Positions 1-51,384 of a stretch of 51,384 bases of DNA are shown here, piece after piece. The notes beneath the pieces are model-generated. The model was not told the origin of the DNA and did not search any database. It saw only the letters and a program-made list of their open reading frames with translations. The stretch is from a candidate division WOR-3 bacterium. Lineage in GTDB: Bacteria; Hydrothermota; Hydrothermia; Hydrothermales; JAJRUZ01. The stretch lies in the NCBI GenBank assembly GCA_039803925.1, contig JBDRZL010000015.1:1-51384 (forward strand). The letters run 5' to 3'. The position numbers and the translations under genes are program-made. Numbering within the stretch: position 1 is the stretch's first letter; each line of letters starts with the position of its first letter.

Positions 1-1
1 G

Positions 2-175
2 GGAATTGTCCGTTTATATTTATCTGAGTGCTTTTATGTTCTGAATAAAAACAGAGAAGAGGCAAAAAAATTAATAAAGGAGGCTGAGATTTATTTAGAG
101 AAAAGCAGATGGTACAGGAAAGATAAAATTCTTGAATATTTAAAAAAATTAAAAAGACAAAAATTTTTTAATTAA
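2..175 (+). CDS. C-terminal end of a helical (TPR-like) protein, partial
   Basis: An open frame enters from the left edge and ends at TAA 173-175, giving 57 residues. The visible part is amphipathic and helix-rich (EAKKLIKEAEIYLEKS, then a lysine-rich tail), in the style of a tetratricopeptide or other alpha-solenoid end. No catalytic motif is visible, so no function is assigned. The stop overlaps a following ATG at 175-177 (TAATG), which suggests that a translationally coupled gene once followed. Most of the gene lies outside the window. Confidence 0.55.
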   Translation, partial: GIVRLYLSECFYVLNKNREEAKKLIKEAEIYLEKSRWYRKDKILEYLKKLKRQKFFN

Positions 176-237
176 TGAAAAATTTTAAAGAGATATTAGA
201 TAATTTGAAAAGTAGATTAAAAATACTTAAAGATTAA
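175..237 (+). CDS. Possible 20-residue ORF or truncated gene start
   Basis: ATG 175-177 overlaps the previous stop and opens a 20-codon frame (starts MKNFKEILDNL) that ends at TAA 235-237. The overlap looks like normal operon coupling, but the product is very short and a decayed integrase begins four bases later. It may be the surviving start of a gene cut off by an insertion. It could also be a chance ORF in AT-rich DNA. Confidence 0.25.
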   Translation: MKNFKEILDNLKSRLKILKD

Positions 238-240
238 AAT

Positions 241-580
241 ATGAAAAAGAAAAAAAGTTTAAAAAATAATTATAGAGAGGAAAAATTGAGGGAAATTATC
301 AAATTTTTTGAAAAATATGGCGACAAGGCAACAAAGGATGCTTTTGGAGTTTAGAAGGATTGCTGTATATTTATGGAAAAAGAAATTTAGGGAATCGCAA
401 AGGTAAAATAGAATCCCTTATTCCTAAATCAAGAGCACCTATAAGGAGAAGACAAAGACTTTTTATCCTGAAATAGTTGAATTTATAAAAAGGGTAAGGT
501 TGGAAATATCCCAGAAGGGGGGATGATAATCTATAAGGTGCTTCTTTTTTTTAAAGATAAATTTTGGTATTCTAAATTAG
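241..580 (+). pseudogene. Decayed IS481/rve-type integrase, N-terminal (helix-turn-helix) part
   Basis: ATG 241 opens a lysine-rich N-terminus followed by FFEKYGDKATKDAFGV, a typical transposase helix-turn-helix start, and stops at TAG 352-354. Recognition continues in other frames: FRRIAVYLWKKKFRESQ, then GKIESLIPKSRAPIRRR, then YPEIVEFIKRVRLE. This is the expected order for the HTH and linker of IS481-like integrases (aromatic/Trp-Lys-Lys helix, serine-arginine-proline segment, then an Ile-x-x-Arg helix). At least three frame changes and internal stops show that it is dead. No catalytic core or inverted repeats remain. The segment around 310-390 is similar in DNA to 51185-51290 on the other strand. 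Confidence 0.7.
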
Positions 581-581
581 C

Positions 582-608
582 TTGACAAAAACTTTTTTTT
601 AATATAAT
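582..608 (+). promoter_or_regulatory. Sigma-70-type promoter for the SBBP gene
   Basis: TTGACA at 582-587 and TATAAT at 603-608 are exact consensus boxes with a 15-nt spacer. TAATAT at 605-610 would give 17 nt. The start codon follows 47 nt downstream of the -10 box, with a strong AGGAGGT ribosome-binding site at 643-649. This is the clearest housekeeping promoter in the window. Confidence 0.75.
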
Positions 609-655
609 ATAAAAATTATTTCAAAATTAAAATTAAAACAAAAGGAGGTTATAAA

Positions 656-3115
656 ATGAAAAAAGCGGTAGCAATGCTCTTAGCGATAATAGGGTTTTAT
701 GCCCTTGAAGGTAATCAATTTAGTATTCCGGAAGAACTTTTGAAAAGCTGGACGACTGATTATATAGGATTTGAAAAAAATCTTGGGCAGATTCAGAATT
801 TTGAAGGAGAATTTGCAAAAGAGGTTCTTTTAAGGGCAAAACTTCCTGGACTTGGTATATTCATTACAGAAAAAGGAGCTTCTTATGTAATTTATTCAAA
901 AGAAAAATATGCAAGGATTGATGTTGATCTTTTAAATGCAAATATAAAAGAAGAGAATATAGAGTTTGAGGATCCTTTACCAGGTTATACAAACTATTAT
1001 CTTTCTTCTTGTCCTGATGGTATTCTTGGTGTTATAACTTATAGAAAAGTGAGGATAAAAGAGATTTATCCTGGTGTGGATTGGGTATGGAGATATGAAG
1101 ATGGAAAAATGCATCATGAGTTTATGGTTCAGCCTTATGCTGATATAAGTATAATAAAGATGAAATTTAGATGGTCTGATTATGAGATTAAGGAAGGGAA
1201 TAAGGAGATTATTTTTAGGACACCAATTGGAGTTATAGTGGATGGACCTATTTTTTCTTATGAAGGGGAAAAAAGGGTAAAAAATTTTGTGGATGTTTCT
1301 TACAGAATTAATAATGATAAAACAATTTCTTTTGATGTTAAAGACTATCTTATGGAAGAACCCCTGATTATTGATCCACCCCTTTCACTTCTATGGGCAA
1401 CATACTACGGAGGAGGGGATGCGGATGGAGGCCTTTCAATTACAACAGATGGCTCAGGTAATATATTTTTAACAGGAAACACTGGATCATCAGATTTCCC
1501 AACCTATGACCCAGGTGGTGGTGCATATTTTCAGGGAACAATTGCAGGAGGTTATGATTTATTTATTTTAAAGTTTACAAATTCTGGTGTAAGGCAATGG
1601 GTAACATACTACGGAGGAGGTAGTAATGAGTTAGGCTCTTCAATTACAACAGATGGCTCAGGTAATATATTTGTAACAGGATACACTTGGTCAGCAAATT
1701 TCCCAACCTATGATCCGGGTGGTGGTGCATATTTTCAGGGAACAAATGCAGGAGGTTATGATGTATTTATTTTAAAGTTTACAAATTCTGGTATAAGGCA
1801 ATGGGCAACATACTACGGAGGAATTTATGATGATTATGGCTATTCAATTACAACAGATGGCTCAGGTAATATATTTGTAACAGGATGGACTCAATCAACA
1901 AATTTCCCAACCTATGATCCAGGTGGTGGTGCATATTTTCAGGGAACATATGCAGGAGGTTCTGATGTATTTATTTTAAAGTTTACAAATTCTGGTGTAA
2001 GGCAATGGGCAACATACTACGGAGGAACGCATTATGATGAAGGCTATTCAATTACAACAGATGGCTCAGGTAATATATTTGTAACAGGAAGGACTTATTC
2101 AACAAATTTCCCAACCTATGATCCAGGTGGTGGTGCATATTTTCAGGGAACATATGCAGGAGGATTGTATGATGTATTTATTTTAAAGTTTACAAATTCT
2201 GGTGTAAGGCAATGGGCAACATACTACGGAGGAAGTAATTTTGATTTAGGCTTTTCAATTACAACAGATGGCTCAGGTAATATATTTGTAACAGGATACA
2301 CTGGATCAACAAACTTCCCAACCTATAATCCAGGTGGTGGTGCATATTTTCAGGGAACAATTGCAGGAGGTTTGGATTTATTCATTTTAAAGTTTACAAA
2401 TTCTGGTATAAGGCAATGGGCAACATACTACGGAGGAAGTAGTCATGAGTTAGGCTATTCAATTACAACAGATGGCTCAGGTAATATATTTGTAACAGGA
2501 AGGACTTTATCACCAGATTTCCCAACCTATGATCCAGGTGGTGGTGCATATTTTCAGGGAACATATGCAGGAGGTTGGGATGTATTTATTTTAAAGTTTA
2601 CAAATTCTGGTATAAGGCAATGGGCAACATACTACGGAGGAGGGGGTGATGATTATGGCTATTCAATTACAACAGATGGCTCAGGTAATATATTTGTAAC
2701 AGGAAGGACTTTATCACCAGATTTCCCAACCTATGATCCAGGTGGTGGTGCATATTTTCAGGGAACAAATGCGGGGAATGGTGATGTATTTATTTTAAAG
2801 TTTGAAAGTGGTTTACTTGGTGAGGTGGATTTACGACCTAAAAAACCAAAACCTCCTTTTGAATATAATGTTTTCTATGTCTTACAAAATCCAAAGTCCC
2901 TTGTTTTAGTTTTTGATATTAAAAACCCCTGTGAAATATCTTTGAATTTTTATAGTGAAAATGGTTCATTAATTGAAAAAAGAGAATATGGACCTATTCC
3001 AAAGGGAATGCACCGAATTGAAATAAAAAAGAACGAGATAAATAAAAATATCTACTTTTTAAAAGTAAATTTTGGAGAAAAAACAGAAACAATAAAAATT
3101 TTGAATATTGAATAA
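656..3115 (+). CDS. Secreted SBBP-repeat beta-propeller protein with C-terminal sorting-like domain
   Basis: The start is set by AGGAGGT seven bases upstream. Residues 1-19 form a Sec-type signal peptide. Residues ~30-245 match the N-terminal domain usual in SBBP proteins (NLGQ motif, later the LIIDPPL stretch). Residues ~246-718 are seven ~67-residue SBBP blades, each with YYGG, TTDGSGNIF, FPTYDPGGGAYFQGT and DVFILKFTNSG blocks. The last ~100 residues form an Ig-like fold (KNPCEISLNFYSENG, then IYFLKVNFGEKTETIKI) resembling type IX-like C-terminal sorting modules. The blades are almost identical in DNA but differ in short loop patches. A surface or extracellular binding role is likely; no enzyme motif is seen. 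Confidence 0.85.
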   Translation: MKKAVAMLLAIIGFYALEGNQFSIPEELLKSWTTDYIGFEKNLGQIQNFEGEFAKEVLLRAKLPGLGIFITEKGASYVIYSKEKYARIDVDLLNANIKEENIEFEDPLPGYTNYYLSSCPDGILGVITYRKVRIKEIYPGVDWVWRYEDGKMHHEFMVQPYADISIIKMKFRWSDYEIKEGNKEIIFRTPIGVIVDGPIFSYEGEKRVKNFVDVSYRINNDKTISFDVKDYLMEEPLIIDPPLSLLWATYYGGGDADGGLSITTDGSGNIFLTGNTGSSDFPTYDPGGGAYFQGTIAGGYDLFILKFTNSGVRQWVTYYGGGSNELGSSITTDGSGNIFVTGYTWSANFPTYDPGGGAYFQGTNAGGYDVFILKFTNSGIRQWATYYGGIYDDYGYSITTDGSGNIFVTGWTQSTNFPTYDPGGGAYFQGTYAGGSDVFILKFTNSGVRQWATYYGGTHYDEGYSITTDGSGNIFVTGRTYSTNFPTYDPGGGAYFQGTYAGGLYDVFILKFTNSGVRQWATYYGGSNFDLGFSITTDGSGNIFVTGYTGSTNFPTYNPGGGAYFQGTIAGGLDLFILKFTNSGIRQWATYYGGSSHELGYSITTDGSGNIFVTGRTLSPDFPTYDPGGGAYFQGTYAGGWDVFILKFTNSGIRQWATYYGGGGDDYGYSITTDGSGNIFVTGRTLSPDFPTYDPGGGAYFQGTNAGNGDVFILKFESGLLGEVDLRPKKPKPPFEYNVFYVLQNPKSLVLVFDIKNPCEISLNFYSENGSLIEKREYGPIPKGMHRIEIKKNEINKNIYFLKVNFGEKTETIKILNIE
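1390..2810 (+). repeat. Seven near-identical ~205-bp tandem repeats inside the SBBP gene
   Basis: Units begin at about 1390, 1598, 1804, 2008, 2215, 2419 and 2623, each with the shared start GGGCAACATACTACGG (GTAACA in unit 2). Long blocks are identical even at third codon positions, whereas the codons after YYGG, after VTG and after FQGT differ in each unit. Units 6 and 7 share the same RTLSPDF variant, so one is probably a recent copy of the other. Confidence 0.9.
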
Positions 3116-3160
3116 ATTTTAAATCCACAGGAGGGACTTAAACTCTACTGAAAAATTTTA

Positions 3161-3187
3161 TATGGTAGCCGCACCCTTCAGGGTGCG
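3161..3187 (+). repeat. ATGGTAG-headed GC-rich palindrome
   Basis: ATGGTAG (3162-3168) is followed by CGCACCC-TTCA-GGGTGCG, a perfect 7-bp stem with a 4-nt loop (3170-3187). It is very GC-rich for this genome. The same ATGGTAG head occurs at 3391, on the minus strand at 51309-51315, and at 51359. It may also serve as a transcription end for the SBBP gene, although no U-run follows. Confidence 0.65.
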
Positions 3188-3212
3188 TTAAATTAATTCT
3201 CTGGTTGTATTT

Positions 3213-3252
3213 CGAAGGCTAAAGCCTGCGCCTATTATTTTTTGAAAATCTT
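3213..3252 (-). repeat. 40-bp interspersed palindromic repeat, copy 1
   Basis: Read on the minus strand, this matches 36 of 40 positions of 51345-51384 on the plus strand. It includes a common lead AAGATTTTCAAAAAAT and a GCGCAGG-TTTAGCCT palindrome. The stem is CG-x-AGGCT/AGCCT-x-CG with a 2-nt loop. It is a short, non-coding, REP-like element. Confidence 0.75.
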
Positions 3253-3360
3253 CAGCTGGGGAGTCACACCTTTTAAGGTATAAAGTAAAGCATTTTTAGA
3301 ATATTATTTCTATTATGCCTCATATCTCCCTCACCCTTAATTTTCAAAAAAACAAAGACT

Positions 3361-3400
3361 TTATAATTTTATGATAGGTTTTATAATTTTATGGTAGCGA
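3361..3400 (+). repeat. Two tandem 20-bp units
   Basis: TTATAATTTTATGATAGGTT is followed directly by TTATAATTTTATGGTAGCGA, with 16 of 20 positions shared. The second unit carries the ATGGTAG head. It matches the minus-strand sequence TATAATTTTATGGTAG at 51309-51324 exactly over 16 bases. These look like unit heads of the palindrome family without an intact palindrome. Confidence 0.6.
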
Positions 3401-3515
3401 AATATTCTTTTTCTTAATAATCTTTTGGGGAATTGAACTTTTAAACCTTTTCCTTTAATTATAACACAAAAAAAATTAATGTCAAATTTTCCAAAAATTT
3501 TATTAAGAATCTATT

Positions 3516-4889
3516 TCAGATTTTTTTTCTTTTATCATAACTTTCTATTTTCATTTCCTTTCTCAATTTGCAAACCTCTCTCCTTGTTATATCAATACCT
3601 TTTTCAAACTTTATTATTCTCCTTATTTCCTCATCAGTTAAAGGAGAATCTGGTAATTCTTTATCTATTAACTCTTTTATAATTTTTTTTACTTCATCCC
3701 TATCAAAAGTTTCTCCCCTTTTTGTCCTTAATCCCCTCGGAAAGAAAAACTTTAATTCAAAAATTCCTCTCGGTGTCGCCACATATTTACCTGTTATAAT
3801 TCTATGCAAGGAAGAAACAGAAATGTTAAGCTTTTTTGAGGCATCTGTCTGCGATATCGGTTTTAATTTACCCTCTGAACTTATTAAAAAATCTCTTTGA
3901 TATTCAATAATAAAATTCAAAACCTTTTCAATCCTTCTTCTTCTTTCATTCAAAAGTTCAAAAAGTTCCATTGCTTTTCTTACATAATCCTTTATAAACT
4001 TTTTAACCTCATAAGGTGTATTCTCATCCTCAAGCATCTTTAAATAAGTATGATTCAACCTTATTTCAGGAATAATATCTTTAACCTCCTCATATACAAG
4101 CTCATTATCCCTCAATTTTATCACATATTCAGGCATAACATACTCGGGTTCCTCCTCTGAATAAATACGGCCCGGTCTCATATTGAGCTTCCTTATCAAT
4201 ATTAAAGCTTCCTCAACCTCTAAAACACTTTTTTTAAGCTTGGCAGCAATCTCCTCTTTTGGTTTACTCAAAATATCAAAATGATTCTTAACAATTTCAT
4301 AAGCAAGAGTATCCTCCATTTTTCTTACTTCAAGTTGACATAAAAGAGCTTCCCTTATATCTCTTGAACCAACTCCAAGAGGATCAAGTTTCATTATCTC
4401 CTTTCTTATTTCTTCAAGTTTAAATCTATCAACTTTTAATTCTTCTGCAACTTTATCAAGGTCCTCTACTATAAATCCATCACTATTTATATAATCAATA
4501 AGTTTTAAAGCTATATCTCTATCTTCTTCATTCCTAAATGCAAACTCTATCTGAAAACTTAATCTCTCATAAAGGGAAGGACCTTTAGAAGGGATTAGTG
4601 ATAAATAATCTTCTTCTTCCTCTTCCTCTATCCTTCTTCTCTTTTCATAATAATCTGGCTCTGAAAAAATTTGAAAGAACTCTTTTAATTCAAAATCATC
4701 TCTTTCTCTCTCCACTCCTTTAACTCTTTTTTCCCTTTTTTCAAGTAAAAAATTATTCTCTATCTCATGATTTAAATATTCTCTTAATTCAAGAAGATTC
4801 AAAGAGCATACTTTTGCTATCTGTAATAATCTCGGGATAAGAATGGGTTTTAATCTTAAATCCTGCCTTAATTTAATTTCTTCCTTCAT
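3516..4889 (-). CDS. rpoN: RNA polymerase sigma-54 factor RpoN
   Basis: Directs RNA polymerase to -24/-12 promoters and needs AAA+ activators. Region I is at residues ~1-50 (LRQDLRLKPILIPRLLQIAK, then NLLELREYLNHEIENN), followed by an acidic linker (~55-100). The core-binding domain is at ~100-290. The C-terminal HTH and RpoN box are at ~300-450, with ITRREVCKLRKEMKI as the RpoN-box equivalent. At 457 residues it has normal length. Its start overlaps the lptB stop by 4 nt (ATGA), so it is the last gene of the lpt operon; lptB-rpoN adjacency is common in Gram-negative bacteria. No sigma-54 activator is visible in this window. Confidence 0.93.
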   Translation of the reverse strand: MKEEIKLRQDLRLKPILIPRLLQIAKVCSLNLLELREYLNHEIENNFLLEKREKRVKGVERERDDFELKEFFQIFSEPDYYEKRRRIEEEEEEDYLSLIPSKGPSLYERLSFQIEFAFRNEEDRDIALKLIDYINSDGFIVEDLDKVAEELKVDRFKLEEIRKEIMKLDPLGVGSRDIREALLCQLEVRKMEDTLAYEIVKNHFDILSKPKEEIAAKLKKSVLEVEEALILIRKLNMRPGRIYSEEEPEYVMPEYVIKLRDNELVYEEVKDIIPEIRLNHTYLKMLEDENTPYEVKKFIKDYVRKAMELFELLNERRRRIEKVLNFIIEYQRDFLISSEGKLKPISQTDASKKLNISVSSLHRIITGKYVATPRGIFELKFFFPRGLRTKRGETFDRDEVKKIIKELIDKELPDSPLTDEEIRRIIKFEKGIDITRREVCKLRKEMKIESYDKRKKI

Positions 4890-5605
4890 AGTTTAAATTT
4901 TTCCCCAAGATAAACCTTTCTAACAGTTTCATTATTCACAAGTTCTTCAGATTTTCCGGAAATTAAAACCTTACCTTCATATATTATGTAAGCTCTATCG
5001 GTAATTTCAAGTGTCTCCCTAACATTATGGTCAGTTATTAAAACTCCTATATCCTCATTTTTTAAAGATAAAATAATAGTTTGTATCTCTTCTCTTGTTT
5101 TTGGATCTATCCCTGTAAATGGCTCATCAAGTAATAAAAACTTAGGCTGAAGAACAAGAGATCTTGCCACCTCAAGACGCCTCCTCTCACCTCCTGAAAG
5201 CATATAGGCTTTGGAATCCTTCAAATGAAAAATTCCCATCTTTTTTAAAACTTCTTCTGTTTTTTCTTTAGCAACACTATTTTTATATCCCCTCATCTGA
5301 AGAATTCCATAAACATTATCAAAAACACTTAATTTTCTAAAAACTGAAGGTTCCTGTGGCAAATAGATAATACCCATTCTTGCTCTTTTATACATCGGTA
5401 AATCCGTTATATCAATATCACCAATAAAAACTCTACCCTCATTTGGTTTTATAACACCTGAGATCATATAAAAAGTTGTTGTTTTTCCAGCACCATTAGG
5501 ACCAAGAAGTCCTACAATTTCGCCTTTTTTTAATTCAATAGAAATATTATTTACAACTCTTCTTCTTTTATAAATTTTTACAAGCCCCTCTGTTTTCAAA
5601 ATCAT
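4886..5605 (-). CDS. lptB: LPS export ABC transporter ATP-binding protein LptB
   Basis: ATPase of the LptB2FG machine that extracts LPS from the inner membrane. Residues ~34-41 hold the Walker A motif (GPNGAGKT), followed by the Q-loop (YLPQEPSVFRKLSV), signature LSGGERRR (~137) and Walker B FLLLDEPFTGID (~157). The 239-residue length is standard for LptB. It overlaps rpoN downstream and lptA upstream by 4 nt each, so the genes are translationally coupled. The permeases LptF and LptG are not in the window. Confidence 0.93.
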   Translation of the reverse strand: MILKTEGLVKIYKRRRVVNNISIELKKGEIVGLLGPNGAGKTTTFYMISGVIKPNEGRVFIGDIDITDLPMYKRARMGIIYLPQEPSVFRKLSVFDNVYGILQMRGYKNSVAKEKTEEVLKKMGIFHLKDSKAYMLSGGERRRLEVARSLVLQPKFLLLDEPFTGIDPKTREEIQTIILSLKNEDIGVLITDHNVRETLEITDRAYIIYEGKVLISGKSEELVNNETVRKVYLGEKFKL

Positions 5606-6477
5606 CTTTTTATCTCCCCTTCAATTTTTTTTCCTCCTGAAACCTTTTCCACCCTTAAAGAATCATCAAGAGAAATGTCAAGAAAATCAGAATAAAGATA
5701 AAGGGTATCCTTTTTTTCTGAAACAGTCTTTAGAAAACTTTTATCCTTTGAAAGAATCCTTTTTAATCTTTTATTTTCAAGAAATACCTCAATATTTTTA
5801 CCCTCTAATTTACTATCTCTTGCAAAAAGCTCTGGTTTTTTTCCTTTAAGTTTAATAATATCACTTTCCCATAACAGTGTGTCACAAAATCCATTAAAAT
5901 CTTTGGAAATAATATTCACATTTTCTGTGATTAAAAAAGTTTTATTTAAAATTAAAAGTCTTTTACCCTTTATATCAACTGTGTCCTTTTTCTCAAAAAT
6001 TTTAATACCTATAAGAGAATCAATTTTTCCCTTTTTTTTATTAATTAAATAAACCATTTTAAATCCTTCTATTTCAATATTTCTTATTTTGTCTTTTATT
6101 GAAACTTTTTTATCAGCAAAAGCAGAATCTTTTAAGTCACTGTAAAAAACTTTATCTGTTTTTATCATATATGTATCACTTTCTATCTTTACATTTTTTT
6201 CAAAAATTGCAAAAGAATTTATAAAATTATAAAAAACCTTATCTGAAAAAATATTCAATTTTCTGGATTCAACTTTAATATTCTTATAAAGATAGGCAGA
6301 ATCAAGATTCTCACTTTCAAAAAGTAAGGCAGAATCAGCTTTAATTTCAAAATTTTCACCCTTAAGAGTACAATTACCCTTTGCATTTATAATCCTTCCC
6401 TTTTCATAAACTTCAACCCATACTTCACTTGCACTGTAATTTATTTCTGAAAAAAGTATATATAAAAAAATTATCAT
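5602..6477 (-). CDS. lptA: LptA/OstA-like periplasmic LPS transport protein
   Basis: A short hydrophobic N-terminus (MIIFLYILFSEINYS) looks like a signal sequence. The rest is a chain of short beta-strand repeats of OstA/LptA type (GNCTLKGENFEIKADSALLF; later KLNIFSDKVFYNF and DTYMIKTDKVFYSD), which build the jelly-roll bridge carrying LPS across the periplasm. At 291 residues it is longer than E. coli LptA (185), as in many deep-branching bacteria where OstA-like proteins have extra repeats. It overlaps lptC and lptB by 4 nt each, which supports the assignment. Confidence 0.82.
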   Translation of the reverse strand: MIIFLYILFSEINYSASEVWVEVYEKGRIINAKGNCTLKGENFEIKADSALLFESENLDSAYLYKNIKVESRKLNIFSDKVFYNFINSFAIFEKNVKIESDTYMIKTDKVFYSDLKDSAFADKKVSIKDKIRNIEIEGFKMVYLINKKKGKIDSLIGIKIFEKKDTVDIKGKRLLILNKTFLITENVNIISKDFNGFCDTLLWESDIIKLKGKKPELFARDSKLEGKNIEVFLENKRLKRILSKDKSFLKTVSEKKDTLYLYSDFLDISLDDSLRVEKVSGGKKIEGEIKR

Positions 6478-7004
6478 TTTGAAATTCCTTCAACTTTACC
6501 AAATATCTTTATTTTTTTGAAGGGCTTTTTACTCTCAAAACCTTTTCCTCTTATATATTTTCCCTTCTGAAATAACTTACATTCAGTATCACTCTTTATA
6601 ATACCCTCATTAAAATCATACAGTAAATAAGAAGTCCAGAGGGTATCACCCTCATAATTAAAGAGTTTAACATTACCCTTTAATTCCACATTTCCTTTTT
6701 CTGAATAATTTCCAGAATCTGCCTTAATGTATACGTTTTTAATCCCTTTATCATAAATAATGATATCAAGTTTTTTAGCTTTTAAAATTTTTTCCTTTGA
6801 GACAATATCTTCTGAAAAAAGTTCAAATAATTTATCCTTTTCCTTATATTCAATAATTTTAACTTTTTTAATCTCTTCAAGGTCTTCATCTATTTTAATT
6901 TCTTCCTTTTTATTCTCCTCTGAACAGGAAAAAAATAATATAAAAAAAATCATCAAAATCTTTGATGTATCCATACCCATTGCCATGGTTTTCTTCTTAT
7001 CCAT
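6474..7004 (-). CDS. lptC: LptC-like lipoprotein of the LPS export complex
   Basis: A hydrophobic segment ends in a lipobox-like LFFSC, followed by a Glu/Lys linker and an LptC-type beta domain (KAKKLDIIIYDKG, ADSGNYSEKGNVELKGNVKL, DTLWTSYLLYDF). LptC passes LPS from LptBFG to LptA. The Cys suggests lipid anchoring rather than the usual transmembrane anchor. The start is uncertain. ATG 7004 would overlap the acyltransferase gene by 52 nt. ATG 6974 keeps a lysine before the hydrophobic core. ATG 6953 overlaps the upstream stop by one base (TGATG). The stop overlaps lptA by 4 nt. Confidence 0.8.
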   Translation of the reverse strand: MDKKKTMAMGMDTSKILMIFFILFFSCSEENKKEEIKIDEDLEEIKKVKIIEYKEKDKLFELFSEDIVSKEKILKAKKLDIIIYDKGIKNVYIKADSGNYSEKGNVELKGNVKLFNYEGDTLWTSYLLYDFNEGIIKSDTECKLFQKGKYIRGKGFESKKPFKKIKIFGKVEGISK

Positions 7005-7717
7005 TTTTCAAATTTATTATAAATATTCTGTAAATCATATTTTAAATTATAACTCAAAGTAAAATCTTCAATATAAATAATTTCCTTTCCTTTTTCAATT
7101 TCACATCTCATCAAAATAACTTCAGGATTAATTTTATAAGCAATTTCAAGTGGACCCGAAGGTGCTTCAACTTTTTTTCCAAAAAAATCAACCTTTATTC
7201 TTTTAGAACCCTGCTTTTGATCCATAAGAATCCCAACAGCATAACCTTTCTTTAGTTTTTTAACAAGACTAAAAGTATTTTCAGGATGAACTATCTCTGT
7301 TCCATAATTTTTTCTTATGCTGTTTATAAAATTATCAATAAAGTCAGTATATACTTTTGATGCAAGAACACACACAGGAATCTTTTTTAAAGAAAAGTAA
7401 GCTGGGATTATTTCCCAGAAACCCATATGAAGTGTAAGACCAAGCACTCCTCTTTTCTTTTCTATTTTGTTCTTAAGAATATCAAAATTAATAACCTCTG
7501 TATTTTTTAAAATAAAATCTTCATTTTTATTCTTCATTTTAATGAATTTTAAAAGACCATAAGTCATGAAACAAAAATTCTTCCATAAAATTTTCTTTTT
7601 GAATTTTGCTATCTCAAGATTTTTAATTCCTATTTTTCTAAATCTTGAAAGAAAAAAATAAAAAAATAAAGATAAAAATTTATGAAATTTTAAAGGATAA
7701 TAAAAAAAAAATTTTTG
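6953..7717 (-). CDS. LpxL/HtrB-family lysophospholipid acyltransferase, non-standard start
   Basis: The family transfers a secondary acyl chain to lipid A at the inner membrane. The catalytic H-x4-E is seen as HMGFWE, followed by a substrate-binding stretch (GILMDQKQGSKRIKVDFFG, then APSGPLEIAY) and the typical C-terminus (IRRKPWQWVWIHQRF). The first ATG is at 7565-7567, giving only 204 residues. The frame stays open 50 codons further, back to a TAA at 7718-7720. Those codons encode a plausible family N-terminus (FFYFFLSRFRKIGIKNLEI) yet contain no ATG, GTG or TTG. An ATA or ATT start near 7625-7633, or a frameshift in the homopolymer run at 7702-7716, are the alternatives. It lies in the lpt operon. 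Confidence 0.75.
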   Translation of the reverse strand, partial: QKFFFYYPLKFHKFLSLFFYFFLSRFRKIGIKNLEIAKFKKKILWKNFCFMTYGLLKFIKMKNKNEDFILKNTEVINFDILKNKIEKKRGVLGLTLHMGFWEIIPAYFSLKKIPVCVLASKVYTDFIDNFINSIRKNYGTEIVHPENTFSLVKKLKKGYAVGILMDQKQGSKRIKVDFFGKKVEAPSGPLEIAYKINPEVILMRCEIEKGKEIIYIEDFTLSYNLKYDLQNIYNKFEKWIRRKPWQWVWIHQRF

Positions 7718-7774
7718 TTAAGGTTATAATTAAAAGTGAAATTAAAAATCTTTTAAATCTTTTATAAACTTTTC

Positions 7775-8749
7775 TCAAATTACATTAGCTTTCATAAGAT
7801 CATGTAAATGAATAACTCCTATTGGTTTATTTGCTTCATCCACAACTATAAGAGCTGTTATCTTATACTCCTCCATCTTTTTTGCTGCTGTATACGCAAG
7901 AGCATCAGGACTTATAATTTTGGGGTTTGTTGTCATAACTTCGTATGCCTTATAGCTAAAAATTTTTTCCCAGCTCTTCTCAAGCAATCTTCTTAAATCA
8001 CCATCAGTTATAACTCCAATTACTTTTCCATCATCATCCACAACACTTGTAATACCCCTCTTTTGTGTCATTTCAATTATCACATCCTTCATAGGTGAAT
8101 CCTTGTAAACAATAGGAACATCTTTACCTTTCACCATCATATCCCTTACCTTTAGCCAGAATCTTTTTCCAATAACTCCTCCAGGATGAAGAGCAGCAAA
8201 ATCTTCAGCTTTAAACTTTTTCTGTTCCATAATTACAATTGCAAGAGCATCTCCTACTGCAAGAAAAACTGTGGTACTAACAGTTGGAGCAAGGTCATAG
8301 GGACAGGCTTCTTTTTCTATTGGAATATAAAGCAATATATCGGCAGCCTTTGCAAGTTCGGAATCCTTATTTGCAGTCATTGCGATTAAAGGAATGTTCT
8401 TTCTTTTAAAGAAAGGAAGAAGTATCTGAAGTTCATCAGTTTGACCACTTTTGGAAATAAAAAAAGCAGTATCATCTTTAGAGACAACTCCTAAATCTCC
8501 ATGAAGAGACTCTGAAGGATGTAAATAAAGAGCTGGTGTACCGGTGGATGTAAAAGTAGCTGCTATTTTTTTGCCGACAATTCCTGATTTTCCCAAACCA
8601 GAAACTATTAATTTACCCTTTGTATTAAGTATGAGTTCAACTGCCTTTACAAACTCTTCACCTATAAGATTAACAATTTTTTCAATTCCTTTTGCTTCAA
8701 GTTTTAAAACTTCCCTTGCTCTTGAAATAATATTGTGTTTTTCAACCAT
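7775..8749 (-). CDS. kdsD: Arabinose-5-phosphate isomerase (KdsD/KpsF family)
   Basis: Interconverts ribulose-5-phosphate and arabinose-5-phosphate, the first step towards Kdo for LPS. Residues ~35-190 form a SIS domain with VSGLGKSGIVGKKIAATF, the SESLHGDLG active-site loop and ISKSGQTDE. Residues ~205-324 are two CBS domains (GITSVVDDDGKVIGVITDGD and ITALIVVDEANKPIGVIHL). The length of 324 is typical. It lies just upstream of the acyltransferase-lpt genes and two bases downstream of thpR on the same strand. No other Kdo genes are present. Confidence 0.93.
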   Translation of the reverse strand: MVEKHNIISRAREVLKLEAKGIEKIVNLIGEEFVKAVELILNTKGKLIVSGLGKSGIVGKKIAATFTSTGTPALYLHPSESLHGDLGVVSKDDTAFFISKSGQTDELQILLPFFKRKNIPLIAMTANKDSELAKAADILLYIPIEKEACPYDLAPTVSTTVFLAVGDALAIVIMEQKKFKAEDFAALHPGGVIGKRFWLKVRDMMVKGKDVPIVYKDSPMKDVIIEMTQKRGITSVVDDDGKVIGVITDGDLRRLLEKSWEKIFSYKAYEVMTTNPKIISPDALAYTAAKKMEEYKITALIVVDEANKPIGVIHLHDLMKANVI

Positions 8750-8751
8750 TT

Positions 8752-9294
8752 TTACCTCCGGAAAGGAAAATATTTTAAAATTTTATATGAAGGACCTTCT
8801 CTTTTCAAAATACTCTCGTATAATGAGAAACCTTCAATATCCAGCTTAAGCTCAAGGGGTTTTAAATCAGGTAAACTTTCAAACTCTCTCAATCTTGCAA
8901 GTGTAATATGGGGATGATATTTTCTTCTTTCTCTTTCAAAATTTAGATGTGCAAGTTTGTTATCTAGCAACTCAAAAACCCTCTCAATTTTCTCTACTTC
9001 CTTCACAGAAAGAAAAAAAACTCTTGCTTTTTTTATGTCAGGAAAACCTCCAAATTCATAAGTATAAAGAGAGAAAATATTAAAAGTAGATGCTACTTCT
9101 TCACCAACTTTTTCAAGTTTTTCTATTAAATCTTCACTAACATTTCCTAAAAATTTTAATGTTATGTGGTAGTTTTCTTTTTGAACCCATTTATAATTTT
9201 TTTTTAAAAGTTTATTTTTATTGAGATATTCAAAAATTTTTTCCTTAATTTCCTCTTTAAGGGGAATTCCGAAAAAAAGCCTCAATTTATTCAA
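8752..9294 (-). CDS. thpR: RNA 2',3'-cyclic phosphodiesterase ThpR
   Basis: Member of the 2H phosphoesterase superfamily, which opens 2',3'-cyclic phosphates on RNA ends (older name LigT). Both catalytic H-x-T motifs are present: YHITLKFLG (residues ~42-50) and YHPHITLARLR (~122-132). The N-terminal RLFFGIPL strand is typical, and the length of 180 is normal. It overlaps the upstream zinc-ribbon gene by 4 nt (ATGA) and precedes kdsD closely, so it is part of the same transcript. Confidence 0.9.
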   Translation of the reverse strand: MNKLRLFFGIPLKEEIKEKIFEYLNKNKLLKKNYKWVQKENYHITLKFLGNVSEDLIEKLEKVGEEVASTFNIFSLYTYEFGGFPDIKKARVFFLSVKEVEKIERVFELLDNKLAHLNFERERRKYHPHITLARLREFESLPDLKPLELKLDIEGFSLYESILKREGPSYKILKYFPFRR

Positions 9295-9497
9295 AATTCT
9301 TCCTCTTCCTCTTCCTCATCGTATTCAAAAAATTCTTCCTCTTCTTCTTCCTCTTCATCTTCAAGAATTGTATCCTCAAAATCAGAATCCTCTATGTATT
9401 CATCCTCTTCAGAAAACTCATGACCACATTCAAGACAGTAAAAGTACCCTTTTTCAATTTCTTCCACCTTCATTGACCCGCATTCAGGACAAATCAT
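9291..9497 (-). CDS. Small zinc-ribbon protein with very acidic tail
   Basis: 68 residues. The first ~28 hold two CxxC knuckles (MICPECG and YFYCLECG), as in a zinc ribbon. The remaining 40 residues are almost all Glu and Asp with a few aromatics, ending EEEEEEEF. The start is supported by GGAGGAG 6 nt upstream. The stop overlaps thpR by 4 nt, so the two are coupled. Function is unknown; the tail could mimic nucleic acid or bind basic proteins. A GGGTTCAACCC leader motif lies 25 nt upstream of the ATG. Confidence 0.75.
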   Translation of the reverse strand: MICPECGSMKVEEIEKGYFYCLECGHEFSEEDEYIEDSDFEDTILEDEEEEEEEEFFEYDEEEEEEEF

Positions 9498-9502
9498 ATT
9501 TT

Positions 9503-9535
9503 CTCCTCCTTTTATACAAAAAGGGGGTTGAACCC
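9503..9535 (-). promoter_or_regulatory. Leader with T-arm-like motif and strong RBS for the zinc-ribbon gene
   Basis: On the minus strand GGGTTCAACCCCC (9535-9523) can form a small hairpin (GGG/CCC around TTCAA). The ribosome-binding site GGAGGAG (9509-9503) and ATG at 9497 follow. The same short motif precedes at least six other genes here. Confidence 0.45.
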
Positions 9536-9554
9536 ATTTTTTAAAAGATTAATT

Positions 9555-11924
9555 TTACCTTTTAAAAATGAAAAGTGCAAGTAAAAGCACTACTAAAAAT
9601 GTAAATAGCAAATTAAGAAAAATTCCTATATAATGAAATTTGGAACCAAACTTGAAAACTATTTCATGCTCACCTTCAGGAACTAAAAGACCTATAAAGC
9701 CGTAATTGAGAGGGAAAACTTCCTTTTTCTCTCCATCAATGTAAGCATTCCATCCCTTATGATAATTCATAGAAAAGATAAGTATAGAATTTTTACTTAT
9801 ATTTATTTTAATCCTGTATAAATCAGGCTTTTTTTCAATAATTTCTAAGCTTTTTAAAAAAACAGGGGTACTTTCAAAATCTCTGTAATTCTTTGGTAAA
9901 AAATTTTTTTCAATTACTGCGAAAGAATCAGCATAATTTTTTTCAATTATAAGAGAAAGTGCTTCCTCAGGTGAATTAGCAACATAAAATTTATTTCTTA
10001 AATAAAATCTTCCAAAATCTTTTTTATTTTCAAAAATATAGTATTTCTTACCTTTAAAAATAAGTTCCATATCCTTTGTATAATCCAACAAAAACTTAAC
10101 TATACTTTTCTCCCTGCCCCTTAAAATTGTTGTATCCATTGGGAAAATTGGCAATATTATATATTTTATATTAATTAAATTCAAAAGATTTCTGTTTTTA
10201 ATCAAATTCTGTGGATTAAACATAACCGACTCACCTGCACCTATAAAATCCTGATACCTTTTAAGGGGGTTACCCACATATCCTCCTGCATCCTCAATCC
10301 CATAAATTGTTAAAATACCATCATTATCATGTTCATAAAAGTTAGGTAAATAAAAAACTCTGAAAAAGCCTTTATCTTTTTCTAAAAAATTTATAACTTC
10401 ATCCTTCTGTATATATTCTTTAAGTTCCGTTGATTTTAAAAATTTCGGTCTCAAAAATATAAAAACCTCAAAAAAAGTAATAAGGGGGAAAATAAGAAAT
10501 AACACTTCTTTTTCCAGATTGATTTTTATAACATAAAAGATAATATAAACAAAAATAAGTTCGAAAATTAGAATGTAAATGTTTCTAACAAACAAGCTCA
10601 TTGCTTTATCAAAGGCAAATAATTTTTGATTTATTTCTCCTCTTTCTAATGGGTAATTGTTTATAATATCTCTAAATAGGTTTCTAAGAGAAGAGAAAAA
10701 AACAAGAAAAAGAATAAATAAAATTAAAAAAATCAAAAAAAAGTATTTTACTCTTTTATCATTGAAATTTTCACTTAAATAAGAAAGTCCTATTGCTGAA
10801 AGGGTTACAAGGCAAAAGGTGGTTAAAAAAAATATGTTTGATGGTCCCCTGAATTTACTGATACCTGGAACAATATAATAAAAAATTTTATGGGTGATAA
10901 AGTAATTTCCCCAGGAAAAGGTTAAAGTGATAAGGAAGATTACAAAGAAAAAAATTAAATTTTTTTTATCCTTTGAAAAAAAAGCAAATATAAAAAGCAT
11001 AAAGGGGAAAAGCCCTATATAATAGTGGTTAAGTCTAAAGAAATTTGGACCCCAGTAAGTTTCAAGGAAACCTGTAAAATTTATAAAAATTATATCAAAG
11101 GTTTCAAGGGGGAAAAGTGGCCAGCTCGCAGCATACTCATAACCTCTTCCGGCTCCCCTTGCCAGTGCTTTTAGATTTTGTATAACAGGTAAAATATAAG
11201 GTGAATAAAGTAAAATTGTGAAAATAATACCGATTAAAGCATAAAAGGTGAGTTTTAATTTATCTATTAATTTTAATTTCCTTGTGAATAAGAGAAAAAA
11301 GAAAAATGGGATATAAAGGAAAAAGGAAAAATAAGTAAATTGGAATTGACCACCAAGAAACTGCCATCCTGCAAAATAACCTGCTAAAATAAAAAATAAA
11401 AGTCTTTTTCTTTCAACACCAAGTAAAAGAAAATACATAACAAGGGGCAAAAGAGAAGAACTTACAAGCCTATTTAAATGCCCTGCTGATGTGTTTGTTA
11501 TCAAAATACCTGAAAAAGAGTAAAAGACTCCTGCAATGAAAGCAAATAGCGATTTTATTTTTAATTCCTTTAGAAAAAGATATGTTCCAAAACCTGCTAA
11601 AACTGTATAAAAGAAGAAACTGAAATTAAAATGGATATGAGTTGGCAAAAAAAATCTTAGTAATCCTGTAGGTGTGAAAATATCCATCCAGAAGGCTTCT
11701 AAAATCGGGTAACCTGCTCTTTCATAGGGAAACCATAGTGGTAAATAGAAGTTTTTAAGGTAATTAGATAACCATTCTCTTGCAACATATCCTCCAAGAA
11801 GGTAATCAGACCCTGCTAAAAGTTTTCCTGTTATAAGAGGATCATAAAAATAAATAAGTGATAAGAGGGTATATATAAAAAACACCCTTATTTTTGAATT
11901 AAAAAATTTATTTAAATTTTTCAT
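9555..11924 (-). CDS. YfhO-family polytopic membrane protein (GT-C-like)
   Basis: Large integral membrane protein of 789 residues with about a dozen hydrophobic segments up to residue ~480, and again a TM segment at the extreme C-terminus. Typical YfhO features are the early loop with acidic residues (LLAGSDYLLGGYVAREW), then FYSFSGILITNTSAGHLNRLV, and a C-terminal soluble beta domain (SMNYHKGWNAYIDGEK, PEGEHEIVFKF). YfhO relatives are GT-C-type glycosyltransferases or glycosylation helpers using lipid-linked sugars; the substrate here is unknown. Its start overlaps the phosphodiesterase stop by 4 nt, so the pair is co-translated. Confidence 0.85.
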   Translation of the reverse strand: MKNLNKFFNSKIRVFFIYTLLSLIYFYDPLITGKLLAGSDYLLGGYVAREWLSNYLKNFYLPLWFPYERAGYPILEAFWMDIFTPTGLLRFFLPTHIHFNFSFFFYTVLAGFGTYLFLKELKIKSLFAFIAGVFYSFSGILITNTSAGHLNRLVSSSLLPLVMYFLLLGVERKRLLFFILAGYFAGWQFLGGQFQFTYFSFFLYIPFFFFLLFTRKLKLIDKLKLTFYALIGIIFTILLYSPYILPVIQNLKALARGAGRGYEYAASWPLFPLETFDIIFINFTGFLETYWGPNFFRLNHYYIGLFPFMLFIFAFFSKDKKNLIFFFVIFLITLTFSWGNYFITHKIFYYIVPGISKFRGPSNIFFLTTFCLVTLSAIGLSYLSENFNDKRVKYFFLIFLILFILFLVFFSSLRNLFRDIINNYPLERGEINQKLFAFDKAMSLFVRNIYILIFELIFVYIIFYVIKINLEKEVLFLIFPLITFFEVFIFLRPKFLKSTELKEYIQKDEVINFLEKDKGFFRVFYLPNFYEHDNDGILTIYGIEDAGGYVGNPLKRYQDFIGAGESVMFNPQNLIKNRNLLNLINIKYIILPIFPMDTTILRGREKSIVKFLLDYTKDMELIFKGKKYYIFENKKDFGRFYLRNKFYVANSPEEALSLIIEKNYADSFAVIEKNFLPKNYRDFESTPVFLKSLEIIEKKPDLYRIKINISKNSILIFSMNYHKGWNAYIDGEKKEVFPLNYGFIGLLVPEGEHEIVFKFGSKFHYIGIFLNLLFTFLVVLLLALFIFKR

Positions 11925-13489
11925 AGGTATCCGAGTCCTTTCAAATGTTCTTTTATAGATTCTTCTTCCTCCTCTTTCAGCTCTTTTACTTTATAAGGTT
12001 TATATTCTTTATCAAAAAATTTAATTTTTTCCCTTTCTACTTTTTTTTCAAATAGCTCCTCGCAAATTTTTCCATCCATATCTTTTATAAGGGGTTCGTG
12101 AAGAGCATAAAGAAAATTTGGAATTGCATCTAAAAGGGAAAGTTTTGGACCTTTAAAACCCTTTTTAAAAATCTCTCCTTTAAAAATATAAATTCCTTCA
12201 AGGTCTCCCATATGATGTCCTCTTATATCTGGTCTTTCCACTATTCTATCAAAGACCTTAGAAGTTAAATTTACATTAATTTTGTATGAAGGAGAAGTGG
12301 TATAAACAACTTCAGGCATAAAATCAAAATATGGTCCAAAAAAAATTTCATATTTTGTAAACGCTTTTAAAATGGGTTTTTTATTTACTTCTTCATCAGT
12401 AAGTTTCAGAAGTTCTTCTTTAAGTTCAAAGGCGAGCTTTCTTTTTTCCTCTTCATTTTTAAAAAATTTAGGGTTAAAATAAAGTCCAGCATACCAGTTG
12501 GCATAAACCTTTGTTTCTTCCCATTCAATTCTCTTTTTCATTTCCTCCCTTGCTATTTTGAATTTTAGTCTTTCAGGAACAAAATTTCTTACAAAACTCA
12601 TATACTTTAGAGTAAAAACACCAGCCTCATATAAAAATCTTGAAAATTTTCCTCTTATTGTTTTTTTTCTTTTTAAAAGACCTTTTAATTCAAGCCATCT
12701 ATTTATATAGAAATATCTTTCAGGTGCTTTATGAAATCCATGGTCAGACATTATAAGAATCACTTCAGGTTTTAGTATCTTATACATTTCTTCTATTGCT
12801 CTGTCTATTTTTTTAAAATATTCATAAACCTTATTTTCATCATCAAAGAAAAAGTGCATAAAATCATCAAATTCTTTAAAATCTATTATGAAAAAATCGG
12901 GATTTTTTTCTTTTAAAAGTTTTAAAGCATAATAAATTCTTCTATCAAGCAAATCATAAAACATTTTTTCAATTTTGGCTCTATCAAGATATTTATCCTT
13001 AAATCCAAAACCTGTAGAAAGTTCTGATTTTATTTTATAATCCTTAAGTTCATCTTTTAATTCAGGTGGATAAGTATAATCAATGGCGCCTTTTGGTGTT
13101 AAAAAATCAGAAATTAGAAAACCATTAACTTTTTTAGGAGGATAAGTAACAGGAACATTCATAACTCCTACTTTATAGTTAAGCTCGCTTAAATATTCCC
13201 AAATAGTCCAGGTTTTAATTTCATTTGCACTTAAAAAATGAGACCTTGAGAAGGCTTCAGGATCAAATCCTTCTGATTTTATTAGAAAAGGACCGATTTT
13301 AGCAGGATTTTTACCTGTGTAAAAACAGGGCCATGCTATCATTGTATAGGGCGGTATAGTTGTTTCAAGTATTCCAAAAACTCCTTCTTCAATCAGTTTT
13401 CCTGTGAAGAGGAGTTTTTTTTCAGTAAACCATTTTGAAAATAAGTGGTATGGGGCACCATCAAGACCGATTATAAGGGATTTTTTTCT
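11921..13489 (-). CDS. Type I phosphodiesterase / nucleotide pyrophosphatase-like alkaline phosphatase superfamily protein
   Basis: Metal-dependent hydrolase of the alkaline phosphatase fold. Visible metal or nucleophile motifs are LIIGLDGAPYHLF (first Asp), TTIPPYTMIAWPCFYTGKNP (nucleophile region), IMSDHGFHKAPE (Asp-His pair) and GHHMGDLEGIYIF (C-terminal His). The C-terminus (IKEHLKGLGYL) is typical of these proteins in gene clusters for exported glycans. The frame opens with a TTG at 13490-13492 and no visible ribosome-binding site, only 11 nt after tRNA-Val; this TTG is the likely start, so the end given here may be extended by 3 nt. No signal peptide is evident. It overlaps the YfhO-like gene by 4 nt. 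Confidence 0.82.
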   Translation of the reverse strand, partial: RKKSLIIGLDGAPYHLFSKWFTEKKLLFTGKLIEEGVFGILETTIPPYTMIAWPCFYTGKNPAKIGPFLIKSEGFDPEAFSRSHFLSANEIKTWTIWEYLSELNYKVGVMNVPVTYPPKKVNGFLISDFLTPKGAIDYTYPPELKDELKDYKIKSELSTGFGFKDKYLDRAKIEKMFYDLLDRRIYYALKLLKEKNPDFFIIDFKEFDDFMHFFFDDENKVYEYFKKIDRAIEEMYKILKPEVILIMSDHGFHKAPERYFYINRWLELKGLLKRKKTIRGKFSRFLYEAGVFTLKYMSFVRNFVPERLKFKIAREEMKKRIEWEETKVYANWYAGLYFNPKFFKNEEEKRKLAFELKEELLKLTDEEVNKKPILKAFTKYEIFFGPYFDFMPEVVYTTSPSYKINVNLTSKVFDRIVERPDIRGHHMGDLEGIYIFKGEIFKKGFKGPKLSLLDAIPNFLYALHEPLIKDMDGKICEELFEKKVEREKIKFFDKEYKPYKVKELKEEEEESIKEHLKGLGYL

Positions 13490-13503
13490 CAAATTTTTTT
13501 AAG

Positions 13504-13577
13504 TGGGCGGGCGAGGATTTGAACCTCGGGCCTCCGGCTTGTAAAGCCGACGCTCTCACCATCTGAGCTACCCGCCC
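13504..13577 (-). tRNA. tRNA-Val (anticodon UAC)
   Basis: The minus strand gives a full cloverleaf. The acceptor stem is GGGCGGG/CCCGCCC. The D-arm is GCTC/GAGC. The anticodon arm is TCGGC-TTTACAA-GCCGG with anticodon TAC, which reads GUA (Val). The T-arm is CGAGG-TTCAAAT-CCTCG, with discriminator A. The 3' CCA is not encoded and must be added by a nucleotidyltransferase. The phosphodiesterase gene begins 11 nt downstream. Confidence 0.95.
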
Positions 13578-13630
13578 GCAAGGTAGATATTATAATTAAA
13601 AGGAATATGATAAGTAAATAAATTATTACT

Positions 13631-16090
13631 TTATACTGTTATTGTTTCCTTTTTTAAAGATAAGAGCAATTTTTTATATTTTTCAGGTGTTTTAAATTGA
13701 GTAAGTGCTTCTTTTGTTTTTTCAATTTCTTCTTTAGTTACAGTTTTTACAATTTCTGCCATCTCCTTCATTTTATTTGCAAACTGAATTCCCTCTGCAG
13801 CTGAGAACCAATCCAGCTGAACCCTTTCTTTTCTTATTCCAATTCTCTCAAGTCGCTTCATCAAATTTTCATATCTTCTTTTTGTATTTAAATTTGCATA
13901 GTTATAATGACAATCTCCTATATGACAACCAGACCATAAAACTGCTCCAGCACCTTTTTTAAGAGCATGAATAATAAAATCTGGTTTTACCCTCGCTGAA
14001 CACATTGTTCTTATTATTCTTGAATTCGGTGGATACTGGAATCTTGAAACACCAGCAAGGTCTGCACCAGCATAAGAACACCAGTTACAGGCAAAAACAA
14101 GAACTTTATTCTCAGGTTCTTCTTCAAGTAAGGCATCAATCTGAGCATAAATTGCTTCATCAGGGAAATGCCTCATATCAATTGCTTCAGAAGGACACTC
14201 AGCACCACATGCACCACAACCAGCACAGGAGGCCTCAATTAATTTTGGAACATTCCTTTCTTCCTTACTCCATATCCAGGCACTGTAAGGACAAACATTA
14301 GCACACATTCCACACTTTTTACAAACATCAGGATCTATAACAGGTGTTAAAGCCTCAACAGTCACTTCTCCTTTTGCCATCAAAATTCCTGCCCTTGCCG
14401 CTGCAGCAGAAGCCTGAGTTACACTATCCTTTATATCCTTTGGACCCTCAGCACAACCTGCAAGAAAAACACCTCCTATTGCAGTATCAACTGGTTTTAA
14501 TTTAGGATGAGACTCAAGATAAAAACCATCCTCTGATAAACTTAAAGCAAGCTTTTTCTGAATTTCTTCCCTGTCCCTTCTTGGAATTAAACCAACTGAA
14601 AGTATCACCATATCAGCTTCAAGCTCAACAATTTTCGATAACAGAGTATCTTCTGCATAAATTTTTAACCGTTTATCTTCTAATTCTTCAACTCTTGAAG
14701 GTAAACCCCTTACATATACAACACCTTCCTCCTTACTCCTTCTGAAAAGATCTTCAAATCCCTTACCAAAAGCCCTTATATCCTGATAAAAAACATATAT
14801 CTGGGTTTCTGGCCAGTGTTCCTTAATTAAAAGAGCATCCTTCACTGTATTCATACAACAAACATTTGAACAGTATTTATTATTCCTTAAATCCCTTGAA
14901 CCAACACACTGAATAAAGGCAACAACCTTTGGAATTTTACCATCAGAAGGTCTTATAAGTGTTCCTTTTGTGGGACCTGCTGAATTTATAAGCCTTTCAA
15001 ATTCAAGAGAGGTTATAACATTTTCATAAATTCCGTAACCATAATCATGATTTTCCCTCGGGTCATAAACATCCATACCTGTCGCTATTATTATTGTCCC
15101 AACATCAATTTCAACAACTTCATCCCTATCATTGAAATTTATTGCCTTCTTTTCACAAGCTGTTATACACTCCTCACATACTATTGTTCCTTTTTTAATG
15201 TTTAAACATAAATTTGGGTCTATTATATACTGGGTAGGAACTGCCTGAGGAAAGGGAATGTATATAGCCTTCCTTGTAGCCATTCCAACATCAAATTCAT
15301 TGGGAAATTCATTAGGACAGACTTTTGAGCACTCACCACAGGCAGTGCATTCTTTTGTTACATACCTTGCCTTTTTCAAAATTTTAACATGGAAATTTCC
15401 AATATAACCTGTTATTTCTTTAACAATAGAATTAGTGTATATTTTTATGTTAGGATGTCTACCTGCCTCTGCCATTTTAGGAGCAAGAATACATATTGAA
15501 CAATCCATTGTGGGAAATGTTTTATCAATTTGAGCCATTCTACCACCTATTGAAGGCTCCTTTTCCACCATAAATACCTCATATCCTGTATCTGCAAGAT
15601 CAAGAGCAGCTTGAATTCCAGCCACTCCTCCACCAATAACAAGTGCTTTTTTAATAATAGGAACTTTTGCTTCCTTCTGGGGTTTTAAAAATCTTGCTCT
15701 TGAAACTGCTGCCCTTACAAGATCTTTTGCTTTTTCTGTTGCTTCCTTCCTTTCGTAAAGATGAACCCACGAACAGTGTTCCCTTATATTGGCCATTTCT
15801 AAAAGATATTTATTCAATCCAGCCTCTTCAATTGTCTTTCTAAAGGTTGGCTCATGTAATCTTGGAGAACAGGATGCAACAACTACTCTATTTAATTTGT
15901 ATTCTTTAATATCATTTTTTATCATCTCCTGTCCCGGATCAGAACAGGTGTACTTATAATCTCTTGCTATAACCACATTTGGTAAAGTTGATGCAAATTT
16001 TGCAACCTCAGCACAATCAACACTACCTGCAATGTTTAAACCACAATGACATACATAAACTCCTATTCTTATTTCTTCGTTATTATTCAT
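13631..16090 (-). CDS. hdrA: Heterodisulfide reductase subunit A fused to MvhD-like domain
   Basis: HdrA is the FAD and iron-sulfur subunit that bifurcates or confurcates electrons in Hdr complexes. In order: N-terminal VCHCGLNIAGSVD; FAD-binding GGGVAGIQAALDLADTG (~152); ferredoxin motifs CTACGECSKVCPNEF (~248) and CEECITACEK (~305); further FAD-binding segments; two [4Fe-4S] motifs CKKCGMCANVCP (~592) and CAGCGACGAECP (~622). From ~665 to the end comes an MvhD-like domain (FACNWCSYAGADLAG, RTMCSARV, GCHIGDCHY), normally a separate subunit linking HdrA to a hydrogenase or dehydrogenase. At 819 residues it fits a fusion. AGGAGGGG precedes the ATG. Last gene of the kor-hdr operon. Confidence 0.92.
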   Translation of the reverse strand: MNNNEEIRIGVYVCHCGLNIAGSVDCAEVAKFASTLPNVVIARDYKYTCSDPGQEMIKNDIKEYKLNRVVVASCSPRLHEPTFRKTIEEAGLNKYLLEMANIREHCSWVHLYERKEATEKAKDLVRAAVSRARFLKPQKEAKVPIIKKALVIGGGVAGIQAALDLADTGYEVFMVEKEPSIGGRMAQIDKTFPTMDCSICILAPKMAEAGRHPNIKIYTNSIVKEITGYIGNFHVKILKKARYVTKECTACGECSKVCPNEFPNEFDVGMATRKAIYIPFPQAVPTQYIIDPNLCLNIKKGTIVCEECITACEKKAINFNDRDEVVEIDVGTIIIATGMDVYDPRENHDYGYGIYENVITSLEFERLINSAGPTKGTLIRPSDGKIPKVVAFIQCVGSRDLRNNKYCSNVCCMNTVKDALLIKEHWPETQIYVFYQDIRAFGKGFEDLFRRSKEEGVVYVRGLPSRVEELEDKRLKIYAEDTLLSKIVELEADMVILSVGLIPRRDREEIQKKLALSLSEDGFYLESHPKLKPVDTAIGGVFLAGCAEGPKDIKDSVTQASAAAARAGILMAKGEVTVEALTPVIDPDVCKKCGMCANVCPYSAWIWSKEERNVPKLIEASCAGCGACGAECPSEAIDMRHFPDEAIYAQIDALLEEEPENKVLVFACNWCSYAGADLAGVSRFQYPPNSRIIRTMCSARVKPDFIIHALKKGAGAVLWSGCHIGDCHYNYANLNTKRRYENLMKRLERIGIRKERVQLDWFSAAEGIQFANKMKEMAEIVKTVTKEEIEKTKEALTQFKTPEKYKKLLLSLKKETITV

Positions 16091-16105
16091 AATTTTCCCC
16101 TCCTT

Positions 16106-16888
16106 TTATATAGAAAAAGGTTTTATTCTGTGAAATTCAAATCCTATGTTTTCCTTATCAAGTCCAAGAGAATAAGCAAGAAGTTCAAAATAAAAGTAGA
16201 TAGGTACTTCCCTTTTATCATTTGCTAAAACATTCTCAAACTGTGAAAAACAAGAAGGACATATAACAACAATACCATCAACATTTTTAAATTCATCTAT
16301 TCTTTTTCTTGCAAGGGAAAAGGAAAGATCCTTATCTGTTATAAAATTGGGTAAACCACAACAGCTTTCTGTCCCTCCAACCGCTTCAGCTCCAAGAAGC
16401 TCAACCATTTCTTTTAAAACATTAACTTCCTTTAACTCCTTAAATTCAGTTAAAGTGAGAAAGGACGGTCTTTTGAAATGACAACCCTCATGTATTCCAA
16501 ATCTTTTTCCCTTTAAGGGATTTATTATTTTATTTTTTATTTCTTCTTTTTTATTTTTCCAAAGTGTATATAGAAGGTGCTCTACAGGAATTGATTTACC
16601 ATTAAAGAAAGTCTTTTTAACTGTAAAAAGTGTTTCAAAACATCCATTACATATCGTTACAAGTTTAGAACCAAGATTTTTTGCAATTTCTAAATTTCTT
16701 ACTCCTTTTTCTTTCCACTCCTTGTAGGACAACGATCTTACCCAAACTGGATCAGGACAGCAAGAAAATTCATCACTCATTTTAAATTCAATATTGAGTT
16801 TCTGTAAGATAAACCTTGTTGAATAATCAAAGCCTGGAAATTTTCTTGAAGCAAGACAACCTGGAAAATATACAAGGGTTTCCTTCAT
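16106..16888 (-). CDS. hdrB: Heterodisulfide reductase subunit B (CCG-domain protein)
   Basis: HdrB carries two CCG domains that hold non-cubane [4Fe-4S] clusters where disulfide bonds are reduced. Both are complete. The first is GCLAS (C11) - SCCPD (43-44) - ICNGC (~80). The second is EGCHF (~145) - SCCGLP (~184) - CPSC (~225). The spacing fits C-x31/38-CC-x~36-CxxC. The 260-residue length is usual for soluble HdrB. It sits between hdrC (2-nt gap) and hdrA (15-nt gap). The natural substrate in a bacterium without coenzyme M/B is unknown. Confidence 0.92.
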   Translation of the reverse strand: MKETLVYFPGCLASRKFPGFDYSTRFILQKLNIEFKMSDEFSCCPDPVWVRSLSYKEWKEKGVRNLEIAKNLGSKLVTICNGCFETLFTVKKTFFNGKSIPVEHLLYTLWKNKKEEIKNKIINPLKGKRFGIHEGCHFKRPSFLTLTEFKELKEVNVLKEMVELLGAEAVGGTESCCGLPNFITDKDLSFSLARKRIDEFKNVDGIVVICPSCFSQFENVLANDKREVPIYFYFELLAYSLGLDKENIGFEFHRIKPFSI

Positions 16889-16890
16889 TT

Positions 16891-17313
16891 TTACCCCCTT
16901 GTTTTAACTTCAACCATATAAGTTTCTATCCATTTTTTTGCTCTTGGGGAAAGAGGAACAGAAAATCCTTCTTTCCTTACACTTTCAAGCTCCTGTAAGG
17001 GTAATTTAGGAGCATAGCCCTTTTCAGTTGCTTTTGTTCTCAGGTAAACTATAAGTTCTACAAAATTAATCTTCTGTGGACAGTTTTCAGCACACTCATA
17101 ACAGGTTGTGCACCTCCATATATCATCTAATTTCAAAACATCCTCAGCACCTATATTTACCATTTCAATAATTCTTCTTGGATTAAACTTTTCAGGTTCA
17201 ATATTAAAAAGAGGACAGAAAGAAGAACACTTTCCACATTGATAACACATTAAAATCTTATGCTCACCAAGTTCCCTATTAACTTCTTCCTTAAAAAATG
17301 GATTTAGTTTCAT
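16891..17313 (-). CDS. hdrC: Heterodisulfide reductase subunit C (two [4Fe-4S] ferredoxin)
   Basis: 140-residue ferredoxin-like subunit that passes electrons between HdrA and HdrB. Two classic motifs are visible: CYQCGKCSSFCP (~residues 23-34) and CTTCYECAENCP (~68-79), both C-x2-C-x2-C-x3-CP. FNPRRIIEMVNIG between them is typical of HdrC. Its start overlaps the korC stop by 4 nt, tying the Hdr genes translationally to the 2-oxoacid oxidoreductase genes. Confidence 0.92.
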   Translation of the reverse strand: MKLNPFFKEEVNRELGEHKILMCYQCGKCSSFCPLFNIEPEKFNPRRIIEMVNIGAEDVLKLDDIWRCTTCYECAENCPQKINFVELIVYLRTKATEKGYAPKLPLQELESVRKEGFSVPLSPRAKKWIETYMVEVKTRG

Positions 17314-17885
17314 TTTTTTACCCCTGCTTTTAAAACTTCTTCTGCAAGGTTTATACCAAGTTCAAAAGCTTTAATATTTACTTCTGCATAATCTTTTTTA
17401 ACAGAAGCTTTTATTGATTTTTTTAATGCTTCTTCAGAACATACCCCTGTAATCCTATGAAGAGCACCAAGCATAATAGAGTTTGCTACAAGTTTATTAC
17501 CAAGTTCTTCTGCCTTTCTTGTTGCAGGAATAGGGTATAATTCCAAATCCTTTCGATCTAAATTTAAGGTAACAAGGTCTGAATCGTAAATTAAAATTCC
17601 ATTTTTTTTAATTTTATTTGCATAGACATTCAAAGCTTCCTGTGACATACAAACAAGAACATCAGGCTCGGTAACTTTCGGATAGGAAACCATTTCAGAA
17701 GGATTATCTGAAATAACAACTCCTGATGAACAGGCACCACCTCTTGCTTCAGGTCCGTAACTCTGTGTCATTGAACTATTCCTTCCTTCAAATACAGTTA
17801 TAGCCTGACCAAGAATATAACCGGATAAAACTATCCCCTGACCCCCAAAACCGGCAAATTGTATTTCCTTTATATTCTTTTCCAT
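17310..17885 (-). CDS. korC: 2-oxoacid:ferredoxin oxidoreductase gamma subunit
   Basis: Gamma subunit of the four-gene 2-oxoacid:ferredoxin oxidoreductase, which converts a 2-oxoacid and CoA to acyl-CoA, CO2 and reduced ferredoxin. Motifs: FAGFGGQGIVLSGYILG at residues ~10-26 and TQSYGPEARGGACSSGVVIS at ~41-60, both diagnostic for the family. The 191-residue length is normal. It overlaps hdrC downstream and begins 2 nt from korB. By order and partner types it is most like 2-oxoglutarate oxidoreductases, but the substrate cannot be fixed from sequence alone. Confidence 0.9.
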   Translation of the reverse strand: MEKNIKEIQFAGFGGQGIVLSGYILGQAITVFEGRNSSMTQSYGPEARGGACSSGVVISDNPSEMVSYPKVTEPDVLVCMSQEALNVYANKIKKNGILIYDSDLVTLNLDRKDLELYPIPATRKAEELGNKLVANSIMLGALHRITGVCSEEALKKSIKASVKKDYAEVNIKAFELGINLAEEVLKAGVKK

Positions 17886-17886
17886 T

Positions 17887-18738
17887 TTAAACCTCCTTAA
17901 TTTTTTCTAAATTTTCTTTTAAAATTTCAATATAAGAAGGCTTTTCTATTTCTACAAATTCTCCCACAATTATATTTCCACCCCTGAAGGAAAGCTCAGC
18001 TTCTTTCGGATCAACTCTATTTTTTATAACACTCTTTTCCTTATAGTATTTCATTTCATCAATCGCTTCTCCAATTTTGTTAGGTCTTCCAAAACCAGTT
18101 GGACAGGGTGAAATAACTTCAATGAAAGAAAAACCCTTTCTTCTTAAAGCTTTTTTAATACTCTGTCTTAAATAATAGGGATGAAGAACTGTCCATCTGG
18201 CAACAAAAGTCGCTCCTGCTGATGCTGCAAGATAAGGTAAATTAAAGGGATACTCAAAATTTCCATAAGGGGTTGTAGTCGTTATTGCTTCATGAGGGGT
18301 TGTAGGACCAAATTGTCCCCCTGTCATTCCGTAATTAAAATTATTTACACATATACAAATAAGATCAAAGTTTCTTCTTGCAGCATGAATAAAATGATTT
18401 CCACCAATAGAGATTAAATCCCCATCACCTGAAAAAACAATAACCTTCATATTAGGTTTTGCTATCTTAAGCCCAATTGCAAAGGGAATCGCCCTTCCGT
18501 GGGTGGTATGATATGAATCTACTTTAACATAACCTGCAACTCTTCCTGAACATCCAATTCCACTTACTATAGCAATTTCCTTAGGATCAAGATTTAATTC
18601 TTCAAAAGCATAAAGCATTGAACTCATTGCTATACCAATACCACAACCTGAACACCATATATGAGGCCACCTATCCTCTCTTATCCACTTTGAAAGATGA
18701 TGTTTAACTTCCTTTTCTTTTTTTATTTCCACTTTCAT
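17887..18738 (-). CDS. korB: 2-oxoacid:ferredoxin oxidoreductase beta (thiamine diphosphate) subunit
   Basis: Binds thiamine diphosphate. Visible motifs are WCSGCGIGIAMSSM (~residue 28), GIGCSGRVAGYVKVDSYHTT (~60), the TPP/metal-binding GDGDLISIGGNHFIHAARRN (~105) and CVNNFNYGMTGGQFGPTTP (~128). The length is 283. The short form with a CSGCG motif is the usual KorB/OforB type. It lies between korA (13-nt gap) and korC. It completes the catalytic core with korA. Confidence 0.92.
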   Translation of the reverse strand: MKVEIKKEKEVKHHLSKWIREDRWPHIWCSGCGIGIAMSSMLYAFEELNLDPKEIAIVSGIGCSGRVAGYVKVDSYHTTHGRAIPFAIGLKIAKPNMKVIVFSGDGDLISIGGNHFIHAARRNFDLICICVNNFNYGMTGGQFGPTTPHEAITTTTPYGNFEYPFNLPYLAASAGATFVARWTVLHPYYLRQSIKKALRRKGFSFIEVISPCPTGFGRPNKIGEAIDEMKYYKEKSVIKNRVDPKEAELSFRGGNIIVGEFVEIEKPSYIEILKENLEKIKEV

Positions 18739-18751
18739 CTTTTTCCTCCTT

Positions 18752-19894
18752 TTATTTTTCCTTTACTTTTTCAATAATTTCATAAGGCGTAATTAAATCT
18801 CCACCAAGTTTATTAACCCCAACAACAGGTAAATTGGATTTTATTGCCTTCAATACCTCACCTTTTATTTGTCCTGAATTTATTTCTGGTACTATAATTT
18901 TTGACACTTTTCTTGAAAGCTCTTCTATTCTCTCATAGGGGAAAGGCCATATGGTAATTAAGCGGAAAAGACCTGCTTTAATCCCCTCTTTTCTTAATAT
19001 TTGAACAGCCTTTAATGAACTTCTTGCAGTAATACCGTAGGATACTAAAAGAATTTCAGCATCATCTGTTTCTATTTCTTCATATTTTATAATTTTTTCT
19101 TTATTCTTCTGAATCTTATCAATCAGTCTCCTTACAAGTCTTTCATGTGCTTCACCTGTAATATCAGGATATCCCCTTTCATCATGAGTCAAACCTGTCA
19201 TATGAACAAAATAACCCTCTCCCGCAAGTGCCATTTTAGGAACAAGATTTCCATCACCTTTATAAGGCAAGTATTCCTCTGGTGAAACATCGGGTTTTTC
19301 TCTTTCAACAATTTTTATTTCCTTTTCATCAGGAATAACAACTTTTTCCCTCAGATGACCTACTGCTTCATCTGCGAGAATTATAACAGGAATTCTATAT
19401 TTTTCAGCTGTATTAAAGGCTTCAACTGTTAAGTCAAACATTTCTTGGCACGAATTGGGAGCATAAGCAACAATTTCGTAATCACCATGGGAACCCCATT
19501 TTGCCTGCATTACATCTCCCTGACCTACAAGGGTCGGAAGCCCTGTTGAAGGAGCACCTCTTTGAACATTGACAATCACACAAGGAACTTCAAGCATAAC
19601 AGCAAGTCCTATATTTTCCATCATAAGGGACATTCCTGGACCTGATGTTGCAGTCATGGATTTTAATCCACCGCATGAGGCTCCGATAATAGCAGCCATG
19701 GAGGCAAGTTCATCTTCCATCTGAATATAAACTCCTCCGAATTTGGGAAGTCTTCTTGCTATCCATTCTGCAATTTCGGTTGAAGGGGTAATAGGGTAAC
19801 CTGCAAAAAATCTGCATCCAGCAGCTATTGCTCCCTCAGCACAGGCATGGTCACCAAGCATATAATGAGTGCCTGTTAAAATCTTAGTTTTCAT
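18752..19894 (-). CDS. korA: 2-oxoacid:ferredoxin oxidoreductase alpha subunit
   Basis: Alpha subunit, covering the pyrimidine-binding and transketolase C-terminal-like domains. Motifs: GDHACAEGAIAAGCRFFAGYP followed by ITPSTEIAEW (~residues 14-45), EDELASMAAIIGASCGG (~60) and TATSGPGMSLMMENIG (~81). In the C-terminal part, LLVSYGITARSS begins the domain that contacts CoA. At 380 residues it matches KorA. Its start overlaps the korD stop by 4 nt. A branched-chain 2-oxoacid enzyme (VorB) is an alternative; KGOR is more usual next to Hdr genes. Confidence 0.9.
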   Translation of the reverse strand: MKTKILTGTHYMLGDHACAEGAIAAGCRFFAGYPITPSTEIAEWIARRLPKFGGVYIQMEDELASMAAIIGASCGGLKSMTATSGPGMSLMMENIGLAVMLEVPCVIVNVQRGAPSTGLPTLVGQGDVMQAKWGSHGDYEIVAYAPNSCQEMFDLTVEAFNTAEKYRIPVIILADEAVGHLREKVVIPDEKEIKIVEREKPDVSPEEYLPYKGDGNLVPKMALAGEGYFVHMTGLTHDERGYPDITGEAHERLVRRLIDKIQKNKEKIIKYEEIETDDAEILLVSYGITARSSLKAVQILRKEGIKAGLFRLITIWPFPYERIEELSRKVSKIIVPEINSGQIKGEVLKAIKSNLPVVGVNKLGGDLITPYEIIEKVKEK

Positions 19895-20178
19895 TTTTCT
19901 ACCTCCACTTTTTCAACAACAATTGCAAACTCAGGACAAACTCTTTCACAGAAAGAACAACCTGTGCAGTTTTCAGGATTAAATACCGGAGGATGATAGC
20001 CCTTTGAATTTAATTTATCTGATTTTGTAAGGGAATTTGTAGGACAAAATTCTATACAAAAAGAACAACCCTTACATAAGTCTTCAAGTATTATAACATT
20101 GCCCTTTCTTTTTTTTATTTCCTTATAATCAAGGGGGGTTCTCCAAAAGGGCTCTGAATTTTTTTTATATTTATCCAT
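19891..20178 (-). CDS. korD: 2-oxoacid:ferredoxin oxidoreductase delta (ferredoxin) subunit
   Basis: Small 2x[4Fe-4S] ferredoxin subunit. Two motifs, CKGCSFCIEFCP and CTGCSFCERVCP, are both C-x2-C-x2-C-x3-CP. The frame is open to an upstream start at 20214, but AGGAGGG lies 7 nt before the ATG at 20176-20178, so the 95-residue form starting MDKYKKNSEPFW is preferred. It is the first gene of the korDABC-hdrCBA operon. A TATAAT box lies at 20206-20201 on the minus strand. Confidence 0.9.
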   Translation of the reverse strand: MDKYKKNSEPFWRTPLDYKEIKKRKGNVIILEDLCKGCSFCIEFCPTNSLTKSDKLNSKGYHPPVFNPENCTGCSFCERVCPEFAIVVEKVEVEK

Positions 20179-20184
20179 TTTCTT

Positions 20185-20206
20185 CCCTCCTAAAAGATTA
20201 ATTATA
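20185..20206 (-). promoter_or_regulatory. -10 box and ribosome-binding site of the kor-hdr operon
   Basis: On the minus strand TATAAT (20206-20201) is followed by AGGAGGG (20191-20185) and ATG at 20178. The -35 region is only T/A-rich with no clear TTGACA. With so short a leader (about 15 nt) there is little room for leader-based control. Confidence 0.5.
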
Positions 20207-20352
20207 AAAAACAAAAATTGTTATTTTTAATAAAATAGTTAAAATTCATGACGGAAAATAATAATTACAAAAAAGAAAATAAATAAAATCTATATTATTT
20301 CTAAATTTAAATATTTAAACAAATTATCTTAATTAATTTTTTAATCTGAACT

Positions 20353-22926
20353 TTACCTGTAAACCACAAATTTTTTCTTTAGGCTATATTTATTACCCTC
20401 AATGGCTAAAAAGTATACACCTTTTTTTATATCCTCAGGGATTTTTATTTTTAAACTTGAAACTCCATATTTAAGATCTACCTTCAAAAGTGATTTTTTT
20501 CTTCCTGCTTCATCAATAATATTAAAATCAACCTCTGAATCAAAAGGATTTGATAAAATTAAATTTATCTCCCTATCTAAAAGTGAAAACTTCAAAATTT
20601 CAAACTCCTTTTTTCCTTTGTATTTTATTTTTACTGGTCCATAAATTATTTCTTCCCCTGATGAAAGTTTCGCCATAAAGGTATATGTATAAATTCTTTC
20701 ACTTTCAACATCCCTATCAAGATATTCAAAATAATTTTCATTATTTAAAAATCCACTAAAAATAACCTTTTCTTCCCCATTTACTTTTCTAACCAACTTA
20801 CCACTTACTCCTCTTTCCTCCCCAAAATTAACTATTATCTTTACACCCTCAACTGTCTCAACAAGTTGCATAAGAGATAAATAAGAACCCGTCTGTGAGT
20901 AAAACCTTACATCACCTGTAATTGCAATTGAAAATCTCTGTCCGTTTGTTCCAGGCTGAGGTATATTTGTTCCATAAACAACTATCTTATAAACCCCATT
21001 CACAACAAGCATTGAAGGAGAAAGATGGATTACTTCAACATTATTTACATTATCTGGTGTGCCTCCAGATTGTGAAACTCTGTTTGTTCTATCAATATTA
21101 TTTCCCCAATATACTAAGTTATTTGGATCCACCATTTTTAAGTCAATATTATTAACTATACTCCCGGTTGAATTTGCTGCTGATGGATAATCTGTATAGG
21201 TAAGAACAATTCTCAATGGGTCAAGATTATTTATAACTTTAATCCAGAAACTATCCTTTGCCCCTGTTGTTAATGAGCCCTCTCTTACAAGAAGAGTATC
21301 AGAACTGTTTTTAATTCCAAAAGAATTCCTTAAATTCACCCTTCCCCAACCCACATCGTTACTTGGCCACCCATAATCAGGACCTGGATTTGGCTCACCT
21401 GTTCCTAAAACAAATTGTGTCCCGGCAAGTAGAACTGCTTTAATTAAAGAAGCAGGTGGAGATATATATCCAAAATATGTTATTAACCACTGTCTTGTGA
21501 GTAAAGCAGATCCAGCAACAACAGGTGTTGCCATACTTGTTCCTTCAAAAGGATTACCCTGAATTCCGCACTGAGTTCCATTATCTGCTGAATTTGTATA
21601 ACCATTAAATCTATCATCCCCACCACATGCCATAATATCCGGTTTCCACCTTCCGCTTTGTGTAGGACCTTCGGAAGAATAATAGGCTTTTACTTCCTGA
21701 TTCGGCGCACGAGCAAGAGAACCAACGGTTATAATATTTTTCGCAGTTGCATTATTACTGATATTTTGAGCATTTGATTGTCCTGCACTTGATGCATTTC
21801 CTGCAGCAAATAAAATAAGAAAATCAGGATAATCCCACATAAAAAGGTCTTCATCACGAGCATAACTATCATAACTATTTGTTCCTCCACCCCAGGAATT
21901 TGTATGAACCCTTGCCCCATTATTATAAGCATCCTGAAATGCAGGATAGATCGGATCAGGAACAGCATCAAGGGAACCCATAAGACAATTCTGGGTACTC
22001 GTTGTCTGAACATCCTGGACATAAATCCTTGCTCTTGGAGCCATACCTTTATATGCCTGGTTTGGACTTATATTATCATCACCGCCTGCAGCAGTTCCTG
22101 CAACATGTGTGCCATGCCCTGTGGTACATCCATCAGTATTATCTCCATATGCTCTGTACCCAACAATTTTATTTCCTCCAGGAACTGTCCCATTGAAAAA
22201 ACAATGATTTACATCAACACCGCTATCCATAATACAAAGAATCTGATTCTCACCACGAATTCCTTTTCTCCATATTAAAGTATCTACCTGCACATTTGTC
22301 TGATGAACCCATCTATTTGCATCATTTAAAATAAATTTTTCTGTATACGGAACTATCCATTTTACCTCTGGAATCTGTGCTATTTCCTCAATATAAATAG
22401 GGTCTACATGTATAATTAACCTCAATATTCTTGTTATATTTCTTAAATCAGCTATTTCAATTATTTCAGCACCGAAATTTTCTTTAATAAAATTTGCAAC
22501 ATAATCAACATCCGCATCAAGAAAAAGCTCTACTTCAAGATATCTCCATGGATCATTTCTGAGCTCAGGTGTTTTGTATTGAACAGTATATACTGAGGGA
22601 TGGATTTTAAAAGCAGGTTGATAGAGAAAAAGGGCTCTTATATTATTGGGCTTATCAGAAGACAAAAAATTATAGATATTTTCTCCTTTAAACTTAACTA
22701 AATAGGTATAATCACTGTAATATTCTTCAATTTTTATACCAAGATTCTCAAGATAATTCCTCTGAGAAAGAGTAATAGGTCCATTAAACTGAATAAAACC
22801 ATAAAACCCTGCTTCACTTATTGTTCTATAATAAGGCTTTTCATAAACCCAGCCTGGTAAACCCTTTAGGGGATCAAACTCCCCCTGCGCCAGTTTTATT
22901 GTAAATGAAAATATCAAAAAAAACAT
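20353..22926 (-). CDS. Secreted subtilisin-like (S8) serine protease with C-terminal sorting-like domain
   Basis: The catalytic triad is intact: Asp in ILCIMDSGVD, His in TGHGTHVAG and Ser in GTSMATPVVAG. The oxyanion Asn is in FAAGN. N-terminal signal peptide, then a ~200-residue prodomain-like region, protease domain ~residues 205-530, a beta-sandwich (~545-680) and a C-terminal module ending KKGVYFLAIEGNKYSLKKKF, similar in type to the end of the SBBP protein. Numbering is from GTG 22935; ATG 22926 (three codons in) is the likelier start, since the leader is short and lacks a clear Shine-Dalgarno site. It is monocistronic, with its own TATAAT promoter. Likely exported to degrade proteins. 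Confidence 0.9.
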   Translation of the reverse strand: MFFLIFSFTIKLAQGEFDPLKGLPGWVYEKPYYRTISEAGFYGFIQFNGPITLSQRNYLENLGIKIEEYYSDYTYLVKFKGENIYNFLSSDKPNNIRALFLYQPAFKIHPSVYTVQYKTPELRNDPWRYLEVELFLDADVDYVANFIKENFGAEIIEIADLRNITRILRLIIHVDPIYIEEIAQIPEVKWIVPYTEKFILNDANRWVHQTNVQVDTLIWRKGIRGENQILCIMDSGVDVNHCFFNGTVPGGNKIVGYRAYGDNTDGCTTGHGTHVAGTAAGGDDNISPNQAYKGMAPRARIYVQDVQTTSTQNCLMGSLDAVPDPIYPAFQDAYNNGARVHTNSWGGGTNSYDSYARDEDLFMWDYPDFLILFAAGNASSAGQSNAQNISNNATAKNIITVGSLARAPNQEVKAYYSSEGPTQSGRWKPDIMACGGDDRFNGYTNSADNGTQCGIQGNPFEGTSMATPVVAGSALLTRQWLITYFGYISPPASLIKAVLLAGTQFVLGTGEPNPGPDYGWPSNDVGWGRVNLRNSFGIKNSSDTLLVREGSLTTGAKDSFWIKVINNLDPLRIVLTYTDYPSAANSTGSIVNNIDLKMVDPNNLVYWGNNIDRTNRVSQSGGTPDNVNNVEVIHLSPSMLVVNGVYKIVVYGTNIPQPGTNGQRFSIAITGDVRFYSQTGSYLSLMQLVETVEGVKIIVNFGEERGVSGKLVRKVNGEEKVIFSGFLNNENYFEYLDRDVESERIYTYTFMAKLSSGEEIIYGPVKIKYKGKKEFEILKFSLLDREINLILSNPFDSEVDFNIIDEAGRKKSLLKVDLKYGVSSLKIKIPEDIKKGVYFLAIEGNKYSLKKKFVVYR

Positions 22927-22945
22927 ATTTAACACAAAAATTTTA

Positions 22946-22964
22946 GGAATTGGACCTTATTATA
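22946..22964 (-). promoter_or_regulatory. TATAAT box abutting the leader motif of the S8 protease
   Basis: On the minus strand TATAAT (22964-22959) is followed at once by AAGGTCCAATTCC (22958-22946). The motif can pair AGG with CCT (to 22945) around a 7-nt loop. The ATG at 22926 is only ~20 nt downstream, so the motif covers most of the leader. It is a close variant of the motif at 30088-30100; both continue TAAAA. Confidence 0.55.
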
Positions 22965-22969
22965 ATAAA

Positions 22970-24616
22970 TTACTTTAAATTTTGGAAAAAATCAAGTTTT
23001 TCTTTAATGTCTTTAATTTTTCTGAGTGCTTTTATATCTTTTTCTTTCCTGTATAAAAACTCAAGAAGAATTATTGACCTTAAAGGGGATATTTTATAAT
23101 AAATGGATTTTTCAAGGAGTTTTCTGGAATATAATGGATTTTCATCAATCATTAATTCTCCAAGGGTAAGAAGATAAAATGGGTTACCGAGGTAACTTGA
23201 TTTTTTTGCAAATTCTTCTGCTTTTGCTTTTTCATCCATTAAAATATAAAGATCAGCCCATTTTCCATAGTAATCAGCAGGAGAAAACTCAAAAGGTAAT
23301 TTTTGTGTTATATAAATTACTCTTTCTAAATTACCTTTACCCATATATAAAGACCATAAATCATAAAGATAAGCAGGATCACTCGTTAAACTGTATTTGA
23401 TTTCATTTTCTTTTATTAAATCTGAAAACAATTCACTCTCAAACAAATTTTTATTTTTTAAAAAAAAACCTGTTAAAAGTAAAAGAGATAAAGCTATCTT
23501 AAATTTTTTGAATTCTTTTTTAATGTTAGATAGACTTATTAAAAGAGAAATAAATAATGGATAATAAAAGGGATAGGCAAGATGAACTCTTGTTTTTAAA
23601 ATAAAACCTGCTGAGGAATAAAAAGCAAAAAAAGTTAAAAGAAAATCTCTTATGAAAATCGGGAAAAATTCCTTTTCAAAAAGATAATAGGAAATTAGAA
23701 AAATAAAAGGAACATTTGTAAAAGTTATCGGAATTAAAATTGATAAAAGGTATGAAAATAAATTTTCTCTTTTTATTGATATAATAAAAAAAATAAGCAA
23801 AATAAATAAATAATCAAAAAAATAAAGATTTTTAAAATCAATTTTTTGCCAAGCTGTTAAAAATCCGAAAATTGCAAAAATAGAATAATAGGAAAAATGA
23901 AGTTTCAGTTCAAAAAATTTTAATTTATAAAATCTTGTCAAAAATAAAAAAATTAATAAATTGTAAAGCAAAACCTTATCACTTCTGTAATACAAAAACC
24001 CACCCTGCATAAAAATTGTTCTATCTTTTAATAGATAATTAGAAATATAAAAAGGGGAACCAAGAAGCACAATTAAAATAAAAGGAAGAGGAAGTAATAG
24101 AAAAAATAAAAAATTCTTATTTTTTAAAGAAAGGTATAAAGATAATAAAAAACACGCTGCTAATATCTCTAAAAACTGACCTCTTGAAAAATAAAGTGCA
24201 TATTGTGTCCAGGTATCAGAAAAAAGGTTTTTTAGAACAAGGGGGGTTTGAAAAAGATAGGAGTATCTCATTCCACCGCCCTGAAAGATAAAGTCATATA
24301 TCGGTGGTAAAAGAGTTAAAGGACTGAATAAAAAAACAAGTTTTAAAAGCTTTTCTTCATTTTCATAAGTAAAAAATTTTAGAATCAAAACAAAAATTAA
24401 AAACACATTAATATAAAAAATTGGATAATCAAGCAAAAGTAATCTCACTGAATCCCAGAAAAGAAGATAAGTTCCTACCCTTAAATTCCATTGAAGTGAT
24501 GTTTCAATAACCTGTCTTAAATAAAGAAAGGCAAAAGCATAAATCATAACTTTACTCCATGAAACCCCTTCTACTTTCTTTTCCAATTTCTCAAGGAATT
24601 TATATAAAAATCCCAT
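22970..24616 (-). CDS. Polytopic membrane protein with C-terminal helical repeats
   Basis: 549 residues from TTG 24619, or 548 from the ATG at 24616, which is preferred. About ten hydrophobic segments cover residues ~20-380. A soluble C-terminal ~150 residues contains helix pairs with TPR character (SPADYYGKWADLYILMDEKAKAEEF and so on, then YLGNPFYLLTLGELM). The architecture resembles O-antigen ligase or GT-C-like membrane proteins with TPR tails, but no family motif is clear, so function is unassigned. It is divergent from the gene at 24661. A weak AAGTTCAAG leader motif lies upstream. Confidence 0.7.
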   Translation of the reverse strand: MGFLYKFLEKLEKKVEGVSWSKVMIYAFAFLYLRQVIETSLQWNLRVGTYLLFWDSVRLLLLDYPIFYINVFLIFVLILKFFTYENEEKLLKLVFLFSPLTLLPPIYDFIFQGGGMRYSYLFQTPLVLKNLFSDTWTQYALYFSRGQFLEILAACFLLSLYLSLKNKNFLFFLLLPLPFILIVLLGSPFYISNYLLKDRTIFMQGGFLYYRSDKVLLYNLLIFLFLTRFYKLKFFELKLHFSYYSIFAIFGFLTAWQKIDFKNLYFFDYLFILLIFFIISIKRENLFSYLLSILIPITFTNVPFIFLISYYLFEKEFFPIFIRDFLLTFFAFYSSAGFILKTRVHLAYPFYYPLFISLLISLSNIKKEFKKFKIALSLLLLTGFFLKNKNLFESELFSDLIKENEIKYSLTSDPAYLYDLWSLYMGKGNLERVIYITQKLPFEFSPADYYGKWADLYILMDEKAKAEEFAKKSSYLGNPFYLLTLGELMIDENPLYSRKLLEKSIYYKISPLRSIILLEFLYRKEKDIKALRKIKDIKEKLDFFQNLK

Positions 24617-24660
24617 CAATAAAAATTAATAAAACTTGAACTTTTTTTTCAATTTATTTT

Positions 24661-25539
24661 ATGATTTTAAGAATGAAAATTTTTATTTTATTTTTTTCAT
24701 TTACAACTTTTGACTTTGTAAATATTCCTTACTCTGGAACTCAGGCACTCCTTAGAGATAACCATTTTTTAAAACATTTTGAAACAAATAAAATATTTTA
24801 TAGACCTATTTTTATAGATGAAACAACAAAAATAAAAATCTCAAGTGGATACACCCCATATATTTTAGATATAAATACCCTTTATTTCGCAGGAAATTAT
24901 AAAAAATTTTATTTTGCTATTTTTTCATACAATGCAGGAAAATTTGAAGTTATTGATTCCTTCGGTTTTAAAACAGGTGAAATAATTAACCCCACACATA
25001 TAGGTTTTATATTAAACTTTCCCTTTATTCCCTTCAAAAAAACTTTTGAAATACAAAAAGGATTGGGAGTAAAAGTTCTATATGTGAAATTAAAAGAATT
25101 CTCTTCACTTGCTTTTGCCATTGATTTATCACTTCTAAAAGAATTTTTGTTTAAAGAAATTCCTTTAAGAGGCTCCCTTGATATAAGAAATCTGGGATTT
25201 TCAACAAATAAAAAAGCAAGCCCGGCGCCCTATGAATTATCCTTCTCTTTTTCCGCAAATCTCAATAAATTCATCCCCTCAACTGGCTTTTCCTTGGAAG
25301 AAAACCTCTTTTCCTATAGATTATCTTTTCTTTATGAATTAAATAAATTTTTAAACATAATTTTAAATTATGACTCAAGGAGAAAAGACCTTGTTGAATT
25401 TGAGGGATTACACAGAGTTATAACAGGTTTTGGCACAGGTTTGATTTTAACAATAAAGAGAGTTTCGCTTTCTTACTCCTATATTCCTTCAGGAATTTTA
25501 GAAGACCTTCACAAAATTGATATATCAATTAGTTTTTAG
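24661..25539 (+). CDS. Outer-membrane beta-barrel protein, PorV/PorQ-like
   Basis: 292 residues with an N-terminal signal sequence (MKIFILFFSFTTFDF) from a second Met at residue 5. Then come alternating beta-strands rich in Tyr, Phe and Ser (SGYTPYILDINTLYFAGNYK, FYFAIFSYNAGKFEVID, ISLSYSYIPS-type pattern), ending in an aromatic residue (DISISF), the usual outer-membrane insertion signal. The layout is like the short PorV/PorQ and FadL-like barrels of Fibrobacteres-Chlorobi-Bacteroidetes and related uncultured phyla. Its 3' end overlaps the next gene by 23 nt. The exact family is unsure. Confidence 0.6.
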   Translation: MILRMKIFILFFSFTTFDFVNIPYSGTQALLRDNHFLKHFETNKIFYRPIFIDETTKIKISSGYTPYILDINTLYFAGNYKKFYFAIFSYNAGKFEVIDSFGFKTGEIINPTHIGFILNFPFIPFKKTFEIQKGLGVKVLYVKLKEFSSLAFAIDLSLLKEFLFKEIPLRGSLDIRNLGFSTNKKASPAPYELSFSFSANLNKFIPSTGFSLEENLFSYRLSFLYELNKFLNIILNYDSRRKDLVEFEGLHRVITGFGTGLILTIKRVSLSYSYIPSGILEDLHKIDISISF

Positions 25540-27085
25540 TCTCCTATTTTCAATCTTTGTTTCACTTTTACTATACAGAAGAGAAAAGAATAAAAAAATT
25601 TTGTTTACCTTAAGAACTCTTTCTCTTTTTTTTCTATTTCTTTTTCTCACAGATTTTGTTTTTAAAATTGAAGAAAAAAGAAAAATTAAACCCCTTCTTT
25701 TAGTTGAAAAAAATTTTGAAAAAGAATACCAAAAAAATAAAGATTTAAAAATTTTCAGAAAAGAAAAGCTTGAAAGTGAAAGCGATTTTATTAATTTACT
25801 TAAAAAAATAAGGGAGGAAGATATATTTTATTTAGGATATTTTGATTATGAAAGAAAAAGAGAAATTTTGAATCTTTTAATGAAAAATAAAATAAGGTTT
25901 AATTATTTTTTCCCAGAATATTTTAAAAAAGAAGATTTCAAAATTACACCCATATATTTGATTAGAAAAAATAAAAAAGAGGGTTTTTTAATTGAAGGAG
26001 ATAACATTGAAATTGAAGTTTATGAAAATAAAATAAAAAAGGAAAGCATAAAAATATTAAAGGAAAAATACTATTTTCCAGAATTTAAGCCCAATTCAAC
26101 AAGAAAAATAACCTTTAAAACTCAAAATTTAACAAAAAATTTTTATGTTACTGATATTGATGAAAATTTCAAAATAAAATTAACATCTGATAACTTTTAT
26201 CCTGTCATGGGCTTTTTAAATAGATTTTTTAAAAATTATCTCAATGCTGATATTGAAATGGAAATTAAAGGAAAAACTTATAATAAAATGAATACCGATT
26301 ATGACTTTTATATTGATATATTCACAGAAAGGGAAAGGGATTTACCGAAAATATTTATCCCCTATCCTGACACTTTTCTTGAAGGAGAATTTGATTTTGG
26401 GTTTGAAGAAAAAGTTAATATTGAAAAAATTGAATTTAAAAAAAATTTAAAGGGAGATACACTTTTTTATTTTTTCTTAGATAACAAAAAATTGCCTTTA
26501 ATTTTAGCTAAAGAAAAAAATTTGATAATATCAACACCTGACTTATGGAAAATAAATCTCGCCTCAGAGAGAAATTTAGAAAAAAAATTTATAGAAATAA
26601 TAAGAAAAAATTTTTTTTCCAATTTAGATCCAAAAATAGTTCCTCTTTTTTCAGAAAAAGAATCAGAAGGTGAATTCAGTTTATCCTTTTTTATTAAAAG
26701 TTTTGGTGATAACCCTCCCCTTTTGTCTTTTTACATAAATGGAAAAAAATACTCCCTTAAAAAAGAAACAGAAAATATCTATGAATCACCTTTAATAAAT
26801 TTTAAAAAGGGTAAATACCTTATAAAAATTTTTAATAACACTTTTAATTTAGAAATAGAAGAAGAAAAAGAAAAGCCCAAATTTTTTGATATTCAATTTC
26901 TTGAATCAGCGAGACTCTCTACAGGTGGAGAAAAGATACCTCTGAATTACGATTATAAAACAAAGGAGAAAGAAAAAATTTCTAAAAAAGAAATATTTTC
27001 CTCAAAAAGTATTTTTCTCTTATTATTATTTATAACCTTTTACTCAATTGAAATATATTTAAGAAAAAAAAGAGGGCTTTTATAA
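25517..27085 (+). CDS. BatA/vWA-like membrane protein with two N-terminal and one C-terminal TM segments
   Basis: Starts with TTG 25517, inside the preceding gene. Residues ~1-50 are two hydrophobic helices split by a basic loop. A long, lysine-rich extracytoplasmic region follows. Near the end LESARLSTGGEKIPL corresponds to the conserved Leu-Ala-x-x-(T/S)-Gly-Gly block of the BatA/glutamine-amidotransferase-like membrane family. Then a TM helix and RKKRGLL close the protein, as in that family (TM then Arg-rich Gly-Leu end). No metal-binding MIDAS motif (DxSxS) is seen, so the vWA-type function may be lost. The stop overlaps the next ATG by one base. Role unknown. Confidence 0.6.
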   Translation: MIYQLVFSLLFSIFVSLLLYRREKNKKILFTLRTLSLFFLFLFLTDFVFKIEEKRKIKPLLLVEKNFEKEYQKNKDLKIFRKEKLESESDFINLLKKIREEDIFYLGYFDYERKREILNLLMKNKIRFNYFFPEYFKKEDFKITPIYLIRKNKKEGFLIEGDNIEIEVYENKIKKESIKILKEKYYFPEFKPNSTRKITFKTQNLTKNFYVTDIDENFKIKLTSDNFYPVMGFLNRFFKNYLNADIEMEIKGKTYNKMNTDYDFYIDIFTERERDLPKIFIPYPDTFLEGEFDFGFEEKVNIEKIEFKKNLKGDTLFYFFLDNKKLPLILAKEKNLIISTPDLWKINLASERNLEKKFIEIIRKNFFSNLDPKIVPLFSEKESEGEFSLSFFIKSFGDNPPLLSFYINGKKYSLKKETENIYESPLINFKKGKYLIKIFNNTFNLEIEEEKEKPKFFDIQFLESARLSTGGEKIPLNYDYKTKEKEKISKKEIFSSKSIFLLLLFITFYSIEIYLRKKRGLL

Positions 27086-27429
27086 TGGCTTTTATATTGA
27101 AATATAAAAATAGTTTCAGGGCAAAACATGCCCTCCTATCTTATAAAGGGAAAAAAGAAGAGCTTCATGAACACCTTTATACGCTTATAGTATCGATCAA
27201 TGCCAATGAAAGAAATGATGAAGGTTATACAATTGATTTTATGGAAATTAAAAAATTTATAGATCAGCTTTTGCCCAATGAAGGAGAAAATTTAAATGAA
27301 AGATTTCCCTTTCCCACTTCAACAGAAAATATTGCAGAATATTTTTATGAGATTATAAAAGAAGTATTTGATGTTAAAGAAATTGAATTATGGCAGGATG
27401 ACAATTTCTGTGTAATATACAGAAAATGA
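27085..27429 (+). CDS. QueD/6-pyruvoyl-tetrahydropterin synthase-like protein lacking the catalytic Cys
   Basis: 114 residues with the T-fold pattern. FRAKHAL supplies the first zinc His (H15) and LHEH the second and third (H28, H30; the family normally has HGH). GYTIDFMEIKKFI is the family G-x-x-x-DF block, PTSTENIAEYFYEII the PT-x-EN block, and IELW the Glu that grips the pterin. The active-site Cys that should lie ~4-7 residues before HxH is replaced by KGKKEE, and the later catalytic Asp-His is NEG. It may therefore bind a pterin or zinc without synthase activity. It overlaps both neighbours. Confidence 0.7.
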   Translation: MAFILKYKNSFRAKHALLSYKGKKEELHEHLYTLIVSINANERNDEGYTIDFMEIKKFIDQLLPNEGENLNERFPFPTSTENIAEYFYEIIKEVFDVKEIELWQDDNFCVIYRK

Positions 27430-30086
27430 GTCTTCTTATATTTTTTATTCTACTCTGGGAACAGAAAGTAAATTACAAGATGGATTTAGAACTTGACACT
27501 TTAAAGGATATTTTGAGAGGTTATGAGGAAATAACCTATAAAAATAATTCCCCTTATATTCTAAAGGAGTTATATCTTCATTTATATAACAATGCTTACA
27601 AAAATCTTAACACATATGCCTATAAAAGTTTTTTCAAGGATTATCTTATTTCATTTATAAGAATAATAGGAAATTTTTTTTATAAAGACGGATATATAGA
27701 AATAGATTCAGTAAAAATTAAAAATAAAAAGGTTAGATTTAAAATAGATGAAACTTTGCTTTTAGTATCCCTTGAAGAGGATCTAAAACCATCGGATTCA
27801 ATAAAATTTGAGATATATTTTAAAAGTAAGGTTCCATCTTTATTTAGATACCGATCAGGTTATAGTAAAAACCACTATGATTTTGGTCAATTTTATCCTG
27901 TTATGTGTGTTTTTGATGAAAAGGGATGGCATAATAGAAAATGGCACTTCAATGCTGAATTTTATCACAATTTTTCCAATTATATTGTTAAGATTAAAGT
28001 TCCTGGTAATTTTATTGTTGCAGGTGTTGGAGAATGTATTTCAAAAAATGATACAGTTAAAAAAGATGGATTTAAAGAAGTAATTTTTAGAGCAGAAAAT
28101 GTAATAGATTACTTTTTCTCTTGTGATCCAGATTTTCTATATCAGGATACTATAATTGATAATACTCATATTATTGCCTTTTACAGGAAAAAAAATGAAT
28201 CTTACAAAGATTCTTTTTTAATAAGGGGAGTAAGGGCATATAACTATTTAAAAGAAATATTTGGTGAATATCCTTATAAATGGCTAAAGATTGTTGATGG
28301 TTTAATTATGGGAGGAATGGAGTATCCTGGTCTTGCCTTATGTGGTAGAGATACATTTGATTTAATTCTTCATGAAATTGGTCACACATATTTTATGGGG
28401 ATTCTTGCTTCAAATCAGGAAGATGAAGCATGGCTTGATGAAGGAGGCACTTCTTTTATAACTGATTATTACAAATTTAAAAAGAAAAAAAATTTAAAAA
28501 TTTTCTATGAGAATTCAAAAAATATAACTGAAACAATAAGGGAGGGTTTTGATGATATTCTTTTAACGGCTTCTTATGCTTTTAAAAATAATTATTTTTC
28601 AGTTTATTCAAAAGGCTCTCATATTTATGCAATGCTTTTTGATATAATGGGAGAAGAAAATTTTGAAAAATTTCTAAAGGAATACTACATAAGATTTAGA
28701 TTTAAACATCCCGATACTGACAGTTTATTTAAAGTAGCAGAGGAAATTTACGGAAAATCTTTAAAAGAGATAAAAAATATATATGTAAAGGGATTACCTT
28801 TAAATGATTATGAGATTGTAAAATTTAAAAAATTTAAAGAAAAAGATAAATGGTTAAATGAGATTAAAATTAAAAATAATGGTAATACAATTTATCCAAT
28901 CAGTTTATTTCTTTTAAAAGGGAAAGATACTTTTAAAACAAAAATAGATTTTTTCAAAAGAGATACTATTATAAAAATTCAAACTGATTTTGAACCTGAA
29001 AAAATAATTCTTGACCCTTATAATTTTTCCCTTGATATAAAAAGAATAAATAACTTTTATCCAGTTAATTTTGAAAGAAAATTATCCTTAAATCATACCC
29101 CTCAAGAAAACGGATTTTATTTAAATTATTTTCCTTTTTTATTTTATTCACCTTTTTCTTACATTTCCCCTGGTTTTAATTTTACCTTTTCCTATTTAAA
29201 AAAATATCCCTCTCTTAATGGAGAAATTTTCTATTCTGCAAAGGGAAAGGATATTTATTATAACCTTAAATATAGCATAAGTTTTCCTTTTGTTTTTCCC
29301 CAGAATATCATATACTTAAATTCTCTATTTTTTGAAAGTAATTATTTCCTAAAAATAGGTTTTAAAAAAAGATATCAGGAATATTTATTGGATCCTAAAA
29401 AAGGAATTTTTCTTTCAGAATTTATTTATAAAAACTCAAAAAAAGAAAGTAAATTTTTTGAGGATGCAAATTATGCAGGTTTTAATTTTGGATTTTATAT
29501 TTTCCCTGTTACTGACTTATTTTATAATGAGATTACCGTTAATTTTTCTTTTTATCCCCAAAGATTTTCAGGAGATTATAACTTTAAAAAATTTTTTATA
29601 AAATATGAACTTTCTTTTAGCCCTTTTTATCCCTATTTATCTTACATAAATCCTTTTGACCTTATAAATATAAAATTTTTTTACGGCAGAATTGAGGGCC
29701 ATTTCCCTTTACAGGAGTTCTTTAACAATTATTCCATTTCCTCTTATGATATCTTGAGTTCCCCTTTTGAAAGAATTTCTCTTTTATCTTCTGATTATAC
29801 CTTTACAGGTGAGGAAGGAATTTATTTAAAAGGTTATAAATTTGTAAGATTTAAAAATGTTTTATCTTTTTCCTTTTCTTCAGGTTTCAAAATTTTTGGA
29901 ATTTTTTATGAAAAGATTTTATGGGGTGACTTCAATCTTTGGGATTCAGGAATTTACTTTAAAAAAAACTTTAAGAATTTTATGTTAAAAATATATTTAC
30001 CTTTTTATATAAATAACCCCGAACTTAATAAGGAAAAGAACAATTTTGATTTTAGAATTAAAATTGTGTTAAAATTTTTTGAATAA
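27426..30086 (+). CDS. M1-family metallopeptidase with C-terminal beta-barrel-like region
   Basis: A hydrophobic N-terminus (MSLLIFFILLW) suggests export. Residues ~20-190 form the M1 N-terminal beta domain. The exopeptidase motif appears as GGMEYPGL (normally GxMEN). The zinc site HEIGH is at residues 316-320, with the third ligand Glu 19 residues after the second His. YSKGSHIYAML supplies the Tyr of the active site. From ~560 on there is no usual M1 helical domain. Instead ~320 residues of alternating aromatic strands end with KIVLKFF, which resembles an outer-membrane barrel. If correct, this is a surface peptidase anchored by its own barrel. It overlaps the QueD-like gene by 4 nt. Confidence 0.78.
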   Translation: MSLLIFFILLWEQKVNYKMDLELDTLKDILRGYEEITYKNNSPYILKELYLHLYNNAYKNLNTYAYKSFFKDYLISFIRIIGNFFYKDGYIEIDSVKIKNKKVRFKIDETLLLVSLEEDLKPSDSIKFEIYFKSKVPSLFRYRSGYSKNHYDFGQFYPVMCVFDEKGWHNRKWHFNAEFYHNFSNYIVKIKVPGNFIVAGVGECISKNDTVKKDGFKEVIFRAENVIDYFFSCDPDFLYQDTIIDNTHIIAFYRKKNESYKDSFLIRGVRAYNYLKEIFGEYPYKWLKIVDGLIMGGMEYPGLALCGRDTFDLILHEIGHTYFMGILASNQEDEAWLDEGGTSFITDYYKFKKKKNLKIFYENSKNITETIREGFDDILLTASYAFKNNYFSVYSKGSHIYAMLFDIMGEENFEKFLKEYYIRFRFKHPDTDSLFKVAEEIYGKSLKEIKNIYVKGLPLNDYEIVKFKKFKEKDKWLNEIKIKNNGNTIYPISLFLLKGKDTFKTKIDFFKRDTIIKIQTDFEPEKIILDPYNFSLDIKRINNFYPVNFERKLSLNHTPQENGFYLNYFPFLFYSPFSYISPGFNFTFSYLKKYPSLNGEIFYSAKGKDIYYNLKYSISFPFVFPQNIIYLNSLFFESNYFLKIGFKKRYQEYLLDPKKGIFLSEFIYKNSKKESKFFEDANYAGFNFGFYIFPVTDLFYNEITVNFSFYPQRFSGDYNFKKFFIKYELSFSPFYPYLSYINPFDLINIKFFYGRIEGHFPLQEFFNNYSISSYDILSSPFERISLLSSDYTFTGEEGIYLKGYKFVRFKNVLSFSFSSGFKIFGIFYEKILWGDFNLWDSGIYFKKNFKNFMLKIYLPFYINNPELNKEKNNFDFRIKIVLKFFE

Positions 30087-30087
30087 A

Positions 30088-30100
30088 AGGTTCAAATCCT
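30088..30100 (+). promoter_or_regulatory. T-arm-like leader motif before the Yip1-like gene
   Basis: AGGTTCAAATCCT pairs AGG with CCT around TTCAAAT, the same loop as the T-arm of the tRNA-Val here. It lies 20 nt upstream of ATG 30121, with GAAAGGA as ribosome-binding site between. The nearest -10-like sequence is a weak GAATAA at 30081-30086, which overlaps the previous stop. Confidence 0.45.
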
Positions 30101-30120
30101 AAAAATTAGAAAGGAAAAAA

Positions 30121-30642
30121 ATGGATTTCGGAAAAATAGTTGAAAAGGCTCTTTCAATTTTACAATTAAAAGAAGATGTAATAAAGGAAGTATCTGAAAA
30201 ACCTGAATATTTAACTTTTTCAATTTTAATTGTTGCTATTGCGGGACTTGCAAGTTCAATTGGTTCTTTTAAGTTTATTCCAGGTATAATCACTGGTCCA
30301 ATTGTTGCTGTGATTGGATTTTTTATTGGGGTTGGAATATTGTGGATTATTGCAAAAATCTTCGGCGGTAAAGGAGATTACCTCTCTTACTTTAAACCTC
30401 TTGCAATGTCTGATATAATTCAATGGGTTACAGTTATACCTTTTATAGGCTTTTTTCTTGGTGCCATTGCCTCAATATGGATGGTAATTGTTGCCATAAA
30501 GGTAACACAGATTGTTCATGAACTTGATCTTCCTAAGGCGGTGCTTGTAGTTTTAATACCGATTGGTGTAGTCTTCTTCCTGTTTCTTCTTTTTGGGGCC
30601 GCAGCCTTTGCTGTAATTGGAATGAAGGGATTAAGACCTTAA
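30121..30642 (+). CDS. Yip1-family membrane protein
   Basis: 173 residues. After an amphipathic start (FGKIVEKALSILQLKEDVIKE) come five hydrophobic segments: ~36-53, ~57-80, ~98-122 and two near the end (AVLVVLIPIGVVFFLFLLFG and following). The pattern matches the bacterial Yip1 domain (integral membrane, unknown role). The motif KGDYLSYFKPLAMSDIIQW, the conserved central loop, supports this. Its TAA stop is in frame with and directly before the GlcD-like gene that follows. Confidence 0.7.
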   Translation: MDFGKIVEKALSILQLKEDVIKEVSEKPEYLTFSILIVAIAGLASSIGSFKFIPGIITGPIVAVIGFFIGVGILWIIAKIFGGKGDYLSYFKPLAMSDIIQWVTVIPFIGFFLGAIASIWMVIVAIKVTQIVHELDLPKAVLVVLIPIGVVFFLFLLFGAAAFAVIGMKGLRP

Positions 30643-30648
30643 TCAAAA

Positions 30649-31992
30649 ATAAAAGAAATTTTATCTAAATTTGAAAATAAATTATTAAGAGATAAAGATT
30701 TATTAAGTAAATATTCTGAGGACGAATCAAAAGTTAAGGGTAAAATACCTGAATTTGTATTTCTACCTGAAAAAGCAGAAGAAGTCTCCGAATTTGTTAA
30801 ATACTGCTTTAGGTATAAAATTCCAATAACACCGAGAGGAGGGGGAACAGGTCTTTCAGGCGGAGCTGTTCCCTTAAAAGGTGGTGTTATATCCTTTGAA
30901 AGGATGAATAAAATTATTGATATTGATGAAATAAATCAGTATGTGGTTCTTGAACCTGGTGTAGTTACAGGAGAAATTAATAAAGTTCTTAAATCCTTTG
31001 ATCTTTTTTATCCACCTGATCCAATGAGTCTTGATTCATGTACCATAGGTGGTAATGTTGCAACAAATGCAGGTGGTCCTAAGGCTTATAAATATGGTGT
31101 TACATCAAATTACCTTCTTGAACTGGAATGTGTATTTCCAAATGGAAATATAGAAACCATAGGTAAAAAAACAAGAAAATGGAAAGCTGGTTACAACCTG
31201 TTGAATCTTTTGTGTGGTTCTGAAGGCACACTTGCATTATTTACAAAGGTTACTCTTAAGGTAATTCCAAAGCCTGAAAAAGAGATTCTTATAATGCTTG
31301 GATTTGAAGAAAATAATAAACTTTTTGAGTTTGTAAAAAAAATTATAAAAAATAAATTTTTCCCTTCAGTAATTGAATTTATGGATAAAAGTTGTTTTAA
31401 TTTAGTGAAAGATAAAATTGAAAAATTTTTTCAATCAGAAAGTTCTATACTTTTTATCAGTTTTGAGGGAGGAGAAAAAGATATAGAAAAAATTATTGAA
31501 AGATTTTATTTGCTAACAGAAAAAGAAAAAATAAATAACATTTTTATAGGAGATGATAAAAATACAATTGAAAGAATGTGGAATATAAGAAAAAATATGT
31601 TTTATGAAACAGAAAAAATGGGTTTTAAAGTTCATTCAGAGGATTTAGGTATAACATTAACAAAAGCTATAGAATTTATTGAGAATATCAAAAAAATTCT
31701 AAAGGATTATAATAAAGAAGGTTATATATTCGGTCATCTTGGTGATGGAAATATACATATAAATTTGACTTATAAAAAGGAAGAAAAAGGGTTAATTAGA
31801 AAGATCTCAAAAAATATATGGGAACTAATAATAAAACATGGTGGAACAATAACTGCAGAACATGGAATAGGTTATTTAAAAAAGGAAGGATTTAAAAGGG
31901 AAATATCACCTTATTTATATAGAATTCATAAAGATATTAAAAAAATTTTTGACCCAAAGGGAATTTTGAATCCAGGAAAAATTTTTTACTAA
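30649..31992 (+). CDS. GlcD-type FAD-linked oxidase, non-standard start codon
   Basis: Flavoprotein of the glycolate/D-lactate dehydrogenase family. The PP-loop ITPRGGGTGLSGGAVPLKGG is encoded at about 30826-30885; then VLEPGV, IGGNVATNAGGPKAYKYG, GSEGTLALFTKVTLKV, and C-terminal signatures GHLGDGNIHI and TAEHGIGYLKKEG. The first ATG (30904) lies after the FAD-binding loop, so it cannot be the true start. The frame is open back to the Yip1 stop at 30640-30642 and reads as a normal GlcD N-terminus, but contains no ATG, GTG or TTG. ATA 30649 (or ATT 30658) would give ~447 residues, the usual length. No GlcF-type iron-sulfur partner is adjacent. Confidence 0.82.
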   Translation: MKEILSKFENKLLRDKDLLSKYSEDESKVKGKIPEFVFLPEKAEEVSEFVKYCFRYKIPITPRGGGTGLSGGAVPLKGGVISFERMNKIIDIDEINQYVVLEPGVVTGEINKVLKSFDLFYPPDPMSLDSCTIGGNVATNAGGPKAYKYGVTSNYLLELECVFPNGNIETIGKKTRKWKAGYNLLNLLCGSEGTLALFTKVTLKVIPKPEKEILIMLGFEENNKLFEFVKKIIKNKFFPSVIEFMDKSCFNLVKDKIEKFFQSESSILFISFEGGEKDIEKIIERFYLLTEKEKINNIFIGDDKNTIERMWNIRKNMFYETEKMGFKVHSEDLGITLTKAIEFIENIKKILKDYNKEGYIFGHLGDGNIHINLTYKKEEKGLIRKISKNIWELIIKHGGTITAEHGIGYLKKEGFKREISPYLYRIHKDIKKIFDPKGILNPGKIFY

Positions 31993-32024
31993 ATTTTAAC
32001 TCAAATTAAAATAATCAGAGTGAG

Positions 32025-32260
32025 AAATTTTATTTAAAGATTTATATGGTTTTAATTAATTTTTCCGGTTCAGCAAGATTACAAAAAGTGCCTCCTAAAA
32101 AATGTTACTTTTAAAATCTTTTTTAAATCTTTCAATATGGGCATTTTCTCATATTTTTTTTCATCTACCCTTTTAAAGATTTGTAAGCACAAAACCAAAC
32201 TTTTTCTTTAATTTAACCACACAGAAAATATCCCTTTTAAACCAAATCACCTGAAAAAAG
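32025..32260 (-). pseudogene. Decayed integrase (rve) catalytic-core remnant
   Basis: In three frames of the minus strand the remains of an IS481/IS3-like integrase core follow in correct order. First is GDLV then KGYFLCG and KVWFCAY (32251 on), corresponding to the family block GDLVQ-x-D and the YxFTAID strand. Next is ENAHIERFKKDFKSNIF (32148-32098), the segment carrying the last catalytic Glu. Then comes CNLAEPEKLIKTI. Stops and frame changes are frequent. The first two catalytic Asp residues are not recognisable. It may be the other end of the same element family as at 241-580 and 51185-51290. Confidence 0.5.
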
Positions 32261-32364
32261 ATTATATTTTACTTTCTAAACAAAATTAATCTTCAACTAA
32301 TAATTACCTAAATCTATTTTTTAAATTTCTTTTTTTAATTTAACTGATGATTAAAAATTTAAAA

Positions 32365-32398
32365 GGGGGAGGGAGAATAATACTCTCCCTTACCCCCT
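32365..32398 (-). terminator. Rho-independent terminator of gdhA
   Basis: GGGGGA-GGGAGA pairs with TCTCCC-T-x-x-CCCCC (two-base bulge), giving an ~11-12-bp GC-rich stem around a short loop. On the minus strand it is followed by TTTTAAATTTTT. It starts about 18 nt after the gdhA stop and is the strongest stem in the window. Confidence 0.75.
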
Positions 32399-32415
32399 GT
32401 TATATATCTCCTTAA

Positions 32416-33663
32416 TTACACCCAGCCTCTCAATTTCATTCCTTCAACTACTCTTCTCACAGCAACTGCATATGCAGCAGTTCTGGGGTCAACATTAAAT
32501 TCTTTCATAGCATCCCAGACAGCATTAAAGGACTTTGTCATTTTATTATCAAGTTTTGAATAAACCTCTTCCTCTTCCCAGTACAACCCAGTAATATTCT
32601 GAACCCATTCAAAGTAAGAAACAGTAACACCACCTGCATTAGCAAGAAAATCAGGTAAAAATAAAATATTCTTCCTATGCAAAATTTCATCAGCTTCAGG
32701 AGTAACAGGTCCATTTGCAAGCTCTAAAATTATTTTAGCCTTTATTCTTTTTGCATTTTCTCCTGTTATAACCTCCTCAAGTGCTGCCGGAATAAGAATA
32801 TCCACATCCAGTTCAAGAAGTTCCTCATTTGTTATTTTTTCACTTCCTTTAAAACCAACCACAGAACCTGTTTTATTTTTATGTTCAAAAACTTCCTCAA
32901 ATAAAAGACCTTTCTTATTAAAAATTCCTCCTTTTGAATCACTGACAGCAATGACTTTTGTTCCAAACATCTCTGTTATGAGTTTGTGGGCAAAGTATCC
33001 TGCATTTCCGTATCCCTGAATTGCACAGGTTGCTTTTTTAAGGTCTATCCCGAGTTTTTTAGCAGCTTCTCTCAATACATACATACCACCTCTTGCAGTA
33101 GCATCATTTCTTCCAACAGAACCACCTATTCTTAAAGGTTTCCCGGTAATTACCCCAGGGGCATTATACTGTCTTATTTTGCTGAATTCATCCATCATCC
33201 AAGCCATTATCTGGGGATTTGTGTAAACATCAGGAGCAGGAATATCTTTTTCAGGTCCTATAACCTGAGCTATAGCTCTTATATATCCTCTTGAAAGTTC
33301 TTCCAGTTCCCTTTGAGACATTTCTTTTGGATTACATACAACACCACCCTTTCCCCCTCCATAAGGTAAATCCATAAGTGCTGTTTTCCATGTCATCCAG
33401 GCTGCAAGTGCTCTAACAGTATCAATAGTTTCCTCAGGATGGAATCTTATACCACCTTTTGTTGGCCCAAGAGCATCATTATACTGGACCCTGAACCCTC
33501 TAAACACCTTAACAGTTCCATTATCCATTCTAACAGGTATAGAAACATGTATTTCCCGCATAGGCCACCTTAACATCTCATGAATATGAGGCTCAAGTTT
33601 TAAAACTTGGGCAGCTCTATCAAGCTGCTCCTGAGCAACTTCAAAGGGATTTTTTTTAGCCAT
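32416..33663 (-). CDS. gdhA: Glutamate dehydrogenase (Glu/Leu/Phe/Val dehydrogenase family)
   Basis: Interconverts glutamate and 2-oxoglutarate plus ammonia, and so may feed the 2-oxoacid oxidoreductase encoded at 17310-20178. Motifs: GGIRFHPEE (~68), catalytic-Lys region [13 protein letters not shown] (~101-113), [20 protein letters not shown] (~143), the Rossmann motif [15 protein letters not shown] and [13 protein letters not shown]. At 415 residues it fits the hexameric prokaryotic class. GGAGG precedes the ATG, and a strong terminator follows the stop. It is monocistronic. The coenzyme preference is not resolved. Confidence 0.94.
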
Positions 33664-33696
33664 TTTTAGTCCTCCAATTGTTATTTTTAAATTGTA

Positions 33697-33732
33697 GGGG
33701 ATTTAACCCTCCTCCTTTTTTATAATTTTATA
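33697..33732 (-). promoter_or_regulatory. gdhA leader: -10-like box and GGGTTAAATCCC hairpin motif
   Basis: On the minus strand TATAAA (33732-33727) and GGAGGAGGG precede AGGGTTAAATCCCC (33710-33697), which pairs GGG with CCC around TTAAAT. The ATG is 33 nt further on, with a separate GGAGG ribosome-binding site (33675-33671). A first GGAGGAGG at 33716-33709 has no ORF start behind it. Confidence 0.4.
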
Positions 33733-33765
33733 ATAACTTTACAAATTCAGTCAAATATTTTAAAA

Positions 33766-33789
33766 TATAATTATAAGGTTCAAGCCCTT
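33766..33789 (+). promoter_or_regulatory. TATAAT box and T-arm-like leader motif of the Roadblock/AAA+ operon
   Basis: TATAAT at 33766-33771 is followed three bases later by AAGGTTCAAGCCCTT (33775-33789), which can pair AAGG with CCTT around a 7-nt loop. AGAGG (33800-33804) and ATG 33811 follow. It is the only clear promoter before the chain of overlapping genes that runs to about 42660. Confidence 0.55.
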
Positions 33790-33810
33790 TTTAAAAAAAG
33801 AGGTTAAAAA

Positions 33811-33990
33811 ATGAACATCTCAAAAATAATATTTATACTTTCCCTTATTACTTTTATAATAGCACTTGTTTTAAAGCTTACAGGCACTGAATTCCCACAT
33901 CTTTTTAAACCCTATACCTACCTGAAAGGGACCTGGACATTACTTTTATTTTCTATTAGTTACCATTTGATTTTTGAAAAGGGGAAATAA
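33811..33990 (+). CDS. 59-residue two-helix membrane protein
   Basis: ATG 33811 follows AGAGG by 6 nt, and the frame ends at TAA 33988-33990. Residues ~4-23 (ISKIIFILSLITFIIALVLK) and ~40-52 (TWTLLLFSISYHL) are hydrophobic, with a loop containing LTGTEFPHLFKPYTYLKG between them. No known family is recognised. It is the first gene after the operon promoter and stands 27 nt before the Roadblock gene. It may be a small membrane partner of that system. Confidence 0.65.
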   Translation: MNISKIIFILSLITFIIALVLKLTGTEFPHLFKPYTYLKGTWTLLLFSISYHLIFEKGK

Positions 33991-34017
33991 AAGGGAAAAT
34001 TATTTTAAAATATATAT

Positions 34018-34416
34018 GTGAATAAAGACACTTTAATTTTAGGTGTTGAAGAATTTGTTGAATTACAGAAATTACTTGATGATTTTACATACAGAGCAAA
34101 CACACACTCTTCAATGCTTTCTACCCTTTCAGGACAATTGCTTGTTTCTTCAGGCTTTAAAACTCCCTTTAATCTCCTTGCAATATCAGCACTCCTTGCA
34201 GGAATTTTTCAAAGCACAAGAGAATTGGCAAGAATAATAGGAGAAAAAAATTTTATAACTTTTTTTCAGGAAGGTAACAGCTGGAATATATATTACACCC
34301 TGGTTGGAGAAGACCTGCTCCTTACCACCTTTTTTGATGATAGAACTATACTGGGAATGGTAGAAGTTCAGGCAAAAAAACTTGCAAAAAGGATAAATGA
34401 ACTTTTGAAAAAATGA
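34018..34416 (+). CDS. Roadblock/LC7-domain protein (MglB-like)
   Basis: 132 residues starting at GTG 34018. The fold pattern is right: MLSTLSGQLLVSSGFKT (first beta pair), LLAISALLAGIFQSTRELARIIGE (long helix), then FITFFQEGNSWNIYYTLVGEDLLLTTFF and ILGMVEVQAKKLAKRI. Roadblock proteins act as dimers that regulate small GTPases such as MglA or scaffold other proteins. No MglA-like GTPase is adjacent. The stop overlaps the AAA+ gene by 4 nt (ATGA), suggesting coupled synthesis of a complex. Confidence 0.8.
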   Translation: MNKDTLILGVEEFVELQKLLDDFTYRANTHSSMLSTLSGQLLVSSGFKTPFNLLAISALLAGIFQSTRELARIIGEKNFITFFQEGNSWNIYYTLVGEDLLLTTFFDDRTILGMVEVQAKKLAKRINELLKK

Positions 34417-36242
34417 CTCTTTTAAATCCAAGATTTACCTTTAAAAACTTTGTGGAATACAAAGGAAATAGAATGGCAAAAAGAGCACTTGAAACCATAA
34501 TAGAAGATCCACTTGTTTTCAATCCAGTCTTTATATACTCAGAACCAGGAATGGGTAAAACCCACCTTGTAACTGCCCTTACACACAGATTAAGAGAAAA
34601 AAACATTAAGGACATTTTTCTCATACCAAAAGAATTTGAAAAAAATTATGAAAAAATATACGATTTTAAAAAGGGATTTTTAATCATTGATAATTTTGAA
34701 AATTTTTCAAAAATAAAAAGTGAAATAATTGAGGAGTTCACGAATAATTTTGAAATACTTCTTGCAAATGAAGTTGAAATAATTCTCTCTTCCTCAGTTC
34801 CCTATAATGAATTAAAGGACCTACCTTTCGAACTTTTATCAAGGATAAAAGGGGGTCTCTTAATAGAAATATTGCCACCTGATGAGGAAGACATCAAAAT
34901 CATAATAAAAGAGAAACTAATTAAAAGAGGAATAGAATTAGAGGAAAGATTTATTAATTTAATTTCAAGGAAAAACTACAAAAATATAAGAGAAATAGAA
35001 GGTGATATAAATAAAATTTTTTTAAGGTTTATTTCAAAAGAAAAAATTGAAGAAAAAGATATAGAAGAGATAACAGGAATATCACTTCCTATACTATTCT
35101 TTTCAGATATAATTCCTGAAATTGAAAAAAGCCTTGAAAAATTAGAAATAGTTGCAAGGGAAGAGGAAGCTTTAAAAACAGCCTTAAAGGAAAAAATTTA
35201 TATATGGGAAATGAAGGGATTTAAAATTGATAGACTCAAAAAACTTATAGGAGTGAAAGACTTGCAGATTTTAAAAGAAGAATACAGAAAATTTATCAGC
35301 GATGTTACAAAACTGATTGAGTATCAAAAAATTTATGGTGAAATAGGAGTTCAAGATATAGAAATTGAAAAAGCTCTTTTTGATCCTGATAGGGTCTTTG
35401 AGGTTGAAAAATGGATAGAAGAAATAAAGAGTCGGGTTTCAAAAAAAGAAGAGCCAATAATTTTAGAAGAAGCAATAAAGGAAACTGAAGAAATTGAAGA
35501 AGTTATAGAAGTAAAAGAAGAAGAAAAAGTATTTATAATTGAATCTGAGTATAACAGGAATGTTCTTGAAGAAATAAAAAAACAAGCAAGAGAAGGTAAG
35601 CCTGAGATTCTACTTATCTTCTCTCAGGGAAGAAGGGGACTTTCAACTCATCTTCTTTATGCTTATGAAATAAATAAAGAAAAGAAAAAAGTTTTTTACC
35701 ACTCAAATGACATATCGGATTTATTCTTTGAAGAAGAAAGTAAACTTAATACAATTTTTAAAGATTATAATTTTATTGTGATAGATGATGCGGAAATATT
35801 TTTTGACGTTGAGGATTTAAGAGATAAAATTTTACCTTTAATTATAGAAGAAAAAAATAAGGGAAAAAAATTTTTAATAGGAATAAAGAAAAATCCTGAA
35901 GAAATCTATTTACCAGAAAAATACAAAAAATTATTTGAATCTTCAAAAAATGTTTCTTTAAAAAAACCAGATAAAAAAATACTTGAAGAAATTTTAAAGG
36001 AAAAAATAAAAAAAGAAAACTTGAATTTCGATGAAAATCTGAAAGAAGAAATTCTTAATAAAGATTTTTTTGATTTAAAAGAATTTGAAGATTATCTTGA
36101 GGAAACTCAGAAAAAAATTGAAAATAGAGTAAAAAAAGAAGAAATTGAAAAAATTCTAAAGGGAATCTCAGTTAATGAGAAAAGTAATATGATTTTTGAT
36201 ATTGAAATAATAGAAGAAAGAATTTTTGAGGATTACCCATGA
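34413..36242 (+). CDS. Tandem DnaA-like AAA+ protein, second module degenerate
   Basis: Residues 5-220 follow the DnaA AAA+ plan: FTFKNFVEYKGNRMAKRAL, Walker A EPGMGKTHL (44-52), Walker B GFLIIDNFENF (88-98), sensor-1 region EIILSSSVPYNEL, then LLSRIKGGLLIEILPPDEED and the sensor-2-like NIREIEGDINKI. The DnaA DNA-binding domain IV is missing. A helical segment (~235-345) contains EKIYIWEMKGFKI. A Glu-rich linker (345-372) leads to a second AAA+ module (~378-600). Its P-loop has become SQGRRGLSTHLL (no GKT), while a Walker-B-like FIVIDDAEIFF remains. It is coupled to the Roadblock and PATAN genes by 4-nt overlaps. A regulatory or scaffold ATPase is likely, not a replication initiator. Confidence 0.75.
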   Translation: MTLLNPRFTFKNFVEYKGNRMAKRALETIIEDPLVFNPVFIYSEPGMGKTHLVTALTHRLREKNIKDIFLIPKEFEKNYEKIYDFKKGFLIIDNFENFSKIKSEIIEEFTNNFEILLANEVEIILSSSVPYNELKDLPFELLSRIKGGLLIEILPPDEEDIKIIIKEKLIKRGIELEERFINLISRKNYKNIREIEGDINKIFLRFISKEKIEEKDIEEITGISLPILFFSDIIPEIEKSLEKLEIVAREEEALKTALKEKIYIWEMKGFKIDRLKKLIGVKDLQILKEEYRKFISDVTKLIEYQKIYGEIGVQDIEIEKALFDPDRVFEVEKWIEEIKSRVSKKEEPIILEEAIKETEEIEEVIEVKEEEKVFIIESEYNRNVLEEIKKQAREGKPEILLIFSQGRRGLSTHLLYAYEINKEKKKVFYHSNDISDLFFEEESKLNTIFKDYNFIVIDDAEIFFDVEDLRDKILPLIIEEKNKGKKFLIGIKKNPEEIYLPEKYKKLFESSKNVSLKKPDKKILEEILKEKIKKENLNFDENLKEEILNKDFFDLKEFEDYLEETQKKIENRVKKEEIEKILKGISVNEKSNMIFDIEIIEERIFEDYP

Positions 36243-37816
36243 GAGGTTCTCTTAAAGAGGTGCCTTTTTCTGATGTGGTTCAGTTGATGGTTATGGGTAA
36301 AAAAACAGGAAGGTTATCAGTAACAAATGGAGAAGATTTTTTAGAACTATATTTTAAAGGGGGAATAGTAATATATGGTAAAATGGTTAATAGACCTGAG
36401 AGAATAGGGGAAATTCTTTTAGCGAAAGGAATAATTGATGAGGAAAAGTTAAAAGAAGCCAAATCACTTGTTGAAAAAGGAAAACCAAATATAGGAAGTG
36501 CTCTTTTAGAACTTAATGTTCCAGAAAAGGAAATTAAAAAAACCTATGAAGAGGAAATTAAAAAATTTGTTGCCAATGCAATTTCATGGAATGATGGATA
36601 TTTTAACTTTGAACCTGATGAATTTCCAAAGGAAAGACCTGTTGTTTCTATTGATCCTTCTTATCTACTTTTAGAATCTGCAAGAACCTTTGATGAATGG
36701 CGAAAAATAGAAGATATTATTCCATCCTTAAATGAAATATGTCTTTTAAAAGACAAAACCTATGAGCCAAAAGATGAAAAAGAAGCTAAAATTATTGAAC
36801 GAATTGATGAAAAAAAAACTGTAAAAGAAATTTTAGAGGAAACAGGTGAAAATCTCTTTGACCTTGCTGAGGCTTTTAAAAATCTCCTCTTAAAAGGGGT
36901 TATAGAAACAAAAGAAAAAATTGAAAAGGAAGAAGTTTCAAAAGCAAAAATTCTTGAACATATAAACTTAGGGTATGCCTTTTTAAAAACAGGATTATTG
37001 GAAGAGGCTGAAAGAGAATTTAAAAGACTCAATGAACTTGCTCCCCATAAACCAGAAGGTTATTTTTATTTAGGGCTTCTTTTTATTTATAAAAAGGAGT
37101 TCGAAAAAGCAATTTCTTATCTAAATGAAGCATTAAAATTAGACCCACTTAATCCAAAAATACTTAACAATTTGCTTTATATTTACCTCGAAACTAAAAG
37201 GTTAGAGGAAGCAGAAAAAATTATAAAAGAGCTAGATGAAAGCAAAATTGATGATGAAAGATTCTTACTTAATAAGGCAATTTATTTTGAAAAAATTGGG
37301 GAAAAAGAAAAGTCAGAGGAAATAATAAGAGCATTAATGAAGGAAAAATCTTTCTTAAAAACACCTTATATTCTTCTTGCTCAGAAACTTTATAATGAAA
37401 AAAAGTTTCTTCAGGTTATAGAGATACTTTCAATAATAAAAGGCTATGATCCGAAAAATCCTGAAGTTAATTATGGTCTCGGTTTATCATACAGAGCTTT
37501 AGGGAAAATAAAGGAAGCTGAAGAATTTTTGAAAAATGCTATGAAACTATCTCCATCAAATATAAAGTATAAACTCGCCCTTGCTGATTTTTATTACGAA
37601 AAGGGAAAATTTGATGAATGTAAAAATCTATACACACAAGTTTTATCAATTGATAAACTCAACAAGGAAGCCTTATTCAGAATGGGAAATATTTATTTAA
37701 AAGAAGGTAAATACGAAAATGCTCTTAAATATTTTGAAGAGATCTTAAAAATTGAACCTGAAAACAGAGTGGTAAAAAGAAATGTTGAAATTATCAGAAA
37801 AACTATTAATGTTTGA
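36239..37816 (+). CDS. PATAN/DUF4388 domain protein with TPR repeats
   Basis: Residues 1-~165 are a PATAN (DUF4388) domain: MRGSLKEVPFSDVVQLM, GKKTGRLSVTNGEDFLELYF, GGIVIYG, and ILLAKGIIDEEKL with FVANAISWNDGYFNFEPDE. Residues ~170-230 look like a winged-helix-type linker (EAKIIERIDEKKTVKEILEE). Residues ~235-525 hold about eight TPR repeats (NLGYAFLKTGLLEEAEREF, YFYLGLLFIYKKEFEKAI, EALFRMGNIYLKEGKYENAL). PATAN domains occur in two-component and gliding-type signalling proteins. The neighbouring Roadblock, AAA+ and CheR-like genes point to a shared pathway. It overlaps them by 4 and 8 nt. Confidence 0.82.
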   Translation: MRGSLKEVPFSDVVQLMVMGKKTGRLSVTNGEDFLELYFKGGIVIYGKMVNRPERIGEILLAKGIIDEEKLKEAKSLVEKGKPNIGSALLELNVPEKEIKKTYEEEIKKFVANAISWNDGYFNFEPDEFPKERPVVSIDPSYLLLESARTFDEWRKIEDIIPSLNEICLLKDKTYEPKDEKEAKIIERIDEKKTVKEILEETGENLFDLAEAFKNLLLKGVIETKEKIEKEEVSKAKILEHINLGYAFLKTGLLEEAEREFKRLNELAPHKPEGYFYLGLLFIYKKEFEKAISYLNEALKLDPLNPKILNNLLYIYLETKRLEEAEKIIKELDESKIDDERFLLNKAIYFEKIGEKEKSEEIIRALMKEKSFLKTPYILLAQKLYNEKKFLQVIEILSIIKGYDPKNPEVNYGLGLSYRALGKIKEAEEFLKNAMKLSPSNIKYKLALADFYYEKGKFDECKNLYTQVLSIDKLNKEALFRMGNIYLKEGKYENALKYFEEILKIEPENRVVKRNVEIIRKTINV

Positions 37817-38579
37817 TTTAAAAAGTATAAAAGAAATAATACTTGAAAAAACAGGTATTGATTTATCCTATTACAGAGATAGTTACCTTGAAAGAAGAAT
37901 AAGAGTAAGGATGAGGAAAAGCGGGTTTTCAAATTTTTTCGATTATATTGAAAAACTGGAAAGTGATTTTGAAGAAAGAAAAAAATTTATAGATGAAATA
38001 GGAATAAATGTATCATACTTTTTCAGAAATAAAACTACCTTTGAAGAGATAAGAAGGTTAATTATACCTGAGTTAAGAAATAGAAAAACAATTAATATAT
38101 GGAGTGCTGGATGTGCTTCTGGAGAAGAACCTTATTCCTTAGCTATAATTTTAAATGAAGAAAAAATAGAAAACTACAAAATATTGGCAACGGATATTGA
38201 TAGTGAAATAATTGAAAAGGCAAAAGAAGGGATTTATTCCCCTGATAAGTTTATTGAAACACCTAAGGAATTTATTGAAAAATATTTTTCTAAAATAAAT
38301 GAAAAATATAAAATAGTTGAGTATTTGAAAAAAAATATTACATTTTTTCTTCATGATGTAATAAAAAAACCACCACTTTTTAATTTTGACCTCGTTCTTT
38401 GCAGAAATGTTGTTATATATTTTATTAAGGATAAACAAAAAATTGTATTCGAAAATCTATATAATAGCCTGAAAAAAGGGGGGTTTCTTGTTCTTGGTAA
38501 AACAGAATTCCTTCCCTTTGAATTTAATGATAAATTTGATTACATTTCAAAATCTGAAAGAATATTGAAAAAATTATGA
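37809..38579 (+). CDS. CheR-type SAM-dependent protein methyltransferase
   Basis: The start is taken at ATG 37809, which overlaps the previous stop by 8 nt; an upstream ATG at 37782 would add nine residues. The N-terminal CheR helical domain has TGIDLSYYRDSYLERRIRVRM. The catalytic domain has NVSYFFRN, then the SAM-binding IWSAGCASGEEPYSLAIIL, ILATDIDSEII, FDLVLCRNVVIYF and GGFLVLGKTE. CheR enzymes methylate glutamates on chemoreceptors, but no receptor, CheA, CheW or CheB is present here. The substrate may be another protein in this operon. It overlaps the next gene by 4 nt. Confidence 0.9.
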   Translation: MFDLKSIKEIILEKTGIDLSYYRDSYLERRIRVRMRKSGFSNFFDYIEKLESDFEERKKFIDEIGINVSYFFRNKTTFEEIRRLIIPELRNRKTINIWSAGCASGEEPYSLAIILNEEKIENYKILATDIDSEIIEKAKEGIYSPDKFIETPKEFIEKYFSKINEKYKIVEYLKKNITFFLHDVIKKPPLFNFDLVLCRNVVIYFIKDKQKIVFENLYNSLKKGGFLVLGKTEFLPFEFNDKFDYISKSERILKKL

Positions 38580-40396
38580 AAGAAGAAAAATTTTTTATTC
38601 CTGTTTTGGATACAAATTACGAGGAAAGTTACAATTTAAGTTATCCAGAATGGAGAATAAAATTTGAGAAATTATTACAGGAAATGGAAAAGGGAAATCT
38701 AAGATATATATATTTAGGAGCAAATACTTCCTTTTTCCTTAGATTTTATAAAGAAAACATTTTAGAAGAAATTAAAATAAATCTTCCCCTTAGATTAAAA
38801 AAAATTGGTTTAAACACACTTTATTACTTTATTCCAGTAAATGTTATTGATTCCTTTTCCTTGATTTTAAACTTTAAAATTATTTTTGAAGAATTGAAGG
38901 AAAGTTTTTCAGGAGAAAGAACACTTTACTTGCCTTATATAAATAAACTTCCTAAAGGATTTTTAGCACTTTTAAAGGGATTTGGCATAGAATTCATATT
39001 TTCAAGAGTTCCTGTAAAAAGACCCTACTTAATAAGGAATGATATTGAAAATGATATAAAAATAGTTAATGTTTCTTCTGACTCAAAAATTGTATTTCTT
39101 GATTCCTTTCTAATAAATGAAGATATAAGTAAAAATTTATTCTCTATTGAAGAGATAACATCAAGTATTCCTGATAAGGGTGAATTGTATGAATTTAAAT
39201 CAGAAGTCAAAATCAAGAAAAGTTTTCCATATTTTAAAAAACTTGAAGAAGTTATTTTTAAATACCATATTTTAAACACAGTATTAAAAATTGAAAATCC
39301 TAATATTTCAAATTATTATATTAAAGAAAAAATAAAAAATTTTTTAACCCTCTATAATTCAGAAAATATCGAACTTTTAAAGGAAGAAATAAGGGAAATA
39401 AAGCAATATGGTAAAAAGTTAAAAGAAGATTTTCTTGATAATAGTAAAAAATTCTCAGTCTTCAATCCTTTACCCTATAAATTTAATTATTACAGAATAA
39501 TAAATAACAAACTTTATAAAGCAGAAGCTAAACCTTTTTCCTTTTCAGAATTGAAGGAAGAAGAATCCTATGAAAAAAATCTGGATTTTAGAATTTATAA
39601 TAGAGGTAACATAAAATTTTATGAACTTTTAATTCTTACAAAATTAATTGGTGAAAAAGGTGAACTTAAAGGTGGAATTTTTGAAGAAGAAGTTATAAAG
39701 GAAAACTTTATTAAAACTAAATCAAAATTAAGATTGAGTGATAAATCTTACGATTATTCAATTACATTAATTCCTCATGATAACCTTTTAAAAATAAGAG
39801 GAAAACTAAAAAATATAAATAAATGTGAAATTTTAATAGGTAGTGAAAAGAACTTAAATATTAGGGAATTTTCCCTCTTTGAATTAGAGGAATTGACTCT
39901 TGAGAAAACCTATTCCGGTTTTCTTATTATTGATGGTGATAACAGATATCTTATAAAAACAATACCTGGAATAGGTGTTAAAAAATATAACAATACCTTG
40001 AAACTTATTTTTGAAGGAAAGGTAAGCTTTGATATAAAGAAAATTTCTGAATCTTTAATCCTTGAGTATATGAAGTATAAATATAAACCCATTATTTTTG
40101 AAGGCTTACCTAAAAAGGAACTTTCTTCAATTTTTGAAATAAAAAATGAAGATACAAATTTTATTTATATGGATGTTAAAGAAAATATGCTTTATATATA
40201 CCTTTATTCAGAGGAAAAAGATAATATAAAAATTCTTTTTAAGGGAAAACCTCTTGAAGCTTTTATTTTTGACTTAAAGGCTAATAAAAAACTTGATAAA
40301 GTTATGATTAGGGATAGATGGGTAATAATACCCCCAAAAAAGGGAATTTTCTGTATTGGGGTTGACATAAAAACTTTCCCCTTTTCAATATTTTAA
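38576..40396 (+). CDS. Unknown 606-residue protein, possibly a degenerate GH38-like hydrolase
   Basis: No motif is secure. The N-terminal ~160 residues look like a (beta/alpha) barrel half, with TLYLPYINKLPKGFLALLKG and FGIEFIFSRVP reminiscent of the Pro-x-x-x-Gly and GFxxFxxxR segments of glycoside hydrolase family 38. A helical middle (~215-285) is followed by SVFNPLPYKFNYYRI (~293), like the NxLxW start of the GH38 C-terminal beta domain, and long beta strands to the end. Catalytic Asp motifs are not recognisable. No signal peptide is seen. It is coupled to the CheR gene by a 4-nt overlap and to the M28 gene by TAATG. Confidence 0.4.
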   Translation: MKEEKFFIPVLDTNYEESYNLSYPEWRIKFEKLLQEMEKGNLRYIYLGANTSFFLRFYKENILEEIKINLPLRLKKIGLNTLYYFIPVNVIDSFSLILNFKIIFEELKESFSGERTLYLPYINKLPKGFLALLKGFGIEFIFSRVPVKRPYLIRNDIENDIKIVNVSSDSKIVFLDSFLINEDISKNLFSIEEITSSIPDKGELYEFKSEVKIKKSFPYFKKLEEVIFKYHILNTVLKIENPNISNYYIKEKIKNFLTLYNSENIELLKEEIREIKQYGKKLKEDFLDNSKKFSVFNPLPYKFNYYRIINNKLYKAEAKPFSFSELKEEESYEKNLDFRIYNRGNIKFYELLILTKLIGEKGELKGGIFEEEVIKENFIKTKSKLRLSDKSYDYSITLIPHDNLLKIRGKLKNINKCEILIGSEKNLNIREFSLFELEELTLEKTYSGFLIIDGDNRYLIKTIPGIGVKKYNNTLKLIFEGKVSFDIKKISESLILEYMKYKYKPIIFEGLPKKELSSIFEIKNEDTNFIYMDVKENMLYIYLYSEEKDNIKILFKGKPLEAFIFDLKANKKLDKVMIRDRWVIIPPKKGIFCIGVDIKTFPFSIF

Positions 40397-41133
40397 TGAT
40401 AAAAGATTCAATTTTATTTTTTTATATGAATTTTTTAATGTCAATTGGACCAAGAGTTCCTGGAACTTATGCACATGAAAGTTTGAGAAAATTTCTCTTA
40501 AAGGAATTTGAAAGAATGGGATTTAAATCTGAGATTGACTCTTTCTATGAAGATGGGTATAAATTTTTTAATTTAATATTTAAAAAAGGAAAAGGAAATT
40601 TCATACTTCTTGGAACCCACTATGATACAAAGCCTGGTATAGAAGGAGCAAATGATTCAGGTTCAGGTGTTCTTTTACTTTTATATTTGGCAAATTTACT
40701 TAAAAAAACTCATAAAAATTTTCTATTTGTCTTCTTTGACGGGGAAGATTTCGGTTATAACGCACCTCTTTACGGTTCAAAACATTTTGCAAAAACAAAA
40801 AATTATAAAATTGAATGGGGAGTCATTTTTGATATGATCGGTGACAAAAACCTTGAAATTTTTATGGAGGGTTTTTCATATGAATCAGCACCGGATTTAA
40901 CCTTAAAAATTTTTAATTTTGCAGAAAAAAAGAAAAAAGATTTTATGTTCAAAAATATAAAACACTACATAATTGATGACCATTTACCCCTTCTAAGGGA
41001 AGGGGAAAAGGTTATTCTTTTAATTGATTTTGACTACCCTTACTGGCACACAGAAGAAGATACATGGGATAAGATAAGTATAGAAAATATAAAAAAATTA
41101 GGGGAATTCTTTTTTGAATATTTAAATGAATAA
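40396..41133 (+). CDS. M28-family zinc peptidase (glutaminyl cyclase-like)
   Basis: Zinc ligands in order: THYDTK (His, with Asp two residues on), GANDSGSG (bridging Asp), DGEDFG (general base Glu and Glu/Asp ligand), FDMIGD (Asp) and YWHTEEDT (His). PRVPGTYAHESLRKFLLKEF is the usual M28 start. At 245 residues it is the short, single-domain form that includes glutaminyl-peptide cyclotransferase-like proteins. No signal peptide, so probably cytoplasmic. The start overlaps the upstream stop by one base (TAATG). Confidence 0.85.
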   Translation: MIKDSILFFYMNFLMSIGPRVPGTYAHESLRKFLLKEFERMGFKSEIDSFYEDGYKFFNLIFKKGKGNFILLGTHYDTKPGIEGANDSGSGVLLLLYLANLLKKTHKNFLFVFFDGEDFGYNAPLYGSKHFAKTKNYKIEWGVIFDMIGDKNLEIFMEGFSYESAPDLTLKIFNFAEKKKKDFMFKNIKHYIIDDHLPLLREGEKVILLIDFDYPYWHTEEDTWDKISIENIKKLGEFFFEYLNE

Positions 41134-41170
41134 ATTTGAAATTATGAATTCAAAAATAGTATAAATAAAC

Positions 41171-42043
41171 ATGGAAATAACATTATTATTTTTTTCAATA
41201 ATTTTAAAAGGGGAACTTCTTTTAAAAGACTCTATTCCCTTAAAGGATTATAAAGTTACATTTTATGAACTTGACTCTACTCTCTCACTTATTGATTCTT
41301 CTTTCACAAAAACTGACCATGAGGGTAAATTTTTATTCAAAAATGATAAAAAGGGAATATATATTGTGAAAGTTAACTATCAAAATGTAAGATACAGAAC
41401 TGATCCAATACTTAAGGATGATGACAAAATAAGGTTAAGTGTCTATGACACTGTTTCCAATTATGAGCAGATGGTTTTGCAGAGAGCACATATTGCTTTT
41501 ATACCGTCACCTGGATTAATTCAGGTAATTGAAGTTTACAATTTTTTTAATGCTCATAACAAAACAGTTAAAAGAGAATTTAGAATACCTCTTCCTCATA
41601 ATGCTACACATATTTTTTCTCCACAGGGTGTTCTTCCTTTTGAATTTAAACTCATTGAAAATTCCTTCATATATAAGGAAGGGTTTAAACCGGGGTTAAA
41701 AACAATTTCTTTGCTTTATCACCTTACCTTTGACAAGATTAAATTTGAAAGAAAAATTCCCTTTATAACAAATGAATTTCTTGTTATGCTACCAAAGGAA
41801 CTTGAATTAAAAACAAAGATAAATTTTGAAAAAGAAAATTTACAAACACCACAGGGGAACTTTTCTGTTTATTCCTTTAAAAATTTAAAAGCTAACGAAA
41901 TTTTATCTTTTGAAATTAAAGTCAAGAAAGATGAAGGGTTAAAGAATTTTATTCCACCTTTTCTTTTATTAATTTTGTTTTTAATATTTTTGCTTTTTAT
42001 TTTTAGAAGAAAATGGAAGAAAAAGGAAGTTATCTCAGAGTAA
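41171..42043 (+). CDS. Exported protein with carboxypeptidase-regulatory-like domain and C-terminal TM anchor
   Basis: 290 residues. A hydrophobic start (MEITLLFFSIILKG) is followed by a beta-sandwich with the regulatory-like pattern LKDYKVTFYELD, TKTDHEGKFLFKNDKKGIYIVKV. A second beta region contains VIEVYNFFNAHNKTVKREFRI and HLTFDKIKFERKI. Near residue 265 there is a TM helix (FIPPFLLLILFLIFLLFIF), then a basic tail. It sits 37 nt after the M28 gene and overlaps the CcmA-like gene by 31 nt, so it may work with that ATPase. The family is not recognised. Confidence 0.55.
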   Translation: MEITLLFFSIILKGELLLKDSIPLKDYKVTFYELDSTLSLIDSSFTKTDHEGKFLFKNDKKGIYIVKVNYQNVRYRTDPILKDDDKIRLSVYDTVSNYEQMVLQRAHIAFIPSPGLIQVIEVYNFFNAHNKTVKREFRIPLPHNATHIFSPQGVLPFEFKLIENSFIYKEGFKPGLKTISLLYHLTFDKIKFERKIPFITNEFLVMLPKELELKTKINFEKENLQTPQGNFSVYSFKNLKANEILSFEIKVKKDEGLKNFIPPFLLLILFLIFLLFIFRRKWKKKEVISE

Positions 42044-42660
42044 TTGATTTAAAAAAAATTTTTAGAAAAACTTATGTTTTAAAAAATGTAAATTTTGAAA
42101 TAAAAGAAAAAGGTCTTTATCTTTTCATAGGTGACAACGGTGCGGGTAAAACAACTCTCTTTAAAATTCTTTCCTTTTTACTTTTCCCCTCAGGCGGAGA
42201 AATATTTTACATGGGAGAAAAAATAAGAGATAATCAAGAAAAAATTTTAAAAAATATAGGTTTTTCAACTCATAATCCCTTTCTTTATCCTGACTTAACT
42301 TGTCTTGAGAATCTCGAATTTGCCTCAAAATTTTATAATATAAAAAAAGATGTAATTTTTGAAATTTCTGAAATTTTTGAAACAGGTGAGTATCTCCGCA
42401 AAAAAGTAAAGGAACTTTCAAGAGGTCAGCTTCAGAGGATTTCCTTAATAAAATCAATAATCCACGACCCTCTATTTTTATATCTTGATGAACCTTTTAA
42501 TGCACTTGATAAAAAGGGAGTAAAAATTCTTGAAGATTATATCATTAAAAATCTTGATAGAAAAATAATCTGTATATCAAGTCACACCTATTCTGATATC
42601 TTTGAAAAAAAAAGAAAAGCCTATTATTTAAAAAAAGGTGAAATTATCAGAGAGGAATAA
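42013..42660 (+). CDS. CcmA-like ABC transporter ATP-binding protein
   Basis: 215 residues with Walker A GDNGAGKTTLFK (~38-49), signature LSRGQLQRISL (~137; Gly-Gln form) and Walker B LFLYLDEPFNALD (~154). The compact size and HTYSDIFEKKRKAYYLKKGEI ending fit heme-exporter-like CcmA ATPases. A CcmB permease is encoded separately at 50231-50884. It overlaps the membrane protein gene upstream and the convergent rtcA by 14 nt. An ABC-2 ATPase for another substrate is equally possible. Confidence 0.7.
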   Translation: MEEKGSYLRVIDLKKIFRKTYVLKNVNFEIKEKGLYLFIGDNGAGKTTLFKILSFLLFPSGGEIFYMGEKIRDNQEKILKNIGFSTHNPFLYPDLTCLENLEFASKFYNIKKDVIFEISEIFETGEYLRKKVKELSRGQLQRISLIKSIIHDPLFLYLDEPFNALDKKGVKILEDYIIKNLDRKIICISSHTYSDIFEKKRKAYYLKKGEIIREE

Positions 42661-43660
42661 ATTTAAAAAAACCTTCTTTTCTTTCTACTTCAAAATTTAA
42701 AAAATGTTTACATGTCCAGATTGCTGTTTCAAAGTGTCTTGTTGGTTCTGGAACAAAAATTTGTCCTCCATACAAACAAAGAAAAGGAACTAACTGGTCA
42801 GAAAGATTTGGATCAGGAGAATCACCCCTTTTTAAAAGAAGTAAAAATCTATCAGCAATTTCTTCACCCAGTTTTTCAGAAGTTACTCCTTTTTTACATA
42901 ATATATCAAGAGCAAGTTCTCTATTACCATCAAAAATTCCCTTGATAAAAAAAGCACATCCAGGTGAAAGGGATTGCTCATAAGATATTTCAATTTCCTT
43001 AATAACATTTATTTCTTTAATTTTCTTTAAAAAGGATTCTTTCATTCTTTCAAGAACTCTTCTTTCTTTCAAAATTATTGAACCTGATAATTTACCCAGT
43101 ATTTTTTTTAGTTCTCCTTTTCCGAAATTTAAATTTATTTTATCAAGTTTTCCATGAAATTTAAGTTTAACAAAACCTCCACCCTGTGGGTAATATCCCC
43201 TTCTTATAATAAAAATTTCCTTTTCAAAAAGAATCTTTTCAAATAAAGGTAAGAAATGAAACCTGAAATAATCAAAGGTAGGTGCACCTTCTACATCAGT
43301 TCCCCCCTGTATTTCAAGATATAAAGGTTTTTCAGATATAAGGGAAACAGGGAAAATTGTCTGTAAAAAAAGGGGAATTGAACCAGCGGTTTTAAAATCC
43401 ATTTTAACCTTTCCACCTTTAATTTTTCCAGGAAAAAATTTAACTTCAAGGGAATTTAAAGTATCACCTTCTACCTTTATATCAGATATCTCCTTTAAAC
43501 ATTTTATAATATGTAAATGTTGGTTTTTTAGGCCTGGATTTGATCTTCCCCTTCTAATGTTATAAATATAAAAGGGTTTATTTGTTAATAGTGAAAGAAA
43601 AAGAGAAATCCTTAAAATCTGACCTCCACCTTCAAGGTAAGAACCATCAATTTGAATCAT
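42647..43660 (-). CDS. rtcA: RNA 3'-terminal phosphate cyclase RtcA
   Basis: Uses ATP to convert RNA 3'-phosphate ends to 2',3'-cyclic phosphates. Motifs: IDGSYLEGGGQILRISLFLS (residues 4-23), IRRGRSNPGLKNQHL (~36), GGTDVEGAPTFDYF (~118), RRGYYPQGGGFVKLKF (~145), and the catalytic His in PTRHFETAIW (~316). The 337-residue length is normal. It lies directly behind the unknown gene at 43669. The window also encodes ThpR, which opens cyclic phosphates, but no RtcB ligase. Confidence 0.93.
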   Translation of the reverse strand: MIQIDGSYLEGGGQILRISLFLSLLTNKPFYIYNIRRGRSNPGLKNQHLHIIKCLKEISDIKVEGDTLNSLEVKFFPGKIKGGKVKMDFKTAGSIPLFLQTIFPVSLISEKPLYLEIQGGTDVEGAPTFDYFRFHFLPLFEKILFEKEIFIIRRGYYPQGGGFVKLKFHGKLDKINLNFGKGELKKILGKLSGSIILKERRVLERMKESFLKKIKEINVIKEIEISYEQSLSPGCAFFIKGIFDGNRELALDILCKKGVTSEKLGEEIADRFLLLLKRGDSPDPNLSDQLVPFLCLYGGQIFVPEPTRHFETAIWTCKHFLNFEVERKEGFFKFIPL

Positions 43661-43668
43661 ATACTAAT

Positions 43669-44124
43669 TTACTTCCTCAAACTTTCAGTGAATTCTAATC
43701 CTTTCTCAGTTAAAACATAAAGTGGTTTTCCGTTCCTCTTTTTAGGTAAAGAATAAATAAAATTTTTTTCTCTAAATTTCTGTAAAAAGGTTGAGGGATT
43801 TTTTGTTATTTTCCATTTCATTATTTTATAGATTGATTTTATATCAGAAAGTGTAAAAGATTTTCTTCCAAAATTCTCATAATGGAATCTCGCAGCAAGT
43901 AACATTTTTTCAGTATTACTTTTTATTTTAAAATTTTTAAAATAATCCTTTGTTTTTTCTAAATCACCCTCTTCATATTTCTCTTTTTCAATATACTTCT
44001 TTTCAGGAAACTTTTTAAAAAAAGTTTTTAAAAATTCCTTAAATTTTCTTTCAACAAAATCCCTGTCACCCTGAATTTCTAATTCTAAATCTCCTTCCTT
44101 AATTCTTATAAGATATGTTGGCAT
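43669..44124 (-). CDS. Unknown protein with possible C-terminal winged helix
   Basis: 151 residues, not recognised. The N-terminus begins with a beta-helix unit (TYLIRIKEGDLELEIQG, then DFVERKFKEFLKTFF). A lysine/glutamate-rich linker follows. The C-terminal ~75 residues have helix-turn-helix character (KMLLAARFHYENFGRKSFT, LSDIKSIYKIMKW, NPSTFLQKFREKNFIYSL, then PLYVLTEKGLEFTESL as a wing and last helix). It may bind nucleic acid or regulate. It is 9 nt upstream of rtcA and probably co-transcribed. Confidence 0.55.
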   Translation of the reverse strand: MPTYLIRIKEGDLELEIQGDRDFVERKFKEFLKTFFKKFPEKKYIEKEKYEEGDLEKTKDYFKNFKIKSNTEKMLLAARFHYENFGRKSFTLSDIKSIYKIMKWKITKNPSTFLQKFREKNFIYSLPKKRNGKPLYVLTEKGLEFTESLRK

Positions 44125-44146
44125 TATTTTCTCCCTTATGGATTTA

Positions 44147-44181
44147 TGGAATAGAACCTTTAAAAAGCAGTATATTATAAT
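44147..44181. promoter_or_regulatory. Divergent TATAAT promoter region with leader motif (minus)
   Basis: The overlapping boxes TATAAT at 44176-44181 (plus) and 44179-44174 (minus) can serve both directions. On the minus strand AGGTTCTATTCC follows (44159-44148), then GGGAG and ATG at 44124. It is a leader-motif variant with a 7-nt loop, TTCTATT. Confidence 0.4.
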
Positions 44182-44208
44182 AACTTATGAAGATTTTTTT
44201 TTCAATCA

Positions 44209-44221
44209 AGGTTCAAATCCT
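44209..44221 (+). promoter_or_regulatory. T-arm-like leader motif before the radical SAM gene
   Basis: AGGTTCAAATCCT (followed by C) is identical over 14 bases to the T-arm of tRNA-Val in this window. It can pair AGG/CCT around TTCAAAT. It lies 23 nt upstream of ATG 44245, with AGAAGGG between as ribosome-binding site. Confidence 0.45.
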
Positions 44222-44244
44222 CTTATTAAAAAGAAGGGTAAAAA

Positions 44245-45276
44245 ATGATTAGAATAGATGAACTTACAAGAGAAGGAGAGCTGTATGAGGTTTTAGATAA
44301 CAAAAAAGTAAGATGTTTTGCCTGTGCCCATAAATGTGTTATATTTGAAGGTAAAAGGGGAATCTGCCAGGTTAGATTTAATGTAGAAGGAAAACTTTAT
44401 GTTCCTTTTAATTATGTTTCAGGACTTCAAAATGATCCTATTGAAAAAAAACCTTTTTTTCATTTTTTACCAGGTTCTTATGCCTTAACCTTTGGGATGC
44501 TTGGTTGCGATTTTCATTGTCCATATTGCCAAAACTGGATAACATCACAAGCTTTTAAAGATGAAAGAGCTATCCTTTATTATGAGGAAATAACACCGGA
44601 AGAGATAGTAAAAATAGCACTTTTAAAGGGTTCAAAAAGTGTAATTTCTTCCTATAATGAACCACTTATAACAACAGAATGGGCAAGGGAAATTTTTAAA
44701 TTAGCAAAAGAAAAAGGTCTTAAAACAGGTTATGTTTCTAATGGTTATGTAACTGATGAGGTTTTGGATTATCTTACCGGTTTAATTGATGCCTATAAAA
44801 TTGACCTAAAAAGTTTTAAAGAGGAAAATTATAGGATTTTAGGTGGAAAACTTAAATATGTTCTTGAAGGGATTGAAAAAGTTTTTAAAAGGGGATTATG
44901 GCTTGAAATTGTTACACTCATTGTTCCAGATTACAATGATTCTGAAGAGGAATTAAGAGAGATTGCAAAGTTTATTAAAAGTTTATCACCTTTTATTCCA
45001 TGGCATGTTACTGCCTTTCATCCTGATTATAAAATGCAAGATCGTAATAGAACCTCTGTTAGAAAAATAATGAGAGCAAGGGAAATTGGACTTGAGGAAG
45101 GTCTTAAATTTGTATATGGAGGAAATGTTTGGGGTTTTCCTGAAATTGAAAGCACCTATTGTCCTTCTTGTGGAGAAATTCTCATTAAAAGGGAAACATT
45201 TTTTGTTTTAGAAAATAAAATTAAAAATGGAAAATGCCAAAAGTGTAAAACTGAAATAAAAGGAATATGGAATTAA
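44245..45276 (+). CDS. amrS: AmmeMemoRadiSam system radical SAM enzyme
   Basis: Radical SAM protein with the cluster motif GCDFHCPYCQNW (C-x3-C-x2-C, ~residues 91-99), preceded by a four-Cys N-terminal region (CFACAHKC, GICQVRF) that is typical of AmrS. Family blocks YNEPLITTEWAREIF, TGYVSNGYVTDEVLDYL, IDAYKIDLKSF and WHVTAFHPDYKM are present. A C-terminal zinc ribbon (CPSCG and CQKC) extends it to 343 residues. The partner genes AMMECR1 and MEMO1 are not in the window. Its stop overlaps the ABC ATPase start by 10 nt. Confidence 0.9.
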   Translation: MIRIDELTREGELYEVLDNKKVRCFACAHKCVIFEGKRGICQVRFNVEGKLYVPFNYVSGLQNDPIEKKPFFHFLPGSYALTFGMLGCDFHCPYCQNWITSQAFKDERAILYYEEITPEEIVKIALLKGSKSVISSYNEPLITTEWAREIFKLAKEKGLKTGYVSNGYVTDEVLDYLTGLIDAYKIDLKSFKEENYRILGGKLKYVLEGIEKVFKRGLWLEIVTLIVPDYNDSEEELREIAKFIKSLSPFIPWHVTAFHPDYKMQDRNRTSVRKIMRAREIGLEEGLKFVYGGNVWGFPEIESTYCPSCGEILIKRETFFVLENKIKNGKCQKCKTEIKGIWN

Positions 45277-46235
45277 ATTTACCAATAAAAACCCTTGATT
45301 TAAAAAGATATTACGGGAAAGTCTGTGCTCTTGATGGTATTTCAATAGAGGTTAAAGAGGGAGAAATTTTCGGGCTTTTAGGTCCTAATGGAGCAGGTAA
45401 AACAACCTTTATAAGAATTCTAACAACTTTACTTTTACCTTCTTCAGGAAAGGCTTATGTTTTGGGTTATGATGTGGAAAAAGATTTTAGAGAAATAAGA
45501 AAAAGAATAAATATGGTATCAGGAGGTGAAGAGATAGGTTATGGAATTTTAACCCTTGAAGAGACCCTTTTTTTATTTTCCCAATTCTATGGAATTTCAA
45601 TTAAAGAAACAAGAAGAAGAATAAAAGAACTTTCTCAATTACTTAACTTAGAACCCCATCTAAAAAAAAGAGTATCAAGACTTTCAACAGGATTAAGGCA
45701 AAGGATGAATATAGCAAGGGGATTTATAAATAATCCTCAAGTAATATTTCTTGATGAGCCAACAATGGGACTTGATGTTGAGTCAAGTATTGAGGTTAGA
45801 CGATTCATTAAAAAATGGGTAAGAGAAAACAGTGGAAAAACAATACTTCTAACAACCCATAATATGTTTGAAGCAGATGAGTTATGTGATAGAATAGCAA
45901 TAATAAATAAGGGAAAAATCCTTGCCTGTGATACACCTCAAGGGTTAAAGGAAATGGTAAAAAAGGAAGATATATATGAGTTTGAAATAAGAGCAAGAGA
46001 ATATGAGCTTAAAAAAACCTCTGAATTATCAATACTGGAAAAAAAGAAATTGGAAGGTGAAAGAATATATATTAAAATAAGAACTCAAAAAAATTTACCT
46101 TTTGAAAGAATTATAAATGAGATAAAGAGGAATAAAGAGGAAATACTTTCTTTTAAAAAAATTGAACCAACTCTTGAAGAGGTATTTGTTAAACTTGTTG
46201 GTAAAACTTTTGAAGAGATTGAAAAAGAAAAATGA
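45267..46235 (+). CDS. ABC-2 exporter ATP-binding protein
   Basis: 322 residues with Walker A GPNGAGKTTFIR (~39-50), the Q-loop region near GGEEIGYGILTLEE, signature RLSTGLRQRMNIARG (~143) and Walker B VIFLDEPTMGLD (~162), then TTHNMFEADELCDR. The C-terminal ~80 residues resemble the DUF4162-type extension of DrrA/NodI-like exporters. It is coupled by 4-nt overlap to the first of two permeases. Substrate unknown. Confidence 0.9.
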   Translation: MELNLPIKTLDLKRYYGKVCALDGISIEVKEGEIFGLLGPNGAGKTTFIRILTTLLLPSSGKAYVLGYDVEKDFREIRKRINMVSGGEEIGYGILTLEETLFLFSQFYGISIKETRRRIKELSQLLNLEPHLKKRVSRLSTGLRQRMNIARGFINNPQVIFLDEPTMGLDVESSIEVRRFIKKWVRENSGKTILLTTHNMFEADELCDRIAIINKGKILACDTPQGLKEMVKKEDIYEFEIRAREYELKKTSELSILEKKKLEGERIYIKIRTQKNLPFERIINEIKRNKEEILSFKKIEPTLEEVFVKLVGKTFEEIEKEK

Positions 46236-47056
46236 AAAAATTTAAGGAATCTCTTTCAATAAATATAAGAGCAATATTAGCAAGAGCCTATGTTAGAATA
46301 GTTGCAACCCACAGGGAAGGTTCTTGGATTTTTTTATATGGTTTAACAGGTCTTATTTCAATAGCCTCCTACATTTTTTTATACAGGAATCTTGGAGCAA
46401 AAAAGGTATTTGAAGGATTTGTTATAATAGGTGGTTTTGTTTTAGCTTTCTGGATAAATGTTTTATGGAGTATAGCCTCACAGCTATACTGGGAAAAACT
46501 TTCAGGTAATTTAAGATACTTTATAATAGCACCTTGTTCAAAAATGTCAATTTTAATTGGAATGTCAATAGGTGGAATTTATATGATTTTATTCAGATCT
46601 ATATTTATTCTTTTTACTGCTTTTATAATTTTTAAAACACCATTAACACTTTTTAATCCTTTTCTTGCAATTTTAACATTTTTTATTACTCTTTTTGGAC
46701 TCTATGGGCTTGGTATGTCTTTTTCTTCTTTATATCTTATATGGGGAAGAGAGGCTTGGCACTTATCTAATCTATTTCAAGAGCCTGTTTATGCAATTTC
46801 TGGTTTATATTATCCGATAAAAGTTTTACCAATTTTTATTATTTTTGTAGCTTCTCTTATCCCCCTTACCCTTGGTCTTGATGCTATTAGGCAGGCTTTT
46901 TTCGGAAAAGAAGCAGAAGGAATTTTAAACATTTATATTGAAATTTTAATACTTACAATTTTATCAGTGATTTTTCTTTTACTTTCTTACTATACTTTAA
47001 TAAAGATGGAAAACATAGCAAGAAAATGGGGAACACTTATTGAAAGATGGCAATAG
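46232..47056 (+). CDS. ABC-2 type permease, first subunit
   Basis: 274 residues with six hydrophobic segments and the ABC-2 plan: an N-terminal amphipathic RAILARAYVRIVATHREG, SIASQLYWEKLSGNLRYFIIAPCSKMSIL between TM segments, and SGLYYPIKVLPIFIIFVASLIPLTLGLDAIRQ near the end. It overlaps the ATPase by 4 nt and the second permease by 10 nt. It presumably forms a heterodimeric export channel. Confidence 0.85.
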   Translation: MKKFKESLSINIRAILARAYVRIVATHREGSWIFLYGLTGLISIASYIFLYRNLGAKKVFEGFVIIGGFVLAFWINVLWSIASQLYWEKLSGNLRYFIIAPCSKMSILIGMSIGGIYMILFRSIFILFTAFIIFKTPLTLFNPFLAILTFFITLFGLYGLGMSFSSLYLIWGREAWHLSNLFQEPVYAISGLYYPIKVLPIFIIFVASLIPLTLGLDAIRQAFFGKEAEGILNIYIEILILTILSVIFLLLSYYTLIKMENIARKWGTLIERWQ

Positions 47057-47874
47057 TAAGATTTCTTTACTCCTCTTTCCTATTAGCTTTCAAGGTTGAA
47101 TCAAACTGGACTCGACCTTTCTGGTTTTTCTTTTATCATGCAATAAAACCCTTTTCTACAGTTATTCTGGTTTTATTCATGTATAAGGCTATACTTGGTT
47201 TTGATTTTGAAAATCCTTATTTCCCCTTTTTATATACTGGAACGGTTTTCTGGGCTTTTATTCAGAATTCAATATTTGGAATTTCATGGAGTATTCTCAG
47301 TGATAGGGAATTTTATCAGACTTTAAAATATATGGTAACTTTACCTTTTTCCTATTCATTAAATTTATTTGGTAGATTCTTAGCCTATCTTGTTCTTTCA
47401 ATATTTTCAGTAACAGTTCTTTTAATAGCAGGAAAGATAATATTCAAGGTAAATTATTTAATTGAACCTTTATTTTTCATATATTTTTTTTCTGCAATAC
47501 CTTTATTTTTTTCATCAGGTTTACTTTTTTCATCTCTTTTACTTATTTATCCCAGATATGCTTTTTTTATTCAGGAACTCTTTTCAGGAGTATTGTTTTT
47601 AATTTCAGGAGTTATTTATCCTATTAAAATTCTTCCTTATCCCTTAAATCTAATTGCAGCATATTCACCTATTACAATATGGCTTGATGGTTTGAGGAAA
47701 AGTCTTGGATTAAAGCTTTTTTCCCAGGAGATTTTTAATCCTGAAAATATTTCCTTTATTTTTATATTTTTCTTATTTTCTTTTTTCTTTTCCATTATCT
47801 CAATTTACCTTTTTAATCTTTCAGAAAATATGGCAAGGAAAAAGGGACTCCTTGAAGAAACAACAGGTGGTTGA
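47047..47874 (+). CDS. ABC-2 type permease, second subunit
   Basis: 275 residues, paralogous to the gene before it in layout. Six hydrophobic segments are seen, with LSDREFYQTLKYMVTLPFSYSLNL, SGVIYPIKILPYPLNLIAAYSPITIWLDGLRK and the ending NLSENMARKKG, which parallels KMENIARKWG of the first subunit. The pair probably arose by duplication. Last gene of the AmrS-ABC operon. Confidence 0.85.
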   Translation: MAIVRFLYSSFLLAFKVESNWTRPFWFFFYHAIKPFSTVILVLFMYKAILGFDFENPYFPFLYTGTVFWAFIQNSIFGISWSILSDREFYQTLKYMVTLPFSYSLNLFGRFLAYLVLSIFSVTVLLIAGKIIFKVNYLIEPLFFIYFFSAIPLFFSSGLLFSSLLLIYPRYAFFIQELFSGVLFLISGVIYPIKILPYPLNLIAAYSPITIWLDGLRKSLGLKLFSQEIFNPENISFIFIFFLFSFFFSIISIYLFNLSENMARKKGLLEETTGG

Positions 47875-47905
47875 AGTTTTAATAGTGAAATAATAAATGA
47901 AATAA

Positions 47906-48007
47906 ATGAAAAAAAGAAGAAGATATTTAGATGATTTCCTTTCCCTTATACCGATTTATGAGGATAAAAAAAGAAACTGCCTTAAAAAATTTACTTTTAG
48001 AAAATAG
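47906..48007 (+). CDS. Possible 33-residue basic ORF
   Basis: ATG 47906 to TAG 48005-48007 encodes a short basic peptide beginning MKKRRRYLDDFLSLIPIYED. There is no convincing ribosome-binding site, and no family is recognised. It follows the ABC-2 operon by 31 nt. It might be a gene remnant or chance ORF. Confidence 0.2.
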   Translation: MKKRRRYLDDFLSLIPIYEDKKRNCLKKFTFRK

Positions 48008-48085
48008 AAAATTTATTAAAAACAAGGTATTTTTCTTGTATTTTCATTAGAAATAAAAGGTCATATTCAAGTGGGTGTAAAATTA

Positions 48086-49522
48086 TTAAACTACTATTTC
48101 TTCAAACCTTCTACTCTTTGGAATCTGGCTTTTTATTTTGTTTTCCCTTTTAACACCAATTCCAAGGCATATTCCATCATAAACAAGAATTTTAAAACCA
48201 TTTTCCTCTTTATCTGAAATTTCAATATCAAGACCCTTTAAAATTTTTATCGCATCTTCAGAATTTTTTATTTCATAAATATTTTTCTTAATAAATGGAA
48301 AAACAAGTTGAACAAAATTTGTTGTCAATTTATATTCATTATTATGCAATCTTGCTATACGGATTCCCTCTCTGAAAGAATGGGGAATCTCAAATTTTTC
48401 AAAATCTCCTGATAAAAGCCATATATCATTTTTTAATTTAAAAATTTTATCATCAAAATAAGATTCATCTATTCCAAAATATTCCTTAAGAAATTTTAAA
48501 AACCTTCTAATTTCAGAATTATCCCTTTTTAAAAGTTTTCTATATTCTTTTTTTACAACATAATTTTTTTCTTTTTTTAGTTTATCTATTTTTTTCATTT
48601 TAACAATAAAAAACCCCTCCATTTTTGATTTATGAGGCCATATCCTGATAGCTTTTTCAATTTCTTTTGAAAACTTTTTATCCCTGTATTCAGTTATACC
48701 TCTTTCCTCATTTATGTTAATTTCGTCAATTTTCATCACTTCTAATGGATAAGTTTTTAAAATTTCATCAATAAGTTCTTCGTTTTCTTCAACTGTTAAT
48801 GTGCAAGTTGAATAAACAATTTCACCCCCTACTTTTAAAGCCTTTATTGCTGAAACAAGAAGTTTTTTTTGAATATTTTTATAAAAATTAACTTCCTTTT
48901 CATTCCACCAGGAAAGAACTTCCTTTGCTTTATGGAGAGTTCCCATACTTGAACAAGGAGCATCAACAAGAATTTTATCAAAACTTTCAAAATAAAATTT
49001 TCCAAATTGGGCTCCATCCATCATAGTTATGGCAGAATTAATAAGACCAATTCTATCAATGTTATGGGTTAAAGCTTTTATTCTTGGTAAATGAATATCA
49101 TTACAAACAAGAACACCTTTATTTTCCATAATTTCACCAATCTGAGTTGCTTTTGAACCAGGAGCAGAAGCAATATCAAGTATAAATTGACCTTTTTCAG
49201 GTTTTAGAATCTTTACAGGTAAAAGGGAAGATTTTTCCTGTATGTAAAAAAAACCTGCGTAGTGTTCAAGAGTTTTACCTATTTCATATGGTTCATAAAT
49301 AACTTCAAAGGAATTTTCATAAAGAGGGTTTTCTTTTAATATAAAACCTTTCTTTATTAGTCTTTCCTTCAAAAAATTTCTATCAGTTTTTAAAATATTA
49401 ACCCTTAAGGTTTTAGGGAATTCATCCTTAACAGATTCAAAAAATTCTTTTGTTTCCTTAGAACCAATAAGTTTAACAAGGTAAGAATAAAAGGAGGTAT
49501 TTTCAAACAAGATTTCTTGCAA
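48086..49522 (-). CDS. RsmB/NOP2-family RNA (cytosine-5)-methyltransferase
   Basis: Methylates cytosine C5 in rRNA or tRNA. The N-terminal FPKTLRVNILKT is the family RNA-binding start. SAM-binding LDIASAPGSKATQIGE (~114) and ICNDIHLPRIKALTHNIDRIG-like segments follow. The catalytic Cys pair lies in VDAPCSSMGTLHK and YSTCTLTVEENEELI. The C-terminal ~120 residues (~355-478) look like a PUA-like extension seen in RsmF-type enzymes. At 478 residues it is full length. It overlaps yicC by 20 nt. Confidence 0.87.
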   Translation of the reverse strand: MQEILFENTSFYSYLVKLIGSKETKEFFESVKDEFPKTLRVNILKTDRNFLKERLIKKGFILKENPLYENSFEVIYEPYEIGKTLEHYAGFFYIQEKSSLLPVKILKPEKGQFILDIASAPGSKATQIGEIMENKGVLVCNDIHLPRIKALTHNIDRIGLINSAITMMDGAQFGKFYFESFDKILVDAPCSSMGTLHKAKEVLSWWNEKEVNFYKNIQKKLLVSAIKALKVGGEIVYSTCTLTVEENEELIDEILKTYPLEVMKIDEININEERGITEYRDKKFSKEIEKAIRIWPHKSKMEGFFIVKMKKIDKLKKEKNYVVKKEYRKLLKRDNSEIRRFLKFLKEYFGIDESYFDDKIFKLKNDIWLLSGDFEKFEIPHSFREGIRIARLHNNEYKLTTNFVQLVFPFIKKNIYEIKNSEDAIKILKGLDIEISDKEENGFKILVYDGICLGIGVKRENKIKSQIPKSRRFEEIVV

Positions 49523-50234
49523 GTTCCCTTATGTTAAGAGCACTTTCCTTTATTTTTATTGCAGAGTTTATTACCTTTAAATCTTCAGTCTTCTGTGAAA
49601 TTGTATTTGCTTCTTTTAAAATTTCCTGTCCATAAAAATCCAGTTTTTTACCCCATGGTCCATCTTTATTTTTTAAAATTCTCATAATACTTTTTATATG
49701 AGAGCCTATTCTAACAATTTCCTCATTTATTTTCTCACTATTCATCTTTTCTAAATTAAACACAATTTTTTTTATTTCCCTTTCAATTGCTTTCTTTATT
49801 TCTTCTCCCTCTTTTAATCTTTTTTCTTCAAGTTCTATTAGGGCTTTTTTTAAAAGTTTTTTTAAAAGTATCCATATTCTTTTTTCAGGATAAATAAATT
49901 TAACAAGACCAGGAATTTTGAATGGGTCAATTGTAAATAGTAAATTCTTTTTACTTTTAAGTTTTATATCTTTAATTAAATTTTCATTAATTTTGAATCT
50001 CAATCCCGTTTCAGGAAAATTAATTTTAACTACGAATTTTCCATCTTTTAAATGTTTTTCAAGAAAATTTCTTACCTTTGCTTCTATTCCAGGTATCTCT
50101 GGCTGTAAAATAACTTTAAATTCAGAACCTAATGAATTTAAAGATATAATTTCAAGTTTACAGAAAATATTACCTTCTCTTCCTGATTTCGTGCTTACAC
50201 CTGTCATACTTTTTATCCCCTTTTTAATTTTCAT
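49503..50234 (-). CDS. yicC: YicC-family endoribonuclease
   Basis: YicC proteins are endoribonucleases acting in RNA turnover. The family start is seen as SMTGVSTKSGREG, followed by KLEIISLNSLGSEFKV. The C-terminal signature is KKLDFYGQEILKEANTISQK, followed by IKESALNIRELARNL (compare LDFLxQExxREANTxxSK in the family). At 243 residues it is shorter than typical (~290), with the middle region condensed. The first ATG (50234) overlaps ccmB by 4 nt; the family start would suggest ATG nine codons in. Confidence 0.88.
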   Translation of the reverse strand: MKIKKGIKSMTGVSTKSGREGNIFCKLEIISLNSLGSEFKVILQPEIPGIEAKVRNFLEKHLKDGKFVVKINFPETGLRFKINENLIKDIKLKSKKNLLFTIDPFKIPGLVKFIYPEKRIWILLKKLLKKALIELEEKRLKEGEEIKKAIEREIKKIVFNLEKMNSEKINEEIVRIGSHIKSIMRILKNKDGPWGKKLDFYGQEILKEANTISQKTEDLKVINSAIKIKESALNIRELARNLV

Positions 50235-50884
50235 TCCATTAAAACATATTCAAAAAGCAAATCAGATATAAAGAAATAAAGAACATCAAAGAAAAAAAGA
50301 AAAAAAGCATAGTTTAAATTAAAAATTTTCTCTTCAAGCAAAAGAGTTAAACTTTTTGTAACTGAGATAAAGGGAGGAACAAATAGGGGTAATAAAATTA
50401 TAGGCAGTAAAAATTCCCTTGCCTTAGATGAAAAGGTGAGAAAGGATAAAAGTGTTCCAAGAATTGAAAACCCAAAGGAAAATAAAATTAAAATTATAAA
50501 AAAAGGAAAAAAGAGCGGAAAATCAATATTAAGGAAAATTGAGAAAATTACCATTAAAATAAAACCTGAAATTAACTGAAATAAAAACATGGAAAGGATT
50601 TTTGAAATGAAAATATAATTTCTCGGAATAGGAAATGTTAAAAGAGAGTATATTCCACCTGTTTCAAATTCCATTGAACTTATTCTTTCAAATCCAATCA
50701 TTCCTGCAAAAATAAAGGATAAAAAATAGAAAAAGGAAAAAAGCTTCAAATCTTCAATTCTTTCAATTCCAAAACTTATAAGAAAAAGTAATAAAAAGGA
50801 AAAAAGGAGATAGGGTATAATTATTTCTTTTGTTCTAAATTCAAGTAAGATATCTTTTTTAATTAAGTGGATTATATACTTCAA
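50231..50884 (-). CDS. CcmB-family ABC permease (heme exporter B-like)
   Basis: 217 residues with six hydrophobic segments. The N-terminal LIKKDILLEFRTKEIIIPYL and FLSFIFAGMIGFERISSMEFE followed by LTFPIPRNYIFISKIL match the CcmB pattern (Lys-Asp-x2-x-E-x-R, then LxFxRSxxxE and aPVxRxxIFxxK). CcmB works with CcmA in cytochrome c maturation. A CcmA-like ATPase is encoded ~8 kb away at 42013-42660, and no other ccm genes are present. It overlaps yicC by 4 nt. Confidence 0.75.
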   Translation of the reverse strand: MKYIIHLIKKDILLEFRTKEIIIPYLLFSFLLLFLISFGIERIEDLKLFSFFYFLSFIFAGMIGFERISSMEFETGGIYSLLTFPIPRNYIFISKILSMFLFQLISGFILMVIFSIFLNIDFPLFFPFFIILILFSFGFSILGTLLSFLTFSSKAREFLLPIILLPLFVPPFISVTKSLTLLLEEKIFNLNYAFFLFFFDVLYFFISDLLFEYVLME

Positions 50885-50887
50885 AAA

Positions 50888-51070
50888 TCAGACTACCTCA
50901 AGTTTTCTTAAACACTTTGTGCATACTCTAACTTTTTTAATTTTTCCCTCTATTTTTGCCCTTCTTGTATGTAAATTAACCTTAAATTTTCTTGGTGTAA
51001 CCCTGTGGGAATGGGAAATTTGTCTTCCAATAATTGTTTTTTTTCCACAGATTTCACATTGCATTGCCAT
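50888..51070 (-). CDS. rpmB: 50S ribosomal protein L28
   Basis: 60 residues: MAMQCEICGKKTIIGRQISH, then SHRVTPRKFKVNLHT and VRVCTKCLRKLEVV. The two CxxC pairs show the zinc-binding form of L28. AGGAGGAAG lies just upstream of the ATG, and TATAAT lies at 51099-51094 on the minus strand. It heads a minus-strand group rpmB-ccmB-yicC-methyltransferase with almost no gaps. Confidence 0.95.
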   Translation of the reverse strand: MAMQCEICGKKTIIGRQISHSHRVTPRKFKVNLHTRRAKIEGKIKKVRVCTKCLRKLEVV

Positions 51071-51075
51071 TTTTC

Positions 51076-51099
51076 TTCCTCCTTTAGTTTTTAATTATA
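51076..51099 (-). promoter_or_regulatory. Promoter -10 box and RBS of rpmB
   Basis: On the minus strand TATAAT (51099-51094) is followed by AAAGGAGGAAG (51086-51076) and ATG at 51070. The leader is short, and the -35 region is only AT-rich. The integrase relic begins about 85 nt further upstream. Confidence 0.45.
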
Positions 51100-51184
51100 A
51101 TAAAAATAAATAAAATTTTCAATATCCTGTAGAATACAATGAAAATATTGAATTTTTCTTGCTAAATAAAATTATAAGGGTACC

Positions 51185-51290
51185 TACGACAAAATGTTTT
51201 TAATTTTTCTTTTTACATAAATATACCGCAATCTTTTTAACTTCAAAAGCATTTCTGTTGCTTTGCTGTCTATTTTTCAAAAAATTTGAC
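51185..51290 (-). pseudogene. Second decayed copy of the integrase N-terminal part
   Basis: The minus strand shares TCAAATTTTTTGAAAAATA exactly with 299-317, then AGCAAAGCAACAGAAATGCT and GTATATTTATG-x-AAAAAGAAA with few differences. In translation, NAFEVKKIAVYLCKKK parallels DAFGV and RRIAVYLWKKK of the first relic. It has lost the rest of the gene. A GC-rich palindrome (51291-51306) lies immediately at its 5' end. Confidence 0.65.
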
Positions 51291-51324
51291 TGCGAATTTT
51301 TTCGCACCCTACCATAAAATTATA
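51291..51324 (-). repeat. ATGGTAG-headed palindrome next to the integrase relic
   Basis: On the minus strand TATAATTTTATGGTAG (51324-51309) leads to TGCGAA-AAAA-TTCGCA, a perfect 6-bp stem (51306-51291). The head is identical over 16 bases to 3382-3397. Confidence 0.65.
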
Positions 51325-51344
51325 GAATATGGGAATAAATGTTA

Positions 51345-51384
51345 AAGATTTTCAAAAAATGGTAGGCGCAGGTTTTAGCCTGCG
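51345..51384 (+). repeat. 40-bp interspersed palindromic repeat, copy 2 (runs to the window edge)
   Basis: AAGATTTTCAAAAAATGGTA followed by a GCGCAGG-TTTTAG-CCTGCG palindrome (stem of 6 bp plus wobble). It matches the inverse of 3213-3252 at 36 of 40 positions. It may continue past the right edge. Confidence 0.75.

Follow-up and report, generated by a model that had tools for sequence, protein, structure and literature searches.

Seven genes follow one another on the plus strand at positions 33811-41133 of the window, the 51,384-nucleotide stretch analysed here, which forms the start of contig C15 in a genome of 1.84 Mb (96% complete). Using Pfam and NCBIfam models for the family assignments, we found all the families that a preliminary description had read from the sequence, in the order 59-aa transmembrane (TM) protein, Roadblock/LC7 protein, DnaA-type AAA protein, DUF4388 (PATAN)-TPR protein, CheR, 606-aa protein and M28 peptidase. 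The features of the row are:

33766-33771, plus strand: TATAAT hexamer, proposed as a -10 box; present, at best a possible promoter element
33811-33990, plus strand: 59-aa membrane protein with one TM helix (phmmer 7e-36 to 6e-23 in G001-G003)
34018-34416, plus strand: Roadblock/LC7 protein, MglB type (PDB MglB match 2.5e-16 over 124 residues)
34413-36242, plus strand: DnaA-like AAA+ protein (module 1, residues ~4-225; helical linker, residues ~256-343; degenerate module 2, residues ~372-575)
35175-35441, plus strand: helical linker "YIWEMKGF", the best-conserved segment of the AAA protein
36239-37816, plus strand: PATAN (DUF4388) and TPR protein (DUF4388 1.6e-22, TPR_2 3.5e-33)
37809-38579, plus strand: CheR chemoreceptor methyltransferase (CheR 3.9e-55, CheR_N 7.6e-15)
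38576-40396, plus strand: 606-aa protein, possibly degenerate GH38-like
40396-41133, plus strand: M28-family metallopeptidase (Peptidase_M28 8.2e-28)

Nearly all junctions overlap by 1-8 nt, as had been described: a 27-nt gap follows the 59-aa gene, and from the Roadblock gene on the overlaps are 4, 4, 8, 4 and 1 nt, the 8-nt overlap of CheR with the PATAN/TPR gene being given by the CheR ATG at 37809. The suggestion that a single TATAAT promoter drives the row fared less well, in that the hexamer is present but promoter-like matches in the region are not enriched (55 observed vs 47.6 +/- 6.6 in shuffles), and an alignment of the upstream region showed the hexamer to be lost in G002. PADLOC and PHROGs searches of the row yielded no defence or phage assignment, and the weak PADLOC matches (mad2/mad8 and others) corresponded to common AAA, methyltransferase or TPR domains.

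The Roadblock protein has MglB as its best PDB match and scored 21.3 bits with Robl_LC7, just below the 23-bit cut-off; its match to the NCBIfam Thermus MglB model (3.3e-12, 46.8 bits) missed the equivalog cut-off of 200 bits. The 59-aa membrane protein is confined to the window's own family (f1), where homologs of the 606-aa protein were also found, exclusively so among the loci compared, and the M28 peptidase occupies this row position only in the same family. The 606-aa protein gave no Pfam or NCBIfam family match. Foldseek returned GH38 mannosidases as all five best matches to its structure model, a resemblance that is a lead only because the model was built from four sequences and has a pLDDT of 46. 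The 606-aa protein and the peptidase would be family-specific passengers of the row.

The AAA protein had been described as a double DnaA-like AAA+, and two modules are indeed present, but they are uneven. Module 1 is a clear match to Bac_DnaA (HMM search, 7.2e-23) and fits the DnaA domain III structure 8bv3 with a TM-score of 0.82 by target length, whereas module 2 is degenerate in the window protein (HMM E = 0.02, Walker A lysine missing); an AAA fold is nevertheless predicted for it in the structure model. Outside the two modules no Pfam or NCBIfam domain was matched, leaving the protein without a recognised DnaA C-terminal DNA-binding domain, and a separate full-length DnaA is encoded at C3:60330 of the same genome. 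The segment between the modules is predicted as a set of helices and showed no Pfam and no PDB match. It is better conserved than either module (mean pairwise identity among 16 AAA homologs: linker 46%, module 1 32%, module 2 24%), and its profile was detected in 55 of 147 genomes of the phylum, as a single copy in 54. Homologs of the AAA protein occur across the phylum, its named relatives being WOR-3/Stahlbacteria genomes (Caldifarciminota in present taxonomy), while one scan outside the phylum with peptide patterns of a single sequence retrieved only WOR-3 relatives and a plain DnaA. The Walker A losses alternate, with the module 2 lysine gone in the window's family and the module 1 motif gone in f20, and families f14 and f19 have an AAA protein with one module only. 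One ATPase module therefore seems to be enough, with the linker kept throughout.

A search of relatives for a conserved neighbourhood, as the preliminary description had proposed, showed that the order Roadblock, AAA+, PATAN/TPR, mostly then CheR, is kept across the WOR-3 phylum. The PATAN/TPR gene lies directly 3' of the AAA gene in every locus with continuing sequence, and the AAA gene is directly preceded by Roadblock or MglA in nearly all loci (exceptions, L060 and L061; L059 and L106 reach the end of a contig or come close to it), which bears out the idea that these genes form a unit. The loci of this comparison are not all independent, since some genomes appear in it under two names (e.g., L034 and L108). 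In 41 of 56 loci CheR was found 1.9-3.0 kb downstream of the linker gene in the same orientation, and 29 of 56 have MglA on the upstream side. Where a linker genome has CheR, the two are adjacent in 41 of 45 cases. The sequences come from metagenome assemblies, many of them fragmented, and non-adjacency in G063, G090 and G092 may reflect contig breaks, since CheR starts there no more than about 0.8 kb from the end of another contig. The linker co-occurs with CheR (p = 4e-19) and with CheA (p = 1e-21), p-values that ignore the relatedness of the genomes, and chance is far from explaining the gene order. Most relatives have CheD-CheB and a TPR gene downstream of CheR, joined by CheW and MCP in f14 and f25, and PilT lies upstream of MglA in several. 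The phylum-wide order is MglA/MglB - DnaA-like AAA - PATAN/TPR - CheR - CheD - CheB, and one genome (G048) combines the chemosensory genes in a single run (CheA-CheC-TPR-PATAN-TPR-Robl-Robl-AAA-PATAN-CheR-CheD-CheB).

In the window's genome, CheA, CheW, CheY, CheB and MCP are all encoded on contigs other than the window's. CheA, CheY, CheW and CheC are at C7, adjoining PilC and PilS/PilR-like genes (PilS/PilR judged by eye), and CheD-CheB is at C9; a kinase-free chemosensory system is ruled out by the CheA on C7. MglA, which the preliminary description had recommended looking for elsewhere in the genome, was found at C6:10054, where it and a second MglB-type protein adjoin PilB-PilB-PilT genes; this MglA shares 58% identity with the one next to the AAA gene in L035. 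PilB, PilT and PilC are thus present, the PilB/PilT split being made from length and motifs on the common T2SSE family. The window CheR, whose best PDB match is a chemotaxis protein methyltransferase (5ftw, 2.7e-50), was the only CheR recovered by the genome search. Among three MCP-like proteins, the one on C9 contains two strict-pattern methylation-type sites (270 and 522, vs 0.05 expected), placed symmetrically at ~125 residues from the receptor tip (near residue 400) in each direction, and judging from these sites it is likely the substrate of the window CheR. The claim that no MglA, MCP, CheA, CheW or CheB is encoded nearby therefore holds within the 51-kb window but not beyond it, as all of them occur elsewhere in the genome and beside the row in relatives. 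The simplest reading is that the window CheR serves chemoreceptors and that this family scattered an ancestral operon. From the scattered Che, MCP and MglA-MglB genes and the order in relatives, we therefore infer a largely complete chemotaxis/MglA module that uses the proteins of the row.

In our view the row probably (roughly 0.75) encodes the adaptation-and-output branch of a pathway by which WOR-3 (Caldifarciminota) bacteria control type IV pili through chemosensory and polarity proteins, a branch that in this family would be split from the remaining genes. The DnaA-like AAA protein would be an addition to that pathway, serving the MglA-MglB axis as a scaffold or switch powered by ATP. MCP-CheW-CheA arrays would sense, CheR together with CheB/CheD would adapt the MCPs by methylation, and the MglB-type Roadblock protein would act on MglA, the polarity GTPase. 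The PATAN/TPR protein may be the adaptor through which the output reaches the motor for pilus extension. There are precedents for both of its parts: in cyanobacteria, PATAN domains bind PilB, the pilus motor, and determine the direction of twitching (PMC10519157, PMC7690835), and in Myxococcus the TPR protein SgmX, recruited by MglA, couples this GTPase to pilus activation and causes PilB to localize by a mechanism not yet known (PMC11580455). The proximity of MglA/MglB genes to PATAN genes has been noted earlier (PMC4316618). The AAA protein could act as an ATP-state-dependent scaffold or switch whose helical linker docks the Roadblock/MglA and PATAN partners, and one working ATPase module would control assembly, with the result that the pilus machinery would become active at a single pole. 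Such a role is plausible; drawn from gene position and the conserved linker, it is the least certain step of the mechanism. The parts lie on different contigs in the window's family, so that their joint regulation is conjectural there. The one cultured WOR-3 strain, sy37, has pili, with no motility seen (PMC12285271), so that its pili may serve adhesion or sensing.

A different, rather unlikely reading takes the AAA protein chiefly for an ATPase of pilus assembly or motor positioning, with MglA and the chemosensory genes as no more than its regulators. The protein would parallel the MshEN-DnaA ATPases encoded between a TPR gene and PilM in the PilM-PilQ pilus operons of other WOR-3 genomes, and the PilT genes upstream of MglA-AAA in several relatives fit this reading as well. 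However, the AAA protein has no MshEN domain, and the MshEN-DnaA proteins showed no match to its linker. The tree of DnaA-like modules lacks resolution at depth and speaks neither for nor against a common origin with those ATPases.

The preliminary description itself favoured a separate signalling complex with no tie to chemotaxis, in which CheR would methylate the AAA, Roadblock or PATAN protein and the AAA protein would be an independent switch. We regard this as improbable. In its favour, the 51-kb window holds no chemotaxis or MglA gene besides the CheR of the row, and Roadblock-AAA-PATAN can exist without CheA or CheR: genus g56 keeps these three genes but has no CheA and at most a very weak match to CheR, and G043 keeps AAA-PATAN without CheA, CheB, CheW, MCP or a convincing CheR. 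Roadblock-AAA-PATAN is thus a separable core, which need not always be driven by chemotaxis. This fits the idea of a unit, but not of one centred on CheR, since the loss of CheA and of a clear CheR from g56 with retention of the core indicates that CheR goes with chemotaxis. Furthermore, the window's genome pairs its sole CheR with CheA, CheY, CheW, CheC, CheB, CheD and an MCP with methylation-type sites, and CheD-CheB follow CheR in relatives. With MglA and the chemosensory partners scattered elsewhere in the genome and no second CheR found there, a CheR that acts on a non-receptor partner in a system without MglA is not supported, while the conserved gene unit stands. G004, from the same order as the window's genome, keeps CheA and CheB and has neither CheR nor the AAA protein, an absence that may be a loss or an assembly gap. 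Least credible of all is a DnaA paralog with a role on DNA (transcription or replication control) whose place in the operon would be accidental. Module 1 is clearly DnaA domain III, but no recognised DNA-binding domain accompanies it, and the gene order is kept phylum-wide while the modules drift apart in sequence and lose their Walker A motifs in alternation.

The adaptation-and-output branch proposed here shares parts with several known systems. One of the closest is that of Myxococcus xanthus, with its MglA/MglB polarity module, Frz chemosensory input and TPR effector SgmX (PMC11580455, PMC10329633). Common to both are chemosensory input, the GTPase MglA, a Roadblock protein of MglB type and a TPR protein that is a candidate for making the connection to the pilus motor, whereas the WOR-3 rows have a DnaA-like AAA protein with a new linker, PATAN fused to TPRs, and CheD. 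Cyanobacterial Tax/Pix phototaxis likewise couples a chemosensory pathway to a PATAN output that binds the PilB motor (PMC7690835, PMC10519157), but PATAN is combined there with a receiver domain and here with TPRs, with MglA/MglB and AAA adjoining. Chemosensory control of type IV pilus polarity is also known from Pseudomonas Pil-Chp (PMC10519157). MglA/MglB and the AAA protein are additions of the WOR-3 rows, and the two systems also differ in CheD and in gene order. Compared with the DnaA/Hda AAA+ family, module 1 matches DnaA domain III, while the WOR-3 protein consists of two modules around a helical linker, with degenerate motifs and no recognised DNA-binding domain. No DnaA-like ATPase in chemotaxis or MglA/pilus systems was found in the open-licence literature, and as far as could be found it is a component so far undescribed in polarity or chemotaxis pilus systems.

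More tentatively, Roadblock/MglA - DnaA-like AAA - PATAN/TPR could constitute a separate kind of polarity switch: a replication-initiator-type ATPase would use a new helical domain to assemble or relocate MglA/MglB and the pilus-motor adaptor at the pole, with or without chemosensory input. Such ATP-driven polarity control is not known in Myxococcus or Pseudomonas. Overall, a little-studied phylum appears to join small-GTPase polarity, chemotaxis-type adaptation and the type IV pilus motor, which are usually studied apart, and to add an ATPase built from DnaA modules. The one-copy AAA protein with its linker may thereby offer a concrete candidate for the coupling of MglA to the pilus motor, a step that is still open in Myxococcus.

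Coupling of genes for the 606-aa protein, which is possibly GH38-like, and an M28 peptidase to CheR was confined to the window's family, and CheD-CheB occupy the same position in relatives.

Window 38576-41133, 606-aa protein and M28 peptidase genes
Window 13503-13577, -, tRNA-Val (tac), the sole RNA gene found in the window

Elsewhere in this genome, we found two further small proteins, the second of which had no Pfam match and is encoded downstream of CheC-TPR-PATAN-TPR, where a Roadblock gene holds the equivalent place in the relative G048.

L069:9751-10110, -, third Roadblock protein (21.3 bits)
L076:3690-4025, -, 112-aa protein

Families f14 and f25 encode a second ATPase, with an ExeA-like beginning ('YWGLSKKPFSNTPD'), between CheB-TPR and CheW-MCP.

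L056:12945-13778, AAA_22-type ATPase
L066:14359-15159, AAA_22-type ATPase
L064:11078-11878, AAA_22-type ATPase

In other WOR-3 genomes, a DnaA-type ATPase gene adjoins PilM within PilM-PilO-PilQ operons; searching the window's genome with the window's DnaA-like AAA+ protein did not recover this type.

L085:5238-6449, DnaA-type ATPase with N-terminal MshEN domain (Pfam)
L086-L090, DnaA-type ATPases, MshEN type

An MCP signalling region was also found joined to a family-5 solute-binding domain (SBP_bac_5; Pfam-checked in L078 and L079), with no transmembrane helices predicted.

L078:8243-11350, -, MCP-SBP_bac_5 fusion
L079:10757-13963, -, MCP-SBP_bac_5 fusion
L080:8854-12021, +, MCP fusion of the same type

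CheW/CheY/CheA adjoin the fusion gene in L079 and L080, and in the window's genome it stands without them. If a soluble peptide-sensing chemoreceptor, this fusion would be of an unusual type.
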